In this document: piece by piece, positions 1-64,000 of the stretch
Position numbering within the stretch: the first letter of the stretch is position 1
How the letters are laid out: each line of letters begins with the position of its first letter
From: Modestobacter sp. VKM Ac-2977
Lineage (GTDB): Bacteria > Actinomycetota > Actinomycetes > Mycobacteriales > Geodermatophilaceae
Length of the DNA: 64,000 nt
Reading direction: 5' to 3'
Assembly: GCF_026968045.1 (NCBI RefSeq)
Contig: NZ_JAPVBQ010000001.1
Coordinates: forward strand, 695,238 to 759,237
Position numbers and translations under genes: made by a program
The notes under the pieces: model-generated
Databases searched by the model: none
What the model was told of the DNA's origin: nothing
The model's input: only the letters and a program-made list of their open reading frames with translations

Positions 1-1
1 C

Positions 2-388
2 TCCAGCGAGCGCGACGTCGCCTCCTGGCAGGTCATGTTCACCGGCATGCGGACCTTCCGCCCGGACCTGTCGGTGCTTGCCGTCGAGGACGGCGAGGTG
101 CTCGGCTACGCGCTGGCCTACGTCTCCGAGGCGACCGCCGCGGCCAGCGGCTCCCGGGAGAGCTACTTCGGCCAGATCGGCGTCCTCCCGGCCGCCCGGG
201 GCCGGGGGGTCTCCAAGGCCGTGATCATCGAGGCGATGCACGCCGCCGCGGCACAGGACTGCCAGACCTCCGGGCTGGAGGTCGACAGCGAGAACGTCAC
301 CGGCGCGCTGGGGCTGTACGAGAGCCTCGGCTTCACCACCGCCCGGACCCAGGTCTCCTGGTCCCGGCGGCTGGCCCCGCTCAGCTGA
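2..388 (+). CDS. GNAT family N-acetyltransferase, 5' end missing
   Basis: The frame is open from base 2, so the start lies before the window; about 128 codons are visible. The segment around 173-235 (QIGVLPAARGRGVSKAVI) is the acetyl-CoA pyrophosphate-binding loop of GNAT enzymes. ENVTGALGLYESLGF near the C-terminus is the usual motif B. The protein probably transfers an acetyl group from acetyl-CoA to an amine; the substrate cannot be read from sequence. It converges on the exporter gene that ends at 434, with a shared hairpin between them. Family call is firm, function is open. Confidence 0.85.
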   Translation, partial: SSERDVASWQVMFTGMRTFRPDLSVLAVEDGEVLGYALAYVSEATAAASGSRESYFGQIGVLPAARGRGVSKAVIIEAMHAAAAQDCQTSGLEVDSENVTGALGLYESLGFTTARTQVSWSRRLAPLS

Positions 389-393
389 CGCAC

Positions 394-427
394 CGGAGGG
401 GCCGACGCCGCGACGTCGGCCCCTCCG
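394..427. terminator. Hairpin between convergent genes
   Basis: Two perfect 14-nt arms (CGGAGGGGCCGACG and its complement) enclose a 6-nt loop. It lies between the acetyltransferase stop and the convergent exporter stop. There is no T-tract, as is common in high-GC actinobacteria, so it probably works as a bidirectional terminator. Confidence 0.6.
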
Positions 428-433
428 TGGGGG

Positions 434-1945
434 TCAGGCCGCCAGGGCCACCTCGGCGGGCAGGTCGTCCTTCTTCGCCCGGATCAGCACGATGCTGAGG
501 ACCAGGGCGACCGCCAGGAACACCGCGGCCCAGATGAAGGCCACGTGGTACCCGTGCACGAAGGCGGCTCCCGGGGCGGAGCCCGGGTTGTCGACGAGGT
601 ACCCGGTGACCGCCGAGGCGTAGAAGGTGTTCAGCAGGGCCAGGCCCAGCGAGCCACCGACCTGCTGGCTGGTGTTGAGCACGGCCGAGGCGATCCCCGT
701 GTCGTGGCTCGCCACCCCGACCAGCGCCGTGCTGGACGCCGGCACGAACACCGCCGCCATGCCGAGGCTGATCGCCAGCAGGGCGGGGAGCACCTCGGCG
801 ACGTAGGAGCTGGTCTCGCCGATCCGGGTCAGCCACAGCATGCCCAGCGCAGCCACGAGCAGACCACCGATGATCAGCGGCCGCGGCCCGACCCGGGGGA
901 GGACCTGGGAGACGACCCCGGCGCCGAGGATGATCCCGCCGCTGAAGGGCAGGAACGCGAAGCCGGACTCCAGCGGGCTGTAGCCGAGGGTCTGCTGGAA
1001 GTAGAAGGTCAGGAACAGGAAGATGGCGAAGATCCCTGCACCCACCAGCAGGAAGACCAGGTAGGAACCGCCCCGATTGCGGTCCAGGACCACGCGCAGC
1101 GGCAGCAGCGGGTGGCTGGCCCGCTGCTCGTAGAGCACGAACGACACCAACAGGACGGTGGCCGCGGCCAGCAGGGTCAGTGTGACCGGGTCGGTCCAGC
1201 CCACGCCCTCCTCGGCGGCCTTGCTGAAGCCGTAGACCAGGCTGACCAGGCCGGCGGCCGACAGCAGCACGCCCGGCACGTCGTAGCGACGATCGCCGTC
1301 GGCGCGGCTCTCCTTCACCAGGCCGATCGCGAAGACGGCGGTGGCCAGCGCGATCGGCACGTTGACGCCCAGCGTCCAGCGCCACGAGGCGTACTCGGTG
1401 AGCACCCCACCGAGGATCAGGCCGATCGCGGCGCCACCACCGGAGATGGCACCGAAGACGCCGAAGGCGCGGGCCCGCTCCTTGGGGTCGGTGAAGGTGA
1501 CCGCCAGCAGCGACAGCGCGGCCGGCGCGAGCAGCGCCGCGAACGCACCCTGCAGGCCACGGGCGGCGAACAGCAGCTCCTGGTTGGGAGCCAGGCCGCC
1601 CAGTGCGGAGGCACCGGCGAAGCCGATCAGGCCGATCAGGAAGGCGCGCTTGCGGCCGGTGAAGTCGGCGATCCGCCCGCCGAGCAGCAACAGCCCGCCG
1701 AAGGCGAGCGTGTAGGCGGTGACCACCCACTGGATGTTCGCGGCGCTGATGCCCAGGTCGAGGCCGGCGTCGGGGAGGGCGATGTTCACGATCGAGGCGT
1801 CCAGCACGACCATCAGCTGGGCGACGGCGATGACGGCGAGGGCCAGCCAGCGGCGGGGGTCCGGGCCCTCGGTGTCCGGCGTAGGCGGTGGTGGCGCATC
1901 GGGGACGGTGGTCCCCGGCGGGGTGATCAGGCTGTCTGCGGGCAT
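434..1945 (-). CDS. DHA2-type MFS drug exporter (EmrB/QacA-like)
   Basis: This 503-residue membrane protein has the hydrophobic pattern of a 14-helix DHA2 proton antiporter. Family marks include LDASIVNIALPDAG in the first helix, GGRIADFTGRKRAF (motif A, loop 2-3) and the W/T/A-rich helix WVVTAYTLAFGGLLLLGG. Such proteins pump hydrophobic or cationic compounds out of the cell. It lies 3' of a TetR regulator on the same strand with a gap of more than 170 bp, so it may have its own promoter but is probably controlled by that repressor. The ATG start is followed by a Pro/Thr-rich cytoplasmic N-terminus. The substrate is unknown. Confidence 0.9.
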   Translation of the reverse strand: MPADSLITPPGTTVPDAPPPPTPDTEGPDPRRWLALAVIAVAQLMVVLDASIVNIALPDAGLDLGISAANIQWVVTAYTLAFGGLLLLGGRIADFTGRKRAFLIGLIGFAGASALGGLAPNQELLFAARGLQGAFAALLAPAALSLLAVTFTDPKERARAFGVFGAISGGGAAIGLILGGVLTEYASWRWTLGVNVPIALATAVFAIGLVKESRADGDRRYDVPGVLLSAAGLVSLVYGFSKAAEEGVGWTDPVTLTLLAAATVLLVSFVLYEQRASHPLLPLRVVLDRNRGGSYLVFLLVGAGIFAIFLFLTFYFQQTLGYSPLESGFAFLPFSGGIILGAGVVSQVLPRVGPRPLIIGGLLVAALGMLWLTRIGETSSYVAEVLPALLAISLGMAAVFVPASSTALVGVASHDTGIASAVLNTSQQVGGSLGLALLNTFYASAVTGYLVDNPGSAPGAAFVHGYHVAFIWAAVFLAVALVLSIVLIRAKKDDLPAEVALAA

Positions 1946-2121
1946 GACGGAGCCGTCCTTCTCGCGCGGTGCGCGGTGACGAGGGGGATGAGAGCAGGGG
2001 AGGGCTCGCGGCCGGCGGCGTCGCGCGGTCGCGTGCTGAGGAGGTGGCGGACCCGCCCGACCGGCGGCGGTGCGCGGTCGGGGAGGCCGGCGGGGTCAGT
2101 GCCGGCGCAGAGCGGAGCGGG

Positions 2122-2703
2122 TCAGCTCATGGGTCGGGCGAGTCCTGCGCCGGCCCAGCGCAGGCAGTCGCGGACGAGTTCCAGGAAGTGGTCGAAGGAG
2201 TCGTCTGGGTCCCAGGCCTCGATCGCCGTGTTGAAGGCGGCGAAGGTGGTGTTGAGGACCAGGGCGGCGTGCAGCTCCTCGCCGTCGGGGGTGCGACGGG
2301 CGACCCACTCCCGCAGGTCGGGCCCGAAGCTGTCACAGACGTCCCGCGACGAGTCGCAGAGCTCCGGTGACTGCTCGAAAAGCCGCTTCTGCCGGGGCAG
2401 GCGGTCGGCGAGGAGCTCCGCCAGGCTGAGGGCGAGACCGGTGAGCGCCTCCCACAGCGGCTCGCCCTTCGGACAGTCCGCCAGGAGAGCGCGCCACTGC
2501 TGCAGCTCCTGCGGATCGAGGTCGTAGACGACGGCTTCCTTGCTGCGGAAGTAGCTGAAGAACGTCGTCCGGGAGACACCGGCCTCGGCGGCGATGTCCT
2601 CCACGCTCACCGCGTCGAACCCGCGTTCGCTGATCAGGCGCAGCGCGGTCGAGCGGATCGTCCGCCAGGCCTCGAGCTTCTTGCGTTCCCGCAGGCCCAG
2701 CAC
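2122..2703 (-). CDS. TetR family transcriptional regulator
   Basis: The N-terminal domain carries a typical TetR helix-turn-helix (VEDIAAEAGVSRTTFFSYF, about residues 32-50), followed by a helical ligand-binding domain. From GTG 2703 the protein is 193 residues and begins VLGLRERKKLEAW, which matches how this subfamily normally begins; GTG 2751 would add 16 residues. Neither start has a strong ribosome-binding site, so the start is uncertain. It lies upstream of the DHA2 exporter on the same strand and probably represses it, releasing DNA when it binds an exported compound; that role is inferred from position. Confidence 0.85.
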   Translation of the reverse strand: MLGLRERKKLEAWRTIRSTALRLISERGFDAVSVEDIAAEAGVSRTTFFSYFRSKEAVVYDLDPQELQQWRALLADCPKGEPLWEALTGLALSLAELLADRLPRQKRLFEQSPELCDSSRDVCDSFGPDLREWVARRTPDGEELHAALVLNTTFAAFNTAIEAWDPDDSFDHFLELVRDCLRWAGAGLARPMS

Positions 2704-2857
2704 GCGACCGACCGGACAGTGCGGGGTCTTCCCCTGTCCGGATCCGGTCACGTGATCACCGTAGGGCAAAAGCTGAACGCAGTACAGACATTTACCCAGT
2801 CCAGTTTCGTGGACACCGTGCGACCGGCCGGCGGCCGCCGCGAGGCGTACGGTCGAT

Positions 2858-3781
2858 GTGATGCGGAGCATCCTGCGGACGGTCGTCGTGGCCTCCGCCG
2901 CGCTCGGCACCGCGGTGCTCGGGGCACCGGCGGTCGCCGCCGCCGAGGAGCCCACGGCCGAGCGCCGCCCCGCCGTCGAGAGCACCGCCGTCCAGAGCAC
3001 CGTCGGGTACGACGTCTCGTACCCCCAGTGCGACCGGACGCTCCCCGGCGACGCGGCGTTCGCGGTCATCGGCGTCAACGGCGGCATCGCCACCACGGAG
3101 AACCGCTGTCTGGCCGACCAGTGGGAGTGGGCGGACGACTCCTCGGGTGCCGTGCCGGCCCAGCCGCGGGCGCAGCTCTACGTGAACACCGCCAACCCCG
3201 GCGAGGTGCGGGAGCAGGTGACGACCTGGCCGTCGCGGGGCGTCAACCGCTACGGCGTGTGCGACGGCGGCAACAGCGCTGCCTGTTCCTACGAGTACGG
3301 CGTCGAACGGGCCGAGAACGACGTCCGGATCGTGCTGGGCACCCTCGGCGACCTCGACGGGGACGCCGCCATCGACAGCCCGGCCGACCTCGTCGGCCTG
3401 CGCTGGTGGCTGGACGTCGAGACGATGAACACCTGGCAGACCGACGGCGCGGCGGCGCAGCGGAACAACCGGGCCACCCTGGAGGGGATGACCGACCACC
3501 TCGAGTCGGTGGGCGGCCGGGTCGGGCTCTACTCGACCGGCTACCAGTGGGGCGAGATCGTCGGTGACGTGCCCTCGTGGAGCAGCCTGCACGGGCTGGA
3601 CAGCTGGCTGGCCGGCGCCCGCAGCCTCTCCGGCGCGGAAGCCAACTGTGCCGACGACCCGCTCGTCGACGGCGGACGGGTCGTGCTCACCCAGTACGTC
3701 GAGGACGACCTGGACCACAACCGCTCCTGTGTCGCGGGAGTCCGCTGGCCCGGGTCGGTTCCCTCGGGGTCGCGCGACTGA
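2858..3781 (+). CDS. Secreted GH25-like (lysozyme-fold) protein
   Basis: The 307-residue product starts with a signal peptide (hydrophobic core about residues 7-25, AxA-type cleavage near AVAAAEE). The mature part contains GYDVSYPQC, a central WWLDVET strand and a later VGLYSTGYQWGEIVG segment. These resemble the strand order and acidic residues of glycoside hydrolase 25 / DUF1906-like TIM barrels. It probably acts outside the membrane, possibly on peptidoglycan. The catalytic Asp/Glu pair of GH25 cannot be confirmed by eye, so enzymatic activity is a guess. Four or more Cys residues suggest disulfides. Two adjacent ATG codons (2858 and 2861) could start translation. Confidence 0.65.
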   Translation: MMRSILRTVVVASAALGTAVLGAPAVAAAEEPTAERRPAVESTAVQSTVGYDVSYPQCDRTLPGDAAFAVIGVNGGIATTENRCLADQWEWADDSSGAVPAQPRAQLYVNTANPGEVREQVTTWPSRGVNRYGVCDGGNSAACSYEYGVERAENDVRIVLGTLGDLDGDAAIDSPADLVGLRWWLDVETMNTWQTDGAAAQRNNRATLEGMTDHLESVGGRVGLYSTGYQWGEIVGDVPSWSSLHGLDSWLAGARSLSGAEANCADDPLVDGGRVVLTQYVEDDLDHNRSCVAGVRWPGSVPSGSRD

Positions 3782-3799
3782 CTGGTTAGGGTGCCCGGC

Positions 3800-4681
3800 A
3801 TGGTCAGCGTCGATCAGCCCGCCTCCCCGCCCGCCCCCGACCTCCGCCTGGTCGCCCGCACCCACCGGCGGCTGGAGCCGCTGCACTCGCACGTCTACTT
3901 CGCGCCGGAGACCGACGAGCACCTGACCGGAGCCGGCCTCCGCCCGGGTCGGATGGTCTACTTCGCCGGCCGCGCGGCGGCGATGGGGGCGGTCGGCCCG
4001 GGCGTGGTGACGGCGACCTTCGCCAACTTCGCCCCGGCGATCGTGGCCCGGCACCTGCCCCGCGCCTGGACCCTCGCCACCCCGGAGCAGGTGCTCGCTG
4101 CCCGGACCGCGGCCGCGCGCGCCTCGCTCACCCGGCTCCTCGACGGCGCCGACGAGGGCAGCCTGCGCGAGCTGGCCGGCCTGCTCCGTGAGGCGTGCGC
4201 AGCGCTGACGCCGGAGGCCCGGCCGCTGTTCGCCGCCCACGCCGACCTGCCCTGGCCGGACGAGCCGCTGCTGCAGGTGTGGCACGGCGTCACGCTGCTC
4301 CGCGAGCACCGCGGCGACGGGCACGTGCTCAGCGTGGTCCGGCACGGGCTGACCGGGCTGGAGGCGCTGGCCACGCACACGCTGACCGGCCGCGGCTTCA
4401 CCCGCGAGGCCGCCCAGGCGACCCGGGGCTGGTCCGACGAGGAGTGGACGGCGGCGCTGGACGGGCTCACCGAGCGCGGCCTGGTCGCCGACGGCGGGCT
4501 CACCGAGGCCGGCCAGCAGCTGCGGGCGTCGATCGAGCAGGAGACCGACGCGCTGTCGGCCGCCCCGTTCGCGCACCTGGGCACCGAGCGCACCGAGCGT
4601 GTCGCCGCGCTCGCCGGCGACCTGACCGGCCGGCTGCTGGGCAACGGCGCGTTCCCGGCCGGCGTGCTGTCCCGGTCGTGA
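3800..4681 (+). CDS. SCO6745-family helical protein
   Basis: The 293-residue protein matches the actinobacterial SCO6745-type family, usually annotated as a helix-turn-helix-containing protein of unknown role. It has an all-helical N-terminal part (HSHVYFAPETDE, MVYFAGRAAAMGAVGPGVVTATFANFAP) and a C-terminal MarR-like winged-helix segment (GWSDEEWTAALDGLTERGLV, then LTEAGQQLRASIE). ATG 3800 is preferred over GTG 3791 because family members start close to this point. The stop overlaps the start of the next gene by 4 bp, so the two are translationally coupled. DNA binding is not established for the family. Confidence 0.7.
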   Translation: MVSVDQPASPPAPDLRLVARTHRRLEPLHSHVYFAPETDEHLTGAGLRPGRMVYFAGRAAAMGAVGPGVVTATFANFAPAIVARHLPRAWTLATPEQVLAARTAAARASLTRLLDGADEGSLRELAGLLREACAALTPEARPLFAAHADLPWPDEPLLQVWHGVTLLREHRGDGHVLSVVRHGLTGLEALATHTLTGRGFTREAAQATRGWSDEEWTAALDGLTERGLVADGGLTEAGQQLRASIEQETDALSAAPFAHLGTERTERVAALAGDLTGRLLGNGAFPAGVLSRS

Positions 4682-5214
4682 CCGGCGCGCGGCTGCCGGA
4701 CGCCGCCGGAGACACCCCGGCCGCGGAGGTGCTGCGGGCCCGGCGCGGGGGAGAGCTGTCCGCGCTGGACCGCCTCCTGCTGCACAGCCCCGCCGTGGCC
4801 GAGGGGTGGAGCGCGCTGCTCGGGGCGCTGCGCAACGGGACGACGCTGACCGCCGACCTGACCGAGCTGGTGGTGCTGCGGATCGCCGTCCTCAACGGGG
4901 CGGAGTTCGAGTGGGTCGCGCACGAGCCGGCCGCCCGCCGGGCCGGGGTCACCGACGCCCAGCTCGCCGCGCTGCGGACCCCCGACGCGGCCGCGGCGCC
5001 GGTGTTCTCCCCGGTCCAGACCGCGGTGCTGCGGTTCACCGATGCGTCGAGCCGGCAGGTCGACGTCCCTGCTGCGGTCTTCTCCGCCGTGCGGGCGCAC
5101 CTGGACGACCGGCAGGTGGTCGAGCTCGTGACCACCGTGGCCGGCTACGCGATGGTCTCCCGGTTCCTGGTCGCGCTGCGGGTGCCGGCTCCGGCCGGCG
5201 AGGTCGCCGGCTGA
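4678..5214 (+). CDS. Carboxymuconolactone decarboxylase / AhpD-like protein
   Basis: The 178-residue protein is read from GTG 4678, which overlaps the previous stop as GTGA. The central LTELVVLRIAVLNGAEFEWVAHEPAARRAGV segment spans the CMD-domain core with the Glu and the downstream His. It lacks the CxxC of peroxidatic AhpD, so a thiol-disulfide role is unlikely; it resembles the CMD subgroup without cysteines. The coupling to the SCO6745-type gene suggests a joint function that is not known. The start is chosen from the overlap and from the family length. Confidence 0.75.
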   Translation: MTGARLPDAAGDTPAAEVLRARRGGELSALDRLLLHSPAVAEGWSALLGALRNGTTLTADLTELVVLRIAVLNGAEFEWVAHEPAARRAGVTDAQLAALRTPDAAAAPVFSPVQTAVLRFTDASSRQVDVPAAVFSAVRAHLDDRQVVELVTTVAGYAMVSRFLVALRVPAPAGEVAG

Positions 5215-5235
5215 CTCTTGTCGTGCCGTTCACCC

Positions 5236-5253
5236 CCCGGTCGGGCGACCGGG
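5236..5253. terminator. Short hairpin after the AhpD-like gene
   Basis: CCCGGTC and GACCGGG (7 bp) enclose a 4-nt loop 22 bp after the stop. It is a plausible weak terminator. The rest of the 252-bp gap up to corA shows no gene, and no Mg2+-sensing leader could be recognised in it. Confidence 0.35.
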
Positions 5254-5466
5254 ATGCCCAGGAGCGCCCTCGCGTGTCACGATGGACGACGGCCCGCGCG
5301 ACGCTGGCCCTGGGGACGACGGGAGGTGCTGGGCCGTGCGATCGGAGCCTCCCAGTTGCAGTCCCGAGGTCCCTTCCCGCTGACGCCCCCAGCTCGCTGA
5401 GCCGGGCGGGCACGCGTACGGGGACCTCCCGCGCCCACCCGTCCCCGCGTCCCCCGGGAGCCCGCA

Positions 5467-6612
5467 GTGGCCGATCGTCGCCTCGCCCCCCGCACCGCCC
5501 TGTCCACCCTCACCCGCCGGCCCCGCGCCGTCCTCGTGCCCCCGCGGCCGGCCGAGCAGCCCGGTCCGGAGGCCGCGGCCGAGCGGCGCTCGCGGATGGT
5601 CGACAACGCGGTGTACGCCGCCGGACGGCGGATCGCCACGCCCGCATCGGCGGCCGAGAGCCACGAGTGGCTGACCGAGGGCTTCGACGACCGGATGGTC
5701 TGGCTCGGGCTGTACCGCCCGGAGCCGGCCGCGCTGGGTGAGCTGGCCGAGCAGTACGACCTGCCCGACCTCGCGGTCGAGGACGCCATCCACGCCCACC
5801 AGCGGCCGAAGTTCGAGCGGTACGGGGACACGCTGTTCGTCGTCCTCAAGGCCGCCCGCTACCTGGACGAGGCCGAGGAGGTGGAGTTCGGCGAGCTGCA
5901 CCTGTTCCTCGGCAAGGACTTCGCCATCACCGTGCGGCACGCCGAGTCGCCGGACCTGGCCCGGGTGCGCCGCCGGCTGGAGAGCTCGCCGGAGCTGCTG
6001 GCCCGCGGTTCGGAGGCGGTGCTGTACGCGATCCTGGACGCCGTCGTCGACGGGTACGCCCCGGTCGTCGCCGGGCTGGACAAGGACATCGACGAGATCG
6101 AGGTCGAGGTCTTCCGCGGTGACCCGCAGGTGTCGCGGCGCATCTACGAGCTGTCCCAGGAGGTCGTGGACTTCCAGCGGGCGGTCCAGCCGCTGACCGG
6201 CATCCTCGCCGCGATCACCGCCGGGTTCGAGAAGTACGGCGTCGACGAGGAGCTGCGCAGCCACCTGCGGGACGTCGCCGACCACGTCACCTCGACCACC
6301 GAGCGGGTCGAGGGCTTCCGGCTGCAGCTGCGCGACATCCTCACCGTGAACGCCACGCTGGTCGCCCAGCGGCAGAACGAGGAGATGAAGACCCTCACCG
6401 AGACCAGCCTCGCCCAGGGCGAGGAGGTCAAGAAGATCTCCGCCTGGGCCGCCATCCTGTTCGCCCCCAGCCTCGTGGGCGGGGTCTACGGGATGAACTT
6501 CGACCACATGCCGGAGACCGACTGGCAGTACGGCTACCCGTTCGCCGTCGTGCTGATGTTCATGGTCAGCCTCACGCTGTACGTGATCTTCAAGCGCCGC
6601 GACTGGATCTAG
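5467..6612 (+). CDS. corA: CorA magnesium/cobalt transporter
   Basis: The 381-residue protein has a long soluble N-terminal domain and two C-terminal helices. The signature YGMNF precedes the second helix, as in all CorA channels, and the protein ends in the basic FKRRDWI tail typical of the family. The acidic stalk helix region (DKDIDEIEVEVFRGDP) is conserved too. It imports Mg2+ (also Co2+/Ni2+) as a pentamer in the cytoplasmic membrane. Start is GTG 5467. Its stop is only 3 bp from the stop of the convergent dioxygenase gene, with no room for a terminator. Confidence 0.95.
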   Translation: MADRRLAPRTALSTLTRRPRAVLVPPRPAEQPGPEAAAERRSRMVDNAVYAAGRRIATPASAAESHEWLTEGFDDRMVWLGLYRPEPAALGELAEQYDLPDLAVEDAIHAHQRPKFERYGDTLFVVLKAARYLDEAEEVEFGELHLFLGKDFAITVRHAESPDLARVRRRLESSPELLARGSEAVLYAILDAVVDGYAPVVAGLDKDIDEIEVEVFRGDPQVSRRIYELSQEVVDFQRAVQPLTGILAAITAGFEKYGVDEELRSHLRDVADHVTSTTERVEGFRLQLRDILTVNATLVAQRQNEEMKTLTETSLAQGEEVKKISAWAAILFAPSLVGGVYGMNFDHMPETDWQYGYPFAVVLMFMVSLTLYVIFKRRDWI

Positions 6613-6615
6613 AGG

Positions 6616-7509
6616 TCACGGAGAGGGCGTTGCGGTCGGCTCGACGACGAGGTCGATGACGGCGAGCCGGAACGGGTTCACCGTGCCGAACCGGGCGGCC
6701 TGCTCGGCGTCGTCGACGGAGGCGAAGTCGCGGATCAGGCTGCGCTTGACCGCGAAGACCGCATCGGCGTCCAGGTACGGGCTGCCGTCGACGAAGACGT
6801 GCGTGGTCACCGGCACGAACCCGGGCGCATCGGCGATGAAGTGCACGTGCGCCGGCCGGAACGGCGGCCGGTCGGTCGCCGCGAGCAGCTCGCCGACCGG
6901 GCCGTCGGTGGGGATCGGGTAGTGCGCCGGGACGGTGGTGCGGAACCAGAACCGGCCCTCCTCGTCGGTGGTGAACAGCCCGCGGCCGTTGCCCGCCGGC
7001 TGCACGTCGGGCTGCTGGACGTCGTAGAAGCCGTGCTCGTCGGCCTGCCACACGTCGACGCTCGCCCCGGGCACCGGCTCACCGGAGACCGAGAGCACCC
7101 GGCCGGTGACGACGCAGGGCTGGTCGCCGCCCACCTCGTCGATCGAGTCGCCGTTGCGGCGGGGTGGCGAGACGGTCATGTGGAAGGGCCCGAGGACGGT
7201 CGCCTCCGTGGCCCCGCCGACCTTGCGGTGGTTGATGTTCTCCACCAGCGACGAGATCCCGAGGACGTCGGAGAGCAGCACGAACTCCTGCCGCACGTCG
7301 TCGCACTGCTGCCCGGTGCGGGTGAGGAAGTCGATGGCGTGCTCCCACTCGGCGAGCGTCGGTTCCACCTCCCGGATCGCGGTGTGCAGCCCGCGCACGA
7401 GCGCGCCCAGCACCTCCCGCAGCCGGCTGTCCGGTGTCGCGGCGAAGCTGGCGACGACGGCGTCGGTGATCGTGTGCTCGTCGATGTCGGCGGTGACGTC
7501 GTCGGTCAT
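6616..7509 (-). CDS. Intradiol ring-cleavage dioxygenase (hydroxyquinol 1,2-dioxygenase-like)
   Basis: The 297-residue protein has the N-terminal helical dimerisation domain (ITDAVVASFA..., about residues 1-100) of catechol/hydroxyquinol dioxygenases, followed by the beta-sandwich catalytic domain. The four Fe(III) ligands are visible: Tyr in GFYDVQ, Tyr in HYPIP, and two His in RPAHVHF. It would open an aromatic diol or triol between the two hydroxyls using O2; LGPFH and the NINHRK region favour hydroxyquinol. The ATG at 7509 follows a strong AGGGGG ribosome-binding site. No other aromatic-degradation gene is nearby, so it is an orphan here and its substrate remains inferred. Confidence 0.85.
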   Translation of the reverse strand: MTDDVTADIDEHTITDAVVASFAATPDSRLREVLGALVRGLHTAIREVEPTLAEWEHAIDFLTRTGQQCDDVRQEFVLLSDVLGISSLVENINHRKVGGATEATVLGPFHMTVSPPRRNGDSIDEVGGDQPCVVTGRVLSVSGEPVPGASVDVWQADEHGFYDVQQPDVQPAGNGRGLFTTDEEGRFWFRTTVPAHYPIPTDGPVGELLAATDRPPFRPAHVHFIADAPGFVPVTTHVFVDGSPYLDADAVFAVKRSLIRDFASVDDAEQAARFGTVNPFRLAVIDLVVEPTATPSP

Positions 7510-7656
7510 GCGCTGCCCCCTGGCGGGTCGAGCGGGACGACCGGCAGCTGGAGCGCCGACGGCCCGGCGGTGACGTGGTGACGGTGTGCAGTGTCGTCCG
7601 CGGACCGAGCGGGGGGTGGGCCGCGCGCTCGGGAACACCTGGGGGACATGTGCCGT

Positions 7657-7662
7657 TATGCT
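7657..7662 (+). promoter_or_regulatory. Likely -10 box of ssrA
   Basis: TATGCT lies 18 bp before the mature tmRNA 5' end. It fits a sigma-70-type -10 box giving a short leader that RNase P would remove. No clear -35 is seen. Confidence 0.4.
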
Positions 7663-7680
7663 GGCCGTACAACTACACAG

Positions 7681-8056
7681 GGGGGCGATTGGTCTCGACT
7701 GCGGTCGTCTGACCAGGGGAAGCGAGCCGAGGAAGGCAACGATGATCTCGTTAACCATCCGTTGCAAAAAACACAAGCGCCGATTCCAATCAGCGCGACT
7801 TCGCTCTCGCTGCCTAACAGCAGCTAGGCGAGTCTGTCAGCCCGGGTTCGTCATCGGCCCGGATCCTGGCATCAGCTAGATGACTCACCGCACGCATCGG
7901 TCGCGGGTGCGTGTGGGACACCACACAGCGACTGGGCCCGTCATCCCGACTCGTTCGTGAGATCGGGAGGGTCGAGCAGAGGCAGAGCGAACTGCGCTCG
8001 GAGAAGCCCTGGTGATGCGTCGCAGGACGCGGGTTCGATTCCCGCCGCCTCCACCA
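7681..8056 (+). ncRNA. ssrA: Transfer-messenger RNA (tmRNA)
   Basis: The 5' end (GGGGGCGATTGGTCTCGAC) and the 3' end (GGTTCGATTCCCGCCGCC, then TCCACCA) form the tRNA-Ala-like half: a 7-bp acceptor stem GGGGGCG/CGCCTCC with one G-U pair, a T-arm, and an encoded CCA. The tag frame at 7764-7817 reads AKNTSADSNQRDFALAA then TAA, the usual actinobacterial degradation tag ending ALAA. The RNA rescues ribosomes stalled on broken mRNA and marks the product for proteolysis. Its length of 376 nt is normal. An A-rich stretch (GCAAAAAACACAAG) begins the tag and stands out from the surrounding GC content. Confidence 0.97.
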
Positions 8057-8135
8057 CAGGATCGTCCTCGACGAGCTGGTCCGGTTCCCGGGTCCGCCGC
8101 TCGAGGAGCATCCGCTGGTGAAGCCCCCGTTCCAC

Positions 8136-8171
8136 CACGTAGGGCCCGGTCACTCGACCGGGCCCTACGTG
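8136..8171. terminator. Strong hairpin after tmRNA
   Basis: Two perfect 16-nt arms (CACGTAGGGCCCGGTC and its complement) flank the 4-nt loop ACTC, 79 bp after the tmRNA CCA and 30 bp from the convergent serpin stop. It probably ends both transcripts. The tRNA-like end of ssrA, a common integration site, is followed directly by this hairpin and no integrase, so the site appears unoccupied. Confidence 0.65.
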
Positions 8172-8201
8172 CGTCCGGTGCGGGTGCCCGGGCTGGGGAG
8201 C

Positions 8202-9449
8202 TCAGGCCGACGGTTCCTGGACGACGGTCATGAACAGCGGTGAGCGCGTCTCCGTGTCGGTCAGCACGAGGAGGAAGGGCCGGTCGAACGACACGACCGC
8301 GGACGGGGGTGCCGCTGCCGCCTCCTCGACCACCACGGCGGTGGCAGCGGCCGCTTCGGTGCCGTCCTCGTCCACGTCGAGGAACGCCTGCTGCACGACC
8401 CGCGAGATGGCCAGACCGTCCCGGCCGAGGCCGGAGTAGTCACCACCCTCGACCGGCAGCCCCATCGCGGCCAGCACGTCCAGCAGCTGGTGCGACTGCT
8501 CGAGCTCCAGCCGCGGCAGCTGCACGCCCACCTCTGTCGACTCGGCGGCTTGCAGGCCGGTCAGGGTGGCGGCGTCGACGGTGCACGGGTCGGTGCCCTC
8601 GGGCGGCAGGACGGCGACGGCGCTGAGCGTTCCGTCGCGGTAGGCCAGCTCGACCGCCTGCCAGCCGTCCGCGGCACGGTGGGCGCCCGTCGCGCCGCTC
8701 ATCATCTCGACGGTCACCTCACCGGACGGCGCCGCGAACGGAGCCGGCCGGGTGTCGGTGAAGGGGATCGCCCACCTGGCCTGGAGGTGCAGGGCATTGG
8801 TCAGCACGGCGACGGTGTTCGGTCTCAGCGGCTCGGGCAGGAGCTCCTCGATGACCCCGCGGGTGTCCTCCTCGACCGTCGTGTTGATCCGGTCGGTCGC
8901 CGCTCCCGGGTCGCCGGCGAAGTCCAGTGCCAGCACGTCGGCGTCGAAGCCGGTCGCGATGTCGTCCAGGTAGTCGGGGTCCGGCTCCATGCCCTCGGCG
9001 ATCCAGAGGCGGTTGCTCATCTGCAGCGAGTCCGGCGCATCGTCGTCCTCGAGGTCGCCCTCGTGGCGGAGGCCGTCGAGTGCGTCGGTGTGGTCGCGGA
9101 ACGCCGCGACGAGGTCGGGGGACCACTCCGGCAGGTGCAACACGGTCCGGACGGCCTCCGCCGTCTGCCCGCGGCTGGCGGGGTACAGCAGGCTCAGCGC
9201 CCCGGCTGCCGAGGTCGGGGACAGCAGCACGGTCTGGTCGGGGGTGTGCGCGCAGACCTCGTGCAGCAGGTCGACACCGAACGCGGTCTGGGCCTCGGCG
9301 ACGTCGTCCGCCGTCAGCGTCCCCACCGGCACGGGGACGACCTGCCCGCGGTGGCCGAGGGGGTCGGTGCCCGCCGTGCCGCAGGCGGTCAGCGCCGCCG
9401 CCGAGCCGGCCGCGACGGCGAGGAGTCGTCCCCGACTGCACCTGGCCAC
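8202..9449 (-). CDS. Serpin-family protease inhibitor, lipoprotein
   Basis: The 415-residue product has a lipoprotein signal (RLLAVAAGSAAALTAC, Cys at the lipobox) and then a full serpin fold. LLSPTSAAGALSLLYPASRG, TNALHLQARWAIPF and the C-terminal FDRPFLLVLTDTETRSPLFM are conserved serpin segments. The reactive-loop hinge DVDEDGTEAAAATAVV begins near residue 358 with the small residues needed for loop insertion, so it is probably inhibitory. It would trap serine or cysteine proteases at the outer face of the membrane. GTG 9449 is chosen because AGGGAGGAG lies 7 nt upstream; a GTG one codon earlier is possible. The P1 residue, and so the target protease, cannot be fixed. Confidence 0.88.
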   Translation of the reverse strand: MARCSRGRLLAVAAGSAAALTACGTAGTDPLGHRGQVVPVPVGTLTADDVAEAQTAFGVDLLHEVCAHTPDQTVLLSPTSAAGALSLLYPASRGQTAEAVRTVLHLPEWSPDLVAAFRDHTDALDGLRHEGDLEDDDAPDSLQMSNRLWIAEGMEPDPDYLDDIATGFDADVLALDFAGDPGAATDRINTTVEEDTRGVIEELLPEPLRPNTVAVLTNALHLQARWAIPFTDTRPAPFAAPSGEVTVEMMSGATGAHRAADGWQAVELAYRDGTLSAVAVLPPEGTDPCTVDAATLTGLQAAESTEVGVQLPRLELEQSHQLLDVLAAMGLPVEGGDYSGLGRDGLAISRVVQQAFLDVDEDGTEAAAATAVVVEEAAAAPPSAVVSFDRPFLLVLTDTETRSPLFMTVVQEPSA

Positions 9450-9635
9450 CACGTCGCTCCTCCCTGGTGTCACCCGCGCCCCGGACGGGATCAGCATGAT
9501 CGTGCCGGGGCGTGCCGGTACAGGACCGCGCTGCCTTCGTGCTGCTCCCGTGACCTGGGACGGCACCGGGACGATGCCGCCGAGGCGCCGGGGCCTGACA
9601 TCCTCTCCTCGACGGATCACGACACAGGAGGTCGC

Positions 9636-11261
9636 ATGAGCACGACGGCGGGGCGGGCCCCGGAGCAGCCCGACGAGGAGGAGCGCCGCGGCGGGTTCAG
9701 CTCCAGGCGCGTGTTCATCCTGGCGGCGATCGGGTCGGCGGTCGGGCTCGGCAACATCTGGCGGTTCCCCTACGTCGCCTACGAGAACGGCGGCGGTGCC
9801 TTCCTGCTGCCCTACCTGATCGCGCTGCTGACCGCCGGCATCCCGTTCCTGCTGCTGGACTACGCGATCGGCCATCGCCACCGCGGCTCGGCACCGCTCT
9901 CCTTCGCCCGGCTGCGCCGCGGCACCGAGGGGCTCGGCTGGTGGCAGGTGGGCATCTGCTTCGTCATCGCCGTCTACTACGCCGCGGTCATCGCGTGGGC
10001 GCTGCGGTACACCTTCTTCTCCCTCGACCTGGCCTGGGGCGACGACCCCGAGGGCTTCTTCTTCAGCGAGTTCCTCCAGGCCGGCGACGTCCGGGTCACC
10101 GCCGACGTGGTGCCCGGAGTGCTCGTGCCCCTCGCGCTGGTCTGGCTGGCCGTCCTGGTGGTGATGGCCCTCGGCGTCCAGCGGGGCATCGGCCTGACCT
10201 CGCTGGTCTTCATCCCGGTGCTGGTGCTCGCCTTCGTCGCCCTCGTGGTGCAGGCGCTGCTGCTGCCGGGCGCAGGAGCCGGCCTCGATGCGCTCTTCGC
10301 GCCCGACTGGTCGGCACTGACCTCGCCGGCGGTCTGGGCCGCCGCGTTCGGCCAGATCTTCTTCTCGCTGTCGGTCGGCTTCGGCATCATGATCACGTAC
10401 GCCTCCTACGTCCGCCGCCGCGAGGACATGGTCGGCTCCGGCCTCGTGGTGGGCTTCTCGAACTCCGGTTTCGAGCTGCTCGCCGGCATCGGGGTGTTCG
10501 CCGCCCTGGGCTTCATGGCCCAGGCCAGCGGAGAAGCGGTCGACGAGGTCGCCAGCGGAGGGATCGGCCTGGCCTTCATCGCCTTCCCGGCGATCATCAG
10601 CGAGGCCCCGGGCGGCGCCCTGCTCGGCGTCCTGTTCTTCGGGGCGCTGGTCATCGCCGGCATCACCTCGCTGATCAGCGTGATCGAGGTGGTGATCTCC
10701 GCGGTCCGCGACAAGCTGGACACCGGCCGCCTCACCGCGACCCTCGCGGTCGGCGTCCCGGCCGCGGTGCTGAGCCTGGTGCTCTTCAGCACGACGAGCG
10801 GCATCTACGTGCTCGACGTCGTCGACCACTTCGTCAACCAGTACGGCATCCTCGTCGTCGCGCTGGTCAGCATGCTGGTCGTCTCCTGGGTGGTCCGGGC
10901 CCTGCCCGGCCTCGGTGCGCACCTCAACGTGCACGGCCGTCCCCGGGTCGGCACCGGCTGGCGCCTGCTGACGAGCGTCGTCGCCCCGGTCGGCCTGGCC
11001 GTCGTGCTCGTCCTCGCACTGCGGGACGACCTGGCCGCGCGCTACGAGGACTACCCGGCCTGGCTCCTGCTGGTCCTCGGCTGGGCGCTGGTCGTGGCGC
11101 TGCCGCTCATCGGCTTCCTGCTCGCCCGGCTCCCGTGGCGCGCCGGGACCCACCTGGACGGACCGCCACCGGGCTCCGATCCGGCGGCGCCGCTGCACGC
11201 ACCCGCCACCACGGACCGGACCCCGCACGACCGCCCGCAGGACGAGGGAGGACCCCGATGA
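9636..11261 (+). CDS. metP: Sodium-dependent NSS-family transporter (MetP-like)
   Basis: The 541-residue protein shows the NSS/SNF first-helix signature GSAVGLGNIWRFPYVAYENG, with the unwound GLGNIWRFP region that binds Na+ and substrate. About 12 helices follow. It is translationally coupled (ATGA) to a tiny MetS-type subunit, the arrangement of the Corynebacterium glutamicum MetPS methionine/alanine importer, so neutral amino acids are the likely substrates. A strong AGGAGGT precedes ATG 9636. The hydrophilic Pro/Thr-rich C-terminus is normal for actinobacterial members. Substrate assignment is by analogy. Confidence 0.88.
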   Translation: MSTTAGRAPEQPDEEERRGGFSSRRVFILAAIGSAVGLGNIWRFPYVAYENGGGAFLLPYLIALLTAGIPFLLLDYAIGHRHRGSAPLSFARLRRGTEGLGWWQVGICFVIAVYYAAVIAWALRYTFFSLDLAWGDDPEGFFFSEFLQAGDVRVTADVVPGVLVPLALVWLAVLVVMALGVQRGIGLTSLVFIPVLVLAFVALVVQALLLPGAGAGLDALFAPDWSALTSPAVWAAAFGQIFFSLSVGFGIMITYASYVRRREDMVGSGLVVGFSNSGFELLAGIGVFAALGFMAQASGEAVDEVASGGIGLAFIAFPAIISEAPGGALLGVLFFGALVIAGITSLISVIEVVISAVRDKLDTGRLTATLAVGVPAAVLSLVLFSTTSGIYVLDVVDHFVNQYGILVVALVSMLVVSWVVRALPGLGAHLNVHGRPRVGTGWRLLTSVVAPVGLAVVLVLALRDDLAARYEDYPAWLLLVLGWALVVALPLIGFLLARLPWRAGTHLDGPPPGSDPAAPLHAPATTDRTPHDRPQDEGGPR

Positions 11262-11392
11262 GCACGGCAGCGATCGTGATGATGGTGGTGGCGATGGTCG
11301 TCATCTGGGGCGGCCTCGCCCTGGCCGTCGCCAGCCTGCTGCACCACGGCGCCGTCGAGGAACGCGCCGAGGGCCCGCGCCGCGACCTCTGA
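11258..11392 (+). CDS. metS: Small NSS transporter subunit MetS
   Basis: This 44-residue protein consists of one long helix (IVMMVVAMVVIWGGLALAVASLL) and a short charged tail, matching the MetS accessory subunit family. Its ATG overlaps the transporter stop as ATGA. In C. glutamicum MetS is required for MetP transport. Size, topology and gene order all agree. Confidence 0.88.
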   Translation: MSTAAIVMMVVAMVVIWGGLALAVASLLHHGAVEERAEGPRRDL

Positions 11393-11401
11393 CCGGCGGA
11401 C

Positions 11402-11436
11402 GACGGGTCGGGGCGTCGACGACGCCCCGACCCGTC
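11402..11436. terminator. Bidirectional terminator hairpin
   Basis: Two perfect 16-nt arms (GACGGGTCGGGGCGTC and its complement) surround a 3-nt loop between metS and the convergent reductase gene. The right arm overlaps the stop codon of the latter. Confidence 0.7.
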
Positions 11437-12127
11437 ACATGTCGCGGTAGCGGACGGCTGCGGCCAGCTGCTCCGTCAGTGTCGCCCGGGTGACCTGGCG
11501 CCCCGGCACCTCGGGGAAGCCGTCGCCGGGGACCGCGTAGGGCACGACGTAGGCCGCCGTGTCGCGCTGGAAGCGCCAGCCCTCCGCGAGCGGGCCGACG
11601 TCGTGGGCGTCGTAGCCGATCGAGTCGAGGAACTCCGACACCGTCCGCTTGGCCGTCTCGTCGTCCCCGACGATCGGCAGCACGGAGCGCTCGGGGTCGC
11701 CCGCGGGCCGCTGCAGGGTGCCGAGCTGGGTGACGTAGATGTTGTTGAAGGCCTTCACCACCTGCGACTCCGGGAGGTGTGCCTGGAGCAGCTCGCTGGT
11801 GGTCGTCGACTCGTCGTCGAGCTCGGCGATCTGCCCGTCACGCTCGGGGTAGTAGTTGTTCGTGTCGATCACGACCTTGCCGCGCAGCGGCTCGACCGGC
11901 ACCTCGCGGTAGGCCTTGAGCGGCACGGTCACCACGACGACGTCGCCGGCCGCGGCGGCCTCGGCCGCCGTGGCCGCACGGGCCCGCGGGCCGAGCTGGC
12001 CGACGAGCTCGGTGAGGGTCTCCGGCCCCCGACTGTTGCTGAGGACGACGTCGTGGCCGGCGTCGACCGCGAGCCGGGCGACCGTGCTGCCGATGTTGCC
12101 GCTGCCGATGAGTCCGATGGTGGTCAT
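11435..12127 (-). CDS. NADPH-dependent F420 reductase-like oxidoreductase
   Basis: The 230-residue protein starts with the Rossmann motif IGLIGSGNIGSTVARLAVDAGHDVVLSNSRG; the NSRG end of strand beta-2 favours NADP(H). DTNNYYPERDGQ and VKAFNNIYVTQL match the F420H2:NADP+ oxidoreductase (Fno)-like family widespread in actinobacteria. It may transfer hydride between NADPH and F420 or a small substrate; many members have other activities, so the F420 link is not certain. The gene stands alone between the metS terminator and a MetE-like gene on the same strand. Confidence 0.8.
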   Translation of the reverse strand: MTTIGLIGSGNIGSTVARLAVDAGHDVVLSNSRGPETLTELVGQLGPRARAATAAEAAAAGDVVVVTVPLKAYREVPVEPLRGKVVIDTNNYYPERDGQIAELDDESTTTSELLQAHLPESQVVKAFNNIYVTQLGTLQRPAGDPERSVLPIVGDDETAKRTVSEFLDSIGYDAHDVGPLAEGWRFQRDTAAYVVPYAVPGDGFPEVPGRQVTRATLTEQLAAAVRYRDM

Positions 12128-12187
12128 GTCCGCGGAAAGCGCGCCCCCGGCCGGGTCATTCCCGGCCGGCGGCGTTCGCCGTCCGGG

Positions 12188-13222
12188 TCAGAGCTCGGCG
12201 CGCAGCAGCTCCGCAGCCCGGGCGAGGGAGCGCATCTTGCCTGCGGCCGACTCGCGCGGCAGGTACTTCAGCCCGCAGTCGCTGGACAGCACGAGCGTGT
12301 CGACGTCCACGTGGTCCAGGGCCCGCCGCACCCGGTCCGCGACCGTCTCCGGGGTCTCCACCTCCGGCGTGGAGAGGTCCAGCACGCCGAGCGCGACGCC
12401 CTTGCCGCGCAGCGGACGCAGGGTCGCCGGGTCCAGGTGCGACTGCGCCGTCTCGATCGAGATCGCCGCGGCCGGCACGTCGGCCAGCTGTGGCAGCACC
12501 GAGTAGCCCTCGGGCCGGTCGGCGACCATCGCCGCGTAGCCGAAGCAGACGTGCACGTGCACCGGCCCGGGGGCGTCGGCCAGCGCGGCGGTGAGCACCT
12601 CGACGCCGTAGCGACGGGCGACCTCGGGGCGGGCCTGCAGCCACGGCTCGTCCAGCTGCACGATGTCGGCGCCGGCGGCGAACAGGTCGGCGATCTCCGC
12701 GCGCACGACCTCGGCGTAGGCCAGCGCCAGGGCGCGGTCGTCGCCGTAGTGGTCGTCCTGCGCCTGCTGCGCCATGGTGAACGGACCGGGCACGGTGATC
12801 TTCACGGCCCGGTCGGTCTGCGCGCGCAGGAACCGGACGTCGTCCACCTGCACCGGGCCCGGACGGCGGATGTCACCCACCACCCGAGGGGCCGGGATGT
12901 CGATGCCCGAGCGGTTCCGCACCGACCCGGGGTGGTCCAGGTCCAGCCCCTCGAGCGCGGTGGCGAAGTGGTTGGAGTAGGACTCGCGCCGGATCTCGCC
13001 GTCGCCGACGATGTCCAGCCCGGCCTGCTCCTGCGCCCGGATGGTGGCCAGCGTGGCGTCGTCCTGGGCCTCCTGCAGGAACTCCGGCGGCACGCGCCAC
13101 AGCTCCTTGGCCCGGACCCGTGGCGGGAACTGGTGCCCGAGCCGGTCACGGTCGATGAGCCAGTCGGGCTGGGGGAGGCTGCCGACGACGGTGGTGGGCA
13201 GCGGCGGGAGCGGGGCTGACAT
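12188..13222 (-). CDS. MetE C-terminal-domain methyltransferase-like protein
   Basis: The 344-residue protein corresponds to the catalytic C-terminal barrel of cobalamin-independent methionine synthase only; the N-terminal half of MetE is absent. TTVVGSLPQP at the start, the probable zinc ligands in HVHVCFGY (His, Cys) and SSDCGLKYLP (Cys), and SIETAQS are all visible. Such short proteins can transfer methyl groups from a donor other than folate polyglutamate or act in salvage; the true donor is unknown. ATG 13222 follows AGGAGG at 5 nt. A stable hairpin lies in its upstream region. Confidence 0.8.
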   Translation of the reverse strand: MSAPLPPLPTTVVGSLPQPDWLIDRDRLGHQFPPRVRAKELWRVPPEFLQEAQDDATLATIRAQEQAGLDIVGDGEIRRESYSNHFATALEGLDLDHPGSVRNRSGIDIPAPRVVGDIRRPGPVQVDDVRFLRAQTDRAVKITVPGPFTMAQQAQDDHYGDDRALALAYAEVVRAEIADLFAAGADIVQLDEPWLQARPEVARRYGVEVLTAALADAPGPVHVHVCFGYAAMVADRPEGYSVLPQLADVPAAAISIETAQSHLDPATLRPLRGKGVALGVLDLSTPEVETPETVADRVRRALDHVDVDTLVLSSDCGLKYLPRESAAGKMRSLARAAELLRAEL

Positions 13223-13272
13223 CTGTTCCTCCTGAGGACGCGAACGCCCCCGATCCTCCACGCCGCGCGCGA

Positions 13273-13306
13273 CGAGGTCGGTCACCGGGCCCGGCGACCG
13301 ACCTCG
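13273..13306. promoter_or_regulatory. Hairpin in the leader of the MetE-like gene
   Basis: CGAGGTCGGTC and its complement (11 bp) enclose CCGGGCCCGG, itself a palindrome, 51-84 bp upstream of the MetE-like start. It might be an attenuator or an operator shared with the divergent Rieske gene. No known riboswitch consensus could be matched. Confidence 0.3.
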
Positions 13307-13370
13307 GCTCGTCGTTTCGACCACCGGGCATCGGGCACCCGGGGAACGTGACCGGACGGGACGAGCCCCG

Positions 13371-14309
13371 ATGAGCGTGCGGAGTCGGCTGGAACGGGTC
13401 CTGGGGGCGGTCGAGCGCTGGCAGGTGCTGGACGCCCCGGGCTACCAGGTCGAACACGGCGTCGCGCTGACGTACCTGCTCACCGGCCGGTACGCCCGGC
13501 CGCTCCAGGACCTGCTGCACGGCGTGTGGCTCGGCCATCCGCTGCACCCGGCGCTGGTCACCGTGCCGGTCGGCGCCTGGACGGCGGCGTCGGCGCTCGA
13601 CGCCCTCGACGCCACCGGCCGCGGGGGACCGGGAGCCGGGCCGGCGGCCCGCACCGTGGTCGGCGTCGGCGTGGCCGGTGCGGTGGCCTCCGCGGCGACC
13701 GGGTTCACCGACTGGCAGCACGCCCACGACGGCGCCCGGCGGGTCGGCCTGGTGCACGCCGGCCTGAACAGCACCGCGCTCGCGCTGTACGTGTGGTCCT
13801 TCGCCGACCGGGGACGGGGCCGCGCGGTGCGTGCCCGGCTCACCGCGGCCGCCGGCCTCACGCTCACGGTGGCGAGCAGCTGGCTGGGCGGGGCGCTGTC
13901 CTACCGCCACGGGCTCGGCACCGACCACGCCGAGCGCAGCCCCCGGCCGCGCCGGTTCACCCCGGTGCTCGCGGAGGCCGACCTCGTCGACGGCACGCCG
14001 GTCGGGGCCGACGTGGACGGCGTGCCGGTGGTGCTGGTCGCCCGGGACGGCGAGGTCCACGCCGTGGGCGGCACCTGCCCGCACCAGGGTGCCCCGCTCG
14101 GGGAGGGCTGGCTGCACCGCGGTGAACTGGTCTGCCCGTGGCACGGGTCCCGCTTCGACCTGTCCACGGGCGAGCCGACGCAGGGCCCGTCGACCGCGCC
14201 GCTGCCGTGCTTCGAGACCCGGCTGCGTGGAGGCCAGGTCGAGGTGCGGCGCCGGGCGCACTGGCGGGGGCCCACTGCGACGACGACCGTCGAGGAGGCG
14301 TCCCGATGA
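13371..14309 (+). CDS. DUF2231-Rieske fusion protein
   Basis: The 312-residue protein has two parts. Residues about 1-185 form a DUF2231 membrane domain with four helices and the motif GHPLHPALVTVPVGAW. Residues about 190-300 are a Rieske-type 2Fe-2S domain with CPHQGAPL and CPWHGSRFD, the Cys-x-His/Cys-x-x-His ligands. It would tether an electron-transfer cluster to the membrane. The stop overlaps the start of a hemerythrin gene as ATGA. The redox partner is unknown; DUF2231 proteins have been suggested to bind haem, which these His residues could support. Confidence 0.85.
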   Translation: MSVRSRLERVLGAVERWQVLDAPGYQVEHGVALTYLLTGRYARPLQDLLHGVWLGHPLHPALVTVPVGAWTAASALDALDATGRGGPGAGPAARTVVGVGVAGAVASAATGFTDWQHAHDGARRVGLVHAGLNSTALALYVWSFADRGRGRAVRARLTAAAGLTLTVASSWLGGALSYRHGLGTDHAERSPRPRRFTPVLAEADLVDGTPVGADVDGVPVVLVARDGEVHAVGGTCPHQGAPLGEGWLHRGELVCPWHGSRFDLSTGEPTQGPSTAPLPCFETRLRGGQVEVRRRAHWRGPTATTTVEEASR

Positions 14310-14788
14310 AGGCCGACGAGGTGCTGATCGCCCACCACGACGTGCTGCGTGGGCTGCTGCGGCAGCTGGCGGAGACGACCGGAGACCAGACCGCGGAGCG
14401 CCGGCGGCTGCGCGACGACCTGCTGCGCGAGCTGGAGGTGCACACCCAGATCGAGGACGAGCTGTTCTACCCCGCCGTCCGGGACGTCTCGCCGCTGCTC
14501 TCGGTGGCCCACGCCGAACACCGGCAGATCGACGACCAGCTCGCCACCGTCATGCGCACGTCCCTGGACGACCCGGAGTTCGTCACCGAGGTGCGCATGC
14601 TGGAGTCGACGCTGCGCCACCACACCTTCGAGGAGGAGCAGCGGATGTTCCCCCAGGCGCACGCCCTCGGCGAGGAGCGGATGGAGGAGCTCGGTCGCCA
14701 GCTGCAGGAACGGCAGGACGAGCTCGGCCGGTCGGGCGCGATGCGGCTGATCGTGCGGCTCAAGCGGATGACGCTGAAGCTCGTCTGA
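14306..14788 (+). CDS. Hemerythrin HHE domain protein
   Basis: The 160-residue helical-bundle protein carries all expected di-iron ligands: HHDVLRG, HTQIEDELFYP, HAEHRQID and HHTFEEEQRMFP. Such cytoplasmic proteins bind O2, NO or peroxide, or store iron. ATG 14306 overlaps the preceding Rieske stop by 4 bp, so the two are made together, which suggests a redox or oxygen-sensing unit. The C-terminal basic helix (RLIVRLKRMTLKLV) could associate with membrane or nucleic acid; that is speculation. Confidence 0.9.
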   Translation: MKADEVLIAHHDVLRGLLRQLAETTGDQTAERRRLRDDLLRELEVHTQIEDELFYPAVRDVSPLLSVAHAEHRQIDDQLATVMRTSLDDPEFVTEVRMLESTLRHHTFEEEQRMFPQAHALGEERMEELGRQLQERQDELGRSGAMRLIVRLKRMTLKLV

Positions 14789-14867
14789 CCCGCCCGGGGT
14801 ACAGCAGGCTGTACTCCTGGCCCGGTTCGCTGTCCCCGCCCGGTGCGGGGCCCTAGCGTCAGCAGCC

Positions 14868-16130
14868 GTGGGGACGACGAGCAGGCAGCGCGCGGGCGCC
14901 CGGCGAGGCCCGGTGGTGCGCGCCGCCGGCCGCAGCCTCCCGGCCCTGGAGCAGCTGCCGGGTGCGCTGGGCACCGCGTTGCTGGCCTTGGGCGTTCTGC
15001 TGTTCCTGCTGGTCGCCGTGGTCACCAGCGTGGTCGGGGTCGGGCTGCTCGCGCTGCCCGCCGGGCTGCGGGGCGCCCACGCCGTCGCCGAGCGGGAACG
15101 GGGACGGCTCGGTCGCTGGGGCCCGGAGGTCGTCGGCCCGCCGCCACCGCCGCAGCAGCTCCGCGATGCTGCCGCCGACCCGGCCACCCGGCGCGAGCTC
15201 CGCTGGCTCGCCGGCCACGCGACGGCCGGCCTGCTGCTGTCGGCGGTCGGTCTGCTGCTGCCGATCTACGCCGTCCGCGAGCTCACCTTCCCGCTGTGGT
15301 GGCAGCTGCTCCCCGACGACGAGGCCACCGACGCGCTCACCTTCTGGGTCGTGGAGGACTGGGCCGGCGTCGCCCCGGTGGTCGCGATCGGCGTCGGCTG
15401 GGCGCTGCTCACCGTCGTCCTCACCCCGCCGGTCGCCGAGTTGCTCGCCCGGCGCGGACGCCGGCTGCTCGCCGCGGACGCCGGCGCCGACCTCTCGCTG
15501 CGGGTCGCCCAGCTGACCGCCACCCGCGCCGCCGCCCTGGACGCGCACGCCACCGAGCTGCGCCGGATCGAGCGCTCGCTGCACGACGGCACGCAGAACC
15601 GGCTGGTCGGTGTCACCGTGCTGCTCGGCGCCGCGCGGCGGGCCGTGCTCCGGGACCCGGCAGCCGCCGAGGAGATCCTCGAGCGGGCGCAGGACGCCGC
15701 CGAGCAGGCGCTGGCCGAGCTGCGGTCGGTGGCCCGCGGCATCCTGCCGCCGGTGCTGGAGGACCGCGGTCTGGCCGGCGCGCTCACCGGGCTGGCCGCA
15801 ACGTCCGCCGTGCCGTGCCAGGTGGACGTCGACGTGCCGGCCCGCTGCGCCGCCTCCGTCGAGGCGACCGCCTACTTCGCCGTCGCCGAGGCGCTGACCA
15901 ACGTGTCGCGGCACAGCGGGGCCGGCCGGGCGGCCGTCGAGGTGCGGCTGCGCGAGCAGCGGCTGTGCGTCCGCGTCACCGACGACGGCGTCGGTGGCGC
16001 CGTCGAGGGGGCCGGCTCCGGGCTGGTCGGCATCCGCCGCCGCGTCGAGGCGCACGACGGCACCCTCACCCTGACCAGCCCGCCCGGCGGGCCGACCACC
16101 CTCACCGTGGAGCTGCCGTGCGGATCGTGA
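14868..16130 (+). CDS. NarL-type sensor histidine kinase
   Basis: The 420-residue kinase (GTG start) has four N-terminal helices (about residues 30-75 and 112-195), then a HisKA_3 dimerisation helix with phosphoacceptor His239 in RSLHDGTQNRLVG, and an ATPase domain with EALTNVSRHS (N-box) and DDGVGG (G1-box). It overlaps its response regulator by 13 bp. The very short loops between helices suggest sensing within the membrane. It probably answers membrane stress or small hydrophobic compounds; the signal is not known. Confidence 0.93.
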   Translation: MGTTSRQRAGARRGPVVRAAGRSLPALEQLPGALGTALLALGVLLFLLVAVVTSVVGVGLLALPAGLRGAHAVAERERGRLGRWGPEVVGPPPPPQQLRDAAADPATRRELRWLAGHATAGLLLSAVGLLLPIYAVRELTFPLWWQLLPDDEATDALTFWVVEDWAGVAPVVAIGVGWALLTVVLTPPVAELLARRGRRLLAADAGADLSLRVAQLTATRAAALDAHATELRRIERSLHDGTQNRLVGVTVLLGAARRAVLRDPAAAEEILERAQDAAEQALAELRSVARGILPPVLEDRGLAGALTGLAATSAVPCQVDVDVPARCAASVEATAYFAVAEALTNVSRHSGAGRAAVEVRLREQRLCVRVTDDGVGGAVEGAGSGLVGIRRRVEAHDGTLTLTSPPGGPTTLTVELPCGS

Positions 16131-16777
16131 TCGCCGAGGACGACGCGCTGCTGCGCGAGGGCCTGGCCCTGCTGCTGCGTGCCGAGTCGCTGGACGTGGT
16201 GGCGACCGCGGGGGGCCCGGCGGAGTTCCTGACCGCGCTGGACGAGCACCGGCCCGACGTCGCGATCGTCGACGTCCGGATGCCCCCGACGCACACCGAC
16301 GAGGGGATCGTGGCCGCCGTCGAGGCGCGCCGCCGCCGGCCGGACCTCGCCGTCCTGGTGCTCTCGGCGCACGTGGAGCAGGCCTTCGCCACCGACCTGC
16401 TCGCCGGCGGCGCCGCCCGGCTGGGCTACCTGCTCAAGGAGCGGGTCGGCCGGGTGGAGGAGTTCCTCGGCGCCCTGCACCGGGTGGCCGCCGGCGGCAC
16501 GGCGATCGACCCCGAGGTGGTCGCCCAGCTCTTCGCCCGCACCCGCACCGACACCCGGCTGGAGCGGCTCAGCCCGCGGGAGCGGGAGGTGCTGGCGCTG
16601 ATGGCCGAGGGGCTGGGCAACACCGCGATCGGGGAGCGGCTGGTGGTCACCGACGGCGCGGTGCACAAGCACATCCGCAGCATCTTCGCCAAGCTCGACC
16701 TGCCCCCCGACGACCGCGCCGACCGCCGGGTGACCGCGGTGCTCCGCTACCTGGAGGACGTCCGCCGCCGCGCCTAG
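16118..16777 (+). CDS. NarL/LuxR family response regulator
   Basis: The 219-residue protein has a receiver domain (acidic pocket EDD at residues 7-9, phosphorylation site Asp52 in IVDVRMPP, Lys in LLKERVG) and a LuxR HTH (LSPREREVLALMAEGLGNTAIG, VHKHIRSIFAKLDL). GTG 16118 overlaps the kinase gene. It is the cognate regulator of the upstream kinase. Targets may include the Rieske-hemerythrin genes just upstream, by proximity only. Confidence 0.93.
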   Translation: MRIVIAEDDALLREGLALLLRAESLDVVATAGGPAEFLTALDEHRPDVAIVDVRMPPTHTDEGIVAAVEARRRRPDLAVLVLSAHVEQAFATDLLAGGAARLGYLLKERVGRVEEFLGALHRVAAGGTAIDPEVVAQLFARTRTDTRLERLSPREREVLALMAEGLGNTAIGERLVVTDGAVHKHIRSIFAKLDLPPDDRADRRVTAVLRYLEDVRRRA

Positions 16778-16813
16778 CTCGTGTCCTCATGGGCGAGCTG
16801 GGCGCGGCCCAGA

Positions 16814-16829
16814 AACGGGGGCCCCCGTT
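16814..16829. repeat. 16-bp perfect palindrome
   Basis: AACGGGGGCCCCCGTT is a loopless palindrome downstream of the response regulator. It overlaps the first bases of the 40-bp repeat at 16826. Confidence 0.5.
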
Positions 16830-16865
16830 AACGGACTGACCGATACCCGACCGTTTTCGGGCCGC
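16826..16865 (+). repeat. Diverged 40-bp repeat, copy 1
   Basis: This segment matches 18546-18585 in the same orientation at 30 of 40 positions, including a shared ACCGATA and a near-identical GTT-x-TC-x-GGCCGC end. The rest of the 292-bp gap (16778-17069) shows no gene. The two copies bracket the WYL and VOC genes. Confidence 0.5.
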
Positions 16866-17069
16866 TGAGTACCGGCGGTGCGGACATGCGTTCGACGAGC
16901 ATGGTCACTTGCCCGTCGGGCCACCTGTCTTGGGTGTGTCCGTTGGGGCCGGCAGGCGACCCGGCCGACCGGAGTCGGCTGGCCACCCTCACTCGCGAAG
17001 CCCGCCTGTCGGAAGGCTGACCCCGGGGCGGGGGACCGACCTTCGGACGTCTCGGAGAGAAGCTGTGAG

Positions 17070-18041
17070 TCAGGGGATTCCGTCAGCGGCGACAGCGACT
17101 CGCTGAGCCAGTGCGCGTACGAGCGGTCGCAGGGCGTCCGGGCCCTCGATCCAGAACGGGCAGTCGATCCCGGCCAACAGGCCGGGCACCCAGTCCAGCC
17201 GTTCGGCCTGGATGAGCACCCGGACCCGGTGTGGGCTATCGGGGTCCTCCTCGACGGTGGCGATGCCAGCGGGGAACAGCGCACGCACGTGGTCGGCCAA
17301 GCCTTCTACGAGCAGTGAGACCGTGTGCCGGCGCGGCGCGCCCGCGATGGCGGCCAGCACCGCCGCGGCGCGATCGAACCCCACGGGGACCTCGAAGGTG
17401 CCAGGCAGCGGTTGGACCCCCTCGACGCGGTCCACCCGGAAGGCACGCACCTCGCCGTCGGCCGGGTCCGCGCCGGTCAGGTACCACCGCCCGGAGTGCG
17501 CCACGATCCCGTAGGGGTGCACGGTCCGACTGCTCCGAACTCCACGCGAATCCGTGTAGTCCAGAGCCAGCGCCCGGTAGTCACGGGCCGCCTCCGCCAC
17601 CGCGATGAGGATCGCCGTTCCGGGGGTAGCCGGCGTGAGCGGCGCAGCGGTGAACTCGGCGGTCTCCAGCACCCCCTCCAGCCGGCGCGCCAGCGCCACC
17701 GGGAGGACGCGGCGCAGCTTGGCGGCCGCGCTCTCGACCGCCACCACCGAGGTGGTCACCAACCCGGCCCGCCGGCCGGCGACCAGGCCCAGCAAGACAG
17801 CCAGCGCCTCCTCGTCGGTGAACATCAGCGGCGGGACACGACGACCGGGAACCAGCCGGACGCCGCCGTACCGGCCGCGCAGCGACTCGACCGGGACGTC
17901 GAGGTCGGCCAGGTGGGCCACATACCGACGGATGGTCCGCTCGTCCACATCCAGCCTGGCCGCCAACTCGCCCACCGTGCGGGTTCCGCCAGCCTGCAGG
18001 ATCTCCAGCAGGGCGAGAACACGGGCTGTGGGACGGGTCAC
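17070..18041 (-). CDS. WYL-domain HTH regulator (YafY type)
   Basis: The 323-residue protein has an HTH_11/DeoR-like N-terminus (TVGELAARLDVDERTIRRYVAHL, about residues 20-43) and a WYL domain with VHPYGIVAHSGRWYLTGAD, followed by the WCX extension. WYL domains bind ligands or nucleic acid and control transcription. It is divergent from a VOC gene 61 bp away, and an imperfect palindrome lies between them. That is the usual regulator-target layout for this family. The gene ends at 17070 in a region without a terminator hairpin. Confidence 0.88.
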   Translation of the reverse strand: MTRPTARVLALLEILQAGGTRTVGELAARLDVDERTIRRYVAHLADLDVPVESLRGRYGGVRLVPGRRVPPLMFTDEEALAVLLGLVAGRRAGLVTTSVVAVESAAAKLRRVLPVALARRLEGVLETAEFTAAPLTPATPGTAILIAVAEAARDYRALALDYTDSRGVRSSRTVHPYGIVAHSGRWYLTGADPADGEVRAFRVDRVEGVQPLPGTFEVPVGFDRAAAVLAAIAGAPRRHTVSLLVEGLADHVRALFPAGIATVEEDPDSPHRVRVLIQAERLDWVPGLLAGIDCPFWIEGPDALRPLVRALAQRVAVAADGIP

Positions 18042-18071
18042 CGGATCAGTGTGAACTGATACCGGGCGGAA

Positions 18072-18085
18072 GGTGACCGGTTACC
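18072..18085. promoter_or_regulatory. Candidate operator between WYL and VOC genes
   Basis: GGTGACCGGTTACC is a 14-bp palindrome with one mismatched pair, 17 bp before the VOC start and 31 bp from the WYL start. It is a reasonable binding site for the WYL regulator. Confidence 0.35.
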
Positions 18086-18102
18086 GCTCTACCGTCCTTT
18101 CC

Positions 18103-18534
18103 ATGACGCAGACAACGCCCTTTTCCTCGCATCTCCCCACCCTGGTCTCAGTCCGGTTGATCACCGATAACGTCTCTGATCTGGCCGCCTTCTACGAACG
18201 CATCACCGGCACGCCCATCGAGTGGTCGACGCCCGACTTCGCCGAGCTGCGGACACCGGCCGGCACCCTGGCCATCGGCAGCACCCGCACCGTGGCGCTG
18301 TTCGGAGCCGGTTCCGCCCGACCCGCAGACAACCACACCGCCATCCTCGAGTTCCTGGTCGACGACGTCGACGCCGAGTACGACCGGATCCGGCAGGCTC
18401 CGACCGAGTTCGTCAACGAGCCGACGACGATGCCCTGGGGCAACCGGTCACTGCTCATCCGCGACCCCGACTGCAACCTGGTCAACCTCTTCACCCCGGT
18501 CACGCCCGAAGCCCGGGCCAAGTTCGGGCGCTGA
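18103..18534 (+). CDS. VOC (glyoxalase/bleomycin resistance) family protein
   Basis: The 143-residue protein shows the beta-alpha-beta-beta-beta pattern of the vicinal oxygen chelate fold: VSVRLITDNVSDLAAFYERITG at the start and LLIRDPDCNLVNLFTPV at the end. Metal ligand positions are only partly occupied. It may be a resistance or detoxification protein induced through the divergent WYL regulator. ATG 18103 is chosen as the first good start after the divergent promoter. Confidence 0.85.
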   Translation: MTQTTPFSSHLPTLVSVRLITDNVSDLAAFYERITGTPIEWSTPDFAELRTPAGTLAIGSTRTVALFGAGSARPADNHTAILEFLVDDVDAEYDRIRQAPTEFVNEPTTMPWGNRSLLIRDPDCNLVNLFTPVTPEARAKFGR

Positions 18535-18545
18535 CCGGAATCGGC

Positions 18546-18585
18546 CGTCAGCGGGCTCACCGATAACGAAGCGTTCTCAGGCCGC
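18546..18585 (+). repeat. Diverged 40-bp repeat, copy 2
   Basis: Partner of the repeat at 16826-16865 in direct orientation, starting 11 bp after the VOC stop. The remaining gap up to 18820 has lower GC than its neighbours, a short hairpin at 18728-18745 (CCGCCCG/CGGGCGG) and no gene. Confidence 0.5.
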
Positions 18586-18820
18586 AGGGCCCCGGTGGCC
18601 CGGAGTGAGCGCTGCGTCCGGCTGCGGTCGCCCAACCGCTACGGGCCGCCCTTCCAAGAGCAAGTAGCCGAAAATGGCCATCTCGCTTTGGGTGACCAGA
18701 AAGGGGTTCCGAAACAGCGGCTCACAACCGCCCGTTTGCGGGCGGCCCAGAACTGACGGCGTTCCCGGTCGATCTCTGGCTGGACGTCGGTGAGCGGCGA
18801 TGAACTGAGAACGAATGCAG

Positions 18821-19147
18821 CTAGCTCGGGATGCGATGCCCCGTCACGGTCGACTTGGGGAGCCGGCCTGCGCGGGAGTGGCCATGGAGTTCGTCCCCAG
18901 CGACGACGACGTCGAACACGAGCTTCAGCCGCAGTGGCTTCGTGATGGTCTGCGTCCAGGTCACCTGCTCACCGTCCTGGTGGGCTGCTGTCCGGACGTC
19001 GTGCAGTGAGACCGTCTCTCCCCTTCCGGTGGCCTGGCCGGTGAAGCCGTCGTCGTGCTGGGTGAAGGTCATCTCTGCCTCGATGCTGCCGATGGGGGTC
19101 TGCATGCGCAGGGCCCAGCGGCCGGGGAGGTGGCTGGTGGTCGGCAC
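18821..19147 (-). CDS. Small beta-rich protein of unknown function
   Basis: The 108-residue protein (GTG start with AAGGA upstream) contains alternating strands: GRWALRMQTPIGSIEAEMTF, DGFTGQATGRGETVSL, VTWTQTITKPLRLKLVFDV and DELHGHSRAG. This pattern resembles the small beta-barrel module that actinobacteria attach to or place near hydrolases. No catalytic motif is visible. It sits 14 bp downstream of the DJ-1-like gene on the same strand, so it is probably in that operon and part of the same response. Confidence 0.65.
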   Translation of the reverse strand: MPTTSHLPGRWALRMQTPIGSIEAEMTFTQHDDGFTGQATGRGETVSLHDVRTAAHQDGEQVTWTQTITKPLRLKLVFDVVVAGDELHGHSRAGRLPKSTVTGHRIPS

Positions 19148-19161
19148 GGGTGTCCTTCAGG

Positions 19162-19815
19162 TCAGGCGGGCAGGGGGACGTGACCGACGGGGCGCCAGAC
19201 GGTGCCGCGTCGCTCGTACTGGAAGAGCTGCTCGACGGCGTGGGCGACCTGGGGTCCGAACTGTCGGTCCAGCAGGTGCAACCCGAGGTCCAGACCGGAG
19301 GTGACCCCGCCAGCGCTGACCAGGTCGCCGTCGTCGACGACCCGCGCGTCCACCACGTGCACGCCGGTGGCATCGAGGACGTCGTTGCCCATGTGATGGG
19401 TGACGGCGTGGCGGCCGTCCAGGAGCCCTGCCATGGCCAGCGCGAGGGAACCACCGCAGACGGTGGCCACCACGGTGTCGGGCGCGGCGAAGGCCAGCTC
19501 GATCTTGCCCGGCAGTGAGGTCTCGCCCACGCGGGCCAGCAGGACTGGGATGGTGTCCACCACGTCGGGGTCGCCGGCCACCGGGCCTGAGGCGCCCGGG
19601 ACGATCACGTAGCCGGGCTCCGTGGGGGCGAGCACGTGGGTGGCCTCCAGCCCCAGGCCACCCGTGCCGCTGGTGACCGGGCCGGTGGCGTCGATGCCGA
19701 CCAGTCGCACCTCGAGCCGGCCGCCAACTGAGTCCGAGCCTGCACTGAGCACCTCGAAGGGTGCGATGACGTCCAGCGGGTCGAACCCGTCGAACAGCAC
19801 GATCTGGGCCAGCAC
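19162..19815 (-). CDS. DJ-1/PfpI family protein
   Basis: The 217-residue protein has the class-I glutamine amidotransferase-like fold of DJ-1/PfpI. The nucleophile-elbow Cys is in VATVCGGSLALAMAGLLDG, followed by AVTHHMGNDVL. This subgroup (isonitrile hydratase/GATase1-like) often occurs with GlxA-type AraC regulators, as here. GTG 19815 is preceded by GAGAGGAAC at 6 nt. It could be a hydratase, deglycase or stress protein; the exact activity is not readable. Confidence 0.85.
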   Translation of the reverse strand: MLAQIVLFDGFDPLDVIAPFEVLSAGSDSVGGRLEVRLVGIDATGPVTSGTGGLGLEATHVLAPTEPGYVIVPGASGPVAGDPDVVDTIPVLLARVGETSLPGKIELAFAAPDTVVATVCGGSLALAMAGLLDGRHAVTHHMGNDVLDATGVHVVDARVVDDGDLVSAGGVTSGLDLGLHLLDRQFGPQVAHAVEQLFQYERRGTVWRPVGHVPLPA

Positions 19816-19874
19816 CGAAGTTCCTCTCGCAGGGCGTATGGCGAGCCTAGGAACTGGCCGGGCACGTGCGTGAG

Positions 19875-19888
19875 TGGCCAATTGGCCA
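19875..19888. promoter_or_regulatory. 14-bp perfect palindrome in divergent promoter
   Basis: TGGCCAATTGGCCA lies between the DJ-1-like gene (start 19815, minus) and the AraC regulator (start 19924, plus). Its place and symmetry suit an operator. Confidence 0.45.
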
Positions 19889-19923
19889 ACCTCCGTAATG
19901 ATCTCGCCAGGTTCGGAGCTACC

Positions 19924-20871
19924 GTGAGTGGCGTGCACACCGTGGTGGTCCTGGCCCTGGATGGCGTGATCACGTTCGATCTCGGCACGCCGGTGGAGGT
20001 GTTCGGGCGCACCACCGTTGCGGGTGAGCCCGCCTACGAGGTGGTCGTCGCCGGTCCACGGCGCACCGTCGACGCCGGACCGGTCTCGCTGGCCGTGCCG
20101 CACGGCCTCGACCGCATCGTCGACGCGGACACGGTGATCGTCCCGGGCCGGTCGGACCTCACTCTGCCGCCGGACCCCCGGGCGGTGCGTGCCCTCCAGG
20201 AAGCGGCCGGCCGCGGTGCGCGCATCGCGTCCATCTGCGTGGGCGCCCTGGACCTGGCGGCCACCGGGCTGCTGGACGGACTGCGGGCCACGACCCACTG
20301 GCGGGCCGCCGGTCTCCTCGCCGACCGTCATCCAGCCGTCGACGTCGACGCGGGCGCCCTGTTCGTCGACAACGGCCAGGTGCTCACCTCCGCCGGTGCG
20401 GCGGCCGGTCTGGACCTCTGCCTGCACATCGTCGCCCGCGACCACGGAGGAGCGGTCGCTGCCGAAGCCGCCCGCACCGCCGTCGTGCCGCTGACGAGGG
20501 ACGCCGGCCAGGCGCAGTTCATCCGGGACGACGAGCTGGGCAGCGGCGGGCTGGCGGCAACGCTGCAGTGGATCGAGGAGCACGCTGCCGAGCCCTTGAC
20601 CGTCGCCGACATCGCCGCGGTGTCCGCCGTCAGCGCCCGCACCCTCAACCGCCGGTTCGCCGAGGAGGTGGGGACCACCCCCAGCGCCTGGCTGACCCGG
20701 TCCCGGGTCCGCCGGGCGCAGCGGCTGCTGGAGACCACGGACTGGTCGGTCGACCGCGTCGCCGTGGCCAGCGGCCTGGGGTCGGCCACCAATCTGCGGG
20801 CCCGGTTCTCCGCCGTCGTGGGTACCAGCCCCACGCGCTACCGGACTGCCCTGGGCGCCGCCCCGCGCTGA
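19924..20871 (+). CDS. GlxA-type AraC family regulator with DJ-1-like domain
   Basis: The 315-residue protein starts with an amidotransferase-like sensing domain (VVVLALDGVITFDLGTPVEVFG; SICVGALDLAATGLLDGLRATTHW) and ends in an AraC HTH pair (EPLTVADIAAVSAVSARTLNRRFAEEVG; SVDRVAVASGLGSATNLRARF). It is divergent from the DJ-1 gene, which resembles its own sensing domain, so it probably controls that operon. GTG 19924 is used; GTG 19933 is also possible. The ligand is unknown. Confidence 0.88.
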   Translation: MSGVHTVVVLALDGVITFDLGTPVEVFGRTTVAGEPAYEVVVAGPRRTVDAGPVSLAVPHGLDRIVDADTVIVPGRSDLTLPPDPRAVRALQEAAGRGARIASICVGALDLAATGLLDGLRATTHWRAAGLLADRHPAVDVDAGALFVDNGQVLTSAGAAAGLDLCLHIVARDHGGAVAAEAARTAVVPLTRDAGQAQFIRDDELGSGGLAATLQWIEEHAAEPLTVADIAAVSAVSARTLNRRFAEEVGTTPSAWLTRSRVRRAQRLLETTDWSVDRVAVASGLGSATNLRARFSAVVGTSPTRYRTALGAAPR

Positions 20872-21068
20872 CCTGGGTTCGTGGTCGGCGGGGTCTGCCT
20901 CGGATGCCACGGAGGCCGGGGCGTCTCGGCCCAGCCAGGTCGAGAGCAGCTGGTAACGGGCACCTGAGGTCTCCGCCAGGTCCCGCGCGGGGGAGTTGCA
21001 CGGTCGCCAGGAGAGCTGCGACGGCCACTTCGTCGAGGACCCTGGGACCGGGCTCGGGCCACCTCGCC

Positions 21069-21269
21069 GCCAGCGCACGACCAGTCGAAGTCGGTCAGTC
21101 GTGACCACAGCCCGACGAAGGGTTCCTGCGGTTCCTGTGCCTGCAGAACGCACAGGTGGGTGACTGCCGCCTCGACCGGGGTGTCGGTTCGGGTGAGCAG
21201 GAACTGGCGGGCCAGCGTGGCGCGGTTGAGCGCCCGGGCGTCGAGCAGCGTGCTCACCGCGGGGCCCAT
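21069..21269 (-). pseudogene. Remnant of a winged-helix DNA-binding protein gene
   Basis: The segment ARALNRATLARQFLLTR through THLCVLQAQEPQEPFVGLW and SRLTDF matches the N-terminal 60-odd residues of the HTH_42 (winged helix DNA-binding domain-containing) family, whose members are about 350 residues. After that the frame turns into Arg/Pro-rich shadow sequence and no continuation of the domain follows. The rest of the 515-bp gap (20872-21386) shows no intact gene. It looks like a truncated, decaying gene left between two regulator/enzyme modules. Confidence 0.6.
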
Positions 21270-21386
21270 CGTCTGCGGGTGGAAGTGCGGCCCAGCGGTC
21301 GGGTGTCCACGAGGTGCTCTCTCTCGTTGGCAGGTGCAGGTGGCGCCGGGGGCGGGAGGTCGTCGGCCTCCCGCCCCAGGGCGGGG

Positions 21387-21818
21387 TCAGCCGTTGTAGG
21401 GCGGCAGGACGTCGAGGACCCAGGTCACGCCGAAGCGGTCGGTGACCATCCCGTAGAGCGGGGCGTAGCCGGCGGGGGCGAGCTCCGCGCGGACCGTGCC
21501 GCCGACGACGAGCGACTGCCAGTACCGGGTGATCTCCTCGGTGTCGGTGCCGCGCACCGAGACGTAGACGGCGTCGGTACCGGCGTCGTACGCCCGCGCC
21601 GGGGGGACGTCGAAGGCCATGACCGCGAAGCCGTTGGGGGCCTGGACGCCGCCCCACTTGATCTGCTCGGCCACCGCGCCGTCGGCGGTGTCCCGCTCGT
21701 CCCCGCCCTGGGCGAAGGTGAAGGCCATGACCTCCCCGCCGAACACCGACGCGTAGAAGTCCAGCGCCTCGCGGGCCTGGCCGCGGAAGTTCAGGTGCGT
21801 GGTGGTGGTGACGCTCAT
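21387..21818 (-). CDS. PhnB-like VOC family protein
   Basis: The 143-residue protein begins HLNFRGQAREALDFYASVFGGEVMAFTF and ends FGVTWVLDVLPPYNG, the typical frame of PhnB/3-demethylubiquinone methyltransferase-like VOC proteins. ATG 21818 follows GAGGAG. It is divergent from a WYL regulator with an inverted repeat between them, so it is the likely target. Its substrate is unknown; members often respond to oxidative or xenobiotic stress. Confidence 0.88.
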   Translation of the reverse strand: MSVTTTTHLNFRGQAREALDFYASVFGGEVMAFTFAQGGDERDTADGAVAEQIKWGGVQAPNGFAVMAFDVPPARAYDAGTDAVYVSVRGTDTEEITRYWQSLVVGGTVRAELAPAGYAPLYGMVTDRFGVTWVLDVLPPYNG

Positions 21819-21876
21819 GTCGTGCTCCTCGTTGTCCCGCCACCCCCTTGGTGGCGCTGCGAAGAGCTTCGCCAAG

Positions 21877-21901
21877 GTAGAGGACAGGTTGCGTCCTCTA
21901 C
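21877..21901. promoter_or_regulatory. Inverted-repeat operator in the VOC/WYL promoter
   Basis: Perfect 9-bp arms GTAGAGGAC and GTCCTCTAC are separated by 7 bp, just upstream of the WYL start (21912) and within the shared divergent promoter. AT-rich relative to its surroundings, it is a strong candidate for the WYL regulator's site. Confidence 0.6.
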
Positions 21902-21911
21902 TGTCAGCATC

Positions 21912-22949
21912 ATGGACGGCGTGCACGAGAAGAACGGGACGTCCTCCCGGTTGCTGACCCTGCTGTCGCTGCTGCAGTCCCGCCGCGACTGGCCCGGCGC
22001 CACCCTGGCCGAGCGGCTCGACGTCACCCCCCGCACCGTGCGCCGCGACATCGACCGGCTCCGTGAGCTCGGGTACCCCGTCCAGGCGTTCAAGGGCCCC
22101 GACGGCGGCTACCGTCTCGACGCCGGCGCCGACCTGCCGCCGCTGCTCTTCGACGACGACCAGGCCGTCGCCCTCGCCGTGGCCCTGCAACTGGCCGCCG
22201 CCAGCGGCGCGGGCATCGGCGAGGCCGCTGCCCGCGCCCTGACCACCGTCCGGCAGGTGATGCCCGCACGGCTGCGACACCGCATCGACGCCGTCCAGGT
22301 CACCCCCGTCGCTACCGGCGCGGCCACGCAGGTCGATCCGGAGGTGCTGGTCGCGCTGACCGCTGCCATCCGGGCTCATGAGGTCCTGCGCTTCGACTAT
22401 GCCCCCGCCGGTGGCTCCACCACTCCAGGCCCCGCCGCCGCGCCGGCCCGGCGCGCTGACGAGTTCGTCCCGCCTCGGCGCGCCGAACCGCACCACCTGG
22501 TCACCCGGAACGGCCGCTGGTATCTCGTCGCCTTCGACCTCGACCGGGCCGACTGGCGGACCTTCCGCTGCGATCGGATGACCCCCCGCACCCCGACCGG
22601 CCCGCGCTTCACCCCCCGCGAGCTGCCCGGCGGTGACCTCGCCACCTTCGTGAACGGTGTCTTCAGGGGCACCACCAGCGGCGCCGACACCTGGCCGTGC
22701 ACCGGCACCGTGGAACTCGGCCTACCGGCCAGCCACGTCGCCCCGTTCGCCTACGACGGGGTCGTCGAAACGCTGGCCCCGGACCGCTGCCGACTCACCC
22801 TCGGCGCCTGGTCCTGGGTCGGCCTCGCCGCCGCCGTCGCCCGCTACGACACCGACGTCCTCGCCGTCAGCCCACCGGCTCTGGCCGAGGCCTTCCACAC
22901 GCTGTCCGGCCGGTTCGCCGCAGCCGCCCTGGCCGGCACCCGACCCTGA
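21912..22949 (+). CDS. WYL-domain HTH regulator (YafY type)
   Basis: The 345-residue protein has an N-terminal HTH (LLQSRRDWPGATLAERLDV, TPRTVRRDIDRLRELGY) and a WYL domain (EPHHLVTRNGRWYLVAFDLDRADWRTFRCDRM). GGYRLDAGADLPPLLFDDDQA is the conserved link between them. It probably represses the divergent PhnB-like gene and itself through the inverted repeat at 21877. It is paralogous in architecture to the WYL regulator at 17070, but the two are clearly diverged. It converges on the next gene with a 21-bp gap. Confidence 0.9.
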   Translation: MDGVHEKNGTSSRLLTLLSLLQSRRDWPGATLAERLDVTPRTVRRDIDRLRELGYPVQAFKGPDGGYRLDAGADLPPLLFDDDQAVALAVALQLAAASGAGIGEAAARALTTVRQVMPARLRHRIDAVQVTPVATGAATQVDPEVLVALTAAIRAHEVLRFDYAPAGGSTTPGPAAAPARRADEFVPPRRAEPHHLVTRNGRWYLVAFDLDRADWRTFRCDRMTPRTPTGPRFTPRELPGGDLATFVNGVFRGTTSGADTWPCTGTVELGLPASHVAPFAYDGVVETLAPDRCRLTLGAWSWVGLAAAVARYDTDVLAVSPPALAEAFHTLSGRFAAAALAGTRP

Positions 22950-22970
22950 CCTCTGCGCATCGGGCACGGC

Positions 22971-23726
22971 TCAGGCGATGAGTCGCAGCAGGGCCTGCCC
23001 GGCGGCACCGAGCGGGAAGACCAGCAGCAGCCAGACGATGGCGGTGCCGATGCCCCGACCAGGCGCACGAGCCGCTCGTGCTGCCGGTGCAGCGGCTCCC
23101 AGGGCCACCACGAGCAGAGCCCCGAGGGTGCAGAAGACGACGGCGTCACCGGCGTACCCCAGGTAGACCCCGTAGCCGATGGCGCCCTCGGAGAGGAACA
23201 CCCCGCCCAGGAGCGCCGCGCTCAGCCCCGCCCAGCGCAGCGACCGCACCCGACGCCAGCACCACCCCGCTGCGCCGAACACCGGACCGCCGACCACGCC
23301 GGTGGCCACCCACAACGCGACCATGGTCGGGTTGACGCCGAAGTCACGCACCAGGGACGTGAGGTAGTACCCGCCGACCTCGCCGAAGCAGACGAGGGCC
23401 CCGGCGGCGGCCGCGACCCACGGCCGCCTGGTCAGCGCTCCGATGGCGAACGCGGGGGCGACCCAGGGGCTGACTGCGTTGGCGAGCCCGGAGAAGGGCC
23501 AGGGCAGGACCGTCTGCAGGCCGGACGTCGCCGCTCCCCATGCCAGGCCGATCAGCACGGCCAGGCCGAGCGCCAGCGGGGCACCCAGCCCAGGTCGCTG
23601 CTGCTCACGGGACGCGAGGTGGGAACCGCCACCGTCGACCCGGTCACGGGCGACGTCGAGCGGACGGTCAGCAGCGGCCTGTGGAGCCTCGGACGATGCG
23701 GCGGCAGCGGGAACGGGGTTGCGCAC
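22971..23726 (-). CDS. DUF6518-like integral membrane protein
   Basis: The 251-residue frame has a hydrophilic Ala-rich N-terminus of about 50 residues followed by roughly seven hydrophobic helices (ALGLAVLIGLAWGAATSGLQ, VSPWVAPAFAIGALT, PWVAAAAGALVCFGEVGGYY and so on). The pattern matches the DUF6518 family of actinobacterial membrane proteins. No function is known. The GTG at 23726 has no ribosome-binding site; an internal start may be real, since family members are shorter. Confidence 0.65.
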   Translation of the reverse strand: MRNPVPAAAASSEAPQAAADRPLDVARDRVDGGGSHLASREQQRPGLGAPLALGLAVLIGLAWGAATSGLQTVLPWPFSGLANAVSPWVAPAFAIGALTRRPWVAAAAGALVCFGEVGGYYLTSLVRDFGVNPTMVALWVATGVVGGPVFGAAGWCWRRVRSLRWAGLSAALLGGVFLSEGAIGYGVYLGYAGDAVVFCTLGALLVVALGAAAPAARAARAPGRGIGTAIVWLLLVFPLGAAGQALLRLIA

Positions 23727-23857
23727 CGTCGAACAGTGGCACGCAGGAGGTCACCTGCGGATCGGCCCACGGAAGGACATCGGCGCACACGCCTCCTCCC
23801 CGGGTCGGACCGCCTGTCGCTGCGCCACATGCGCGACGGCGCAGCCGGGGCCCTCGT

Positions 23858-25042
23858 TCAGTCGCAGATCGCGGCGTCCACGACGTCCTCGACGTGCACG
23901 ATCTGCTCCAGCTCGGTGGGCAGCGCGGTGACCGCGACGACCGCCCCGCGCCCGTCCTCGGTGACCGCGCTGCGGGTCTCGTAGCCGGGGATGTCACCGC
24001 CGTGGGTCCAGGCGGTGCCGCCGCAGCTGAGCGTGAACGTCTGCAGCCCCAGACCGTAGGCCTCGTCGCCACTGGCGGCCGAGCCCGGCGCCGGTACCGT
24101 CGACTGCATCTCGGCGAGCATCGCCGGGCCGAGCAGCTCGCCGTCGACCAGGGCGGTGAAGAACTCCAGCAGGTCCCCGGGGCTGGCGACCAGCTGGCCG
24201 GCGGCCCAGCCGAAGGCGGGGTCCTGCACGGTGACGTCGGCGTACTCGGCGTCCGGGGACGGCGCGTAGTAGCCGTGCGGGTGCGCGCCGCGGAGCTCCT
24301 GCTCACCCTCGAGCGGCCAGTAGGTGTCGTCCAGGTCCAGCGGCTCGATCACCCGGGTGGTGATCTCCTCGCCGATCGGCCGTCCGGTGACCTCCTGGAC
24401 CAGCAGCCCGGCCAGCACGTAGTTGGTGTTGCTGTACTCCCAGCCGGCGTCGGGGGCGAAGGAGGCCGGCCGGGCGAGCGCGATGTCCAGCAGCTGGTGC
24501 GGCTCGACGTAGCGGTTCTGCACGGCGAGGTAGTCGGCCACCACGACGTCGTCGTAGTCGGGCAGACCGCTGGTGTGCTGCAGCAGCTGGCGCACGGTGA
24601 TGGCGTTGCCGTCGCCGCCGGGGCCGCGGACCAGGCCGGGCAGGTACTGCTCGATCGGCGCCGCCAGGTCGACCAGCCCCTCCTCGACCAGCTGCAGGAC
24701 GACGGTGGCGACGAAGGTCTTGGTGTTGCTGGCGATCCGCACCTCGCCGTCGACCGGCACCGGCTCGCCGGTGGCCAGGTCGCCGACCCCGGCGGTGAGG
24801 TGGTGCACCCGGCCGCCCGGACCGCGGACGGCGGCGAGCGCGCCGGGGAAGCCGTCGTCGGTGACCAGCGCGTCGAGCTCGTCCTGCAGGGCGTGCACCG
24901 GGCGGGCGCCGTCGGCCGCCGCGTCGTCCGGGCTCAGCAGGCCGGTGGTGCCGGCAGCGGTAACCGTGGCGGCGGCGACCAGCAGCGTGGCCCAGGTGCG
25001 GCGGGGGATGGGGGAGCGGTTCGGGTGGGTGGCTGCGGACAC
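23858..25042 (-). CDS. Secreted serine beta-lactamase-family hydrolase
   Basis: The 394-residue protein has an N-terminal hydrophobic export segment (WATLLVAAATVTAAGTTGLL) and a class C beta-lactamase/DD-peptidase fold. The three active-site motifs are visible: SNTK (SxxK), YSNTN (YxN) and HGG in AWTHGGDIPG. Such proteins act as D-alanyl-D-alanine carboxypeptidases, esterases or beta-lactamases outside the membrane. GTG 25042 follows AGGAG at 5 nt. It ends CD with a Cys that may pair with the Cys in LSCGGTAW. The substrate is open. Confidence 0.88.
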   Translation of the reverse strand: MSAATHPNRSPIPRRTWATLLVAAATVTAAGTTGLLSPDDAAADGARPVHALQDELDALVTDDGFPGALAAVRGPGGRVHHLTAGVGDLATGEPVPVDGEVRIASNTKTFVATVVLQLVEEGLVDLAAPIEQYLPGLVRGPGGDGNAITVRQLLQHTSGLPDYDDVVVADYLAVQNRYVEPHQLLDIALARPASFAPDAGWEYSNTNYVLAGLLVQEVTGRPIGEEITTRVIEPLDLDDTYWPLEGEQELRGAHPHGYYAPSPDAEYADVTVQDPAFGWAAGQLVASPGDLLEFFTALVDGELLGPAMLAEMQSTVPAPGSAASGDEAYGLGLQTFTLSCGGTAWTHGGDIPGYETRSAVTEDGRGAVVAVTALPTELEQIVHVEDVVDAAICD

Positions 25043-25167
25043 GGGAACTCCTGGAGGCGGGCCGATCGTGCGGACCTCCCGAGCCTGTCCGGGGAGGCCG
25101 CTCCGATCGATCCCGCCCAGGGGCCACCCGAGGTGGCGCAGGCTGCACCCCGGGTGCGGGTCCCCCG

Positions 25168-25671
25168 TCAGCCCTCGATCGAGGCGCAGGCCGACCAGGC
25201 GGCGCCCTCGGCCAGGACCTCGTCGTCCAGCGGCAGCACGATGAGCGATGTGCCGTCCTCGTCGGCCAGCAGGTCCAGGTCGAACTCCCCGGCCAGGGTG
25301 TCCAGCCGGCCGACCTCCTGCTCGGTCACCGGCAGTGCCGGGAGGTCGGCCACCGGGGCGCTGTCGACCGCGCCCTCGGTGCAGCCGCCCTCGCTGACCA
25401 GGAGCATGTCGTGGTCGCCCGGGGTCAGCCCGCTGGCCTCCACCTCGATCTCCGTGCCGGTGGTGGTGCTGGTGAAGGTGGCGGTGCCCAGCACGCTGCC
25501 CTCGGGGTCGACCAGCTCGCCGGTCAGGTCGACCAGCACCTCGGGGGTCTCGGTCACCGCCCCGTCGTCCAGCGCCTCGAAGGAACCCCCGACGCCGTCC
25601 GCGTCGTCCCCGCAGGCGGTGAGCAGGAGGGCGGTGGCGGCGGTGGCGGCGAAGAGCATCGTCCGCTTCAC
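25168..25671 (-). CDS. Lipoprotein resembling a degenerate Cu/Zn superoxide dismutase
   Basis: The 167-residue product has a lipobox (ALLLTACGDD). The following beta-rich part (GTATFTSTTTGTEIEVEASG, LTPGDHDMLLVSEGGC) follows the pattern of Cu/Zn SOD, where the loop would read GxHGFHxHxxGxC. Here only one His remains and the HxH copper pair is lost, while the disulfide Cys (GGC...SACAS) is kept. It may be a structural or binding protein, not an enzyme. It lies 125 bp upstream of the hydrolase gene on the same strand. GTG 25671 has GGAG 7 nt upstream. Confidence 0.6.
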   Translation of the reverse strand: MKRTMLFAATAATALLLTACGDDADGVGGSFEALDDGAVTETPEVLVDLTGELVDPEGSVLGTATFTSTTTGTEIEVEASGLTPGDHDMLLVSEGGCTEGAVDSAPVADLPALPVTEQEVGRLDTLAGEFDLDLLADEDGTSLIVLPLDDEVLAEGAAWSACASIEG

Positions 25672-25796
25672 AGGGGGACTCCTTCAGGTCGTGGGCGTGG
25701 TCCGTGGAGGGACTGCCCGCGTTCGCCGCGTCCCACTCCCGTCGCCTGCGGAGTCGATGCCGAGCCGTGACCTGGGCCAGCGGGTAGGAACGACAC

Positions 25797-26798
25797 ATGG
25801 AGTTCCGACACCTGGGCCGCAGCGGCCTGAAGATCAGCGAGATCACCTACGGCAACTGGATCACCCACGGCGGGCAGGTGGAGGCCGAGGCGGCGAACGC
25901 CTGCGTCCGCGCGGCCCTGGACGCCGGCATCACCACCTTCGACACCGCCGACGTGTACGCCGGCGGCCGCGCCGAGGAGGTGCTGGGCAAGGCGCTGGCC
26001 GGGGAGCGGCGCAGCGGGATCGAGCTGTTCAGCAAGGTCTACTGGCCGACCGGCCCCGGCCGGAACGACCGCGGCCTGTCCCGCAAGCACGTGCTCGAGT
26101 CGATCGACGCCTCGCTGAACCGCCTCGGCACCGACTACCTCGACCTCTACCAGGCGCACCGTTACGACCACGAGACGCCGCTGGAGGAGACGATGCTGGC
26201 CTTCGCCGACGTCGTGCGCAGCGGCAAGGCGCTCTACATCGGCGTCTCGGAGTGGCGGGCCGAGCAGATCCGGGCGGCCAAGGCCCTCGCCGACGAGCTC
26301 GGGATCCCCCTGGTGTCCAACCAGCCGCAGTACTCCGCGCTCTACCGGGTGCCCGAGGCCGAGGTCATTCCGGCCTCCCGCGAGCTGGGCATCAGCCAGA
26401 TCGTCTTCTCCCCGATCGCCCAGGGCGTGCTCACCGGCAAGTACCTGCCGGGCCAGCCCGTCCCGGCCGGTTCGCGGGCGACCGACGAGAAGGGCGGCGG
26501 GGCGAACATGATCGCCCGCTGGCTGAAGGACGACGTCCTGGAGCGGGTGCAGGAGCTCAAGCCGATCGCCGACGACCTGGGTCTGACGATGGCCACGCTG
26601 GCGGTGGCCTGGGTGCTGCAGGAGGAGAACGTGGCGGCGGCGATCATCGGCGCCAGCCGCCCGGAGCAGGTGACCGACAACGTCAAGGCCTCCGGTGTCC
26701 GGCTCGACGACGACGTCAAGCGGCGGATCGACGAGGTGCTCGCCCCGGTGGCGCTGACCGACCCGGCGCTGACCAAGAGCCCCGACCCGCGACCCTGA
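25797..26798 (+). CDS. Aldo-keto reductase (YghZ/Kv-beta-like)
   Basis: The 333-residue TIM-barrel enzyme shows the catalytic tetrad: Asp and Tyr in FDTADVYAGG, Lys in LFSKVYWP and His in LYQAHRYD. The C-terminal GASRPEQVTDNVKAS loop binds NADPH. It reduces aldehydes or ketones in the cytosol. MEFRHLGRSGLKIS is the usual start. Similar actinobacterial proteins are annotated as voltage-gated K+ channel beta-subunit-like, but the local context gives no link to a channel. Confidence 0.93.
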   Translation: MEFRHLGRSGLKISEITYGNWITHGGQVEAEAANACVRAALDAGITTFDTADVYAGGRAEEVLGKALAGERRSGIELFSKVYWPTGPGRNDRGLSRKHVLESIDASLNRLGTDYLDLYQAHRYDHETPLEETMLAFADVVRSGKALYIGVSEWRAEQIRAAKALADELGIPLVSNQPQYSALYRVPEAEVIPASRELGISQIVFSPIAQGVLTGKYLPGQPVPAGSRATDEKGGGANMIARWLKDDVLERVQELKPIADDLGLTMATLAVAWVLQEENVAAAIIGASRPEQVTDNVKASGVRLDDDVKRRIDEVLAPVALTDPALTKSPDPRP

Positions 26799-26804
26799 GA
26801 CCCG

Positions 26805-26837
26805 GCCGGGCGGGCTCCCGGTCGGAGCCCGCCCGGC
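26805..26837. terminator. Bidirectional terminator hairpin
   Basis: Perfect 14-nt arms (GCCGGGCGGGCTCC and complement) with a 5-nt loop separate the convergent aldo-keto reductase and glycosidase genes. Confidence 0.65.
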
Positions 26838-26846
26838 CCGGCGGGG

Positions 26847-28391
26847 TCAGGACGGCCGCTGCTGCGGCTGCGGGGTGGTGGCCGGGCCGCGGCTGTGCGG
26901 CGGGCGGTGCCCGGCGAGGTGCCCGGCGTGCGGGGTGGGCGAGGCGTGCTGGGCCGCCCGATGGGCGTCCCGGTGGGCGGGGGTGATCCGCGGCAGCTCA
27001 CTGGTCAGCCAGCGGACCGGGCGCCGCTGCGCCGGACGCCGGGCGGCCAGGAAGTCCAGTGCGATCGCCGCCGTCCACGACTGGTCGCGGCTGCCGAGCG
27101 TCTCGCCGGTCAGCGGCTGGTAGTACTCGGCGAAGTCGCAGTCGATCAGCTGGGAGAGCCCGGCCAGCCGCAGCTGGTTGGCCGCCTCGGTCTCACCGGA
27201 GCGGTTGAGCGCCCAGGCCATCAGCCAGTTGAGCACCGGCCACTGCGGCCCGCGCCAGTAGGTCTGCTCCCGGAATGCCGGGGACGCGGGGGAGACCGAC
27301 GGCATGACCGGCCAGCGCAGCCGGGAGTGCCCGCACCACCGCGGCCCGAGCAGCAGGTCGCGCTGCCGCCGGGTGAGCGCCTCGTCGCCGCCGCACAGCA
27401 GCGGGGCGAACCCGGCGGCGCTCTCCACGTCCAGCCACTGGCCGGTGCGCAGGTCCAGGTCGCGGGCCAGCCCGGTCTGCGGGTCGACCGAGCGCAGCAC
27501 CCCGGTCCGGAACCGGCGGGCGATCGCCCGGGACTGCTCCACGCCCCCGGCCGTGCCGCCGCCGATCCCGAGCTCCTCGCCCATGTCGGCGAGCAGGTCG
27601 CTGGCGGCGGCCAGCAGCGCCGACACCAGCACGTCGCCCACGACGAAGTCGCCGGTCGCCCGGTAGGCGGTGTCGTCGTACCGGGAGCGGACCTTCTGCT
27701 CCAGCAGCCACAGGTAGCGGGCGTACTCGGCGTCGGTCGGCCGCTGCGACGGGTCGGTGACGTGCGCGAGGTCGGCGCGGACGAACGGCGGCATGTCCGG
27801 CTGGGGGTGCACGTTGGCGTACGGGGAGTCCCAGCGCGGGGAGTCGTCCATCCCCGACTCCCAGCCGTGGTGGATCTCCACCAGCCCGTAGGAGTACGGG
27901 TCGCGGGCGGTGGCCAGGTACTGGTGCCAGGCCAGCCACTGGTCGAAGGTCTCCCGGACGAACTCCTCGGCGAGCTCCTGGTCCGCCCCGCCCCTCCGGC
28001 GGGCGTCGTGCAGGATCCGGGACAGCGCGATCACGTGGATCGGCGGCTGGCAGATGCCGGAGGTCAGCACCCCGGCCGGGCGGGCGGCGGCCACCTGGGT
28101 GCGCCAGCGCTCCGGACCGGGGAAGTAGTCGCTGGGCTCGTGGAACAGGATGTGCGGGATCATCCCGGTCGCCCACTGCCCGGACAGCAGGCTGCGCAGC
28201 TCGTTCAGTGCCCGCGGCACCGAGACCGTCGCGATGCCCAGCGCCACGAACCCGGCGTCCCAGCTCCACATGTGCGGGTAGAGGGTGGGGGAGGCGACGG
28301 TGAAGGCGCCGCGGTCGTTGGCCCGCAGGACGTAGCCGGCGCGGCCGGACATCAGCCCGATCTCCACCGCGCTCGGTTGGGACACGGTCAT
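26847..28391 (-). CDS. GH63-like glycosidase (glucosylglycerate hydrolase-like)
   Basis: The 514-residue protein is an (alpha/alpha)6-barrel glycosidase. PHMWSWDAGFVALG, HHGWESGMDDSPRWDSPY (probable acid Asp) and EQTYWRGPQWPVLNWLMAWAL are hallmarks of the group that includes mycobacterial glucosylglycerate hydrolase and mannosylglycerate hydrolase. It lacks a signal peptide, so it probably hydrolyses a cytosolic compatible solute. The last 60 residues are a His/Pro/Arg-rich tail not seen in the core family. The ATG is distant from GAGAGGAAC (13 nt), so the start is moderately sure. The next gene upstream is an APC permease on the same strand. Confidence 0.8.
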   Translation of the reverse strand: MTVSQPSAVEIGLMSGRAGYVLRANDRGAFTVASPTLYPHMWSWDAGFVALGIATVSVPRALNELRSLLSGQWATGMIPHILFHEPSDYFPGPERWRTQVAAARPAGVLTSGICQPPIHVIALSRILHDARRRGGADQELAEEFVRETFDQWLAWHQYLATARDPYSYGLVEIHHGWESGMDDSPRWDSPYANVHPQPDMPPFVRADLAHVTDPSQRPTDAEYARYLWLLEQKVRSRYDDTAYRATGDFVVGDVLVSALLAAASDLLADMGEELGIGGGTAGGVEQSRAIARRFRTGVLRSVDPQTGLARDLDLRTGQWLDVESAAGFAPLLCGGDEALTRRQRDLLLGPRWCGHSRLRWPVMPSVSPASPAFREQTYWRGPQWPVLNWLMAWALNRSGETEAANQLRLAGLSQLIDCDFAEYYQPLTGETLGSRDQSWTAAIALDFLAARRPAQRRPVRWLTSELPRITPAHRDAHRAAQHASPTPHAGHLAGHRPPHSRGPATTPQPQQRPS

Positions 28392-28527
28392 CTGCAGGTC
28401 CGTTCCTCTCGCCGGTGCCCTCTGCGGTGCCCGGCCATCCTCACCCGGAACGCTGGAGGACGACGGACCGTCAGGCACATTTCACGCGAACGTCACGCCG
28501 TGGTCGTTGACCGCCACGTCAGCAGTC

Positions 28528-29895
28528 TCATCCGGCCGGGGCAGGCTCGCGCGGGCGGGTCGGCCGGCCGCCCCACCAGGGTGCCTGGGCCAGCAGGTAC
28601 AGCAGCACCCCGACCAGGAGCAGCAGCCCGGCCCGCAGCCAGGTGACGGCCTCCTGCTGCGACAGCAGCAGCAGGCACGAGCCGATCGCGAGCACCGGCA
28701 GGACGACGGGTGCGGTGAAGTGCTCGGCGGCCACCCGGTCGCGGCGCAGCACGAGCACCGCGACGTTCGTGCTCAGGAAGACCAGCAACAGCAGCAGGAC
28801 GACGATGTTCGCCAGCGCGCCCAGGTCGCCGACGAGGGTCAGCGACATCGCCACCGCGGTGGTGACCACGATCGCCACCCAGGGGGTGCGCCGGACCGGG
28901 AGCACCCGGCCCAGCACCGCGGGCACCAGCCGCTGCTCGGCCAGCCCGAACGCCATCCGGCTGGCCATGATCATGGTGAGCAGGGCGCCGTTGGCGACGG
29001 CGATCAGGGCGATGGCGCTGAACAGCTGGTCGGGCACCGCCACCCCGCTGGCCTGCACCACGGCCAGCAGTGGGCCCGTCGAGGCGGCCAGCTCGTCGGC
29101 GGGCAGCACGATCGAGGCGACCAGTCCGACGAGCACGTAGACGACCCCGGCGGTGAGCAGGGCACCGAACAGTGCCCGCGGGTAGACCCGCCGCACGTCA
29201 CGCACCTCCTCGGCGACGTTGGCCGAGACCTCGAAGCCGACGAAGGAGTAGTAGGCCAGGATCGCCGCGGCCAGCACCGCCGTGCCGGGCGCGACCCCGT
29301 CGGGGAACTGCACCACCCGGCCCGGGTCGCCGTCTCCGCGGCCGAGCACGATCGCGCCCAGCACGACGACCAGCAGGAGCCCGGACACCTCGACCACGGT
29401 CATCACCACGTTGGCCCGTACCGACTCCTGGATGCCGCGGGCGTTGAGCAACGCCACCAGCAGCAGGAACACCAGTGCGGCCGGCACCGCCGGGACGTCG
29501 AGGAAGACGCCGAGGTAGTCACCGGCGAAGGCCAGCGACAGGCCGGCGGCGCTGGTGACGCCGGCGGCGAGCATGCAGTAGCCGACCAGGAACGAGAGCA
29601 GCGGCTTGCCGAAGGCCCGCTCGGCGAAGACGGCCGAGCCGCCGGCCCGGGGGTACTTGGTGACCAGTTCGGCGTAGGAGGCGGCGGTGAGCAGCGCCAG
29701 CAGCAGGGCGAGCAGCATCGGCACCCAGATCGCGCCGCCGGCCTCGCCGGCGATCTCCCCGACCAGCGCGTAGATCCCGGCGCCGAGGACGTCGCCGAGG
29801 ATGAACAGGTAGAGCAACCGGCCGCTGATCGCCCGGCGCAGCGCGGTGCCGTCGCTGCCGGCCGCGCCGGTCTGCTGATCTTGGTGCTGGGTCAC
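28528..29895 (-). CDS. APC-family amino acid permease
   Basis: The 455-residue protein has about 12 helices. GDVLGAGIYALVGEIAG is the APC first-helix signature with the unwound GAGIY segment; FVGFEVSANVAEEV is the conserved helix-6 region. It imports or exchanges amino acids or polyamines across the cytoplasmic membrane. Start GTG 29895. It lies 136 bp upstream of the glycosidase and may share a transcript. The substrate cannot be read from the sequence. Confidence 0.9.
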   Translation of the reverse strand: MTQHQDQQTGAAGSDGTALRRAISGRLLYLFILGDVLGAGIYALVGEIAGEAGGAIWVPMLLALLLALLTAASYAELVTKYPRAGGSAVFAERAFGKPLLSFLVGYCMLAAGVTSAAGLSLAFAGDYLGVFLDVPAVPAALVFLLLVALLNARGIQESVRANVVMTVVEVSGLLLVVVLGAIVLGRGDGDPGRVVQFPDGVAPGTAVLAAAILAYYSFVGFEVSANVAEEVRDVRRVYPRALFGALLTAGVVYVLVGLVASIVLPADELAASTGPLLAVVQASGVAVPDQLFSAIALIAVANGALLTMIMASRMAFGLAEQRLVPAVLGRVLPVRRTPWVAIVVTTAVAMSLTLVGDLGALANIVVLLLLLVFLSTNVAVLVLRRDRVAAEHFTAPVVLPVLAIGSCLLLLSQQEAVTWLRAGLLLLVGVLLYLLAQAPWWGGRPTRPREPAPAG

Positions 29896-30057
29896 CGGCC
29901 GAGTCTGGGTGGGTGCCCCGACAGCGGCAACCGGAGTCCCGGCCCTTCCGGGTGAGCTGCACCGGCCGACGTCTGCCGGTCCCGGCGCGGGCCGGGCAGG
30001 CTCGACACGGTTGCACGGCGAGACGAGACGAAGCGGCGGTCCGGGGAGGTGGCGCAG

Positions 30058-31329
30058 GTGACGGCAGGGACGAGCGACGCGACGCCCGCGCACCCGGCAG
30101 GTGGCTGGCGGGTGGCCCTGGACGCCGTCCTGGCCGATCCCGCCCAGCCTCGGCTGGTCTTCCAGCCGATCGTCGACCTGCGTCGCGGCGTGGTCGCCGG
30201 GTACGAGGCGCTCTCCCGGTTCGACGGTCCGGCCGGCTGCGGCCCCGACCGGTGGTTCGCCATGGCCGACGAGCTCGGGGTCGGTGCCCGGCTGGAGGCC
30301 CGGGTCGTCGCCGCCGTCCTCCGCGCCCGGGCCGACCTGCCCCCGCACCGCTTCCTCAGCGTCAACGTCAGCCCGCACCTGCTCACCGAACCCGCGCTCG
30401 CCGACCTGCTGCTGGCTGCCGACGACCTCTCCGGCCTGGTGCTCGAGCTCACCGAGCACGTGCCGGTGGAGGACACCGGCCCGCTCGTCGAGCTGCTGGA
30501 CCGGCTGCGGGCAGTGGGCGCGGCGATCGCCCTGGACGACGCCGGCTCGGGCTACTCGGGTCTCCAGCAGCTCGCGCTGCTGCGTCCGGACTTCGTCAAG
30601 CTCGACCGCACCCTGGTCGACCACGCCGACCGGGACGAGGCCAAGCTGGCCCTCGCCGAGCTGCTGGGCACCTACGCCGGCCGGCTGGACGCCTGGCTGC
30701 TGGTCGAGGGGATCGAGCGGCCCGAGGAGCTGGAGGCGTTCGTCCGGCTCGGGGTGCCGCTGGCCCAGGGGTACCTGCTGGCCAGACCCGGACCGGGCTG
30801 GCCCGAGCTCGCCCCCGGCGTCGCCGACCGGCTGCGGGTGCTGGCCAGCCGGACCGCCCTCGTCGACCAGGTGGCCCCGCTGCTGGAGGTCGCGCCGTCC
30901 GTGCGCTCGGCGGACCCCGCCGGTGACCCGGCCGCGCTGACCGCGGCGGAGGCGCTGCTGGCCGCCGACCCCGGGCTGGACGTCGTGGTGGCCGTCGACG
31001 ACCTGGCCTGCCCGGTGTACCTGGTCCGCGCCGGGTTGCGGCACGGCGACCCCGGCCTGCAGATCGTGCCGATCAGCCTGCGGGTCCGCCCGTCGGCCCC
31101 GCTGGCGGAGGTCGCGACCCGGGCCATGACCCGGGTGGTCGCCCGCCGGTTCGACCCGGTGCTGTGCGTCGACGAGGTCGGTCGGCTGCTGGGGCTCGTG
31201 CGACCCGAACGGATGACCCTCCGGCTGGCCGAGCTGCATCGCGGCCCGGCTCCGGTCGATGTCCCGGACGAGCCCACCCGCTGCCCGGCCGACACCGCTG
31301 GGCCCCTGATCTCCGGAGGACCCCGATGA
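30058..31329 (+). CDS. EAL-domain c-di-GMP phosphodiesterase with C-terminal extension
   Basis: The 423-residue protein has an EAL domain (about residues 30-260) with the catalytic set intact: Glu50 in YEALSRF, Asn in VNVSP, Glu in LELTEH, the DDAGSGYS pair, Lys in KLDRTL and Glu in LVEGIE. It should hydrolyse c-di-GMP. The C-terminal 150 residues (CPVYLVRAGLRHGD, DPVLCVDEVGRLLGLV) resemble a degenerate CBS-pair-like sensor. GTG 30058 is preferred over GTG 30049 because GGGGAGG lies 8 nt before it. It is coupled by ATGA to a DUF1059 gene. Confidence 0.88.
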   Translation: MTAGTSDATPAHPAGGWRVALDAVLADPAQPRLVFQPIVDLRRGVVAGYEALSRFDGPAGCGPDRWFAMADELGVGARLEARVVAAVLRARADLPPHRFLSVNVSPHLLTEPALADLLLAADDLSGLVLELTEHVPVEDTGPLVELLDRLRAVGAAIALDDAGSGYSGLQQLALLRPDFVKLDRTLVDHADRDEAKLALAELLGTYAGRLDAWLLVEGIERPEELEAFVRLGVPLAQGYLLARPGPGWPELAPGVADRLRVLASRTALVDQVAPLLEVAPSVRSADPAGDPAALTAAEALLAADPGLDVVVAVDDLACPVYLVRAGLRHGDPGLQIVPISLRVRPSAPLAEVATRAMTRVVARRFDPVLCVDEVGRLLGLVRPERMTLRLAELHRGPAPVDVPDEPTRCPADTAGPLISGGPR

Positions 31330-31505
31330 AGGAGTTCGACTGCGCCGACGTCGTCCCCGGCTGCGGAGCCAGCTTCCGCGCCCCGACGTCCGGTGAGCTG
31401 GTCGCGCACGGCCGGCTGCACGCCGAGCGCGCGCACGGCAAGACCGAGCCGGACATGCCGGCGGTGGACGTCGTCGTCCGCGCGGCGATCCGCGACGTCC
31501 GCTGA
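31326..31505 (+). CDS. DUF1059 family small protein
   Basis: The 59-residue protein matches DUF1059: MKEFDCADVVPGCGASFRA, with two Cys and the later LVAHGRLHAERAHG His pattern, suggesting a small metal site. Its ATG overlaps the EAL gene stop by 4 bp. The role is unknown. Confidence 0.85.
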   Translation: MKEFDCADVVPGCGASFRAPTSGELVAHGRLHAERAHGKTEPDMPAVDVVVRAAIRDVR

Positions 31506-31520
31506 GGCGGTCGGCCGAGG

Positions 31521-32546
31521 TCAGCCCTTCTCGGCCGCGGCCCGGTGGGCCTTGACGACCACGAGCACGTCCTCGCTCTGCAGGGTGCCGATCAGCGGGT
31601 CGTCGAAGCGCAGGGTGCGCCCGCCGCGGGCCACCGACAGGACGACGTCCCGCAGCTGACGCGGCGCCAGACCGACCTCGGACTGGGTGACCGTGCGCTG
31701 GGCCAGGTCCAGCCCCCGCCCGCTGGTCAGCAGGTCCTCGACGACCGCGACCACGCCGGGCTGGTCGGTCGATAGACCGAGCAGGCGTCCGGAGGTGGCC
31801 GAGGAGGTGATCACCGAGTCGGCGCCGGACTGGCGCAGCAGGCTGGCGTTCTCCTCCTCGCGGACACTCGCGGTGATCGGCACCGTCGGGTTGAGCTGCC
31901 GCACGGTCAGGGTGATCAGCACGGCGGCGTCGTCGCGGTCGGCCGCCACGATGACCGCCCGGGCCTTCTCCACCGACGTGCGGCGCAGCACCTCCATCCG
32001 ACCGGCGTCACCGAGCACGCCGGTGAACCCGGAGGCGGTGGCCTCGTCGATGGCCTGGGGCGAGGGGTCGACGACGAGGATGTGCTCGGCGTCGGTGCCC
32101 GTGCTGAGCAGGGCGCGGATGGCGCTGCGGCCCTTGGTGCCGTAACCGCACACGATGACGTGCTGGCGCACGCGAGACCTCCAGCGTCGGATCTGGAACT
32201 CCTCCCGGGAGCGCGCGGTGAGCGCCTCCAGGGTGGTGCCGATCAGGATGAGCAGGAACATGACGCGCAGCGGCGTGATCAGCACGATGTTGACCAGCCG
32301 CGCGCCGGGGGTGACCGGGACGATGTCGCCGTAGCCGGTGGTGGAGAGGCTCACGGTGGCGTAGTACGTGGCGTCGAGCAGGCTGATCTCGCCGCCCTGG
32401 TTGTCCGCGTAGCTGTCCCGGTGCAGGTAGACGATCAGCACGGTGGCGATCAGCACGGTGGCGGCGATCACCACCCGGCGCCAGACCTGCCGGGCCGGGG
32501 ACTCCTCGGTGTGCGGCAGGTGGACGCCGCTGTGGTCCTGGTTCAC
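31521..32546 (-). CDS. Potassium channel with RCK/TrkA-N domain
   Basis: The 341-residue protein has two transmembrane helices around a pore loop with the filter TTGYGD (STTGYGDIVPV), followed by an RCK/TrkA-N Rossmann domain (VIVCGYGTKGRSAIRALL) and a TrkA-C-like end. It resembles MthK/Kch-type channels gated by nucleotides or ions. It would release or equilibrate K+ across the membrane. ATG 32546 is the natural start. It is far from the KdpDE genes. Confidence 0.92.
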   Translation of the reverse strand: MNQDHSGVHLPHTEESPARQVWRRVVIAATVLIATVLIVYLHRDSYADNQGGEISLLDATYYATVSLSTTGYGDIVPVTPGARLVNIVLITPLRVMFLLILIGTTLEALTARSREEFQIRRWRSRVRQHVIVCGYGTKGRSAIRALLSTGTDAEHILVVDPSPQAIDEATASGFTGVLGDAGRMEVLRRTSVEKARAVIVAADRDDAAVLITLTVRQLNPTVPITASVREEENASLLRQSGADSVITSSATSGRLLGLSTDQPGVVAVVEDLLTSGRGLDLAQRTVTQSEVGLAPRQLRDVVLSVARGGRTLRFDDPLIGTLQSEDVLVVVKAHRAAAEKG

Positions 32547-32646
32547 GATGCCCCGTTCACCCTGCCCCGTTCACCGGACAGATCGCTCGCACGTCACCGG
32601 CCGGACGATAGCCGCCGTCGCTGGGTGTCGCGGGGTGGCCGGTCAC

Positions 32647-33177
32647 TCAACCGGGGGTGTCGGCCGCTCCGGGGTTCGGCTGCGGCCCGCCGTCCCGGCC
32701 CACTCCGGGTGGTGGCTGGACGGCGGCCAGCACCCGCTCCAGCAGGCCGTGCAGCGTCGCCGCCTCGTCGTCGGTCAGTCCCAGGACGGCGGGGCGGCCC
32801 AGCTCGGCCAGCACCGGGCCGGCGGCCAGCAGCGCCCGGTGCCCGGCCTCGGTGAGGTGCACCTCGGACTTCTGCCCGCGGCGGACGGGGCCGGGCCGCT
32901 CGACCCAGCCGGCGTCGACCAGCCCGTGCAGCAGGGTGCTCATGCTCTGCGGCGTCAGCTGGAGCCGGCGGGCCAGCTCCGCGGAGGTGAGCGTGTGGGC
33001 GCGGGCCAGGTGGACCAGCACCACGAAGGTGTGCGGCCGCAGCCCGACGCTGGCCAGCTCCCGGGTGAAGAGGGCGTTGACCGCCGCGCCGGCCCGGGCG
33101 AGGGCGTAGGCGGGGATGCCGGCCGGGTCGTCGGCGAGCCAGCGCGGCAGCTCCGCCCCCGGACCGACTCCGTCCAC
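32647..33177 (-). CDS. MarR family regulator of the MMPL gene
   Basis: The 176-residue protein has a winged helix (LTSAELARRLQLTPQSMSTLLHGLVDAGWVERPG) flanked by dimerisation helices. GTG 33177 is chosen because GGAGG lies 5 nt upstream, rather than GTG 33189. It is divergent from the MMPL transporter with an inverted repeat between, so it likely represses that gene and itself. Confidence 0.85.
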   Translation of the reverse strand: MDGVGPGAELPRWLADDPAGIPAYALARAGAAVNALFTRELASVGLRPHTFVVLVHLARAHTLTSAELARRLQLTPQSMSTLLHGLVDAGWVERPGPVRRGQKSEVHLTEAGHRALLAAGPVLAELGRPAVLGLTDDEAATLHGLLERVLAAVQPPPGVGRDGGPQPNPGAADTPG

Positions 33178-33216
33178 TGGCTCCTCCACGCAGGACACCG
33201 TAGGTTGCCGACAGAG

Positions 33217-33232
33217 CATCAGTCTCCTGATG
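33217..33232. promoter_or_regulatory. Inverted repeat in the MarR/MMPL promoter
   Basis: CATCAG-TCTC-CTGATG is a 6-bp perfect inverted repeat with a 4-bp spacer, 22 bp before the MMPL start. It is a candidate MarR operator. Confidence 0.4.
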
Positions 33233-33253
33233 GTCGGGGTCGAGGAGGAGAAG

Positions 33254-41902: not shown

Positions 41903-42460
41903 ATGGCCAGCACCACCCAGATCCCCGGTTACGTCGTCGGCACGTGGGACATCGACGCCTCCCACTCCACGGTGGGCTTCTCGGTCCGCCACATGATGGT
42001 CAGCAAGGTCCGCGGCTACTTCCGGGAGTTCTCCGGCGAGATCGTCACCGCCGAGGACCCGTCGCAGTCCGCGGTGCACGCCACGATCGACATGGACTCG
42101 ATCGACACCCGCCAGGAGCAGCGCGACGCGCACATCAAGTCCGCGGACTTCTTCGACGTCGGCAACCACACGGTCATGGAGTTCCGCTCCACCGGCGTGC
42201 GCAACAAGGGCGAGGACTGGGTCGTCGAGGGCGACCTGACGATCAAGGGCATCACCAAGCCGGTCACCCTGGCCCTGGAGCTCAACGGCTTCGGCCCGGA
42301 CGCCTACGGCGGCACGCGCGCCGGGTTCTCCGGCAAGACCTCCATCTCCCGCAAGGAGTTCGGCGTCGACATCGACATGCCGATGGACGGCGGCGGCGTC
42401 GTCGTCGGCGACAAGATCGAGGTCGAGCTCGAGATCGAGGGCGTGCTCCGCACCGCCTGA
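41903..42460 (+). CDS. YceI family lipid-binding protein
   Basis: The 185-residue protein is a typical YceI beta-barrel: WDIDASHSTVGFSVRHMMVSKVRGYF at the start, HIKSADFFDVGNHTVMEFRSTG in the middle and GDLTIKGITKPVTL later. These proteins bind isoprenoid or fatty chains in a barrel. No signal peptide is present, so it is cytoplasmic. It is divergent from its probable MarR regulator and followed by a terminator. Confidence 0.95.
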   Translation: MASTTQIPGYVVGTWDIDASHSTVGFSVRHMMVSKVRGYFREFSGEIVTAEDPSQSAVHATIDMDSIDTRQEQRDAHIKSADFFDVGNHTVMEFRSTGVRNKGEDWVVEGDLTIKGITKPVTLALELNGFGPDAYGGTRAGFSGKTSISRKEFGVDIDMPMDGGGVVVGDKIEVELEIEGVLRTA

Positions 42461-42461
42461 G

Positions 42462-42489
42462 GAAGGACCCCGTCCTCCTGAGGACGGCC
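42462..42489 (+). terminator. GAAGGACC-type terminator, short form
   Basis: GAAGGACC is followed by CCGTCCT-CCTG-AGGACGG (7-bp perfect stem, 42470-42487) right after the YceI stop. The leading motif is shared with the elements at 47267 and 48481. Confidence 0.55.
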
Positions 42490-42495
42490 CTGACA

Positions 42496-42529
42496 GCAGA
42501 GCTCCCACCCGGCCGGGTGGGAGCTCTGC
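42496..42529. terminator. Bidirectional terminator hairpin
   Basis: Perfect 16-nt arms (GCAGAGCTCCCACCCG and complement) with a 2-nt centre separate yceI from the convergent GGDEF-EAL gene. Confidence 0.75.
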
Positions 42530-42535
42530 TGCGTC

Positions 42536-44650
42536 TCAGGGCTGGGCGGGCAGGCGCTGGCGCCCGGTCTGCCGCCGGCCCTCGGTGAGCAGCGCACCCA
42601 GCCGGTCGCCGGTCACCGGCGGGGAGAGGTGGTGGCCCTGGGCGTAGGAGCAGCCCACCCGGCGGGCCAGCTCCAGCTGCTCGGCGGTCTCCACCCCCTC
42701 GGCGAGCACCGCCATGTCCAGCGCGGCGCCCAGGGCGGCGACCGCGCCGAGGAGCGCGCCAGGGGCCGTGGCGACGGCCGTCAGTGGCCCGGCGACGAGT
42801 GCGCGATCGGCCTTCAGCACGTCCGCGGGCAACGAGGCCACCGCCGCCAGGGAGCTGTACCCGGCTCCGAAGTCGTCGATGGCGATCCGGACGCCGTGGG
42901 CGCGCAGGGCCCGGAACTGGGCCACCGCGTGCTCGGGATCGCGCGCCAGCGCCGTCTCGGTCAGCTCCAGCACGAGGCTCCCCGGGTCCAGGTCGCGCCC
43001 GACCAGCGCCTCGAGGACGTCGTCGACGAGCGTGCCGGAGGAGAGGTGGACGGCGCTCACGTTGACCGCCACGGTCAGCTCGTGCCCCTCGGTCCGCCAC
43101 ACCACGGCCTGGTCGATCACCCTCCGCAGCAGCCAGCGGGTGATCGGCACGATCGCCCCGGTCTCCTCGGCGATCGGGACGAACCCGGCGGGCTCCAGTC
43201 GGCCGCGGTGCGGGTGGTCCCAGCGCAGGAGCGCCTCGCACCCGGTCACCTCGCCGCTGGGCAGGTGCACCACTGGCTGCCAGTGCACGGTCAGCTGGTC
43301 CAGCGCTGCCGCGTTCCGCAGGTGGCTGACGACCTGCCACCGGTCCTCCAGGGTCGCGCGCAGCGCCGGGGTGAAGTGCAGGTGCTGGTCCCGGCCGTCG
43401 GACTTCGCGGCGTACATCGCGGCGTCGGCGTCCCGGAGCAGGTCCTCGGGCCCGGTGTGCGCCGGGTCGGAGGTGGCCGTCCCGATGCTGGCGGTCAACG
43501 ACAGCCGGGTCCCGGCCAGCTCGAAGGGGTCGTCGAAGACCGCGCGGAACCGCCGGGCCAGCAGCTCCCCGGCTCCGGCGTCGCAGTCGCGGGCGACCAC
43601 GACGAACTCGTCCCCGCCCAGCCGGCCGACCACGTCGGTGGCGCGGGTCCGCTGCGACAGCCGGGCCGCCAGCTCCTGCAGCAGCAGGTCGCCGGCCGAG
43701 TGCCCGAGCGAGTCGTTGACCTGCTTGAACCCGTCGACGTCCAGGTACAGGACGGTCACCGGGCCGCCGTCCTCGGCCAGCGCCCCGGCGATCGTCTCGT
43801 GCAGGGCGGCCCGGTTGGGCAGCTCGGTGAGGTGGTCGTGGCGGGCCTGCCAGGCGGCCTGCTGTTCGGCGCGCACCCGGTCGGTGATGTCGGTGTGGGT
43901 GACGACGACGCCCGGTCCGCCGTCCACCGGGAAGGCCTGCAGGTGCCACCAGCTGCCGGACGGTGCGGTGCCGGCGGCGGGCGGTTGGCAGTAGTCGAGG
44001 GAGAAGGACGGCGCCCGCCGCTCCAGCACCGCCTCCAGGCCCTCGACCGCGATCCGGGCGTCGGCGTCGCCCGTGGCGGCCAGCGCCCGGCAGGCGGCCA
44101 GGTAGTCGTCGCCGGTCTGGCACGCGGCCGGCCGCCCCGCCGTCGTCGTCCCCAGGGCCCAGGCCGCGTTGGTGGTCAGGATCGTCCCGTCACCGTCGAG
44201 GATGGCCGTCCGGGCCGGTAGGGCATTGAGCACCGACCGGACCAGCGACGACTCCGCGGCCCGCTCCTCGTCCAGGGTGCGGCGTTCGTGCACGTCGCGG
44301 AAGAAGAGGACCAGGTCGTCGAGGACGGGGTAGGTCCGCACCTCGAACCACCGGTCCAGCGGTTCGTAGAAGAACTCCAGATGCTGGCTCTCACCCGTCG
44401 CCCGGGCCCGGCGGACCGACTCCTGCCACGCGGCACCGGGCCCGTCCGGGAACTGGGTCCACAGCACCTGGCCGACGAGCTCGGCGGCCGTCCGCTCCAG
44501 CAGCCGCTCGGCGGCGGCGTTGACCCAGGTGTAGCGGTACTCGGCGTCCAGGAAGCAGACCGCCTCGCTGATCGAGGTCAGCGCCTCCGTGGTCCGCGCG
44601 CGCCAGGACCCGTCGGCCACCCACGGTGGTGGCTCGATGTGCTGGGTCAT
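42536..44650 (-). CDS. PAS-GGDEF-EAL c-di-GMP signalling protein
   Basis: The 704-residue protein has two PAS-type sensors (about residues 15-125 and 140-258), a GGDEF domain with the intact active site GGDEF at 345-349, and an EAL domain starting with Glu472 in CEALLRWDHP. It also shows NVSAVHL, ELTET, DDFGAGYSSL and EGVE. In LKADRALV the Lys of the EAL site is kept. It could make and degrade c-di-GMP, with the balance set by the PAS signal. No transmembrane helix is seen, so it is cytosolic. ATG 44650 has GAGGAG upstream; the longer open frame above it is shadow. Confidence 0.9.
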   Translation of the reverse strand: MTQHIEPPPWVADGSWRARTTEALTSISEAVCFLDAEYRYTWVNAAAERLLERTAAELVGQVLWTQFPDGPGAAWQESVRRARATGESQHLEFFYEPLDRWFEVRTYPVLDDLVLFFRDVHERRTLDEERAAESSLVRSVLNALPARTAILDGDGTILTTNAAWALGTTTAGRPAACQTGDDYLAACRALAATGDADARIAVEGLEAVLERRAPSFSLDYCQPPAAGTAPSGSWWHLQAFPVDGGPGVVVTHTDITDRVRAEQQAAWQARHDHLTELPNRAALHETIAGALAEDGGPVTVLYLDVDGFKQVNDSLGHSAGDLLLQELAARLSQRTRATDVVGRLGGDEFVVVARDCDAGAGELLARRFRAVFDDPFELAGTRLSLTASIGTATSDPAHTGPEDLLRDADAAMYAAKSDGRDQHLHFTPALRATLEDRWQVVSHLRNAAALDQLTVHWQPVVHLPSGEVTGCEALLRWDHPHRGRLEPAGFVPIAEETGAIVPITRWLLRRVIDQAVVWRTEGHELTVAVNVSAVHLSSGTLVDDVLEALVGRDLDPGSLVLELTETALARDPEHAVAQFRALRAHGVRIAIDDFGAGYSSLAAVASLPADVLKADRALVAGPLTAVATAPGALLGAVAALGAALDMAVLAEGVETAEQLELARRVGCSYAQGHHLSPPVTGDRLGALLTEGRRQTGRQRLPAQP

Positions 44651-44835
44651 CGGCGACTCCTCGCACCGTCCGACGGACTCGGACGGCGAACCGTACCGCC
44701 CAGGACCACCGATCAGCCTGCGCTGCGCCCGGCCGCCCGCAGGGAACGCGCAGGTGGACGACGGACCTCCGTCGACGCTGGGCCGCCGCCCGGGAGCGAC
44801 CCCACCGGCCCGCGGACGCTGGGACACTGGGCGGC

Positions 44836-45174
44836 ATGTCGACCTCGACCCTCAGTCGCGTGCAGACCCGCTTCCCGTCGGCCGTCGCGGTGGCCGTCGG
44901 ACTGGCCGCCGGGTTCGGCGTGGCCCAGGGCACCGGGGTGCGGGCGCTCGGCGGCGTCGTTTTCGCCGCGGGGGGTCTGGCCGCCGGCTGGCTCTGGTAC
45001 CGCCGTCGCGGGGCGGGGATCGCCGCCGTGCTGGCGGTCGGCTACGTGGCCGCCTTCGTCCTGGCGCACGTGCTGGCGATCGGCGTCGGCTGGCCGGCCT
45101 GGCTGGCGGTCGGGCTGGTCACGGTGGTCGCCGCCGCGGTGTCCTGGGTGGTGGCAGACCGGCCGTCGTCGTGA
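44836..45174 (+). CDS. Small integral membrane protein of unknown function
   Basis: The 112-residue protein has three to four hydrophobic helices (SAVAVAVGLAAGFGVAQGTGV, LGGVVFAAGGLAAGWLWYRRR, VLAVGYVAAFVLAHVLAIGV, AVGLVTVVAAAVSWVV). It resembles short actinobacterial membrane proteins with no assigned role. It is divergent from the GGDEF-EAL gene and upstream of typA by 201 bp. Codon use is like its neighbours, so it is a real gene. Confidence 0.7.
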   Translation: MSTSTLSRVQTRFPSAVAVAVGLAAGFGVAQGTGVRALGGVVFAAGGLAAGWLWYRRRGAGIAAVLAVGYVAAFVLAHVLAIGVGWPAWLAVGLVTVVAAAVSWVVADRPSS

Positions 45175-45375
45175 GGCCTCGGTCCAGAGGCTCGTCCCGA
45201 GCCTGCGAGGGATGAGGGGGACCAAGTTGCTCCAAGAGTGGTAGACCGGTCACAGCCGCCCGGCGGGGGACTGACGTCCCCTACCATGGGAAGGTCTCGG
45301 CCGCCCGTGCCGTTGCACCTGTCGCGCGCCGCTGCGCGCAGACCCCCACGCGATCCCCCTGAGGTGCCTCTCCGC

Positions 45376-47265
45376 ATGCCCACCCGCAACGACCTGCGCA
45401 ACGTGGCGATCGTCGCCCACGTCGACCACGGCAAGACGACCCTGGTCGACGCCCTGCTCCGGCAGGCCGGTGCTCTGGGCCGTGCCAAGGGCGAGGGAAC
45501 CGACAACGACTCGACCCAGGACCGGGTCATGGACTCGATGGACCTCGAGCGCGAGCGCGGGATCACCATCCTGGCCAAGAACACCGCGATCCACCTGCGC
45601 GACGACGAGGGCAACCCGGTCGTCGTGAACATCGTCGACACCCCCGGCCACGCCGACTTCGGTGGCGAGGTCGAGCGCGGCCTGTCGATGGTCGACGGCG
45701 TCGTCCTGCTCGTCGACGCCTCCGAGGGCCCGCTGCCGCAGACCCGGTTCGTGCTGCGCAAGGCGCTCGCCAAGGGGATGCCGGTCATCCTCGCGGTCAA
45801 CAAGACCGACCGGCAGGACGCCCGCATCGAAGAGGTCGTCGACGAGTGCTACGAGCTGTTCCTGGAGCTGCTCGAGGACGCCGGGCTCCCCGCAGAGGCG
45901 CTGGAGTTCCCGATCGTCTACTGCAACGGCCGCACCGGCCAGGCCTCGCTGAACAAGCCCGAGAACGGCACCGTCCCGGACAGCGAGGACCTCGGCCCGC
46001 TGGTCAAGACCCTGCTGGACACCATCCCGGCGCCGGTCTACGACGCCGAGGAGCCGCTGCGCGCGCAGGTCACCAACCTCGACGCGTCCCCGTTCCTGGG
46101 CCGGCTCGCGATGCTGCGCATCCACTCCGGTGAGATGAAGCGCGGCCAGCAGGTCGCGTGGTGCAAGGTCGACGGCACCATCGACCGGGTCAAGATCACC
46201 GAGCTGCTGGTCACCGAGGGCCTCACCCGCACCCCGGCCGAGAGCGCCGGCCCCGGCGAGCTGGTCGCGATCGCCGGCATCGAGGACATCATGATCGGCG
46301 ACACCCTCGCCGACCCGAACGACCCGCGCCCGCTGCCGCCGCTGACCGTCGACGAGCCGTCGATCTCCATCACCATCGGGATCAACACCTCGCCGCTGTC
46401 GGGCAAGTCGGGCAAGAAGGTCACCGCCCGGCTGATCAAGAACCGCCTGGACCAGGAGCTGGTCGGCAACGTCTCGGTGCGGATGCTGCCCACCGAGCGC
46501 CCCGACACCTGGGAGATGCAGGGCCGCGGCGAGCTGGCCCTGGCGATCCTGGTCGAGCAGCTGCGCCGCGAGGACTTCGAGCTCACCGTCGGCCGCCCGA
46601 CCGTGGTCACCAAGGAGATCGACGGCAAGCTGCACGAGCCGGTGGAGCGGGTCACCATCGACACCCCCGGTGAGTACGTCGGCACCCTCACCCAGGCGCT
46701 GGCCGTCCGGCGCGCGCGGCTGGAGAACCTGGTGCACCACGACACCGGCTGGGCGCGGATGGAGTACATCGCGCCGTCCCGTGGGCTGATCGGGTTCCGC
46801 ACCGAGTTCCTCACCGAGACCCGGGGCACCGGCGTCTTCAACCACCAGCTCGAGGGCTACGAGCCGTGGCTGGGCGACATGCGCGCCCGGCCCACCGGCT
46901 CGCTGGTCGCCGACCGCTCCGGCGTGGCGACGACGTACTCGATGTTCTCGCTGCAGGAGCGCGGCCAGATGATGGTCGAGCCGGCCACCGAGGTGTACGA
47001 GGGCATGATCGTCGGGGAGAACTCCCGTCCCGACGACATGGACGTCAACATCACCAAGGAGAAGAAGCTCACCAACATGCGCAAGTCCACCTCCGAGGAG
47101 CTGGAGCGGCTCATCCCGCCGCGGATCCTCAACCTGGAGCAGGCGCTGGAGTTCTGCGCCGAGGACGAGTGCGTGGAGGTCACCCCCGGCACGGTGCGGG
47201 TGCGCAAGGTGGAGCTGGACCAGACGATCCGCGGGCGCTCCAAGAACCGGAAGCCCAAGCCCTGA
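45376..47265 (+). CDS. typA: Translational GTPase TypA/BipA
   Basis: The 629-residue protein has the G motifs AHVDHGKTT (G1), RERGITI (G2), DTPGHADFGGE (G3) and NKTDR (G4), then EF-G-like domains and the TypA-specific C-terminal domain (RPTGSLVADRSGVATTYSMFSLQERGQ). It binds the 70S ribosome and helps assembly and stress adaptation. Length fits the family. ATG 45376 agrees with the family start (RNVAIVAHVD). The stop is followed at once by an inverted-repeat element that should end transcription. Confidence 0.97.
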   Translation: MPTRNDLRNVAIVAHVDHGKTTLVDALLRQAGALGRAKGEGTDNDSTQDRVMDSMDLERERGITILAKNTAIHLRDDEGNPVVVNIVDTPGHADFGGEVERGLSMVDGVVLLVDASEGPLPQTRFVLRKALAKGMPVILAVNKTDRQDARIEEVVDECYELFLELLEDAGLPAEALEFPIVYCNGRTGQASLNKPENGTVPDSEDLGPLVKTLLDTIPAPVYDAEEPLRAQVTNLDASPFLGRLAMLRIHSGEMKRGQQVAWCKVDGTIDRVKITELLVTEGLTRTPAESAGPGELVAIAGIEDIMIGDTLADPNDPRPLPPLTVDEPSISITIGINTSPLSGKSGKKVTARLIKNRLDQELVGNVSVRMLPTERPDTWEMQGRGELALAILVEQLRREDFELTVGRPTVVTKEIDGKLHEPVERVTIDTPGEYVGTLTQALAVRRARLENLVHHDTGWARMEYIAPSRGLIGFRTEFLTETRGTGVFNHQLEGYEPWLGDMRARPTGSLVADRSGVATTYSMFSLQERGQMMVEPATEVYEGMIVGENSRPDDMDVNITKEKKLTNMRKSTSEELERLIPPRILNLEQALEFCAEDECVEVTPGTVRVRKVELDQTIRGRSKNRKPKP

Positions 47266-47266
47266 C

Positions 47267-47326
47267 GAAGGACCCCCTCGCCCCCCACCGCTCGCAGGCT
47301 CGCGGCGGGGCCCTGCGAGGGGGCCG
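47267..47326 (+). repeat. GAAGGACC element, copy A (typA terminator)
   Basis: A 60-bp inverted-repeat element with outer stem ACCCCCTCGC/GCGAGGGGGC and a GC-rich centre with the CTCGCA-GCTCGC pattern. It starts 1 bp after the typA stop. A copy in the same orientation is at 48481. Its role here is a terminator. Confidence 0.7.
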
Positions 47327-47617
47327 GACGAGCTGACCGACGCCGTCGTCCCCCTCGGGGGACGGCGGCGTTCGTCGTCCCGGGGGTCGGCGCGCCGACG
47401 AGGTCTGCTGAGGCGGGTGGGGTCTCTGTGTCGAGAGTTGCTGCTCGATCACGGTTCGTGATGGCCCGCCGAGCGAGGCGGCAGGGTTCGGTGGCTCTCC
47501 TCGTGGCGCGCCGGGGTGTCGCGGTGGCAGTCGTACGTTCCGGTCCGGAGAGGTGTGCGCGGCAGGGGGAGGCCGGGCGCACCTGGGGGAACGGTGTGAG
47601 AGGTGGTCGGGGAGCCG
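47327..47617. other. Gene-free stretch between typA and the DUF5994 gene
   Basis: Beyond the element at 47267, this stretch holds an imperfect hairpin at 47341-47370 and a small inverted repeat ATCACG-GTT-CGTGAT at 47448-47462. No coding frame shows protein-like content, and no strong promoter could be identified. Confidence 0.5.
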
Positions 47618-48097
47618 ATGACGGTCCAGCGGGCAGCAGGTTTCCGGAACGGGATCGACGTGCGGGTGCGGCTGCGCCCGGCGACGGCAGCGACCGACGG
47701 GACGTTCGACGGCGCGTGGTGGCCACGCAGCCGGCTGCTCTCCGTCGAGCTGCCCGAGCTGGCGGCGGCGCTGCAGAGCCTGGGCGTGCGGATCGACCGC
47801 TTCACCTACGCCGTGGGCGCTTGGGACGAGCCGCCGGCCCGCAAGATGCTGATCGGCGACCGCACGGTGCGCACCGGCGGGTTCGCGAGCATGGACCAGC
47901 AGCTGGTCTCCCTCACCGTCGACGGCGAGCGTCGGGTCGACCTCCTCGTGGTCCCGCCGGAGGCCGACGCGCTCACCGGCGTCCGGGCGCTCCGCCTCGC
48001 CGGCCTGCGCGAGGACGCCGGAAACCCGCAGCGCGGGCTGCTCACCGCCCCGTCCCGGTCGCAGGTCGTCCCGCTGACCGGCGTCCGCGCCGGCTGA
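47618..48097 (+). CDS. DUF5994 family protein
   Basis: The 159-residue protein matches DUF5994: RVRLRPATAATDGTFDGAWWPRSRLLSVELPEL, RIDRFTYAVGAWDEPPARKMLIGDRTVRTGGF and RRVDLLVVPPEAD are regions seen in this family. The function is unknown. ATG 47618 has GGGGAG 4-5 nt upstream; a GTG at 47603 is possible. Confidence 0.8.
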   Translation: MTVQRAAGFRNGIDVRVRLRPATAATDGTFDGAWWPRSRLLSVELPELAAALQSLGVRIDRFTYAVGAWDEPPARKMLIGDRTVRTGGFASMDQQLVSLTVDGERRVDLLVVPPEADALTGVRALRLAGLREDAGNPQRGLLTAPSRSQVVPLTGVRAG

Positions 48098-48133
48098 CGA
48101 GGTCGCGCCCGGCACCCTGAGCCGGTCCGGCTG

Positions 48134-48186
48134 GGGTTGAGCCGCGTCAGCACGCGGCTCAACCCACTCCCGGGCGGCTCAACCCG
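48134..48186 (+). repeat. GGTTGAGCC tripartite repeat, copy 1
   Basis: GGGTTGAGCCGCGT at 48134-48147 pairs perfectly with 48152-48165 (loop CAGC), and a third GGCTCAACCCG unit follows at 48175-48186. A second copy with the same layout is at 49251-49303. Confidence 0.7.
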
Positions 48187-48259
48187 GACGGCGCCACGAG
48201 CACTGCGCCGGGAGCGAACCGGCTGGACGGCGGCCGGACGGCTGCGCTGAGGTCGGGGC

Positions 48260-49237
48260 ATGCGACTCCTCGTCCTCGGCGGCACGCACTTCCTCGGCCG
48301 GCACGTCGTCTCCGTGGCGCTGGACCGCGGCCACGAGGTGGCCACGTTCACCCGCGGGGTCTCCGGCCCGCCGCCGGCCGGCGCCCAGGCACTCACCGGC
48401 GACCGGGACGACCCAGCCGCCCTGTCGACGGCACTGGACGGCTGGCGCCCCGAGCTGGTCGTCGACACCTCCTGCCAGTAGAAGGACCCTCGTGCCCCCC
48501 GGCACTCGCAAGCTCGCACCGGGACCCTGCACGAGGGCCGGCACCTGAACGCCTACCGGGACTGGCCGCCGGAGCCGGTCGCCGGCGAGCAGGAGCCGAC
48601 CTGGGACTCCGACGAGGACACCTACGGGCCGGTGAAGGCGCACGCCGAGCGGGTGTTGGACGCGGCGCTGGGGGAGCGGTTCCTGACCGCCCGGGCCGGG
48701 CTGATCGTCGGGCCACACGACCCCCTCCACCGGCTGGGCTGGTGGCTGGACCGGATCGCCGCCGGTGGGCGGGTCGTCGTCCCGGCCGAGGGGCTGGACC
48801 AGCCGATCGCCCTGGTCGACGCCCGCGACCTGGCCGGCTGGCTGGTGGAGATGGCCGAGCGCGGGCAGGGCGGCCCGGTCAACGCCACCGGTCCGGCCGG
48901 GATGACGACGTTCGGCGGGCTGCTGGACACCTGCCGCGAGGTCACCGGTGGCGACGCCGAGTGGGTGCCGGTGTCCGAGGCGGACCTGCTGGCGGCCGGC
49001 GTCCAGGAGTGGACGCACCTGCCGCTGTGGCTGGCCGCCGGCACCGCGCGCACCGCCTGGGACGTCGACACCGCCCGAGCCCGGGAACTCGGCCTGCCCA
49101 CCCGCCCGGTGCGCGACTCGGTCACCGACACCTGTGCCTGGATGCAGACCGGTGACCGCCCGCAGCCCCCGGCCGGCCGGGAGCTGCCGGGGCTCCCTCC
49201 CGACCTGGAGCAGCGGCTGCTGTCGTCTGCGGGTTGA
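48260..49237 (+). pseudogene. NAD-dependent epimerase/dehydratase gene disrupted by a repeat element
   Basis: The front codes for a Rossmann start (MRLLVLGGTHFLGRHVVSVAL) through VVDTSCQ, where an in-frame TAG (48479-48481) stops it. After a 60-bp element the same frame continues HLNAYRDWPPEPV, then YGPVKAHAERVL (the YxxxK motif) and a normal C-terminus to 49237. About 25 residues expected between VVDTSCQ and LNAYRDW, including the strand before the catalytic segment, are missing and the element stands in their place. Except for the TAG the frame is open throughout. The gene probably makes no functional enzyme, though readthrough or reinitiation at GTG 48632 cannot be excluded. Confidence 0.8.
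48481..48540 (+). repeat. GAAGGACC element, copy B inside the epimerase gene
   Basis: A 60-bp element with outer stem GGACCCTCGTGC/GCACGAGGGCC and the inner CTCGCAAGCTCGC motif. It has the same length, start and layout as the element behind typA. It begins on the last base of the TAG that truncates the epimerase. Confidence 0.75.
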
Positions 49238-49250
49238 CCCGGCCCGGAGG

Positions 49251-49303
49251 GGGTTGAGCCGCGTCCGCACGCGGCTCAACCCACCCTCAGGTGGCTCAAC
49301 CCG
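49251..49303 (+). repeat. GGTTGAGCC tripartite repeat, copy 2
   Basis: Same arrangement as 48134-48186: arms 49251-49264 and 49269-49282, loop CCGC, third unit at about 49292-49303. The two copies flank the broken epimerase gene in direct orientation. Confidence 0.7.
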
Positions 49304-49332
49304 CCCGACCCCGCAGGCCCGACCCCGCAGGC

Positions 49333-49965
49333 TCAGCTGCGGTGGCGGACCCGCACCACCTCGTCGGCGTGGTGATGGCCGTTCTCGCCGGCCGGCCGCG
49401 GCTGGGTGCCGGCCAGGACGACGTCCCACTCCTGCAGGTCCAGGTCGGCGAGGACGTCGGCGGCCGTGGCGAAGCGGTCCGCGCCCCACATCGCGGCGCG
49501 CTCCTCGTCGTATCCGTGACCGATCCACAGGAGCGTGCCGCCCGGGGCGACGGCCGCAGCCAGCCGGGGCACCAGCACCCGGCGCACCGCGGCCTCCGGG
49601 TGCAGGAAGTGGCCGGTGACCAGGTCGAACGCCGCGGCGGCGGGCTGCCAGGTGGCGACGTCGCCCTGCACCCAGGTCGTCCGGTCGCCGAGCCCGGCGG
49701 CGGACGCCTGGGCGGCGCCGCGGTCGAGGGCGGTCTGCGACCAGTCCAGGCCGGTCACCTGCCAGCCGCGGGAGGCCAGCCACAGGGTGTCGCCGCCCTC
49801 GCCGCAGCCGACGTCCAGGGCCCGCCCCGGGGACAGGTCGGCCGCCTGGGCGGCGAGCGTGGGGTTGACCCGGCCGCTCCAGAGCGCCGCCGCGGCGGCG
49901 TAGCGATCCTCCCAGGCGGCGTGGTCGTGGAGGTCGTTCGCCGGCTGCTGCTGGTGGTCGTGCAC
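49333..49965 (-). CDS. Class I SAM-dependent methyltransferase
   Basis: The 210-residue protein has motif I RALDVGCGEGGDTLWLASRGW, then VTGLDWSQTALDRG (post-I acidic residue) and FDLVTGHFLHP. It resembles tellurite-resistance TehB-like or thiol methyltransferases. GTG 49965 has GGAGGAA upstream. It lies 9 bp after the thioredoxin-reductase-like gene, so the two form an operon. The His/Gln-rich N-terminus (HDHQQQPANDLHDHA) could bind metal. The substrate is unknown. Confidence 0.88.
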   Translation of the reverse strand: MHDHQQQPANDLHDHAAWEDRYAAAAALWSGRVNPTLAAQAADLSPGRALDVGCGEGGDTLWLASRGWQVTGLDWSQTALDRGAAQASAAGLGDRTTWVQGDVATWQPAAAAFDLVTGHFLHPEAAVRRVLVPRLAAAVAPGGTLLWIGHGYDEERAAMWGADRFATAADVLADLDLQEWDVVLAGTQPRPAGENGHHHADEVVRVRHRS

Positions 49966-49974
49966 CGTTCCTCC

Positions 49975-50988
49975 TCAGATCCCGTGCCGGCGGTCGCCGA
50001 GCACCTGGTCGCACAGCTCCCGCTCGACGTCGGGGGAGAAGACCCGGCGTCCGGCCACGGCCCGGCGGGTGTCCTCCATGATCAGGTCGGCGTTGACCGC
50101 GGCCCCGGCGGTGAGCCCGGCCGCGGCCGAGCTGATCACCTGGGCCTTGATGTCGGTGACGTTCCCGGCCGCCCACACCCCGGGGACGGCGGTCGCGCCG
50201 GTCCCGTCCACCGGCACCCCGCTGCCCATCACCAGCTCGCCCATCCGGTGCTCGACCGCCTCGAGCCCCAGCGACTCCAGGACGCCGGCCCGTGCGGTGA
50301 ACCGCGGGGCCACCACCACCACGTCGCGGCCGAACACCGTGCCGTCGTCGAGCCGGACGCCGGCCAGCTTGCCGTCGGCGGACTCCAGGCCGGCGACCTC
50401 GCCGACGACCACGCTGATGCCCCGTGCGGCCAGCTGTTCCCACTCCTCCTCGGTGGGCTGCGGGCCGGTGTGCAGGAAGAGGGTGACGTCGGCGCTCCAC
50501 TGCCGCCACATCAGCGCCTGGTGCACGCCGGCGGCACTGGTGGCCAGCACGCCGATCGCCTGGTCACGCACCTCCCAGCCGTGGCAGTACGGGCAGTGCA
50601 GGACGGCGCTGCCCCAGAGCTCGCGCACCCCCGGGACGTCGGGCAGCTCGTCGACCAGCCCGGTGGTCACCAGCAGTCGCCGGCTGCGCACCGACCGCCC
50701 GTCGGCCAGCCGCACCTCGAAGCCGCCGTCGACCGGGGCGGCGGAGGTGACCTCGCCGTCGGTGAACTCCCCGCCGTAGCCGGCCACCTCGCCGCGGCCG
50801 ATCGCCAGCAGCTCGCGCGGCGGCGTGCCCTCGCGGCCCAGGTAGTTGTGTGCGTGTGCGGCGGGGGCGTTGCGGGGAGCCCCGCCGTCCACCACCAGCA
50901 CCGATCGGCGGGCGCGGCTGAGCGCGAGCGCACCGCTCAGGCCGGCGGCGCCACCGCCGACCACCACCACGTCGTACTCCGTCTCCAC
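49975..50988 (-). CDS. Thioredoxin-reductase-like FAD oxidoreductase
   Basis: The 337-residue flavoprotein has the FAD motif VVVVGGGAAGLSGALALSRA, the redox pair CPYCHGWEV and the C-terminal GVWAAGNVTDIKAQVISSAAAG FAD segment. CPYCHG (rather than CATC) is typical of a TrxR-like subgroup found with methyltransferases. It would pass electrons to a thiol partner. GTG 50988 has GAGGAG upstream. A nest of inverted repeats at 51069-51094 lies in its promoter, suggesting tight control. Confidence 0.9.
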   Translation of the reverse strand: METEYDVVVVGGGAAGLSGALALSRARRSVLVVDGGAPRNAPAAHAHNYLGREGTPPRELLAIGRGEVAGYGGEFTDGEVTSAAPVDGGFEVRLADGRSVRSRRLLVTTGLVDELPDVPGVRELWGSAVLHCPYCHGWEVRDQAIGVLATSAAGVHQALMWRQWSADVTLFLHTGPQPTEEEWEQLAARGISVVVGEVAGLESADGKLAGVRLDDGTVFGRDVVVVAPRFTARAGVLESLGLEAVEHRMGELVMGSGVPVDGTGATAVPGVWAAGNVTDIKAQVISSAAAGLTAGAAVNADLIMEDTRRAVAGRRVFSPDVERELCDQVLGDRRHGI

Positions 50989-51068
50989 CGTGCGCTCCTC
51001 TGCTCGGACGGCGGGTCACCGGGGTGGTGGACCGCCAGGTCCGACAGTGCGCCGGGAGAGACGAAGGT

Positions 51069-51094
51069 GGCAACGATCCTTGCCGCTATGGCAA
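51069..51094. promoter_or_regulatory. Operator-like array before the reductase-methyltransferase operon
   Basis: GGCAA-N6-TTGCC-N5-GGCAA forms two overlapping inverted repeats sharing the central TTGCC, about 80-105 bp upstream of the reductase start and just before the TauE stop. It is lower in GC than the surroundings. Confidence 0.45.
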
Positions 51095-51099
51095 AGGCG

Positions 51100-52110
51100 T
51101 CAGCGAGGTGTGCGGCACACCGGGACGTCGTCGACGTCGACCGACGCCACCTGGTTGGGGTGCGCCCGGCGCTCGGCCCGGGCCGCCCGCTCCTGCTCGG
51201 CCAGCTGCTCCGCCTCGGCGACCAGCGCCTCGGCCGCCTCCTGCGCACGCTCCCTGCGGTACTCGCGGAACGACCAGACCACCGCTGCCGCCCAGGTCAC
51301 GTAGACGACCGCGAGCACCGCGTACCGGACCGGGTCGCTGGCGCCGACCCAGTCGCTGCTGAGCAGGCTCGTCGCGTTGGTGGAGACGATCATGCCGCCG
51401 ACCCCGGCGCCCAGCAGGCGCGGCGGGACGAACCGGACCAGCCAGGCGGCCAGCGGTGCGGCGACCAGGCCACCGGCCAGCAGGCCGAGCACCCAGAAGG
51501 CGTTGATGCCCTGGCTGCCGAGGGCGAAGAGGAAGCCCAGGCTCGCGGCGAGGGAGACCAGGAACTCCGAGGTGTCGATCGAGCCGATCGTCTTGCGCGG
51601 CTCCATCCGGCCGCTGGCCAGGATGGCCGGGGTGCTGACCGGGCCCCAGCCGCCACCGCCGGTGGCGTCGATGAAGCCGGCGGTCAGGCCGAGGGGGGCG
51701 AGGAACCGGGTGCGCATCGGCTTGCCCAGCTGGCGCTTGTCGATGCCACGCAGGGTGAAGCGGGCCAGCAGGTAGAGGCCCAGGCCCAGCAGGATCAACG
51801 ACATCACCGGCCCGGCGACGGCGGTGGAGATGTTCGACAGCACGGTCGCCCCGGCGAAGGCACCGATCGCGCCCGGGACGCCGATCTTGGCGACGACCTT
51901 CCAGTCGACGTTGCCGAACTTCCAGTGCGACAGACCCGAGGCGAGGTTGGTGCCGATCTCGGCGAGGTGCACCGTGGCCGAGGCGGCGGCCGGGTTGGTG
52001 CCGATGGCGAGCAGCAGCGTCGTCGAGGTGACGCCGTAGCCCATGCCCAGGCTGCCGTCGACGAGCTGGGCGCCGAGGCCCGCGAGGGCGAGCAGGATCA
52101 GGGTCTTCAC
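51100..52110 (-). CDS. TauE/SafE (TSUP) family sulfite exporter-like protein
   Basis: The 336-residue membrane protein has about eight helices with the two TSUP repeats: QLVDGSLGMGYGVTSTTLLL and LTAGFIDATGGGGWGPVSTPAIL. These families export sulfite, sulfoacetate or thiosulfate, or import sulfur anions. A soluble Ala/Glu-rich helix follows the last membrane segment. The start is GTG 52110 with a poor ribosome-binding site, in line with control by an upstream leader. The leader peptide at 52202-52330 supports a role in sulfur metabolism. Confidence 0.9.
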   Translation of the reverse strand: MKTLILLALAGLGAQLVDGSLGMGYGVTSTTLLLAIGTNPAAASATVHLAEIGTNLASGLSHWKFGNVDWKVVAKIGVPGAIGAFAGATVLSNISTAVAGPVMSLILLGLGLYLLARFTLRGIDKRQLGKPMRTRFLAPLGLTAGFIDATGGGGWGPVSTPAILASGRMEPRKTIGSIDTSEFLVSLAASLGFLFALGSQGINAFWVLGLLAGGLVAAPLAAWLVRFVPPRLLGAGVGGMIVSTNATSLLSSDWVGASDPVRYAVLAVVYVTWAAAVVWSFREYRRERAQEAAEALVAEAEQLAEQERAARAERRAHPNQVASVDVDDVPVCRTPR

Positions 52111-52201
52111 GAGGGAGGTGCTCCGGGTTCCAGGGTGCGGGCGCGCCGGGAGAGGGCGCAGCGGACCGCGGTGGACGAGGGGCGCCGGACGGCGCGGGAG
52201 G

Positions 52202-52330
52202 TCAGCGGGCCGGACAGGCGGCGGTGCTGACCCGGAGCAGGTCGACGTGCAGGCGGCTCACCAGGAAGGCGCCGGGGAGGGCGGACGGGAGGCGGGTGGG
52301 GAGCCCACCGGTGCTCGCCGTCGTCGTCAC
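52202..52330 (-). CDS. Short leader peptide upstream of the TauE/SafE gene
   Basis: This 42-codon frame starts at GTG 52330 and ends at TGA 52202; an internal GTG (52261) gives the 19-residue form VSRLHVDLLRVSTAACPAR. The RLHVDLLRVSTAAC block is the hallmark of the actinobacterial putative leader peptides found before sulfur-metabolism genes. Such peptides carry Cys near the end and can act by attenuation when cysteine is scarce. The GTG at 52330 lies about 7 nt after a -10-like TAGGAA, so the mRNA is probably leaderless. It ends 91 bp before the exporter. It is too short to be found by normal gene calling. Confidence 0.7.
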   Translation of the reverse strand: MTTTASTGGLPTRLPSALPGAFLVSRLHVDLLRVSTAACPAR

Positions 52331-52337
52331 GCCGACA

Positions 52338-52355
52338 TTCCTACCATGTTGGTAG
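52338..52355 (-). promoter_or_regulatory. Promoter and operator of the TauE/SafE leader
   Basis: On the minus strand the -10-like TAGGAA (52338-52343) is overlapped by CTACCA-TGT-TGGTAG (52341-52355), a 6-bp perfect inverted repeat. A repressor bound here would block initiation. TTGCCC about 19 bp further upstream may be a -35. Confidence 0.45.
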
Positions 52356-52387
52356 AGATTGTGGGCAAGGGGACCGCGAGGGCCCCG

Positions 52388-53830
52388 TCACGTCCGCAGG
52401 ACGTCGTTGCGCACGGTCGCCCAGGAGACCGCGGCGCCCAGCACCATCACCCCCGCACAGAGGCCCACGGCCAGCGAGTACCCGGAGCTGAACGACGCGG
52501 CGTCGGTGTGGTCGTCGCCGGAGAGCCCGACCGCCACCGGCAGTGCCGCGATCGCGAGCAGGTTCGCCGCCCGGGCGACGGCGTTGTTCACCCCGCTGGC
52601 CACCCCGGCCAGGTGGTCGGGGGCGGCGCCGAGCACGGTCGCGGTCAGCGGGGCCACCACCAGCGACATGCCCAGCCCCAGGCCGAGCGAGCCGGGCAGC
52701 ACGTCGACCCAGTACGAGCTGCCGGGACCGACCCGGGTGAGCCACAGCAGGCCACCGGCGGCCACCAGCGGGCCGGCGGTCATCGGCAGCCGCGGCCCGA
52801 TCCGCTGGGCGAGCGCGCCGGCCCGGGCCGACAGCAGCGTGATCACCAGGATCGTGGGCAGCAGCGCGGCGCCGGCCGCGGTGGCGTCGTAGCCGAGCAC
52901 GGTCTGCAGCTGCAGGACGAGGAAGAACATGACCCCGCCCAGCGCCCCGTACACCGCCAGGGTGCTCAGGTTGGCGCCGGTGAACTGCCGGTCGGCGAAG
53001 ATCCCCAGCGGCAGCATCGGCTGGGCCGCCCGGCGCTCCCGGACGACGAACGCCGCTCCGGCGAGCGCGCCTACGGCGGCGGCGACCCACACCTCCGGGC
53101 TCCCGGGGTCGCTGCCCGCCGAGATCAACGCGTCGGTGACCCCGGCCAGGGCCAGCGCGCCGAGGACGGCGCCGAGCACGTCGAAGCGCCCGGTGCGCCC
53201 GGGGTCCCGGCTCTCCGGCAGGTGCCGGGCGGCCACCAGGACGACGACCACCGCGAACGGCACGTTGATCCCGAACACCCAGCGCCAGCCCACCGTGTCG
53301 ACCAGGGAGCCGGCCAGGAACGGGCCGACCAGCCCGGCCAGCCCACCCAGCGCCGACCACAGGCCGATCGCCCGCGGCCGGTCCTGGTGCCGGAAGGAGG
53401 CCTGGATGATCGCCAGGCTCCCGGGGGTCAGCAGCGCTCCGCCGACGCCCTGCAGCACCCGCGCGGTGACGAGCTGGCCGGTCGTCTGCGCCAGCCCGCA
53501 GGCCAGCGAGGCGACGGCGAACCAGACGACCCCGAGCACGAAGACCCGGCGGCGTCCGTACCGGTCGCCCAGGGAACCGCCGAGCAGGACGAGGGAGGCC
53601 AGCGCCAGCGTGTACCCGGTCACCGTCCACTGCAGGCCGGACAGGGACGAGCCGAGGTCCCGGCTGATCGAGGGGAGCGCGACGGTGACCGCGGTGGCGT
53701 CGAGCAGCGCCATGGCGGAGGCGAGCACGGTGGCCAGCAGCACCCAGCGGCCCGGGGCGGTGCCCAGCGCGACCGGCTGACCGGCGACCGGTGGTGGCGT
53801 CCCGGCCGCGGCGGGCGGGGTCGCGGTCAC
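52388..53830 (-). CDS. DHA2-type MFS drug exporter
   Basis: The 480-residue protein has 14 predicted helices. Marks are LDATAVTVALPSISRDLG (helix 1), GGSLGDRYGRRRVFVLG (motif A) and RVLQGVGGALLTPGSLAII. It should export hydrophobic compounds with protons. GTG 53830 starts the frame; the long upstream extension in the same frame is shadow of the copper genes. It is divergent from the copper operon with only 111 bp between, so the promoters overlap. It is diverged from the first exporter at 434 and has no adjacent regulator. Confidence 0.9.
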   Translation of the reverse strand: MTATPPAAAGTPPPVAGQPVALGTAPGRWVLLATVLASAMALLDATAVTVALPSISRDLGSSLSGLQWTVTGYTLALASLVLLGGSLGDRYGRRRVFVLGVVWFAVASLACGLAQTTGQLVTARVLQGVGGALLTPGSLAIIQASFRHQDRPRAIGLWSALGGLAGLVGPFLAGSLVDTVGWRWVFGINVPFAVVVVLVAARHLPESRDPGRTGRFDVLGAVLGALALAGVTDALISAGSDPGSPEVWVAAAVGALAGAAFVVRERRAAQPMLPLGIFADRQFTGANLSTLAVYGALGGVMFFLVLQLQTVLGYDATAAGAALLPTILVITLLSARAGALAQRIGPRLPMTAGPLVAAGGLLWLTRVGPGSSYWVDVLPGSLGLGLGMSLVVAPLTATVLGAAPDHLAGVASGVNNAVARAANLLAIAALPVAVGLSGDDHTDAASFSSGYSLAVGLCAGVMVLGAAVSWATVRNDVLRT

Positions 53831-53941
53831 CGGGCCATCCTGATGGACGGCGGTGGATGCGCGCCTCCGGTGTGGGCCGGCTCTCGTCCCCGCCCACGTG
53901 CGGCCGGGAACTGGACGGCGGACCCGGACGACTGTGCAACC

Positions 53942-55765
53942 GTGCAGCAGCAGGAGCGGACCCGGCGAGCAGCCCACCGCCGTACCGGGGTGGGGGTGCG
54001 CCGGCTGTCCGGCGCCGTCCTGCTGCTGGGGGTGCTGCTCGGCGTGCTCGTCGACGTGGGCACCGCGCGGCCGGCGGCCGCGCACGCCACCGTGGTGACG
54101 ACGATGCCGGCCGACAGCGCGCGGCTGGACTCCGCGCCGGCCGAGGTGGTCATCGAGTTCGACGAGCCGGTCTCCCTGGGCGCCGGCTACGCGCGGGTGC
54201 TCGACGGCGACGGCGAGCGGGTGGACACCGGGGCCGCCGAGGTGCGCGGCAGCACCCTCACCGTGCCGGTGCGCGACGGGCTGCCCGACGCGGGCTACGT
54301 GGTCACCTACCGGGTGGTCTCGGCGGACTCCCACCCCGTCTCCGGGGCCTTCTCCTTCGCAGTGGGGAACGGGGAGCTGGTGGCGGCCGGCTCCGTCGGC
54401 GAGGGGGACGGCGCAGACCCGGGCGTGGCCGTGGCGCTGCCGGCCGCCCGGTGGCTGAGCTACCTCGGCCTGACCCTCGGGCTCGGCGTGCCGCTGGTGC
54501 TGGCCACCTGCTGGCCGGGGGGCTGGGCGGTGCCGCGGCTGCGGCGGCTGGCCGGTGCCGGGCTGGCCGCGGTCGTGGTCGGTGGGCTGCTCTCGCTGCT
54601 GCTGCAGGGGCCCTACGCCGCCGGGAACGGACTCGGGTCGCTGGTGGACCCGCAGTTGCTGGGCACCACGCTGGACTCGACCTTCGGCCGGACGCTGCTG
54701 CTGCGGGTGGTGGTCGCCGCGCTGCTGGCCGCCGTCCTGCTGCGGAGCTGGCGGCGGGGGAGGGCCCCGGGGACGGGCTGGCTGATCGCTGCCGCGGTGC
54801 TCGCCGCTGCGCTGGTCGTCGCGGTCGCCGCGGTGGGTCACCCGGTCGCCGGGCCGCTGCCGGTGCTGGCCGTGGCGGTGGCCGCCGTGCACGTCGCGGC
54901 GATGAGCGCCTGGCTGGGCGGGCTGGTCGCGCTGTTCGCCGGCGCCCTCCGCGGGCCGACGCCGGCGGGGGAGCTGGCCGCCGCGCTGCCCCGCTGGTCG
55001 TCGCTGGCGGCCGGCTGCATCGGCGCGCTGGTGGTCACCGGGGTGCTGCAGTCGGTCCGCGAGGTCGGATCGGTGTCCGCGCTCTTCGCCACCACCTACG
55101 GCTGGGTGCTGGTGGCCAAGGTCGCACTCGTGCTGCTGGTGCTGGTCGCCGCGCTGGTGAGCCGGGACTGGGTGCAGCAGCGGGTGGGCACCCGCCGCCG
55201 CCCCTCGCGCCGGGTCGTCGCGCAGGCGTTCGCCGCCGGGGAGGCCCCCACCACCGACGGCACTGCCACGGGAGACCCCGCCACCGAGGACCCTGCCGCC
55301 GAGCCGCCGGCGACGATCGGCGTGCTGCGCCGGGCGGTGCTGGTCGAGGTCGTCGGGGCGGCCGTCGTCCTCGCGCTGTCCGCGGTGCTGGTCGGCACGC
55401 CGCCGGCGAAGGCCGCCGTCGCCCAGCCGGTCGAGGTGACCCTGCCGCTCCAGTCGGCCGGTGGCACGACCGGCGCCGGCACGGTGCAGGTCCTCCTCGA
55501 CCCGGCCACCCCCGGGCCGACCACGCTGCACCTCTACCTCTTCGACGCCGACGGGCGGCTGACCCAGCCGCAGCAGATCGGGGTCACCCTCACCGAGGTG
55601 GGGCAGGAGATCGGCCCGCTGGACGTCGACCTCGCCCCCGCCGGGCCGGGCCACTACGTCGGCGACCCGACGCTGCCCACCACCGGCACCTGGACCCTGA
55701 CGGCGACCGTCCGGCTGGACGAGTTCACCGCGGTCACCGCCAGCACCGTCTTCCCGGTGCGCTGA
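53942..55765 (+). CDS. CopC-CopD fusion copper resistance protein
   Basis: The 607-residue protein has a signal segment, then a CopC domain (HATVVTTMPADSARLDSAP with the N-terminal copper His, and SADSHPVSGAFSF with the Asp/His pair). Helices of a CopD domain follow (GHPVAGPLPVLAVAVAAVHVAAMSAWLGGLVAL, with His residues in membrane), and a C-terminal YtkA-like beta domain (PVEVTLPLQSAGG onward). It moves or buffers copper across the membrane. GTG 53942 is used; GTG 53990 is possible. It is the first gene of a four-gene operon. Confidence 0.92.
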   Translation: MQQQERTRRAAHRRTGVGVRRLSGAVLLLGVLLGVLVDVGTARPAAAHATVVTTMPADSARLDSAPAEVVIEFDEPVSLGAGYARVLDGDGERVDTGAAEVRGSTLTVPVRDGLPDAGYVVTYRVVSADSHPVSGAFSFAVGNGELVAAGSVGEGDGADPGVAVALPAARWLSYLGLTLGLGVPLVLATCWPGGWAVPRLRRLAGAGLAAVVVGGLLSLLLQGPYAAGNGLGSLVDPQLLGTTLDSTFGRTLLLRVVVAALLAAVLLRSWRRGRAPGTGWLIAAAVLAAALVVAVAAVGHPVAGPLPVLAVAVAAVHVAAMSAWLGGLVALFAGALRGPTPAGELAAALPRWSSLAAGCIGALVVTGVLQSVREVGSVSALFATTYGWVLVAKVALVLLVLVAALVSRDWVQQRVGTRRRPSRRVVAQAFAAGEAPTTDGTATGDPATEDPAAEPPATIGVLRRAVLVEVVGAAVVLALSAVLVGTPPAKAAVAQPVEVTLPLQSAGGTTGAGTVQVLLDPATPGPTTLHLYLFDADGRLTQPQQIGVTLTEVGQEIGPLDVDLAPAGPGHYVGDPTLPTTGTWTLTATVRLDEFTAVTASTVFPVR

Positions 55766-55799
55766 CATCCCCTGCACGACACCGATCCGAGGAGAACCG

Positions 55800-56543
55800 T
55801 TGTCCCTGTCTCTGCTCCGTCCCGCGCGCCGTCCGGCCGTCGTCCTGCTGACCGCGCTGCTCGCCTCGACGGGGCTGCTCGTCGCCGGCACCGGGGTCGC
55901 GTCCGCGCACGTCACCGTCTCCTCCGGGGACGCCGCGCCGGGTGGCTACGGCAAGCTCACCTTCCGGGTGCCGAACGAGAGCGACACCGCCAGCACGGTC
56001 GGGCTGCGCGTCCAGGTGCCCACCGACACCCCGCTCACCTCGCTGCGGGCGCAGCCGGTACCCGGCTGGACCGTCTCGATGACCGAGGCGCAGCTCCCCG
56101 AGCCGGTCGAGGTGCACGGCGAGCCGGTCGAGCAGGCCGTCTCGGTCGTGGAGTTCCGGGCCGAGGAGGGGCAGGGCATCGCCCCGGGCCAGTTCGAGGA
56201 GTTCTCCCTCTCCGGCGGACCGTTCCCGGAGACCGACGAGCTGACCTTCAACGCGGTGCAGACCTACAGCGACGGCACCGAGGCGGCCTGGATCGAGCCC
56301 ACCGTCGACGGCCAGCCCGAGCCGCGGTACCCGTCGCCGGTGCTGTCGCTGGCGGCGGAGGGTGCCGACACCCCGACCGACACCCCGACCGACACCGCGG
56401 CGACGGCCGACCCGGCAGCGGACGCCGAGGGGAGCGACGGCACGGCGGTCACCGCGCTGGTGCTGGCGGTGCTCGGGCTGCTCGCCGGGCTGGGCGGTCT
56501 GTTCCTCGGTCTGTCCGCTCGCCGACGTACCGTGTCCTCGTGA
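55800..56543 (+). CDS. YcnI family copper-binding membrane protein
   Basis: The 247-residue protein (TTG start after GAGGAGAA) has a signal peptide cleaved before His37 in SAHVTVSSGDAAPGGYGKLTFRVPNES. An N-terminal His is the copper ligand of YcnI (DUF1775). A Thr/Asp/Pro-rich linker (ADTPTDTPTDTAATAD) and one C-terminal helix anchor it outside the cell. It sits between CopC-CopD and SCO1 and probably hands copper between them. Its stop overlaps the SCO1 start. Confidence 0.92.
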   Translation: MSLSLLRPARRPAVVLLTALLASTGLLVAGTGVASAHVTVSSGDAAPGGYGKLTFRVPNESDTASTVGLRVQVPTDTPLTSLRAQPVPGWTVSMTEAQLPEPVEVHGEPVEQAVSVVEFRAEEGQGIAPGQFEEFSLSGGPFPETDELTFNAVQTYSDGTEAAWIEPTVDGQPEPRYPSPVLSLAAEGADTPTDTPTDTAATADPAADAEGSDGTAVTALVLAVLGLLAGLGGLFLGLSARRRTVSS

Positions 56544-57202
56544 GCTCTGCTTCCCGTCCGGCCCGCACCGGGCTGACCGCGCTGGCCCTCTCGACCGGTC
56601 TGCTGCTGGCCGGCTGTGGCGGCGACGCCGGTGCCGAGGCCGCCGGGCACGACCACGAGTCGGCAGAGGCCCCGGCCACGCTGGAGGGCGGGGTGCGGGA
56701 GGGCGGCATGCAGCTGGTCGACCCGTACCAGAAGCCGGACTTCACGCTCACCGACACCAGCGGTGCACCGTTCGACTTCGCCGAGCAGACCGCGGACGGG
56801 CCGACGCTGCTGTTCTTCGGCTTCACCCACTGCCCGGACATCTGCCCGACCACGATGGCCGACGTCATGCTCGCCCTGGGCGAGGTCGACCCGGCGGTGG
56901 CGGAGAAGACGTCGGTGGTGTTCGTGACCACCGACCCGGCGCGGGACACCCCCGAGGTGCTGGGGGATTACCTGGACCGGTTCGACGCCGGCCTGCCGAC
57001 CCAGTTCATCGGGCTCACCGGCGACCAGGAGCAGATCGACCAGGCGCAGCTGGCCGCCGGGGTGCCGCAGGCGCAGAACGGCGGCGAGAGCCACTCGGCG
57101 CTGCTGCTGCTCTACGGCACCGACGGGGAGGCCGACGTCGCCTTCGACTCGGCGAACACCGCCCGCGACATCGCCACCGAGCTGGCTGCCGTCGCCGGGT
57201 GA
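56540..57202 (+). CDS. SCO1/SenC copper chaperone lipoprotein
   Basis: The 220-residue lipoprotein (lipobox LLLAGCGG) has the thioredoxin-like SCO fold with copper ligands Cys-x3-Cys in FTHCPDICPTT and a distal His in GESHSALLLLY. A further HDHE cluster follows the lipobox. It loads CuA in cytochrome c oxidase or acts as a copper-sensitive reductase. GTG 56540 overlaps the YcnI stop (GTGA). Confidence 0.93.
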   Translation: MSSASRPARTGLTALALSTGLLLAGCGGDAGAEAAGHDHESAEAPATLEGGVREGGMQLVDPYQKPDFTLTDTSGAPFDFAEQTADGPTLLFFGFTHCPDICPTTMADVMLALGEVDPAVAEKTSVVFVTTDPARDTPEVLGDYLDRFDAGLPTQFIGLTGDQEQIDQAQLAAGVPQAQNGGESHSALLLLYGTDGEADVAFDSANTARDIATELAAVAG

Positions 57203-58290
57203 GCCCCGCCCGGCACGTCTGGACGACCGGCGTGGGCCGGGCCCTCGTCGTCCTGCTCGGGGTGCTGGCCGTCCTCGCCGTCGCGGCACCCGCGTCGGCG
57301 CACGTGGGCGGGGGCGCGGCGGGCAGCGACTTCGACGCCGCCGTCCGGACGGTGTCCCCGGAGCTGCCGGGGGTGAGCGTGCGGGTGCTGCAGTTCGGTG
57401 ACGAGCTCGAGGTGGTCAACGAGACCGACACCGAGCTGACGGTGCCGGGGTACTCGGGCGAGCCCTATCTGCGGATCGGTCCGGACGGCGTCTGGCGCAA
57501 CGCCGCGAGCCCGGCGACGTACCTGAACCTGGACCGGTACGGGCGCACGCCGATGCCGGACGGCGTCGACATCACCGCGGCGCCGCGCTGGGAGCAGGTC
57601 TCCACCCAGTCGCAGTACGTGTGGCACGACCACCGGACGCACTGGATGACCCAGGACCTGCTCCCCCCGGTGGTGGCCGCGGACCCGTCCCAGCCGCACA
57701 CGGTGATCGAGTGGACCGTGCCGATGACCCACGGCGACACCGACGTCGTCGTCGAGGGGGTGCTCACCTGGAGCCCGCCGCCACCGGCCTGGCTGGTCTG
57801 GCCCGGCTACGTCCTGCTGCTGGCCGGTACGGTCGCGGCCGGCTGGCTCGCCCGCGGTCCCCGGCCGCTGGCCGCCGTGCTCGCCCTGGGTGCGCTGGCC
57901 GCGATCTACCACGCGCTGGCCACCCCCGAACCGCCGAGCAGCGTCTCCTCGCACGTCGGGGCGATCGTGTCCGCCCTGCTCCCGGCGCTGCTGGTGTTGC
58001 TGGCGGCGGCGATCGGGGTGCGCGCCGCCGCTCGTGGGCGCGGCGTGCTGACCGGCCTGATGGCGGTGGTGGTCGGCTGGCTGCTGCTGGTGCAGGGCCT
58101 GCCCGACGTCGACGTGCTGTGGACTGCGAACGCGCTGACCGCCGGGCCGCAGGTGCTGGTCCGGGTGGCGGTCGCAGTGCTCGTCGCCGGCGGGCTGGGG
58201 CTGGTCCTCGGCGGGGTCGGCGCGGTCCGGCGGTTCCGGGACGACGCCCGCGCCCCGGGGGACCCGGTCGGCGAGCCCGCCCTGCACTGA
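57199..58290 (+). CDS. Uncharacterised membrane protein in the copper operon
   Basis: The 363-residue protein has a signal peptide ending near APASAHVGGG, an extracytoplasmic beta-rich part (about residues 38-195) with YVWHDHRTHWM, a His-dense stretch that could bind copper, and five C-terminal helices. Its GTG overlaps the SCO1 stop. A mature N-terminus starting with His (SAH) copies the YcnI and CopC pattern. The context strongly suggests a copper role, but no characterised family was recognised. Confidence 0.75.
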   Translation: MSPARHVWTTGVGRALVVLLGVLAVLAVAAPASAHVGGGAAGSDFDAAVRTVSPELPGVSVRVLQFGDELEVVNETDTELTVPGYSGEPYLRIGPDGVWRNAASPATYLNLDRYGRTPMPDGVDITAAPRWEQVSTQSQYVWHDHRTHWMTQDLLPPVVAADPSQPHTVIEWTVPMTHGDTDVVVEGVLTWSPPPPAWLVWPGYVLLLAGTVAAGWLARGPRPLAAVLALGALAAIYHALATPEPPSSVSSHVGAIVSALLPALLVLLAAAIGVRAAARGRGVLTGLMAVVVGWLLLVQGLPDVDVLWTANALTAGPQVLVRVAVAVLVAGGLGLVLGGVGAVRRFRDDARAPGDPVGEPALH

Positions 58291-58292
58291 CG

Positions 58293-58316
58293 CAGTCGAC
58301 TTGTCGACTGGTCGAC
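58293..58316. repeat. Three tandem GTCGAC units and palindrome
   Basis: GTCGAC occurs at 58295, 58303 and 58311, every 8 bp. The first two sit in CAGTCGAC-TT-GTCGACTG, a perfect inverted repeat. It lies right after the copper operon stop. Confidence 0.55.
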
Positions 58317-58333
58317 GAGTCGGTTCGTGGGAC

Positions 58334-58346
58334 CACTGTGACAGTG
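58334..58346. promoter_or_regulatory. Operator-like palindrome before the M23 gene
   Basis: CACTGT-G-ACAGTG is a 6-bp perfect inverted repeat around one base, 122 bp before the peptidase start, in a less GC-rich stretch. No c-di-AMP riboswitch consensus could be confirmed in the 178-bp gap. Confidence 0.35.
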
Positions 58347-58468
58347 ACTCGGCGTGTCCCCTCGAACACGCCGGGCAGCGAATTACAAGGCTGTCACTTG
58401 ATGTTTGGATGTCTCGGACCGGGCCGGAACCGTAGGGGGTTGCCGGGGGTCCCAGGAGAGGCAGGCGC

Positions 58469-59347
58469 ATGGGTTCGAGGCACGCCGGCACCACGGTCCG
58501 CTCCCGCGGACGTGAGGTCGCACCGTCCTCGGGTTCCCAGCCTTCGGTCTCGCCGTACTCCGGGTCCTCGCCGTCCGCGTCGTCGTCGTCCGGGTCCCCG
58601 TCGTCCGGGTCCTGGCCGGTCGCGCTCCCGGCTGCTCCGCGGGCGGTCGCCCGCCGGCGTCCGGCAGCGCTGCTCGCAGCGCTGGTCGTGGGGGCCACGG
58701 TCGCCCTGGTCGGCACCCAGGCGCTGCCCGCCGCCGACGCCCGCGAGTCGGTCGCGGTGGAAGAGCTGCTCGGCTCGGACGCCGAGGGGCTGCTGGAGAC
58801 CGAGTTGACCCCGCAGCTGGCGATCACCGAGGTCGAGGCGCGCGCCCGGCTGGAGGAGGTCGCTGCCTCCCGCCAGGCACGGGACGAACGGGTGGCGCAG
58901 GAGCAGGCGGCTGCCGCCGAGGCCGCCGAGGCGGCTGCGGAGGCGGCCCGGCCGAAGGCCTCACCGCCGGTCAAGGGCGCTCGGTTGACCAGCTGCTTCT
59001 GCCCGCGCTGGGGCACCATGCACTGGGGCATCGACCTCGCCGCGCCGATGCTGACCCCGGAGTACGCGGTCGAGGACGGCGTCGTCCTCCGGGCCGGTGC
59101 GGCCAGCGGCTACGGCCTGGTGGTCTACATCCTGGGCGTGAGCGGCGACGTGACCGTCTACGGGCACATGGAGAAGATCACGGTCTCGGCCGGTGACGTG
59201 GTGAGCGCCGGCGACCAGATCGCCCTGCTGGGCAGCCGCGGCCAGTCGACCGGCCCGCACCTGCACTTCGAGGTCCACTCCGGCGGCGTGGACGGCAAGC
59301 GCGTCGATCCGGTCGCCTGGCTCCGCAACCGCGGCGTCGAGCTCTGA
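58469..59347 (+). CDS. M23 family metallopeptidase
   Basis: The 292-residue protein has a Ser/Pro-rich basic N-terminus, one export helix (LLAALVVGATVALVGTQALP), an Ala/Glu-rich coiled coil (about residues 120-165) and a C-terminal M23/LytM domain. Zinc ligands are visible in MHWGIDLA (H-x3-D) and HLHFEV (HxH). It cuts peptidoglycan cross-links or regulates such cuts in the cell envelope. ATG 58469 is the first start. The Ser-rich leader before the helix (SGSSPSASSSSGSPSSGS) is unusual for the family. Confidence 0.92.
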   Translation: MGSRHAGTTVRSRGREVAPSSGSQPSVSPYSGSSPSASSSSGSPSSGSWPVALPAAPRAVARRRPAALLAALVVGATVALVGTQALPAADARESVAVEELLGSDAEGLLETELTPQLAITEVEARARLEEVAASRQARDERVAQEQAAAAEAAEAAAEAARPKASPPVKGARLTSCFCPRWGTMHWGIDLAAPMLTPEYAVEDGVVLRAGAASGYGLVVYILGVSGDVTVYGHMEKITVSAGDVVSAGDQIALLGSRGQSTGPHLHFEVHSGGVDGKRVDPVAWLRNRGVEL

Positions 59348-59419
59348 TCGCCGAGCCCCGTCCCAGCCCGCTCAGCGGCCCGCGTCGGGCTCACTGAGAG
59401 GGAGGGGCGTGGGTTCCGC

Positions 59420-59902
59420 TCAGGCCCGCGAGGACCAGGCGGTCACCATCGTCGGCAGGACCAGGCCGACGTGGAAGGGCAGCAGGACGGCGGCGGTCAG
59501 GACGCCGGTGCCCGGTGTGCCCCACTCGAGGACCCGCCAGGCGACGACCGCGGCGAGCTCGAGGACCAGCAGGCCGAAGCCGATCCGGTAGGCGCGCGCG
59601 TAGGCCTCGCCGCGGAGTTGCCACTGGCGCTCGTCGAGGGCATCGGCGGGGAGCTCCTCGATGCCTCGGGTGCTCGCCTTCAGCATGCCCAGGCAGAACA
59701 CGAACGCCACGATCACCAGGCTCAGCGGGATCAGCACGGCGACCGGGGACGCCTCGATGAACAGGAACAGGACGGCTTCCACGGTCAGCAGGCCACAGAG
59801 GGCGGCGACCAGCAGCCGGCGGGCGCGCAGCGTGCGGAAGCGCTCGAAGCGCGGGTCGTCGAGGCGCTCGGCGCGACGCTGGACACGGGTGGGGGTGCTC
59901 AT
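59420..59902 (-). CDS. Four-helix membrane protein partnered with XRE regulator
   Basis: The 160-residue protein has four hydrophobic helices in two pairs (LLVAALCGLLTVEAVLFLF, VAVLIPLSLVIVAFVFCLGM; GFGLLVLELAAVVAWRVL, VLTAAVLLPFHVGLVLPTMV) separated by a charged middle (ELPADALDERQWQLRGEAYA). Its ATG overlaps the stop of the XRE gene by 4 bp. Such pairs are common in Gram-positive bacteria, with the membrane protein of unknown role under control of its regulator. Confidence 0.75.
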   Translation of the reverse strand: MSTPTRVQRRAERLDDPRFERFRTLRARRLLVAALCGLLTVEAVLFLFIEASPVAVLIPLSLVIVAFVFCLGMLKASTRGIEELPADALDERQWQLRGEAYARAYRIGFGLLVLELAAVVAWRVLEWGTPGTGVLTAAVLLPFHVGLVLPTMVTAWSSRA

Positions 59903-60171
59903 GAGGGCTCCTTGGTGCCGTAGACCTGCTCGGACAGGGTGCGGAACGGGGTGAGGGAGAAGACCGCCTCCATCGGGAGGCCGAAGACCGCGGCCAGCCG
60001 CAGCGCGAGGGTGGCGCTGGGGCTGTACTCGCCGCGCTCGAGGTAGCCGATCGTCTGGTAGTGCACGCCGACGGCGTCGGCCAGTTCCTGGCGGGACATG
60101 CCGCGCTCGGTGCGCAGCAGGGTGAGCCGGTTGTACAGCTCCACCTCGTCGGACTGTTTGCGCGGTGCCAT
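59899..60171 (-). CDS. Small XRE family regulator
   Basis: The 90-residue protein is almost entirely an HTH_3 domain (LTLLRTERGMSRQELADAVGVHYQTIGYLERGEYSPSATLALRLAAVFG is its span) with a short C-terminal helix, similar to the YozG/immR-like group. ATG 60171 lies right at an AT-rich promoter, so the mRNA may be leaderless. TGTA-N7-TACA (60171-60185) just upstream may be its own operator. It is co-translated with the membrane protein. Confidence 0.88.
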   Translation of the reverse strand: MAPRKQSDEVELYNRLTLLRTERGMSRQELADAVGVHYQTIGYLERGEYSPSATLALRLAAVFGLPMEAVFSLTPFRTLSEQVYGTKEPS

Positions 60172-60204
60172 GTAGCAAAAGTACAACAAGAAGAGGTGGG
60201 CGCG

Positions 60205-60909
60205 CTACTGGCGCTGGCTCGCGCGGGCCGGCGGGTCCTTCAGGAAGCGGTAGCCCATGCCGGGCTCGGTGTGCAGATAGCGGGGGTGGGCGGGGTCCGG
60301 TTCGAGCTTGCGGCGCAGCTGGGCCAGGTAGACCCGCAGGTAGTTGGTCTCCCGCTCGTAGGCCGGCCCCCACACCGCCTGCAGCAGCTCCCGCTGGCCG
60401 ACCAGCCGGCCGGGGTTGCGGACCAGCTCCGACAGCAGCGCCCACTCCGTCGGGGTCAGCCGCACCGGGACGCCGTCCACCGTCACCTGCTTGGCCGCCA
60501 GGTCGACGGTGAAGTGGTCGGTGACCACCTGCGCCTGCCCAGGCTCGGCGGTGCCCCGGCGCAGGGCCGCGCGCAGCCGGGCGAGCAGCTCGGCCATGTC
60601 GAAGGGCTTGGTCACGTAGTCGTCGGCGCCGGCGTCCAGCGCGGCCACCTTGTCGTGGCTGTCGGCGCGGGCGGAGAGGACCAGCACCGGCCCGGTGAAC
60701 CAGGGCCGCAGCCCGGCGAGCACCTCGGTGCCGTCCAGGTCGGGCAGCCCCAGGTCGAGGACGACGACGTCCGGGTGCGCCGCGGCGGCCTGGCGCAGTG
60801 CGGTCGTGCCGTCGGGCGCGGTGACCACGTCGTAGCCGGCCGCGCGCAGGCTGATCCGCAGCGCGCGCAGCAGGTGCGGGTCGTCGTCCACGACCAGGAC
60901 CCGGCTCAC
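60205..60909 (-). CDS. kdpE: KdpE response regulator
   Basis: The 234-residue OmpR-type regulator has a receiver (acidic pair in VDDDPH, phosphorylation Asp in VVLDLGLPD, Lys in VTKPFD) and a winged helix (LTPTEWALLSELVRNPGRLVGQRELLQAVWG, ETNYLRVYLAQLRRKLEPDP). The YLRVYLAQLRRKLE helix is specific to KdpE. GTG 60909 overlaps the KdpD stop. It normally activates kdpFABC in low K+. Confidence 0.93.
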   Translation of the reverse strand: MSRVLVVDDDPHLLRALRISLRAAGYDVVTAPDGTTALRQAAAAHPDVVVLDLGLPDLDGTEVLAGLRPWFTGPVLVLSARADSHDKVAALDAGADDYVTKPFDMAELLARLRAALRRGTAEPGQAQVVTDHFTVDLAAKQVTVDGVPVRLTPTEWALLSELVRNPGRLVGQRELLQAVWGPAYERETNYLRVYLAQLRRKLEPDPAHPRYLHTEPGMGYRFLKDPPARASQRQ

Positions 60910-63428
60910 GGTGCCGACACCGCCTCCGGCGCAGAGGAGGGGACGGCGGCCACCGGCAGCGAGACCACCATGGTGAGCCCTCCGCCGGGGGTGTCCTCCG
61001 CGGTGAGCGTGCCGCCCATCGCCTCGGTCAGCCCGCGGGCGACGGCCAGCCCCAGGCCGATGCCCTGCCCGGCGGGGGCGTCGCCGAGCCGCTGGAACGG
61101 GGCGAACACCCGCTCCCGGTCCGCCGGCCGGACACCGGGACCCCGGTCGACGACCCGCAGCTCCACCCGGCCGGCGGCGGCACCGGCGCGCAGGTCGACC
61201 GGCCCGGACGACGCGTGCCGGGTGGCGTTGTCGGCGAGGTTGGCCACCACCCGCTCCAGCAGACCGGGGTCGGCGAGCACCGGCGGCAGGTCGGCGGGGG
61301 AGTGCACCACCACCCGGGCGCGCTGCGGCTCGTCCAGCCAGCTGAGCGCGGCGCCGAGCACCCCGGTCAGGTCGGCGGGGGCGACCACCGGGGTGAGCGC
61401 CCCGGACTGCAGCCGGCTCATGTCGAGCAGGTTGTCGACCAGCCCGGTCAATCGGTCGGCGGACTCGTCCACGGTGGCGACGAGCTCGTCCCGGTCCTCG
61501 TCGGTGAGCGCCAGGTCGGTCGAGCGCAGCGCGGACGAGGCGGCCTTGATCCCGGCCAGGGGGGTGCGCAGGTCGTGGCTGACCGCGGCCAGCAGGGCGG
61601 TGCGCATGCTGTTGCCGGCGGCGAGCCGGTCGGCCTCGGCGGCCTGCGCCGACAGCCGGCCCTGCTGCAGGGAGACCGCGGCCTGCTCGGCGAAGGAGAG
61701 CAGCACCCTGCGGTCGCCGGCCGGGAGGGCGCGGCCGCACAGCCGCAGGGTGAGCGTGTCGGTGACCGCGACGTCGTCGATCTGCTCGTCGTCGGCGTGC
61801 TCCCCGCAGGTGCCCACGGTGTGCTCGCGGCCTGCCTCCCGCTCGACCATGGTCACCGCGCGGAGGCCGAACGCCTCCCGGATCTGCTCCAGCAGGCTGG
61901 GCAACCCGCGGTCACCGGCGAGCACAGCGCGGGACAGCGAGGCGAGCATCGCCGTCTCCGCGCGGGAGCGGGCGGCCGAGGTGGCGCGGCGCGCGGACCG
62001 GTCCACGACGGCGGCCACCGCCACCGCCACGACGACCCCGCCGAACAGCGAGACGACGTCGTCGACCTGGCTGACGGTGAGCCGGCCGGTGGGGGCGGTG
62101 AAGAACCAGTTGGCCACCAGCCCGCCGGCGACCGCGGCGGCCAGCGCCGGCCACAGCCCGCCGACGATCGCGACCGCCATGACCAGCAGGACGAAGAGCA
62201 GGAGCACGCTGGCCAGGGACAGCGCCGCCTGGGCCGCGACGCAGGTGACGGCGAGGACCGGGACGCCGACCGCGGCCAGCAGCAGCCCCAGCCAGCGGCG
62301 CCGGGCGGTGAGCGCGCCCTGGCTGCGGGGCAGCCGCCACCCCTGGGACCCGGCGGCGGAGTGGGTGACGATGTGCACGTCGATCTCGCCGGAGCCGGCG
62401 ATCACCCGCCCGCCGATGCCACCGCGCAGGGCCCGGGCCCACCGGGTGCGCCGGCTGGTGCCGATCACGAGCTGGGTGGCGTCGACCCCGCGGGCGAACT
62501 CCAGCAACGCCTCGGCGACGTCGTCCCCGACCACCTGGTGCCAGCTGCCGCCCAGGTTCTCCAGCAGGGCGCGCTGGGTGCGCAGCGCCTCGGGGGAGGC
62601 GCCGGTCAGGCCGTCGGGGCTGAGCACGTGCACGGCCAGCAGCACGCCGTTGCCGGTGCGGCGGGCGACCCGGGCCGCCCGGCGGATCAGCGTCTCGCCC
62701 TCCGGGTCGCCGGTCAGCGCGACGACGACCCGCTCGCGGGCCTCCCAGACGTGGTCGATGGCGTGGTCGGAGCGGTAGCGGCGCAGCCCCTCGTCGACCC
62801 GGTCGGCCAGCCAGAGCAGCGCCAGCTCGCGCAGCGCGGTCAGGTTGCCGACCCGGAAGTAGTTCCCCATCGCCGCGTCGACCCGCTCGGCCGGGTAGAC
62901 GTTGCCGTGCGCCATCCGGCGGCGCAGCGCCTCGGGCGACATGTCGACCAGCTCGACCTGGTCCGCCCGGCGCACCACCTCGTCGGGCACCGTCTCCTGC
63001 TGCTCGACGCCGGTGATCTGCTCGACGACGTCGGTGAGGCTCTCCAGGTGCTGCACGTTGACCGTGCTGAGCACGCTGATCCCGGCGGCGAGCAGCTCCT
63101 CGACGTCCTGCCAGCGCTTGGGGTTCCGGGAGTCGGGGGCGTTGGTGTGCGCCAGTTCGTCGACGACGACGACCTCCGGGCGGCGGGCGAGGACGCCGTC
63201 CAGGTCGAGCTCGGTGAGGGTGACCCCGCGGTGGGTGACCTCCGCGTGCGGCAGCACCTCCAGGCCGTCGAGGGCAGCGGCGGTGCGCGGCCGGCCGTGC
63301 GTCTCCACCAGCCCGACGACGACGTCGCAGCCCCGCTCCGCCCGGCGGCGCGCCTCACCGAGGACGGCGAAGGTCTTCCCGACGCCGGGGGCGGCGCCCA
63401 GGTAGATGCGCAGCGTGCCGCGGGCCAT
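60906..63428 (-). CDS. kdpD: KdpD sensor histidine kinase
   Basis: The 840-residue kinase has the KdpD N-terminal domain with Walker A GAAPGVGKT and B VVVVDELAHTN, a USP-like domain (residues about 235-360), four helices (about 385-480), a GAF-like region, and the kinase core with His in VSHDLRTPLAGI, NLADNATRH and DRGPGVRP. It senses K+ limitation and turgor. ATG 63428. No kdpFABC genes are within the window on either side. Confidence 0.96.
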   Translation of the reverse strand: MARGTLRIYLGAAPGVGKTFAVLGEARRRAERGCDVVVGLVETHGRPRTAAALDGLEVLPHAEVTHRGVTLTELDLDGVLARRPEVVVVDELAHTNAPDSRNPKRWQDVEELLAAGISVLSTVNVQHLESLTDVVEQITGVEQQETVPDEVVRRADQVELVDMSPEALRRRMAHGNVYPAERVDAAMGNYFRVGNLTALRELALLWLADRVDEGLRRYRSDHAIDHVWEARERVVVALTGDPEGETLIRRAARVARRTGNGVLLAVHVLSPDGLTGASPEALRTQRALLENLGGSWHQVVGDDVAEALLEFARGVDATQLVIGTSRRTRWARALRGGIGGRVIAGSGEIDVHIVTHSAAGSQGWRLPRSQGALTARRRWLGLLLAAVGVPVLAVTCVAAQAALSLASVLLLFVLLVMAVAIVGGLWPALAAAVAGGLVANWFFTAPTGRLTVSQVDDVVSLFGGVVVAVAVAAVVDRSARRATSAARSRAETAMLASLSRAVLAGDRGLPSLLEQIREAFGLRAVTMVEREAGREHTVGTCGEHADDEQIDDVAVTDTLTLRLCGRALPAGDRRVLLSFAEQAAVSLQQGRLSAQAAEADRLAAGNSMRTALLAAVSHDLRTPLAGIKAASSALRSTDLALTDEDRDELVATVDESADRLTGLVDNLLDMSRLQSGALTPVVAPADLTGVLGAALSWLDEPQRARVVVHSPADLPPVLADPGLLERVVANLADNATRHASSGPVDLRAGAAAGRVELRVVDRGPGVRPADRERVFAPFQRLGDAPAGQGIGLGLAVARGLTEAMGGTLTAEDTPGGGLTMVVSLPVAAVPSSAPEAVSAP

Positions 63429-63509
63429 GCCCCCATGATCGGCCCGCGCCGCCGCCGATCGCCGCAGCCGGGCGTCAGGATCGCGTCAAGACCACCCGGA
63501 GTGGGTGCC

Positions 63510-63956
63510 ATGATCGCGGTCGTGAGCCGGGCGAGCGAGGACTCGAACCGGCGGATGCTGCGGGCCCGGGACGCGATGGACCGCTCGTACGCCGAGCCGC
63601 TCGACGTCCCGACCCTGGCCCGGGTCGCCTGCGTCTCCGAGGCGCACTTCATCCGCACCTTCCGAGCCACCTTCGGGGAGACGCCGCACCGCTACCTGCA
63701 GCGGCGCCGGGTGGAGCGGGCGATGTGGCTGTTGCGCAGCACCGAGGAGACGGTCACCGACATCTGCATGGCCGTCGGCTTCTCCAGCCTCGGCACGTTC
63801 AGCCGGGTGTTCACCGAGATCGTCGGGGAGCCGCCGAGCGTCTACCGCCGGCGCGGGCCGCTGGCGCCGGTGCCCAGCTGCTTCGGCATGCGCTGGCTGC
63901 GGCCCAGCACGGACACCGCAGTTTCGGAGAAGCCCGGGGACGACGCCCGCCCCTAG
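63510..63956 (+). CDS. AraC family regulator of the downstream VOC gene
   Basis: The 148-residue protein is essentially two AraC helix-turn-helices (LDVPTLARVACVSEAHFIRTFRATFGETPHRYL; ETVTDICMAVGFSSLGTFSRVFTEIVG) without a ligand domain; the last 25 residues are unlike the family. It is divergent from kdpD and 10 bp upstream of a VOC gene. Stand-alone AraC HTH proteins next to glyoxalase genes are a known arrangement. ATG 63510 is used; GTG 63522 is possible. Confidence 0.9.
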   Translation: MIAVVSRASEDSNRRMLRARDAMDRSYAEPLDVPTLARVACVSEAHFIRTFRATFGETPHRYLQRRRVERAMWLLRSTEETVTDICMAVGFSSLGTFSRVFTEIVGEPPSVYRRRGPLAPVPSCFGMRWLRPSTDTAVSEKPGDDARP

Positions 63957-63966
63957 CGTCCTGACC

Positions 63967-64000
63967 ATGTTGAACACCATCACGATCAGCCAGGTCTTCG
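63967..64000 (+). CDS. VOC/glyoxalase family protein, 3' end cut by window
   Basis: Only MLNTITISQVF is visible before the window ends. This start, 10 bp after the AraC stop, is the standard N-terminus of the glyoxalase-like proteins that follow such AraC regulators. The call rests on those 11 residues and the context. Confidence 0.55.
   Translation, partial: MLNTITISQVF

Follow-up and report, generated by a model that had tools for sequence, protein, structure and literature searches.

Upstream of a TSUP (TauE/SafE) transporter gene of the soil bacterium Modestobacter sp. VKM Ac-2977 lies a gene for a 42-residue peptide which, together with the transporter gene, is likely to constitute an attenuator acting in cis through its leader peptide: translation of this peptide, from an mRNA that is probably leaderless, would set the expression of a sulfur-anion transporter, probably an uptake system, according to cysteine supply. 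The conserved cysteine codon of the leaders compared is nearly fixed as UGU, an observation that is new here; no report of such a fixation was found in the open-access literature searched. This makes the 'putative leader peptide' family testable with a single synonymous change, and the conservation of amino acids in these peptides raises the question of whether the sensing of cysteine depends on tRNA charging only or is aided by the nascent chain. Moreover, an actinobacterial transporter of the TauE/SafE type, whose family takes its name from sulfite export, is tied by this leader to those of sulfur assimilation genes, and it may serve uptake. The window, by which is meant the whole stretch of 64,000 nucleotides that was analysed, contains the following features of the locus:

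51100..52110, minus strand: TSUP (TauE/SafE, PF01925) transporter, 336 aa (Pfam match)
52119..52128, minus strand: Shine-Dalgarno (SD) region of the transporter, ACCCGGAGCA, with GGAG at 52124-52121 (conservation)
52182..52195, minus strand: hairpin GCGCC-GUCC-GGCGC, six nt past the peptide stop (similar hairpins with differing paired bases, seen by eye among the leaders listed)
52202..52330, minus strand: GTG-started gene of the 42-aa leader peptide, probable 5' terminus of its mRNA (NF042934 match and family conservation)
52214..52216, minus strand: conserved Cys codon TGT, the proposed sensor codon (93 + 89 leaders)
52229..52255, minus strand: codons of RLHVDLLRV, conserved as amino acids and varying as codons (93-leader comparison)
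52230..52239, minus strand: UGCUCCGGGU within the peptide gene (LLRV codons), 10 bp perfectly complementary to the SD region
52337..52353, minus strand: 17-nt promoter/operator-like block ACCAACATGGTAGGAAT, of which the commonest family form is AYCGATCTGGTAGACAT (family alignment)
52341..52355, no strand assigned: inverted repeat CTACCA-ACA-TGGTAG over the -10-like element (sequence)

The leader peptide gene and its sister leaders

The 42-codon frame proposed in the first-pass annotation is present at 52330-52202 on the minus strand, and its product, as read from the sequence and its open reading frames, ends in RLHVDLLRVSTAACPAR. The peptide matches the NCBIfam model NF042934, 'putative leader peptide' (cis_reg_atten), with 31.3 bits, above the curated cut-off of 27. 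Against NF042936, which describes the Ms4527A polycysteine type, it reaches 16.5 bits, below the cut-off of 45; it has a single Cys and no Cys run, and a polycysteine identity was discarded on these grounds. The sulfur-type identity that had been assigned to the peptide holds, given the NF042934 score, the occurrence of sister leaders before sulfur genes and the conservation in kin. Judged by its sequence, the peptide is a cis-acting leader new to a known but little-studied leader-peptide family of actinobacteria, and it is probably cysteine-responsive. It has the same motif as the NF042934 leaders, but differs from that family in its position before a TSUP transporter, in a longer N-terminal part, which is found in the window strain and its close kin, and in the presence of only one Cys in the Modestobacter leader. 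That the frame arose by chance in GC-rich DNA is extremely improbable: a longer frame on the plus strand does cross the leader region, but the match to a curated family, the retention of the peptide at 93/95 loci and a pN/pS far below 1 in the motif all speak against such an origin, which conservation rules out.

A profile search of the Modestobacter genome yielded three more leaders, scoring 31.7, 26.8 and 23.2 bits against the NF042934 cut-off of 27; four further matches (E of at least 0.38) were set aside, one of which was inspected and is no leader. The first sister leader precedes the gene of a nitrite/sulfite reductase, followed by that of a phosphoadenylyl-sulfate reductase (cysH), the second precedes a MetN-like ATPase of an ABC transporter with a MetI-like permease, and the third a rhodanese-type sulfurtransferase; the Pfam domains tested in these products score above their cut-offs, and the equivalog or subfamily models for MetN, MetI and the sulfurtransferase below theirs. 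All three leaders stand in front of sulfur genes, in agreement with the earlier statement that such peptides do so, and it is because of its leader type that the transporter is here grouped with sulfur assimilation. At each of the three loci (L105, L106 and L107, at position ~5000 each) the conserved Cys is encoded by TGT.

Conservation and phylogenetic spread

The transporter has a match in 95/112 Geodermatophilaceae genomes. The upstream regions compared, among them that of the window's transporter gene, belong to 95 such genes of 94 genomes, a copy at a contig end (G061) being omitted, and the kin genera of Modestobacter are represented in the sample by Blastococcus, Geodermatophilus, Klenkia and Trujillonella. 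The leader motif was found upstream of the transporter in the form R.HVDL.R in 89/95 regions and in the HIDL form in 4, the other 2 having no peptide; conservation of the motif in relatives, on which the earlier reading depended, is thus seen in 93/95 genes. Since these leaders were sought by the pattern R.H[VI][DE]L.R, the constancy of these residues in part reflects the search, although only 2/95 regions failed the pattern. Both regions without a peptide keep the promoter block described below. In one of them (L062), the transporter's own GTG lies 7 nt past the hexamer, and the sequence looks like the product of a deletion that removed the leader from its own start codon to that of the transporter; the assembly concerned (G037) is 88% complete and an assembly fault is possible. 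The other (L084) is the second copy in its genome (G059) and has an AGGGAGG site.

A wider view is given by the best 80 of 365 relatives of the transporter, in which a leader lies within 400 nt upstream in 57 cases and is missing in 23. Among the same best 80 of 365, the peptide is absent in 22/24 named homologues from outside the Geodermatophilaceae, a finding that counts against the attenuator model; all 11 Actinoplanes/Paractinoplanes homologues are peptide-less, as are four from Rhodococcus/Rhodococcoides and three from Cellulomonas, and the Kineococcus and Quadrisphaera homologues carry the leader, TGT encoding the conserved Cys in each. A Blastococcus record (L174) also lacks the peptide. 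Within this set of the best 80 of 365 relatives, the pairing of leader and transporter appears to be mainly a Geodermatophilaceae trait. One record titled 'UNVERIFIED_ORG: Bacillus sp. AZ43' (L162, SPQJ01000001.1) contains a Geodermatophilaceae-like transporter with a leader, and its organism name looks wrong.

Motif residues and the conserved cysteine codon

Five residues of the motif, R0, H2, D4, L5 and R7, are invariant in 93/93 transporter leaders and are encoded by varying codons; for R0 these are CGC in 40 leaders, CGG in 33, CGT in 10, CGA in 7, AGA in 2 and AGG in 1. The pN/pS in these 93 leaders is 0.24 over codons 0-8 versus 1.36 over codons 9-12, and in 89 class-wide leaders 0.46 over codons 2-8 versus 0.86 over codons 9-12, all four figures treating related sequences as independent. 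The class-wide set is composed of best-scoring matches and is not random; it includes 26 parsed loci, the three sister leaders and 60 leaders among the matches listed, the 26 having been obtained from 30 loci of which L118, L129, L132 and L135 were left out.

Codon 13 encodes Cys in all 93 transporter leaders and is TGT in 90 of them, and TGT was also found at this codon in 88/89 of the further class-wide leaders (29/29 and 59/60). Overall, the conserved Cys codon is UGU in 178/182 leaders, against a background of 8-16% (16/213 Cys codons at the family loci and 69/420 at the class loci) that was drawn from frames chosen by codon-position GC and not from annotated genes. Elsewhere in this part of the 93 leaders, Cys is encoded 129 times and always by TGC (codon 9 in 69 cases, codon 16 in 51, codon 12 in 7 and codon 14 in 2), and in the class-wide leaders codon 6 is TGC in 54/56; polycysteine leaders also use TGT elsewhere, at codon 11 (10/39), codon 14 (11/15) and codon 15 (10/20). 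Unlike the amino-acid conservation, the UGU result is free of motif-search bias.

Base-pairing was considered as a reason for UGU and rejected, given that the third base is paired with P > 0.5 in 50/93 leaders, that its partners are scattered and that the neighbouring bases vary class-wide. Decoding is the likeliest reason: cysteine has a single tRNA, by which UGU is read by wobble, and would hence be read more slowly. Because there is only that one tRNA, the theory of isoacceptor charging would not explain the choice of UGU. The use of a sensitive synonymous codon has a precedent in attenuators, according to the passages cited (PMC1183508), and in a Rhodobacterales cysS leader it is UGC that predominates, as stated in the corresponding part of another report (PMC8632094).

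Promoter region and the leaderless start

The promoter elements on which the first-pass annotation had built are present: the -10-like TAGGAA is found at 52343-52338, 7 nt ahead of the GTG and inside the 17-nt block, and the 6-bp inverted repeat CTACCA-ACA-TGGTAG overlaps it at 52341-52355. Searched for as a pattern, the repeat (CTACCANNNTGGTAG) has a single site in the genome and was dismissed as a genome-wide operator for that reason; the block (MYCNNNNTGGTAGRMAT) likewise has a single match. In relatives, the full form of the repeat occurs in 6/95 regions and a TACC-N4..6-GGTA core in 8/95. When the 17-nt block is aligned with its GGT part as the anchor, 11/17 positions (C/T merged) are identical in at least 90/93 relatives, and the ACC/GGT dyad core is complete in 32/93 and incomplete in 61/93.

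With 5-10 nt allowed between hexamer and start codon, 87 of the 93 leaders could be parsed and six could not: 60 have a gap of 7 nt, 24 one of 8 nt and 3 one of 6 nt; a recount made without the gap limit placed the first in-frame start at 6-8 nt in 86/93 and at 1-2 nt in 7/93. A leaderless transcript fits these data because the gap between the -10-like hexamer and the start codon is 6-8 nt in most leaders, and the leaderless geometry that had been claimed for this promoter is supported both by the relatives and by the apparent fusion in L062. In the latter, the joining of the promoter to the transporter gene argues well, though indirectly, for transcription starting at the GTG. A scan of 52000-52450 for the sigma-70 consensus found no promoter; the reading of the hexamer as a -10 therefore rests on position and conservation, and the element would not be of the common type.

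Inspection by eye did not reveal the block at any of the three sister leaders. A close form of it, CCTATCGAAATGGTAGGCA, was found before 6/11 of the peptide-less Actinoplanes/Paractinoplanes transporter genes among the best 80 of 365 relatives and before 0/14 other loci scanned alongside; in its carriers (L180, L183, L184, L193, L195 and L196) it lies ~64-70 nt before the transporter start. The 17-nt block appears to accompany the transporter rather than the leader; it could be an unusual promoter or else be bound by a dedicated, transporter-specific DNA-binding regulator. The repressor that the first-pass annotation had put forward as a second layer was premature.

The spacer and the output step

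The spacer of 91 nt reported between the two genes was confirmed (52201-52111, followed by the transporter GTG at 52110). The poor ribosome-binding site ascribed to the transporter gene does not stand, as a GGAG lies 10 nt before the GTG and GGAG is found at 7-12 nt in 93/93 genes. The duplex of UGCUCCGGGU with ACCCGGAGCA has a calculated energy of -19.6 kcal/mol. With a ribosome placed on UGU, the modelled access to the SD rises from 0.00 to 0.16 in the window strain, and the mean across the family rises only from 0.12 to 0.18. A synonymous-recoding control gave p = 0.075 for the window strain, that is, 7.5% of recodings do as well, and in the family p < 0.05 in 5/93, which is about what chance would give, with group medians from 0.14 to 0.72; in addition, the true SD pairs are no better than those of swapped sequences. 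Given the recoding control, the swapped pairs and the small change in access, sealing of the SD by the peptide gene was rejected as a mechanism common to the family. For the Modestobacter strain itself, the model suggests that the SD is plausibly hidden by the 10-bp helix with the LLRV codons.

The first 40 nt of the spacer are on average more stable than shuffled sequences, with a mean z of -1.28 and values < -1.5 in 37/93. A terminator scan of 52000-52450 detected no intrinsic terminator, and an Rfam covariance-model search of 51900-52600 produced no match with an E of 1 or less.

Proposed mechanism and alternatives

In the proposed attenuator, transcription would start at the peptide GTG or next to it, as suggested by the conserved spacing and by the natural promoter-transporter fusion, and a ribosome would begin at the 5' end of the mRNA, read through RxHVDLxRV and arrive at UGU. 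When Cys-tRNA is scarce, the ribosome would stall at UGU, the downstream leader RNA would be barred from its default fold and the transporter would be expressed; when Cys-tRNA is ample, the ribosome would finish the peptide and leave, the default fold would form and expression would be low. In the Modestobacter strain, this default fold would hide the SD in the 10-bp helix with the LLRV codons. What the sequences show is the gene, its conservation, the geometry and the codon bias; we infer cysteine as the signal, the stalling, the direction of control and the preference for a translational over a Rho-dependent output. Such a mechanism resembles the trp and leu attenuators in having its regulatory codons in a short leader, but differs from them by the lack of an intrinsic terminator. 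For the leaderless polycysteine sORFs of mycobacteria (Ms4527A type), cysteine-dependent attenuation has been reported (Canestrari 2020, as quoted by PMC9031893 and PMC13236596), and a leaderless geometry is probably a common trait of these and the Modestobacter leader. In the polycysteine leaders compared here, the VDLxR core of the Modestobacter leader recurs and the corresponding Cys is likewise UGU, but the Modestobacter leader has no Cys run.

Control could instead be exerted at the promoter, by a candidate regulator that would bind the 17-nt block and leave only a minor effect to the peptide. The strong conservation of the block in 93 relatives and the close form found before 6/11 peptide-less Actinoplanes/Paractinoplanes genes (from the best 80 of 365) argue for this explanation, but it would leave both the conservation of the peptide and the codon bias unexplained; in addition, the block occurs once in the genome, was not seen at the sister leaders when these were inspected by eye and has an incomplete ACC/GGT dyad core in 61/93, so that we regard control at the promoter as unlikely. 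A different output step would result from Rho-dependent attenuation, in which the finished peptide would expose a C-rich spacer to Rho and a stalled ribosome would shield that spacer. The lack of an intrinsic terminator and the C-rich character of the spacers, as judged by eye, are consistent with it, but Rho sites are usually without hairpins and the spacer carries them, and the constant closeness of the transporter SD fits translational control equally well. A report of 2005 raised Rho as a possibility for the cys leader peptides of mycobacteria, together with a weak prediction of a site (PMC1262725). The role of Rho at this locus is proposed here tentatively, and as the final step of the attenuator a Rho-dependent output and a translational one are equally possible.

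The single Cys codon of the Modestobacter leader makes a purely tRNA-limited sensor a weak proposal, and a contribution of the nascent chain has also to be considered. TnaC is an arrest peptide that responds to tryptophan, and peptides of its type, with conserved residues ahead of the sensing site and an amino acid as the signal, offer an analogy. By this analogy, RxHVDLxR in the upper exit tunnel might make the ribosome responsive to Cys-tRNA or to free cysteine. Such an arrest would account for R0, H2, D4, L5 and R7 being fixed in 93/93 leaders while their codons, including CGN and AGR arginine codons, vary, and for the pN/pS of 0.24, since an attenuator limited by tRNA would need the Cys codon only; the presence of one Cys in the Modestobacter leader also agrees with it. 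However, the motif is a search criterion in the class-wide set, where its conservation is in part circular and the pN/pS is higher (0.46 over codons 2-8), and nascent-chain arrest is to our minds a rather doubtful explanation. The geometry it would call for, with RxHVDLxR 6-13 residues before UGU and UGU in the A site, is conjectural to a like degree, the placement in the tunnel being deduced from spacing alone. A speculative combination, possible but not one that we would expect, is a class-wide two-part sensor in which RxHVDLxR would pause or position the ribosome and a wobble-read UGU at a fixed distance would report Cys-tRNA, one Cys being then sufficient. If this were true, RxHVDLxR would be selected as amino acids and UGU as a codon, and genes of sulfur uptake would be under the control of the sensor. 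The preferred reading remains the attenuator set by cysteine supply.

Family and direction of the transporter

The gene behind the leader is, as had been claimed, a GTG-started member of the TauE/SafE family, with a PF01925 score of 136.3 bits against a cut-off of 32.6. DUF81 is the older name of this family. Membership in PF01925 gives no direction of transport, and the functions of TSUP proteins are not predictable from sequence according to a later comparison that also cites sulfite exporters within the family (PMC5840216). The term exporter used in the first-pass annotation is therefore doubtful and premature, as it derives from the family label only and a relative, CysZ of C. glutamicum, behaves as a sulfate importer in the account given in PMC1266029. 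According to the same passages, C. glutamicum without this DUF81 protein showed no growth on 2 mM sulfate or sulfite, growth of the mutant was restored on sulfate > 5 mM, and CysZ was put forward as a high-affinity transporter of sulfate, a proposal that biochemistry had yet to prove (PMC1266029). CysZ, which belongs to a cys operon, is likened to the Modestobacter transporter by the shared family name, and the growth evidence concerns CysZ only. The transporter may be an uptake system, as control by a cysteine-type leader would make better sense in that case.

The Modestobacter genome contains one SulP frame and six PF01925 matches, and a search of it for the sulfate-binding protein family TIGR00971 gave no match. 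Compared by sequence with solved structures, the transporter has three weak matches, the best with an E of 0.021 and limited to residues 194-242. Behind the transporter gene, at 49333-50988 on the minus strand, are encoded a pyridine-nucleotide-disulphide oxidoreductase and a methyltransferase, and at 55800-56543 on the plus strand lies the gene of a DUF1775 protein, beside a frame that is CopC/CopD-like by eye.
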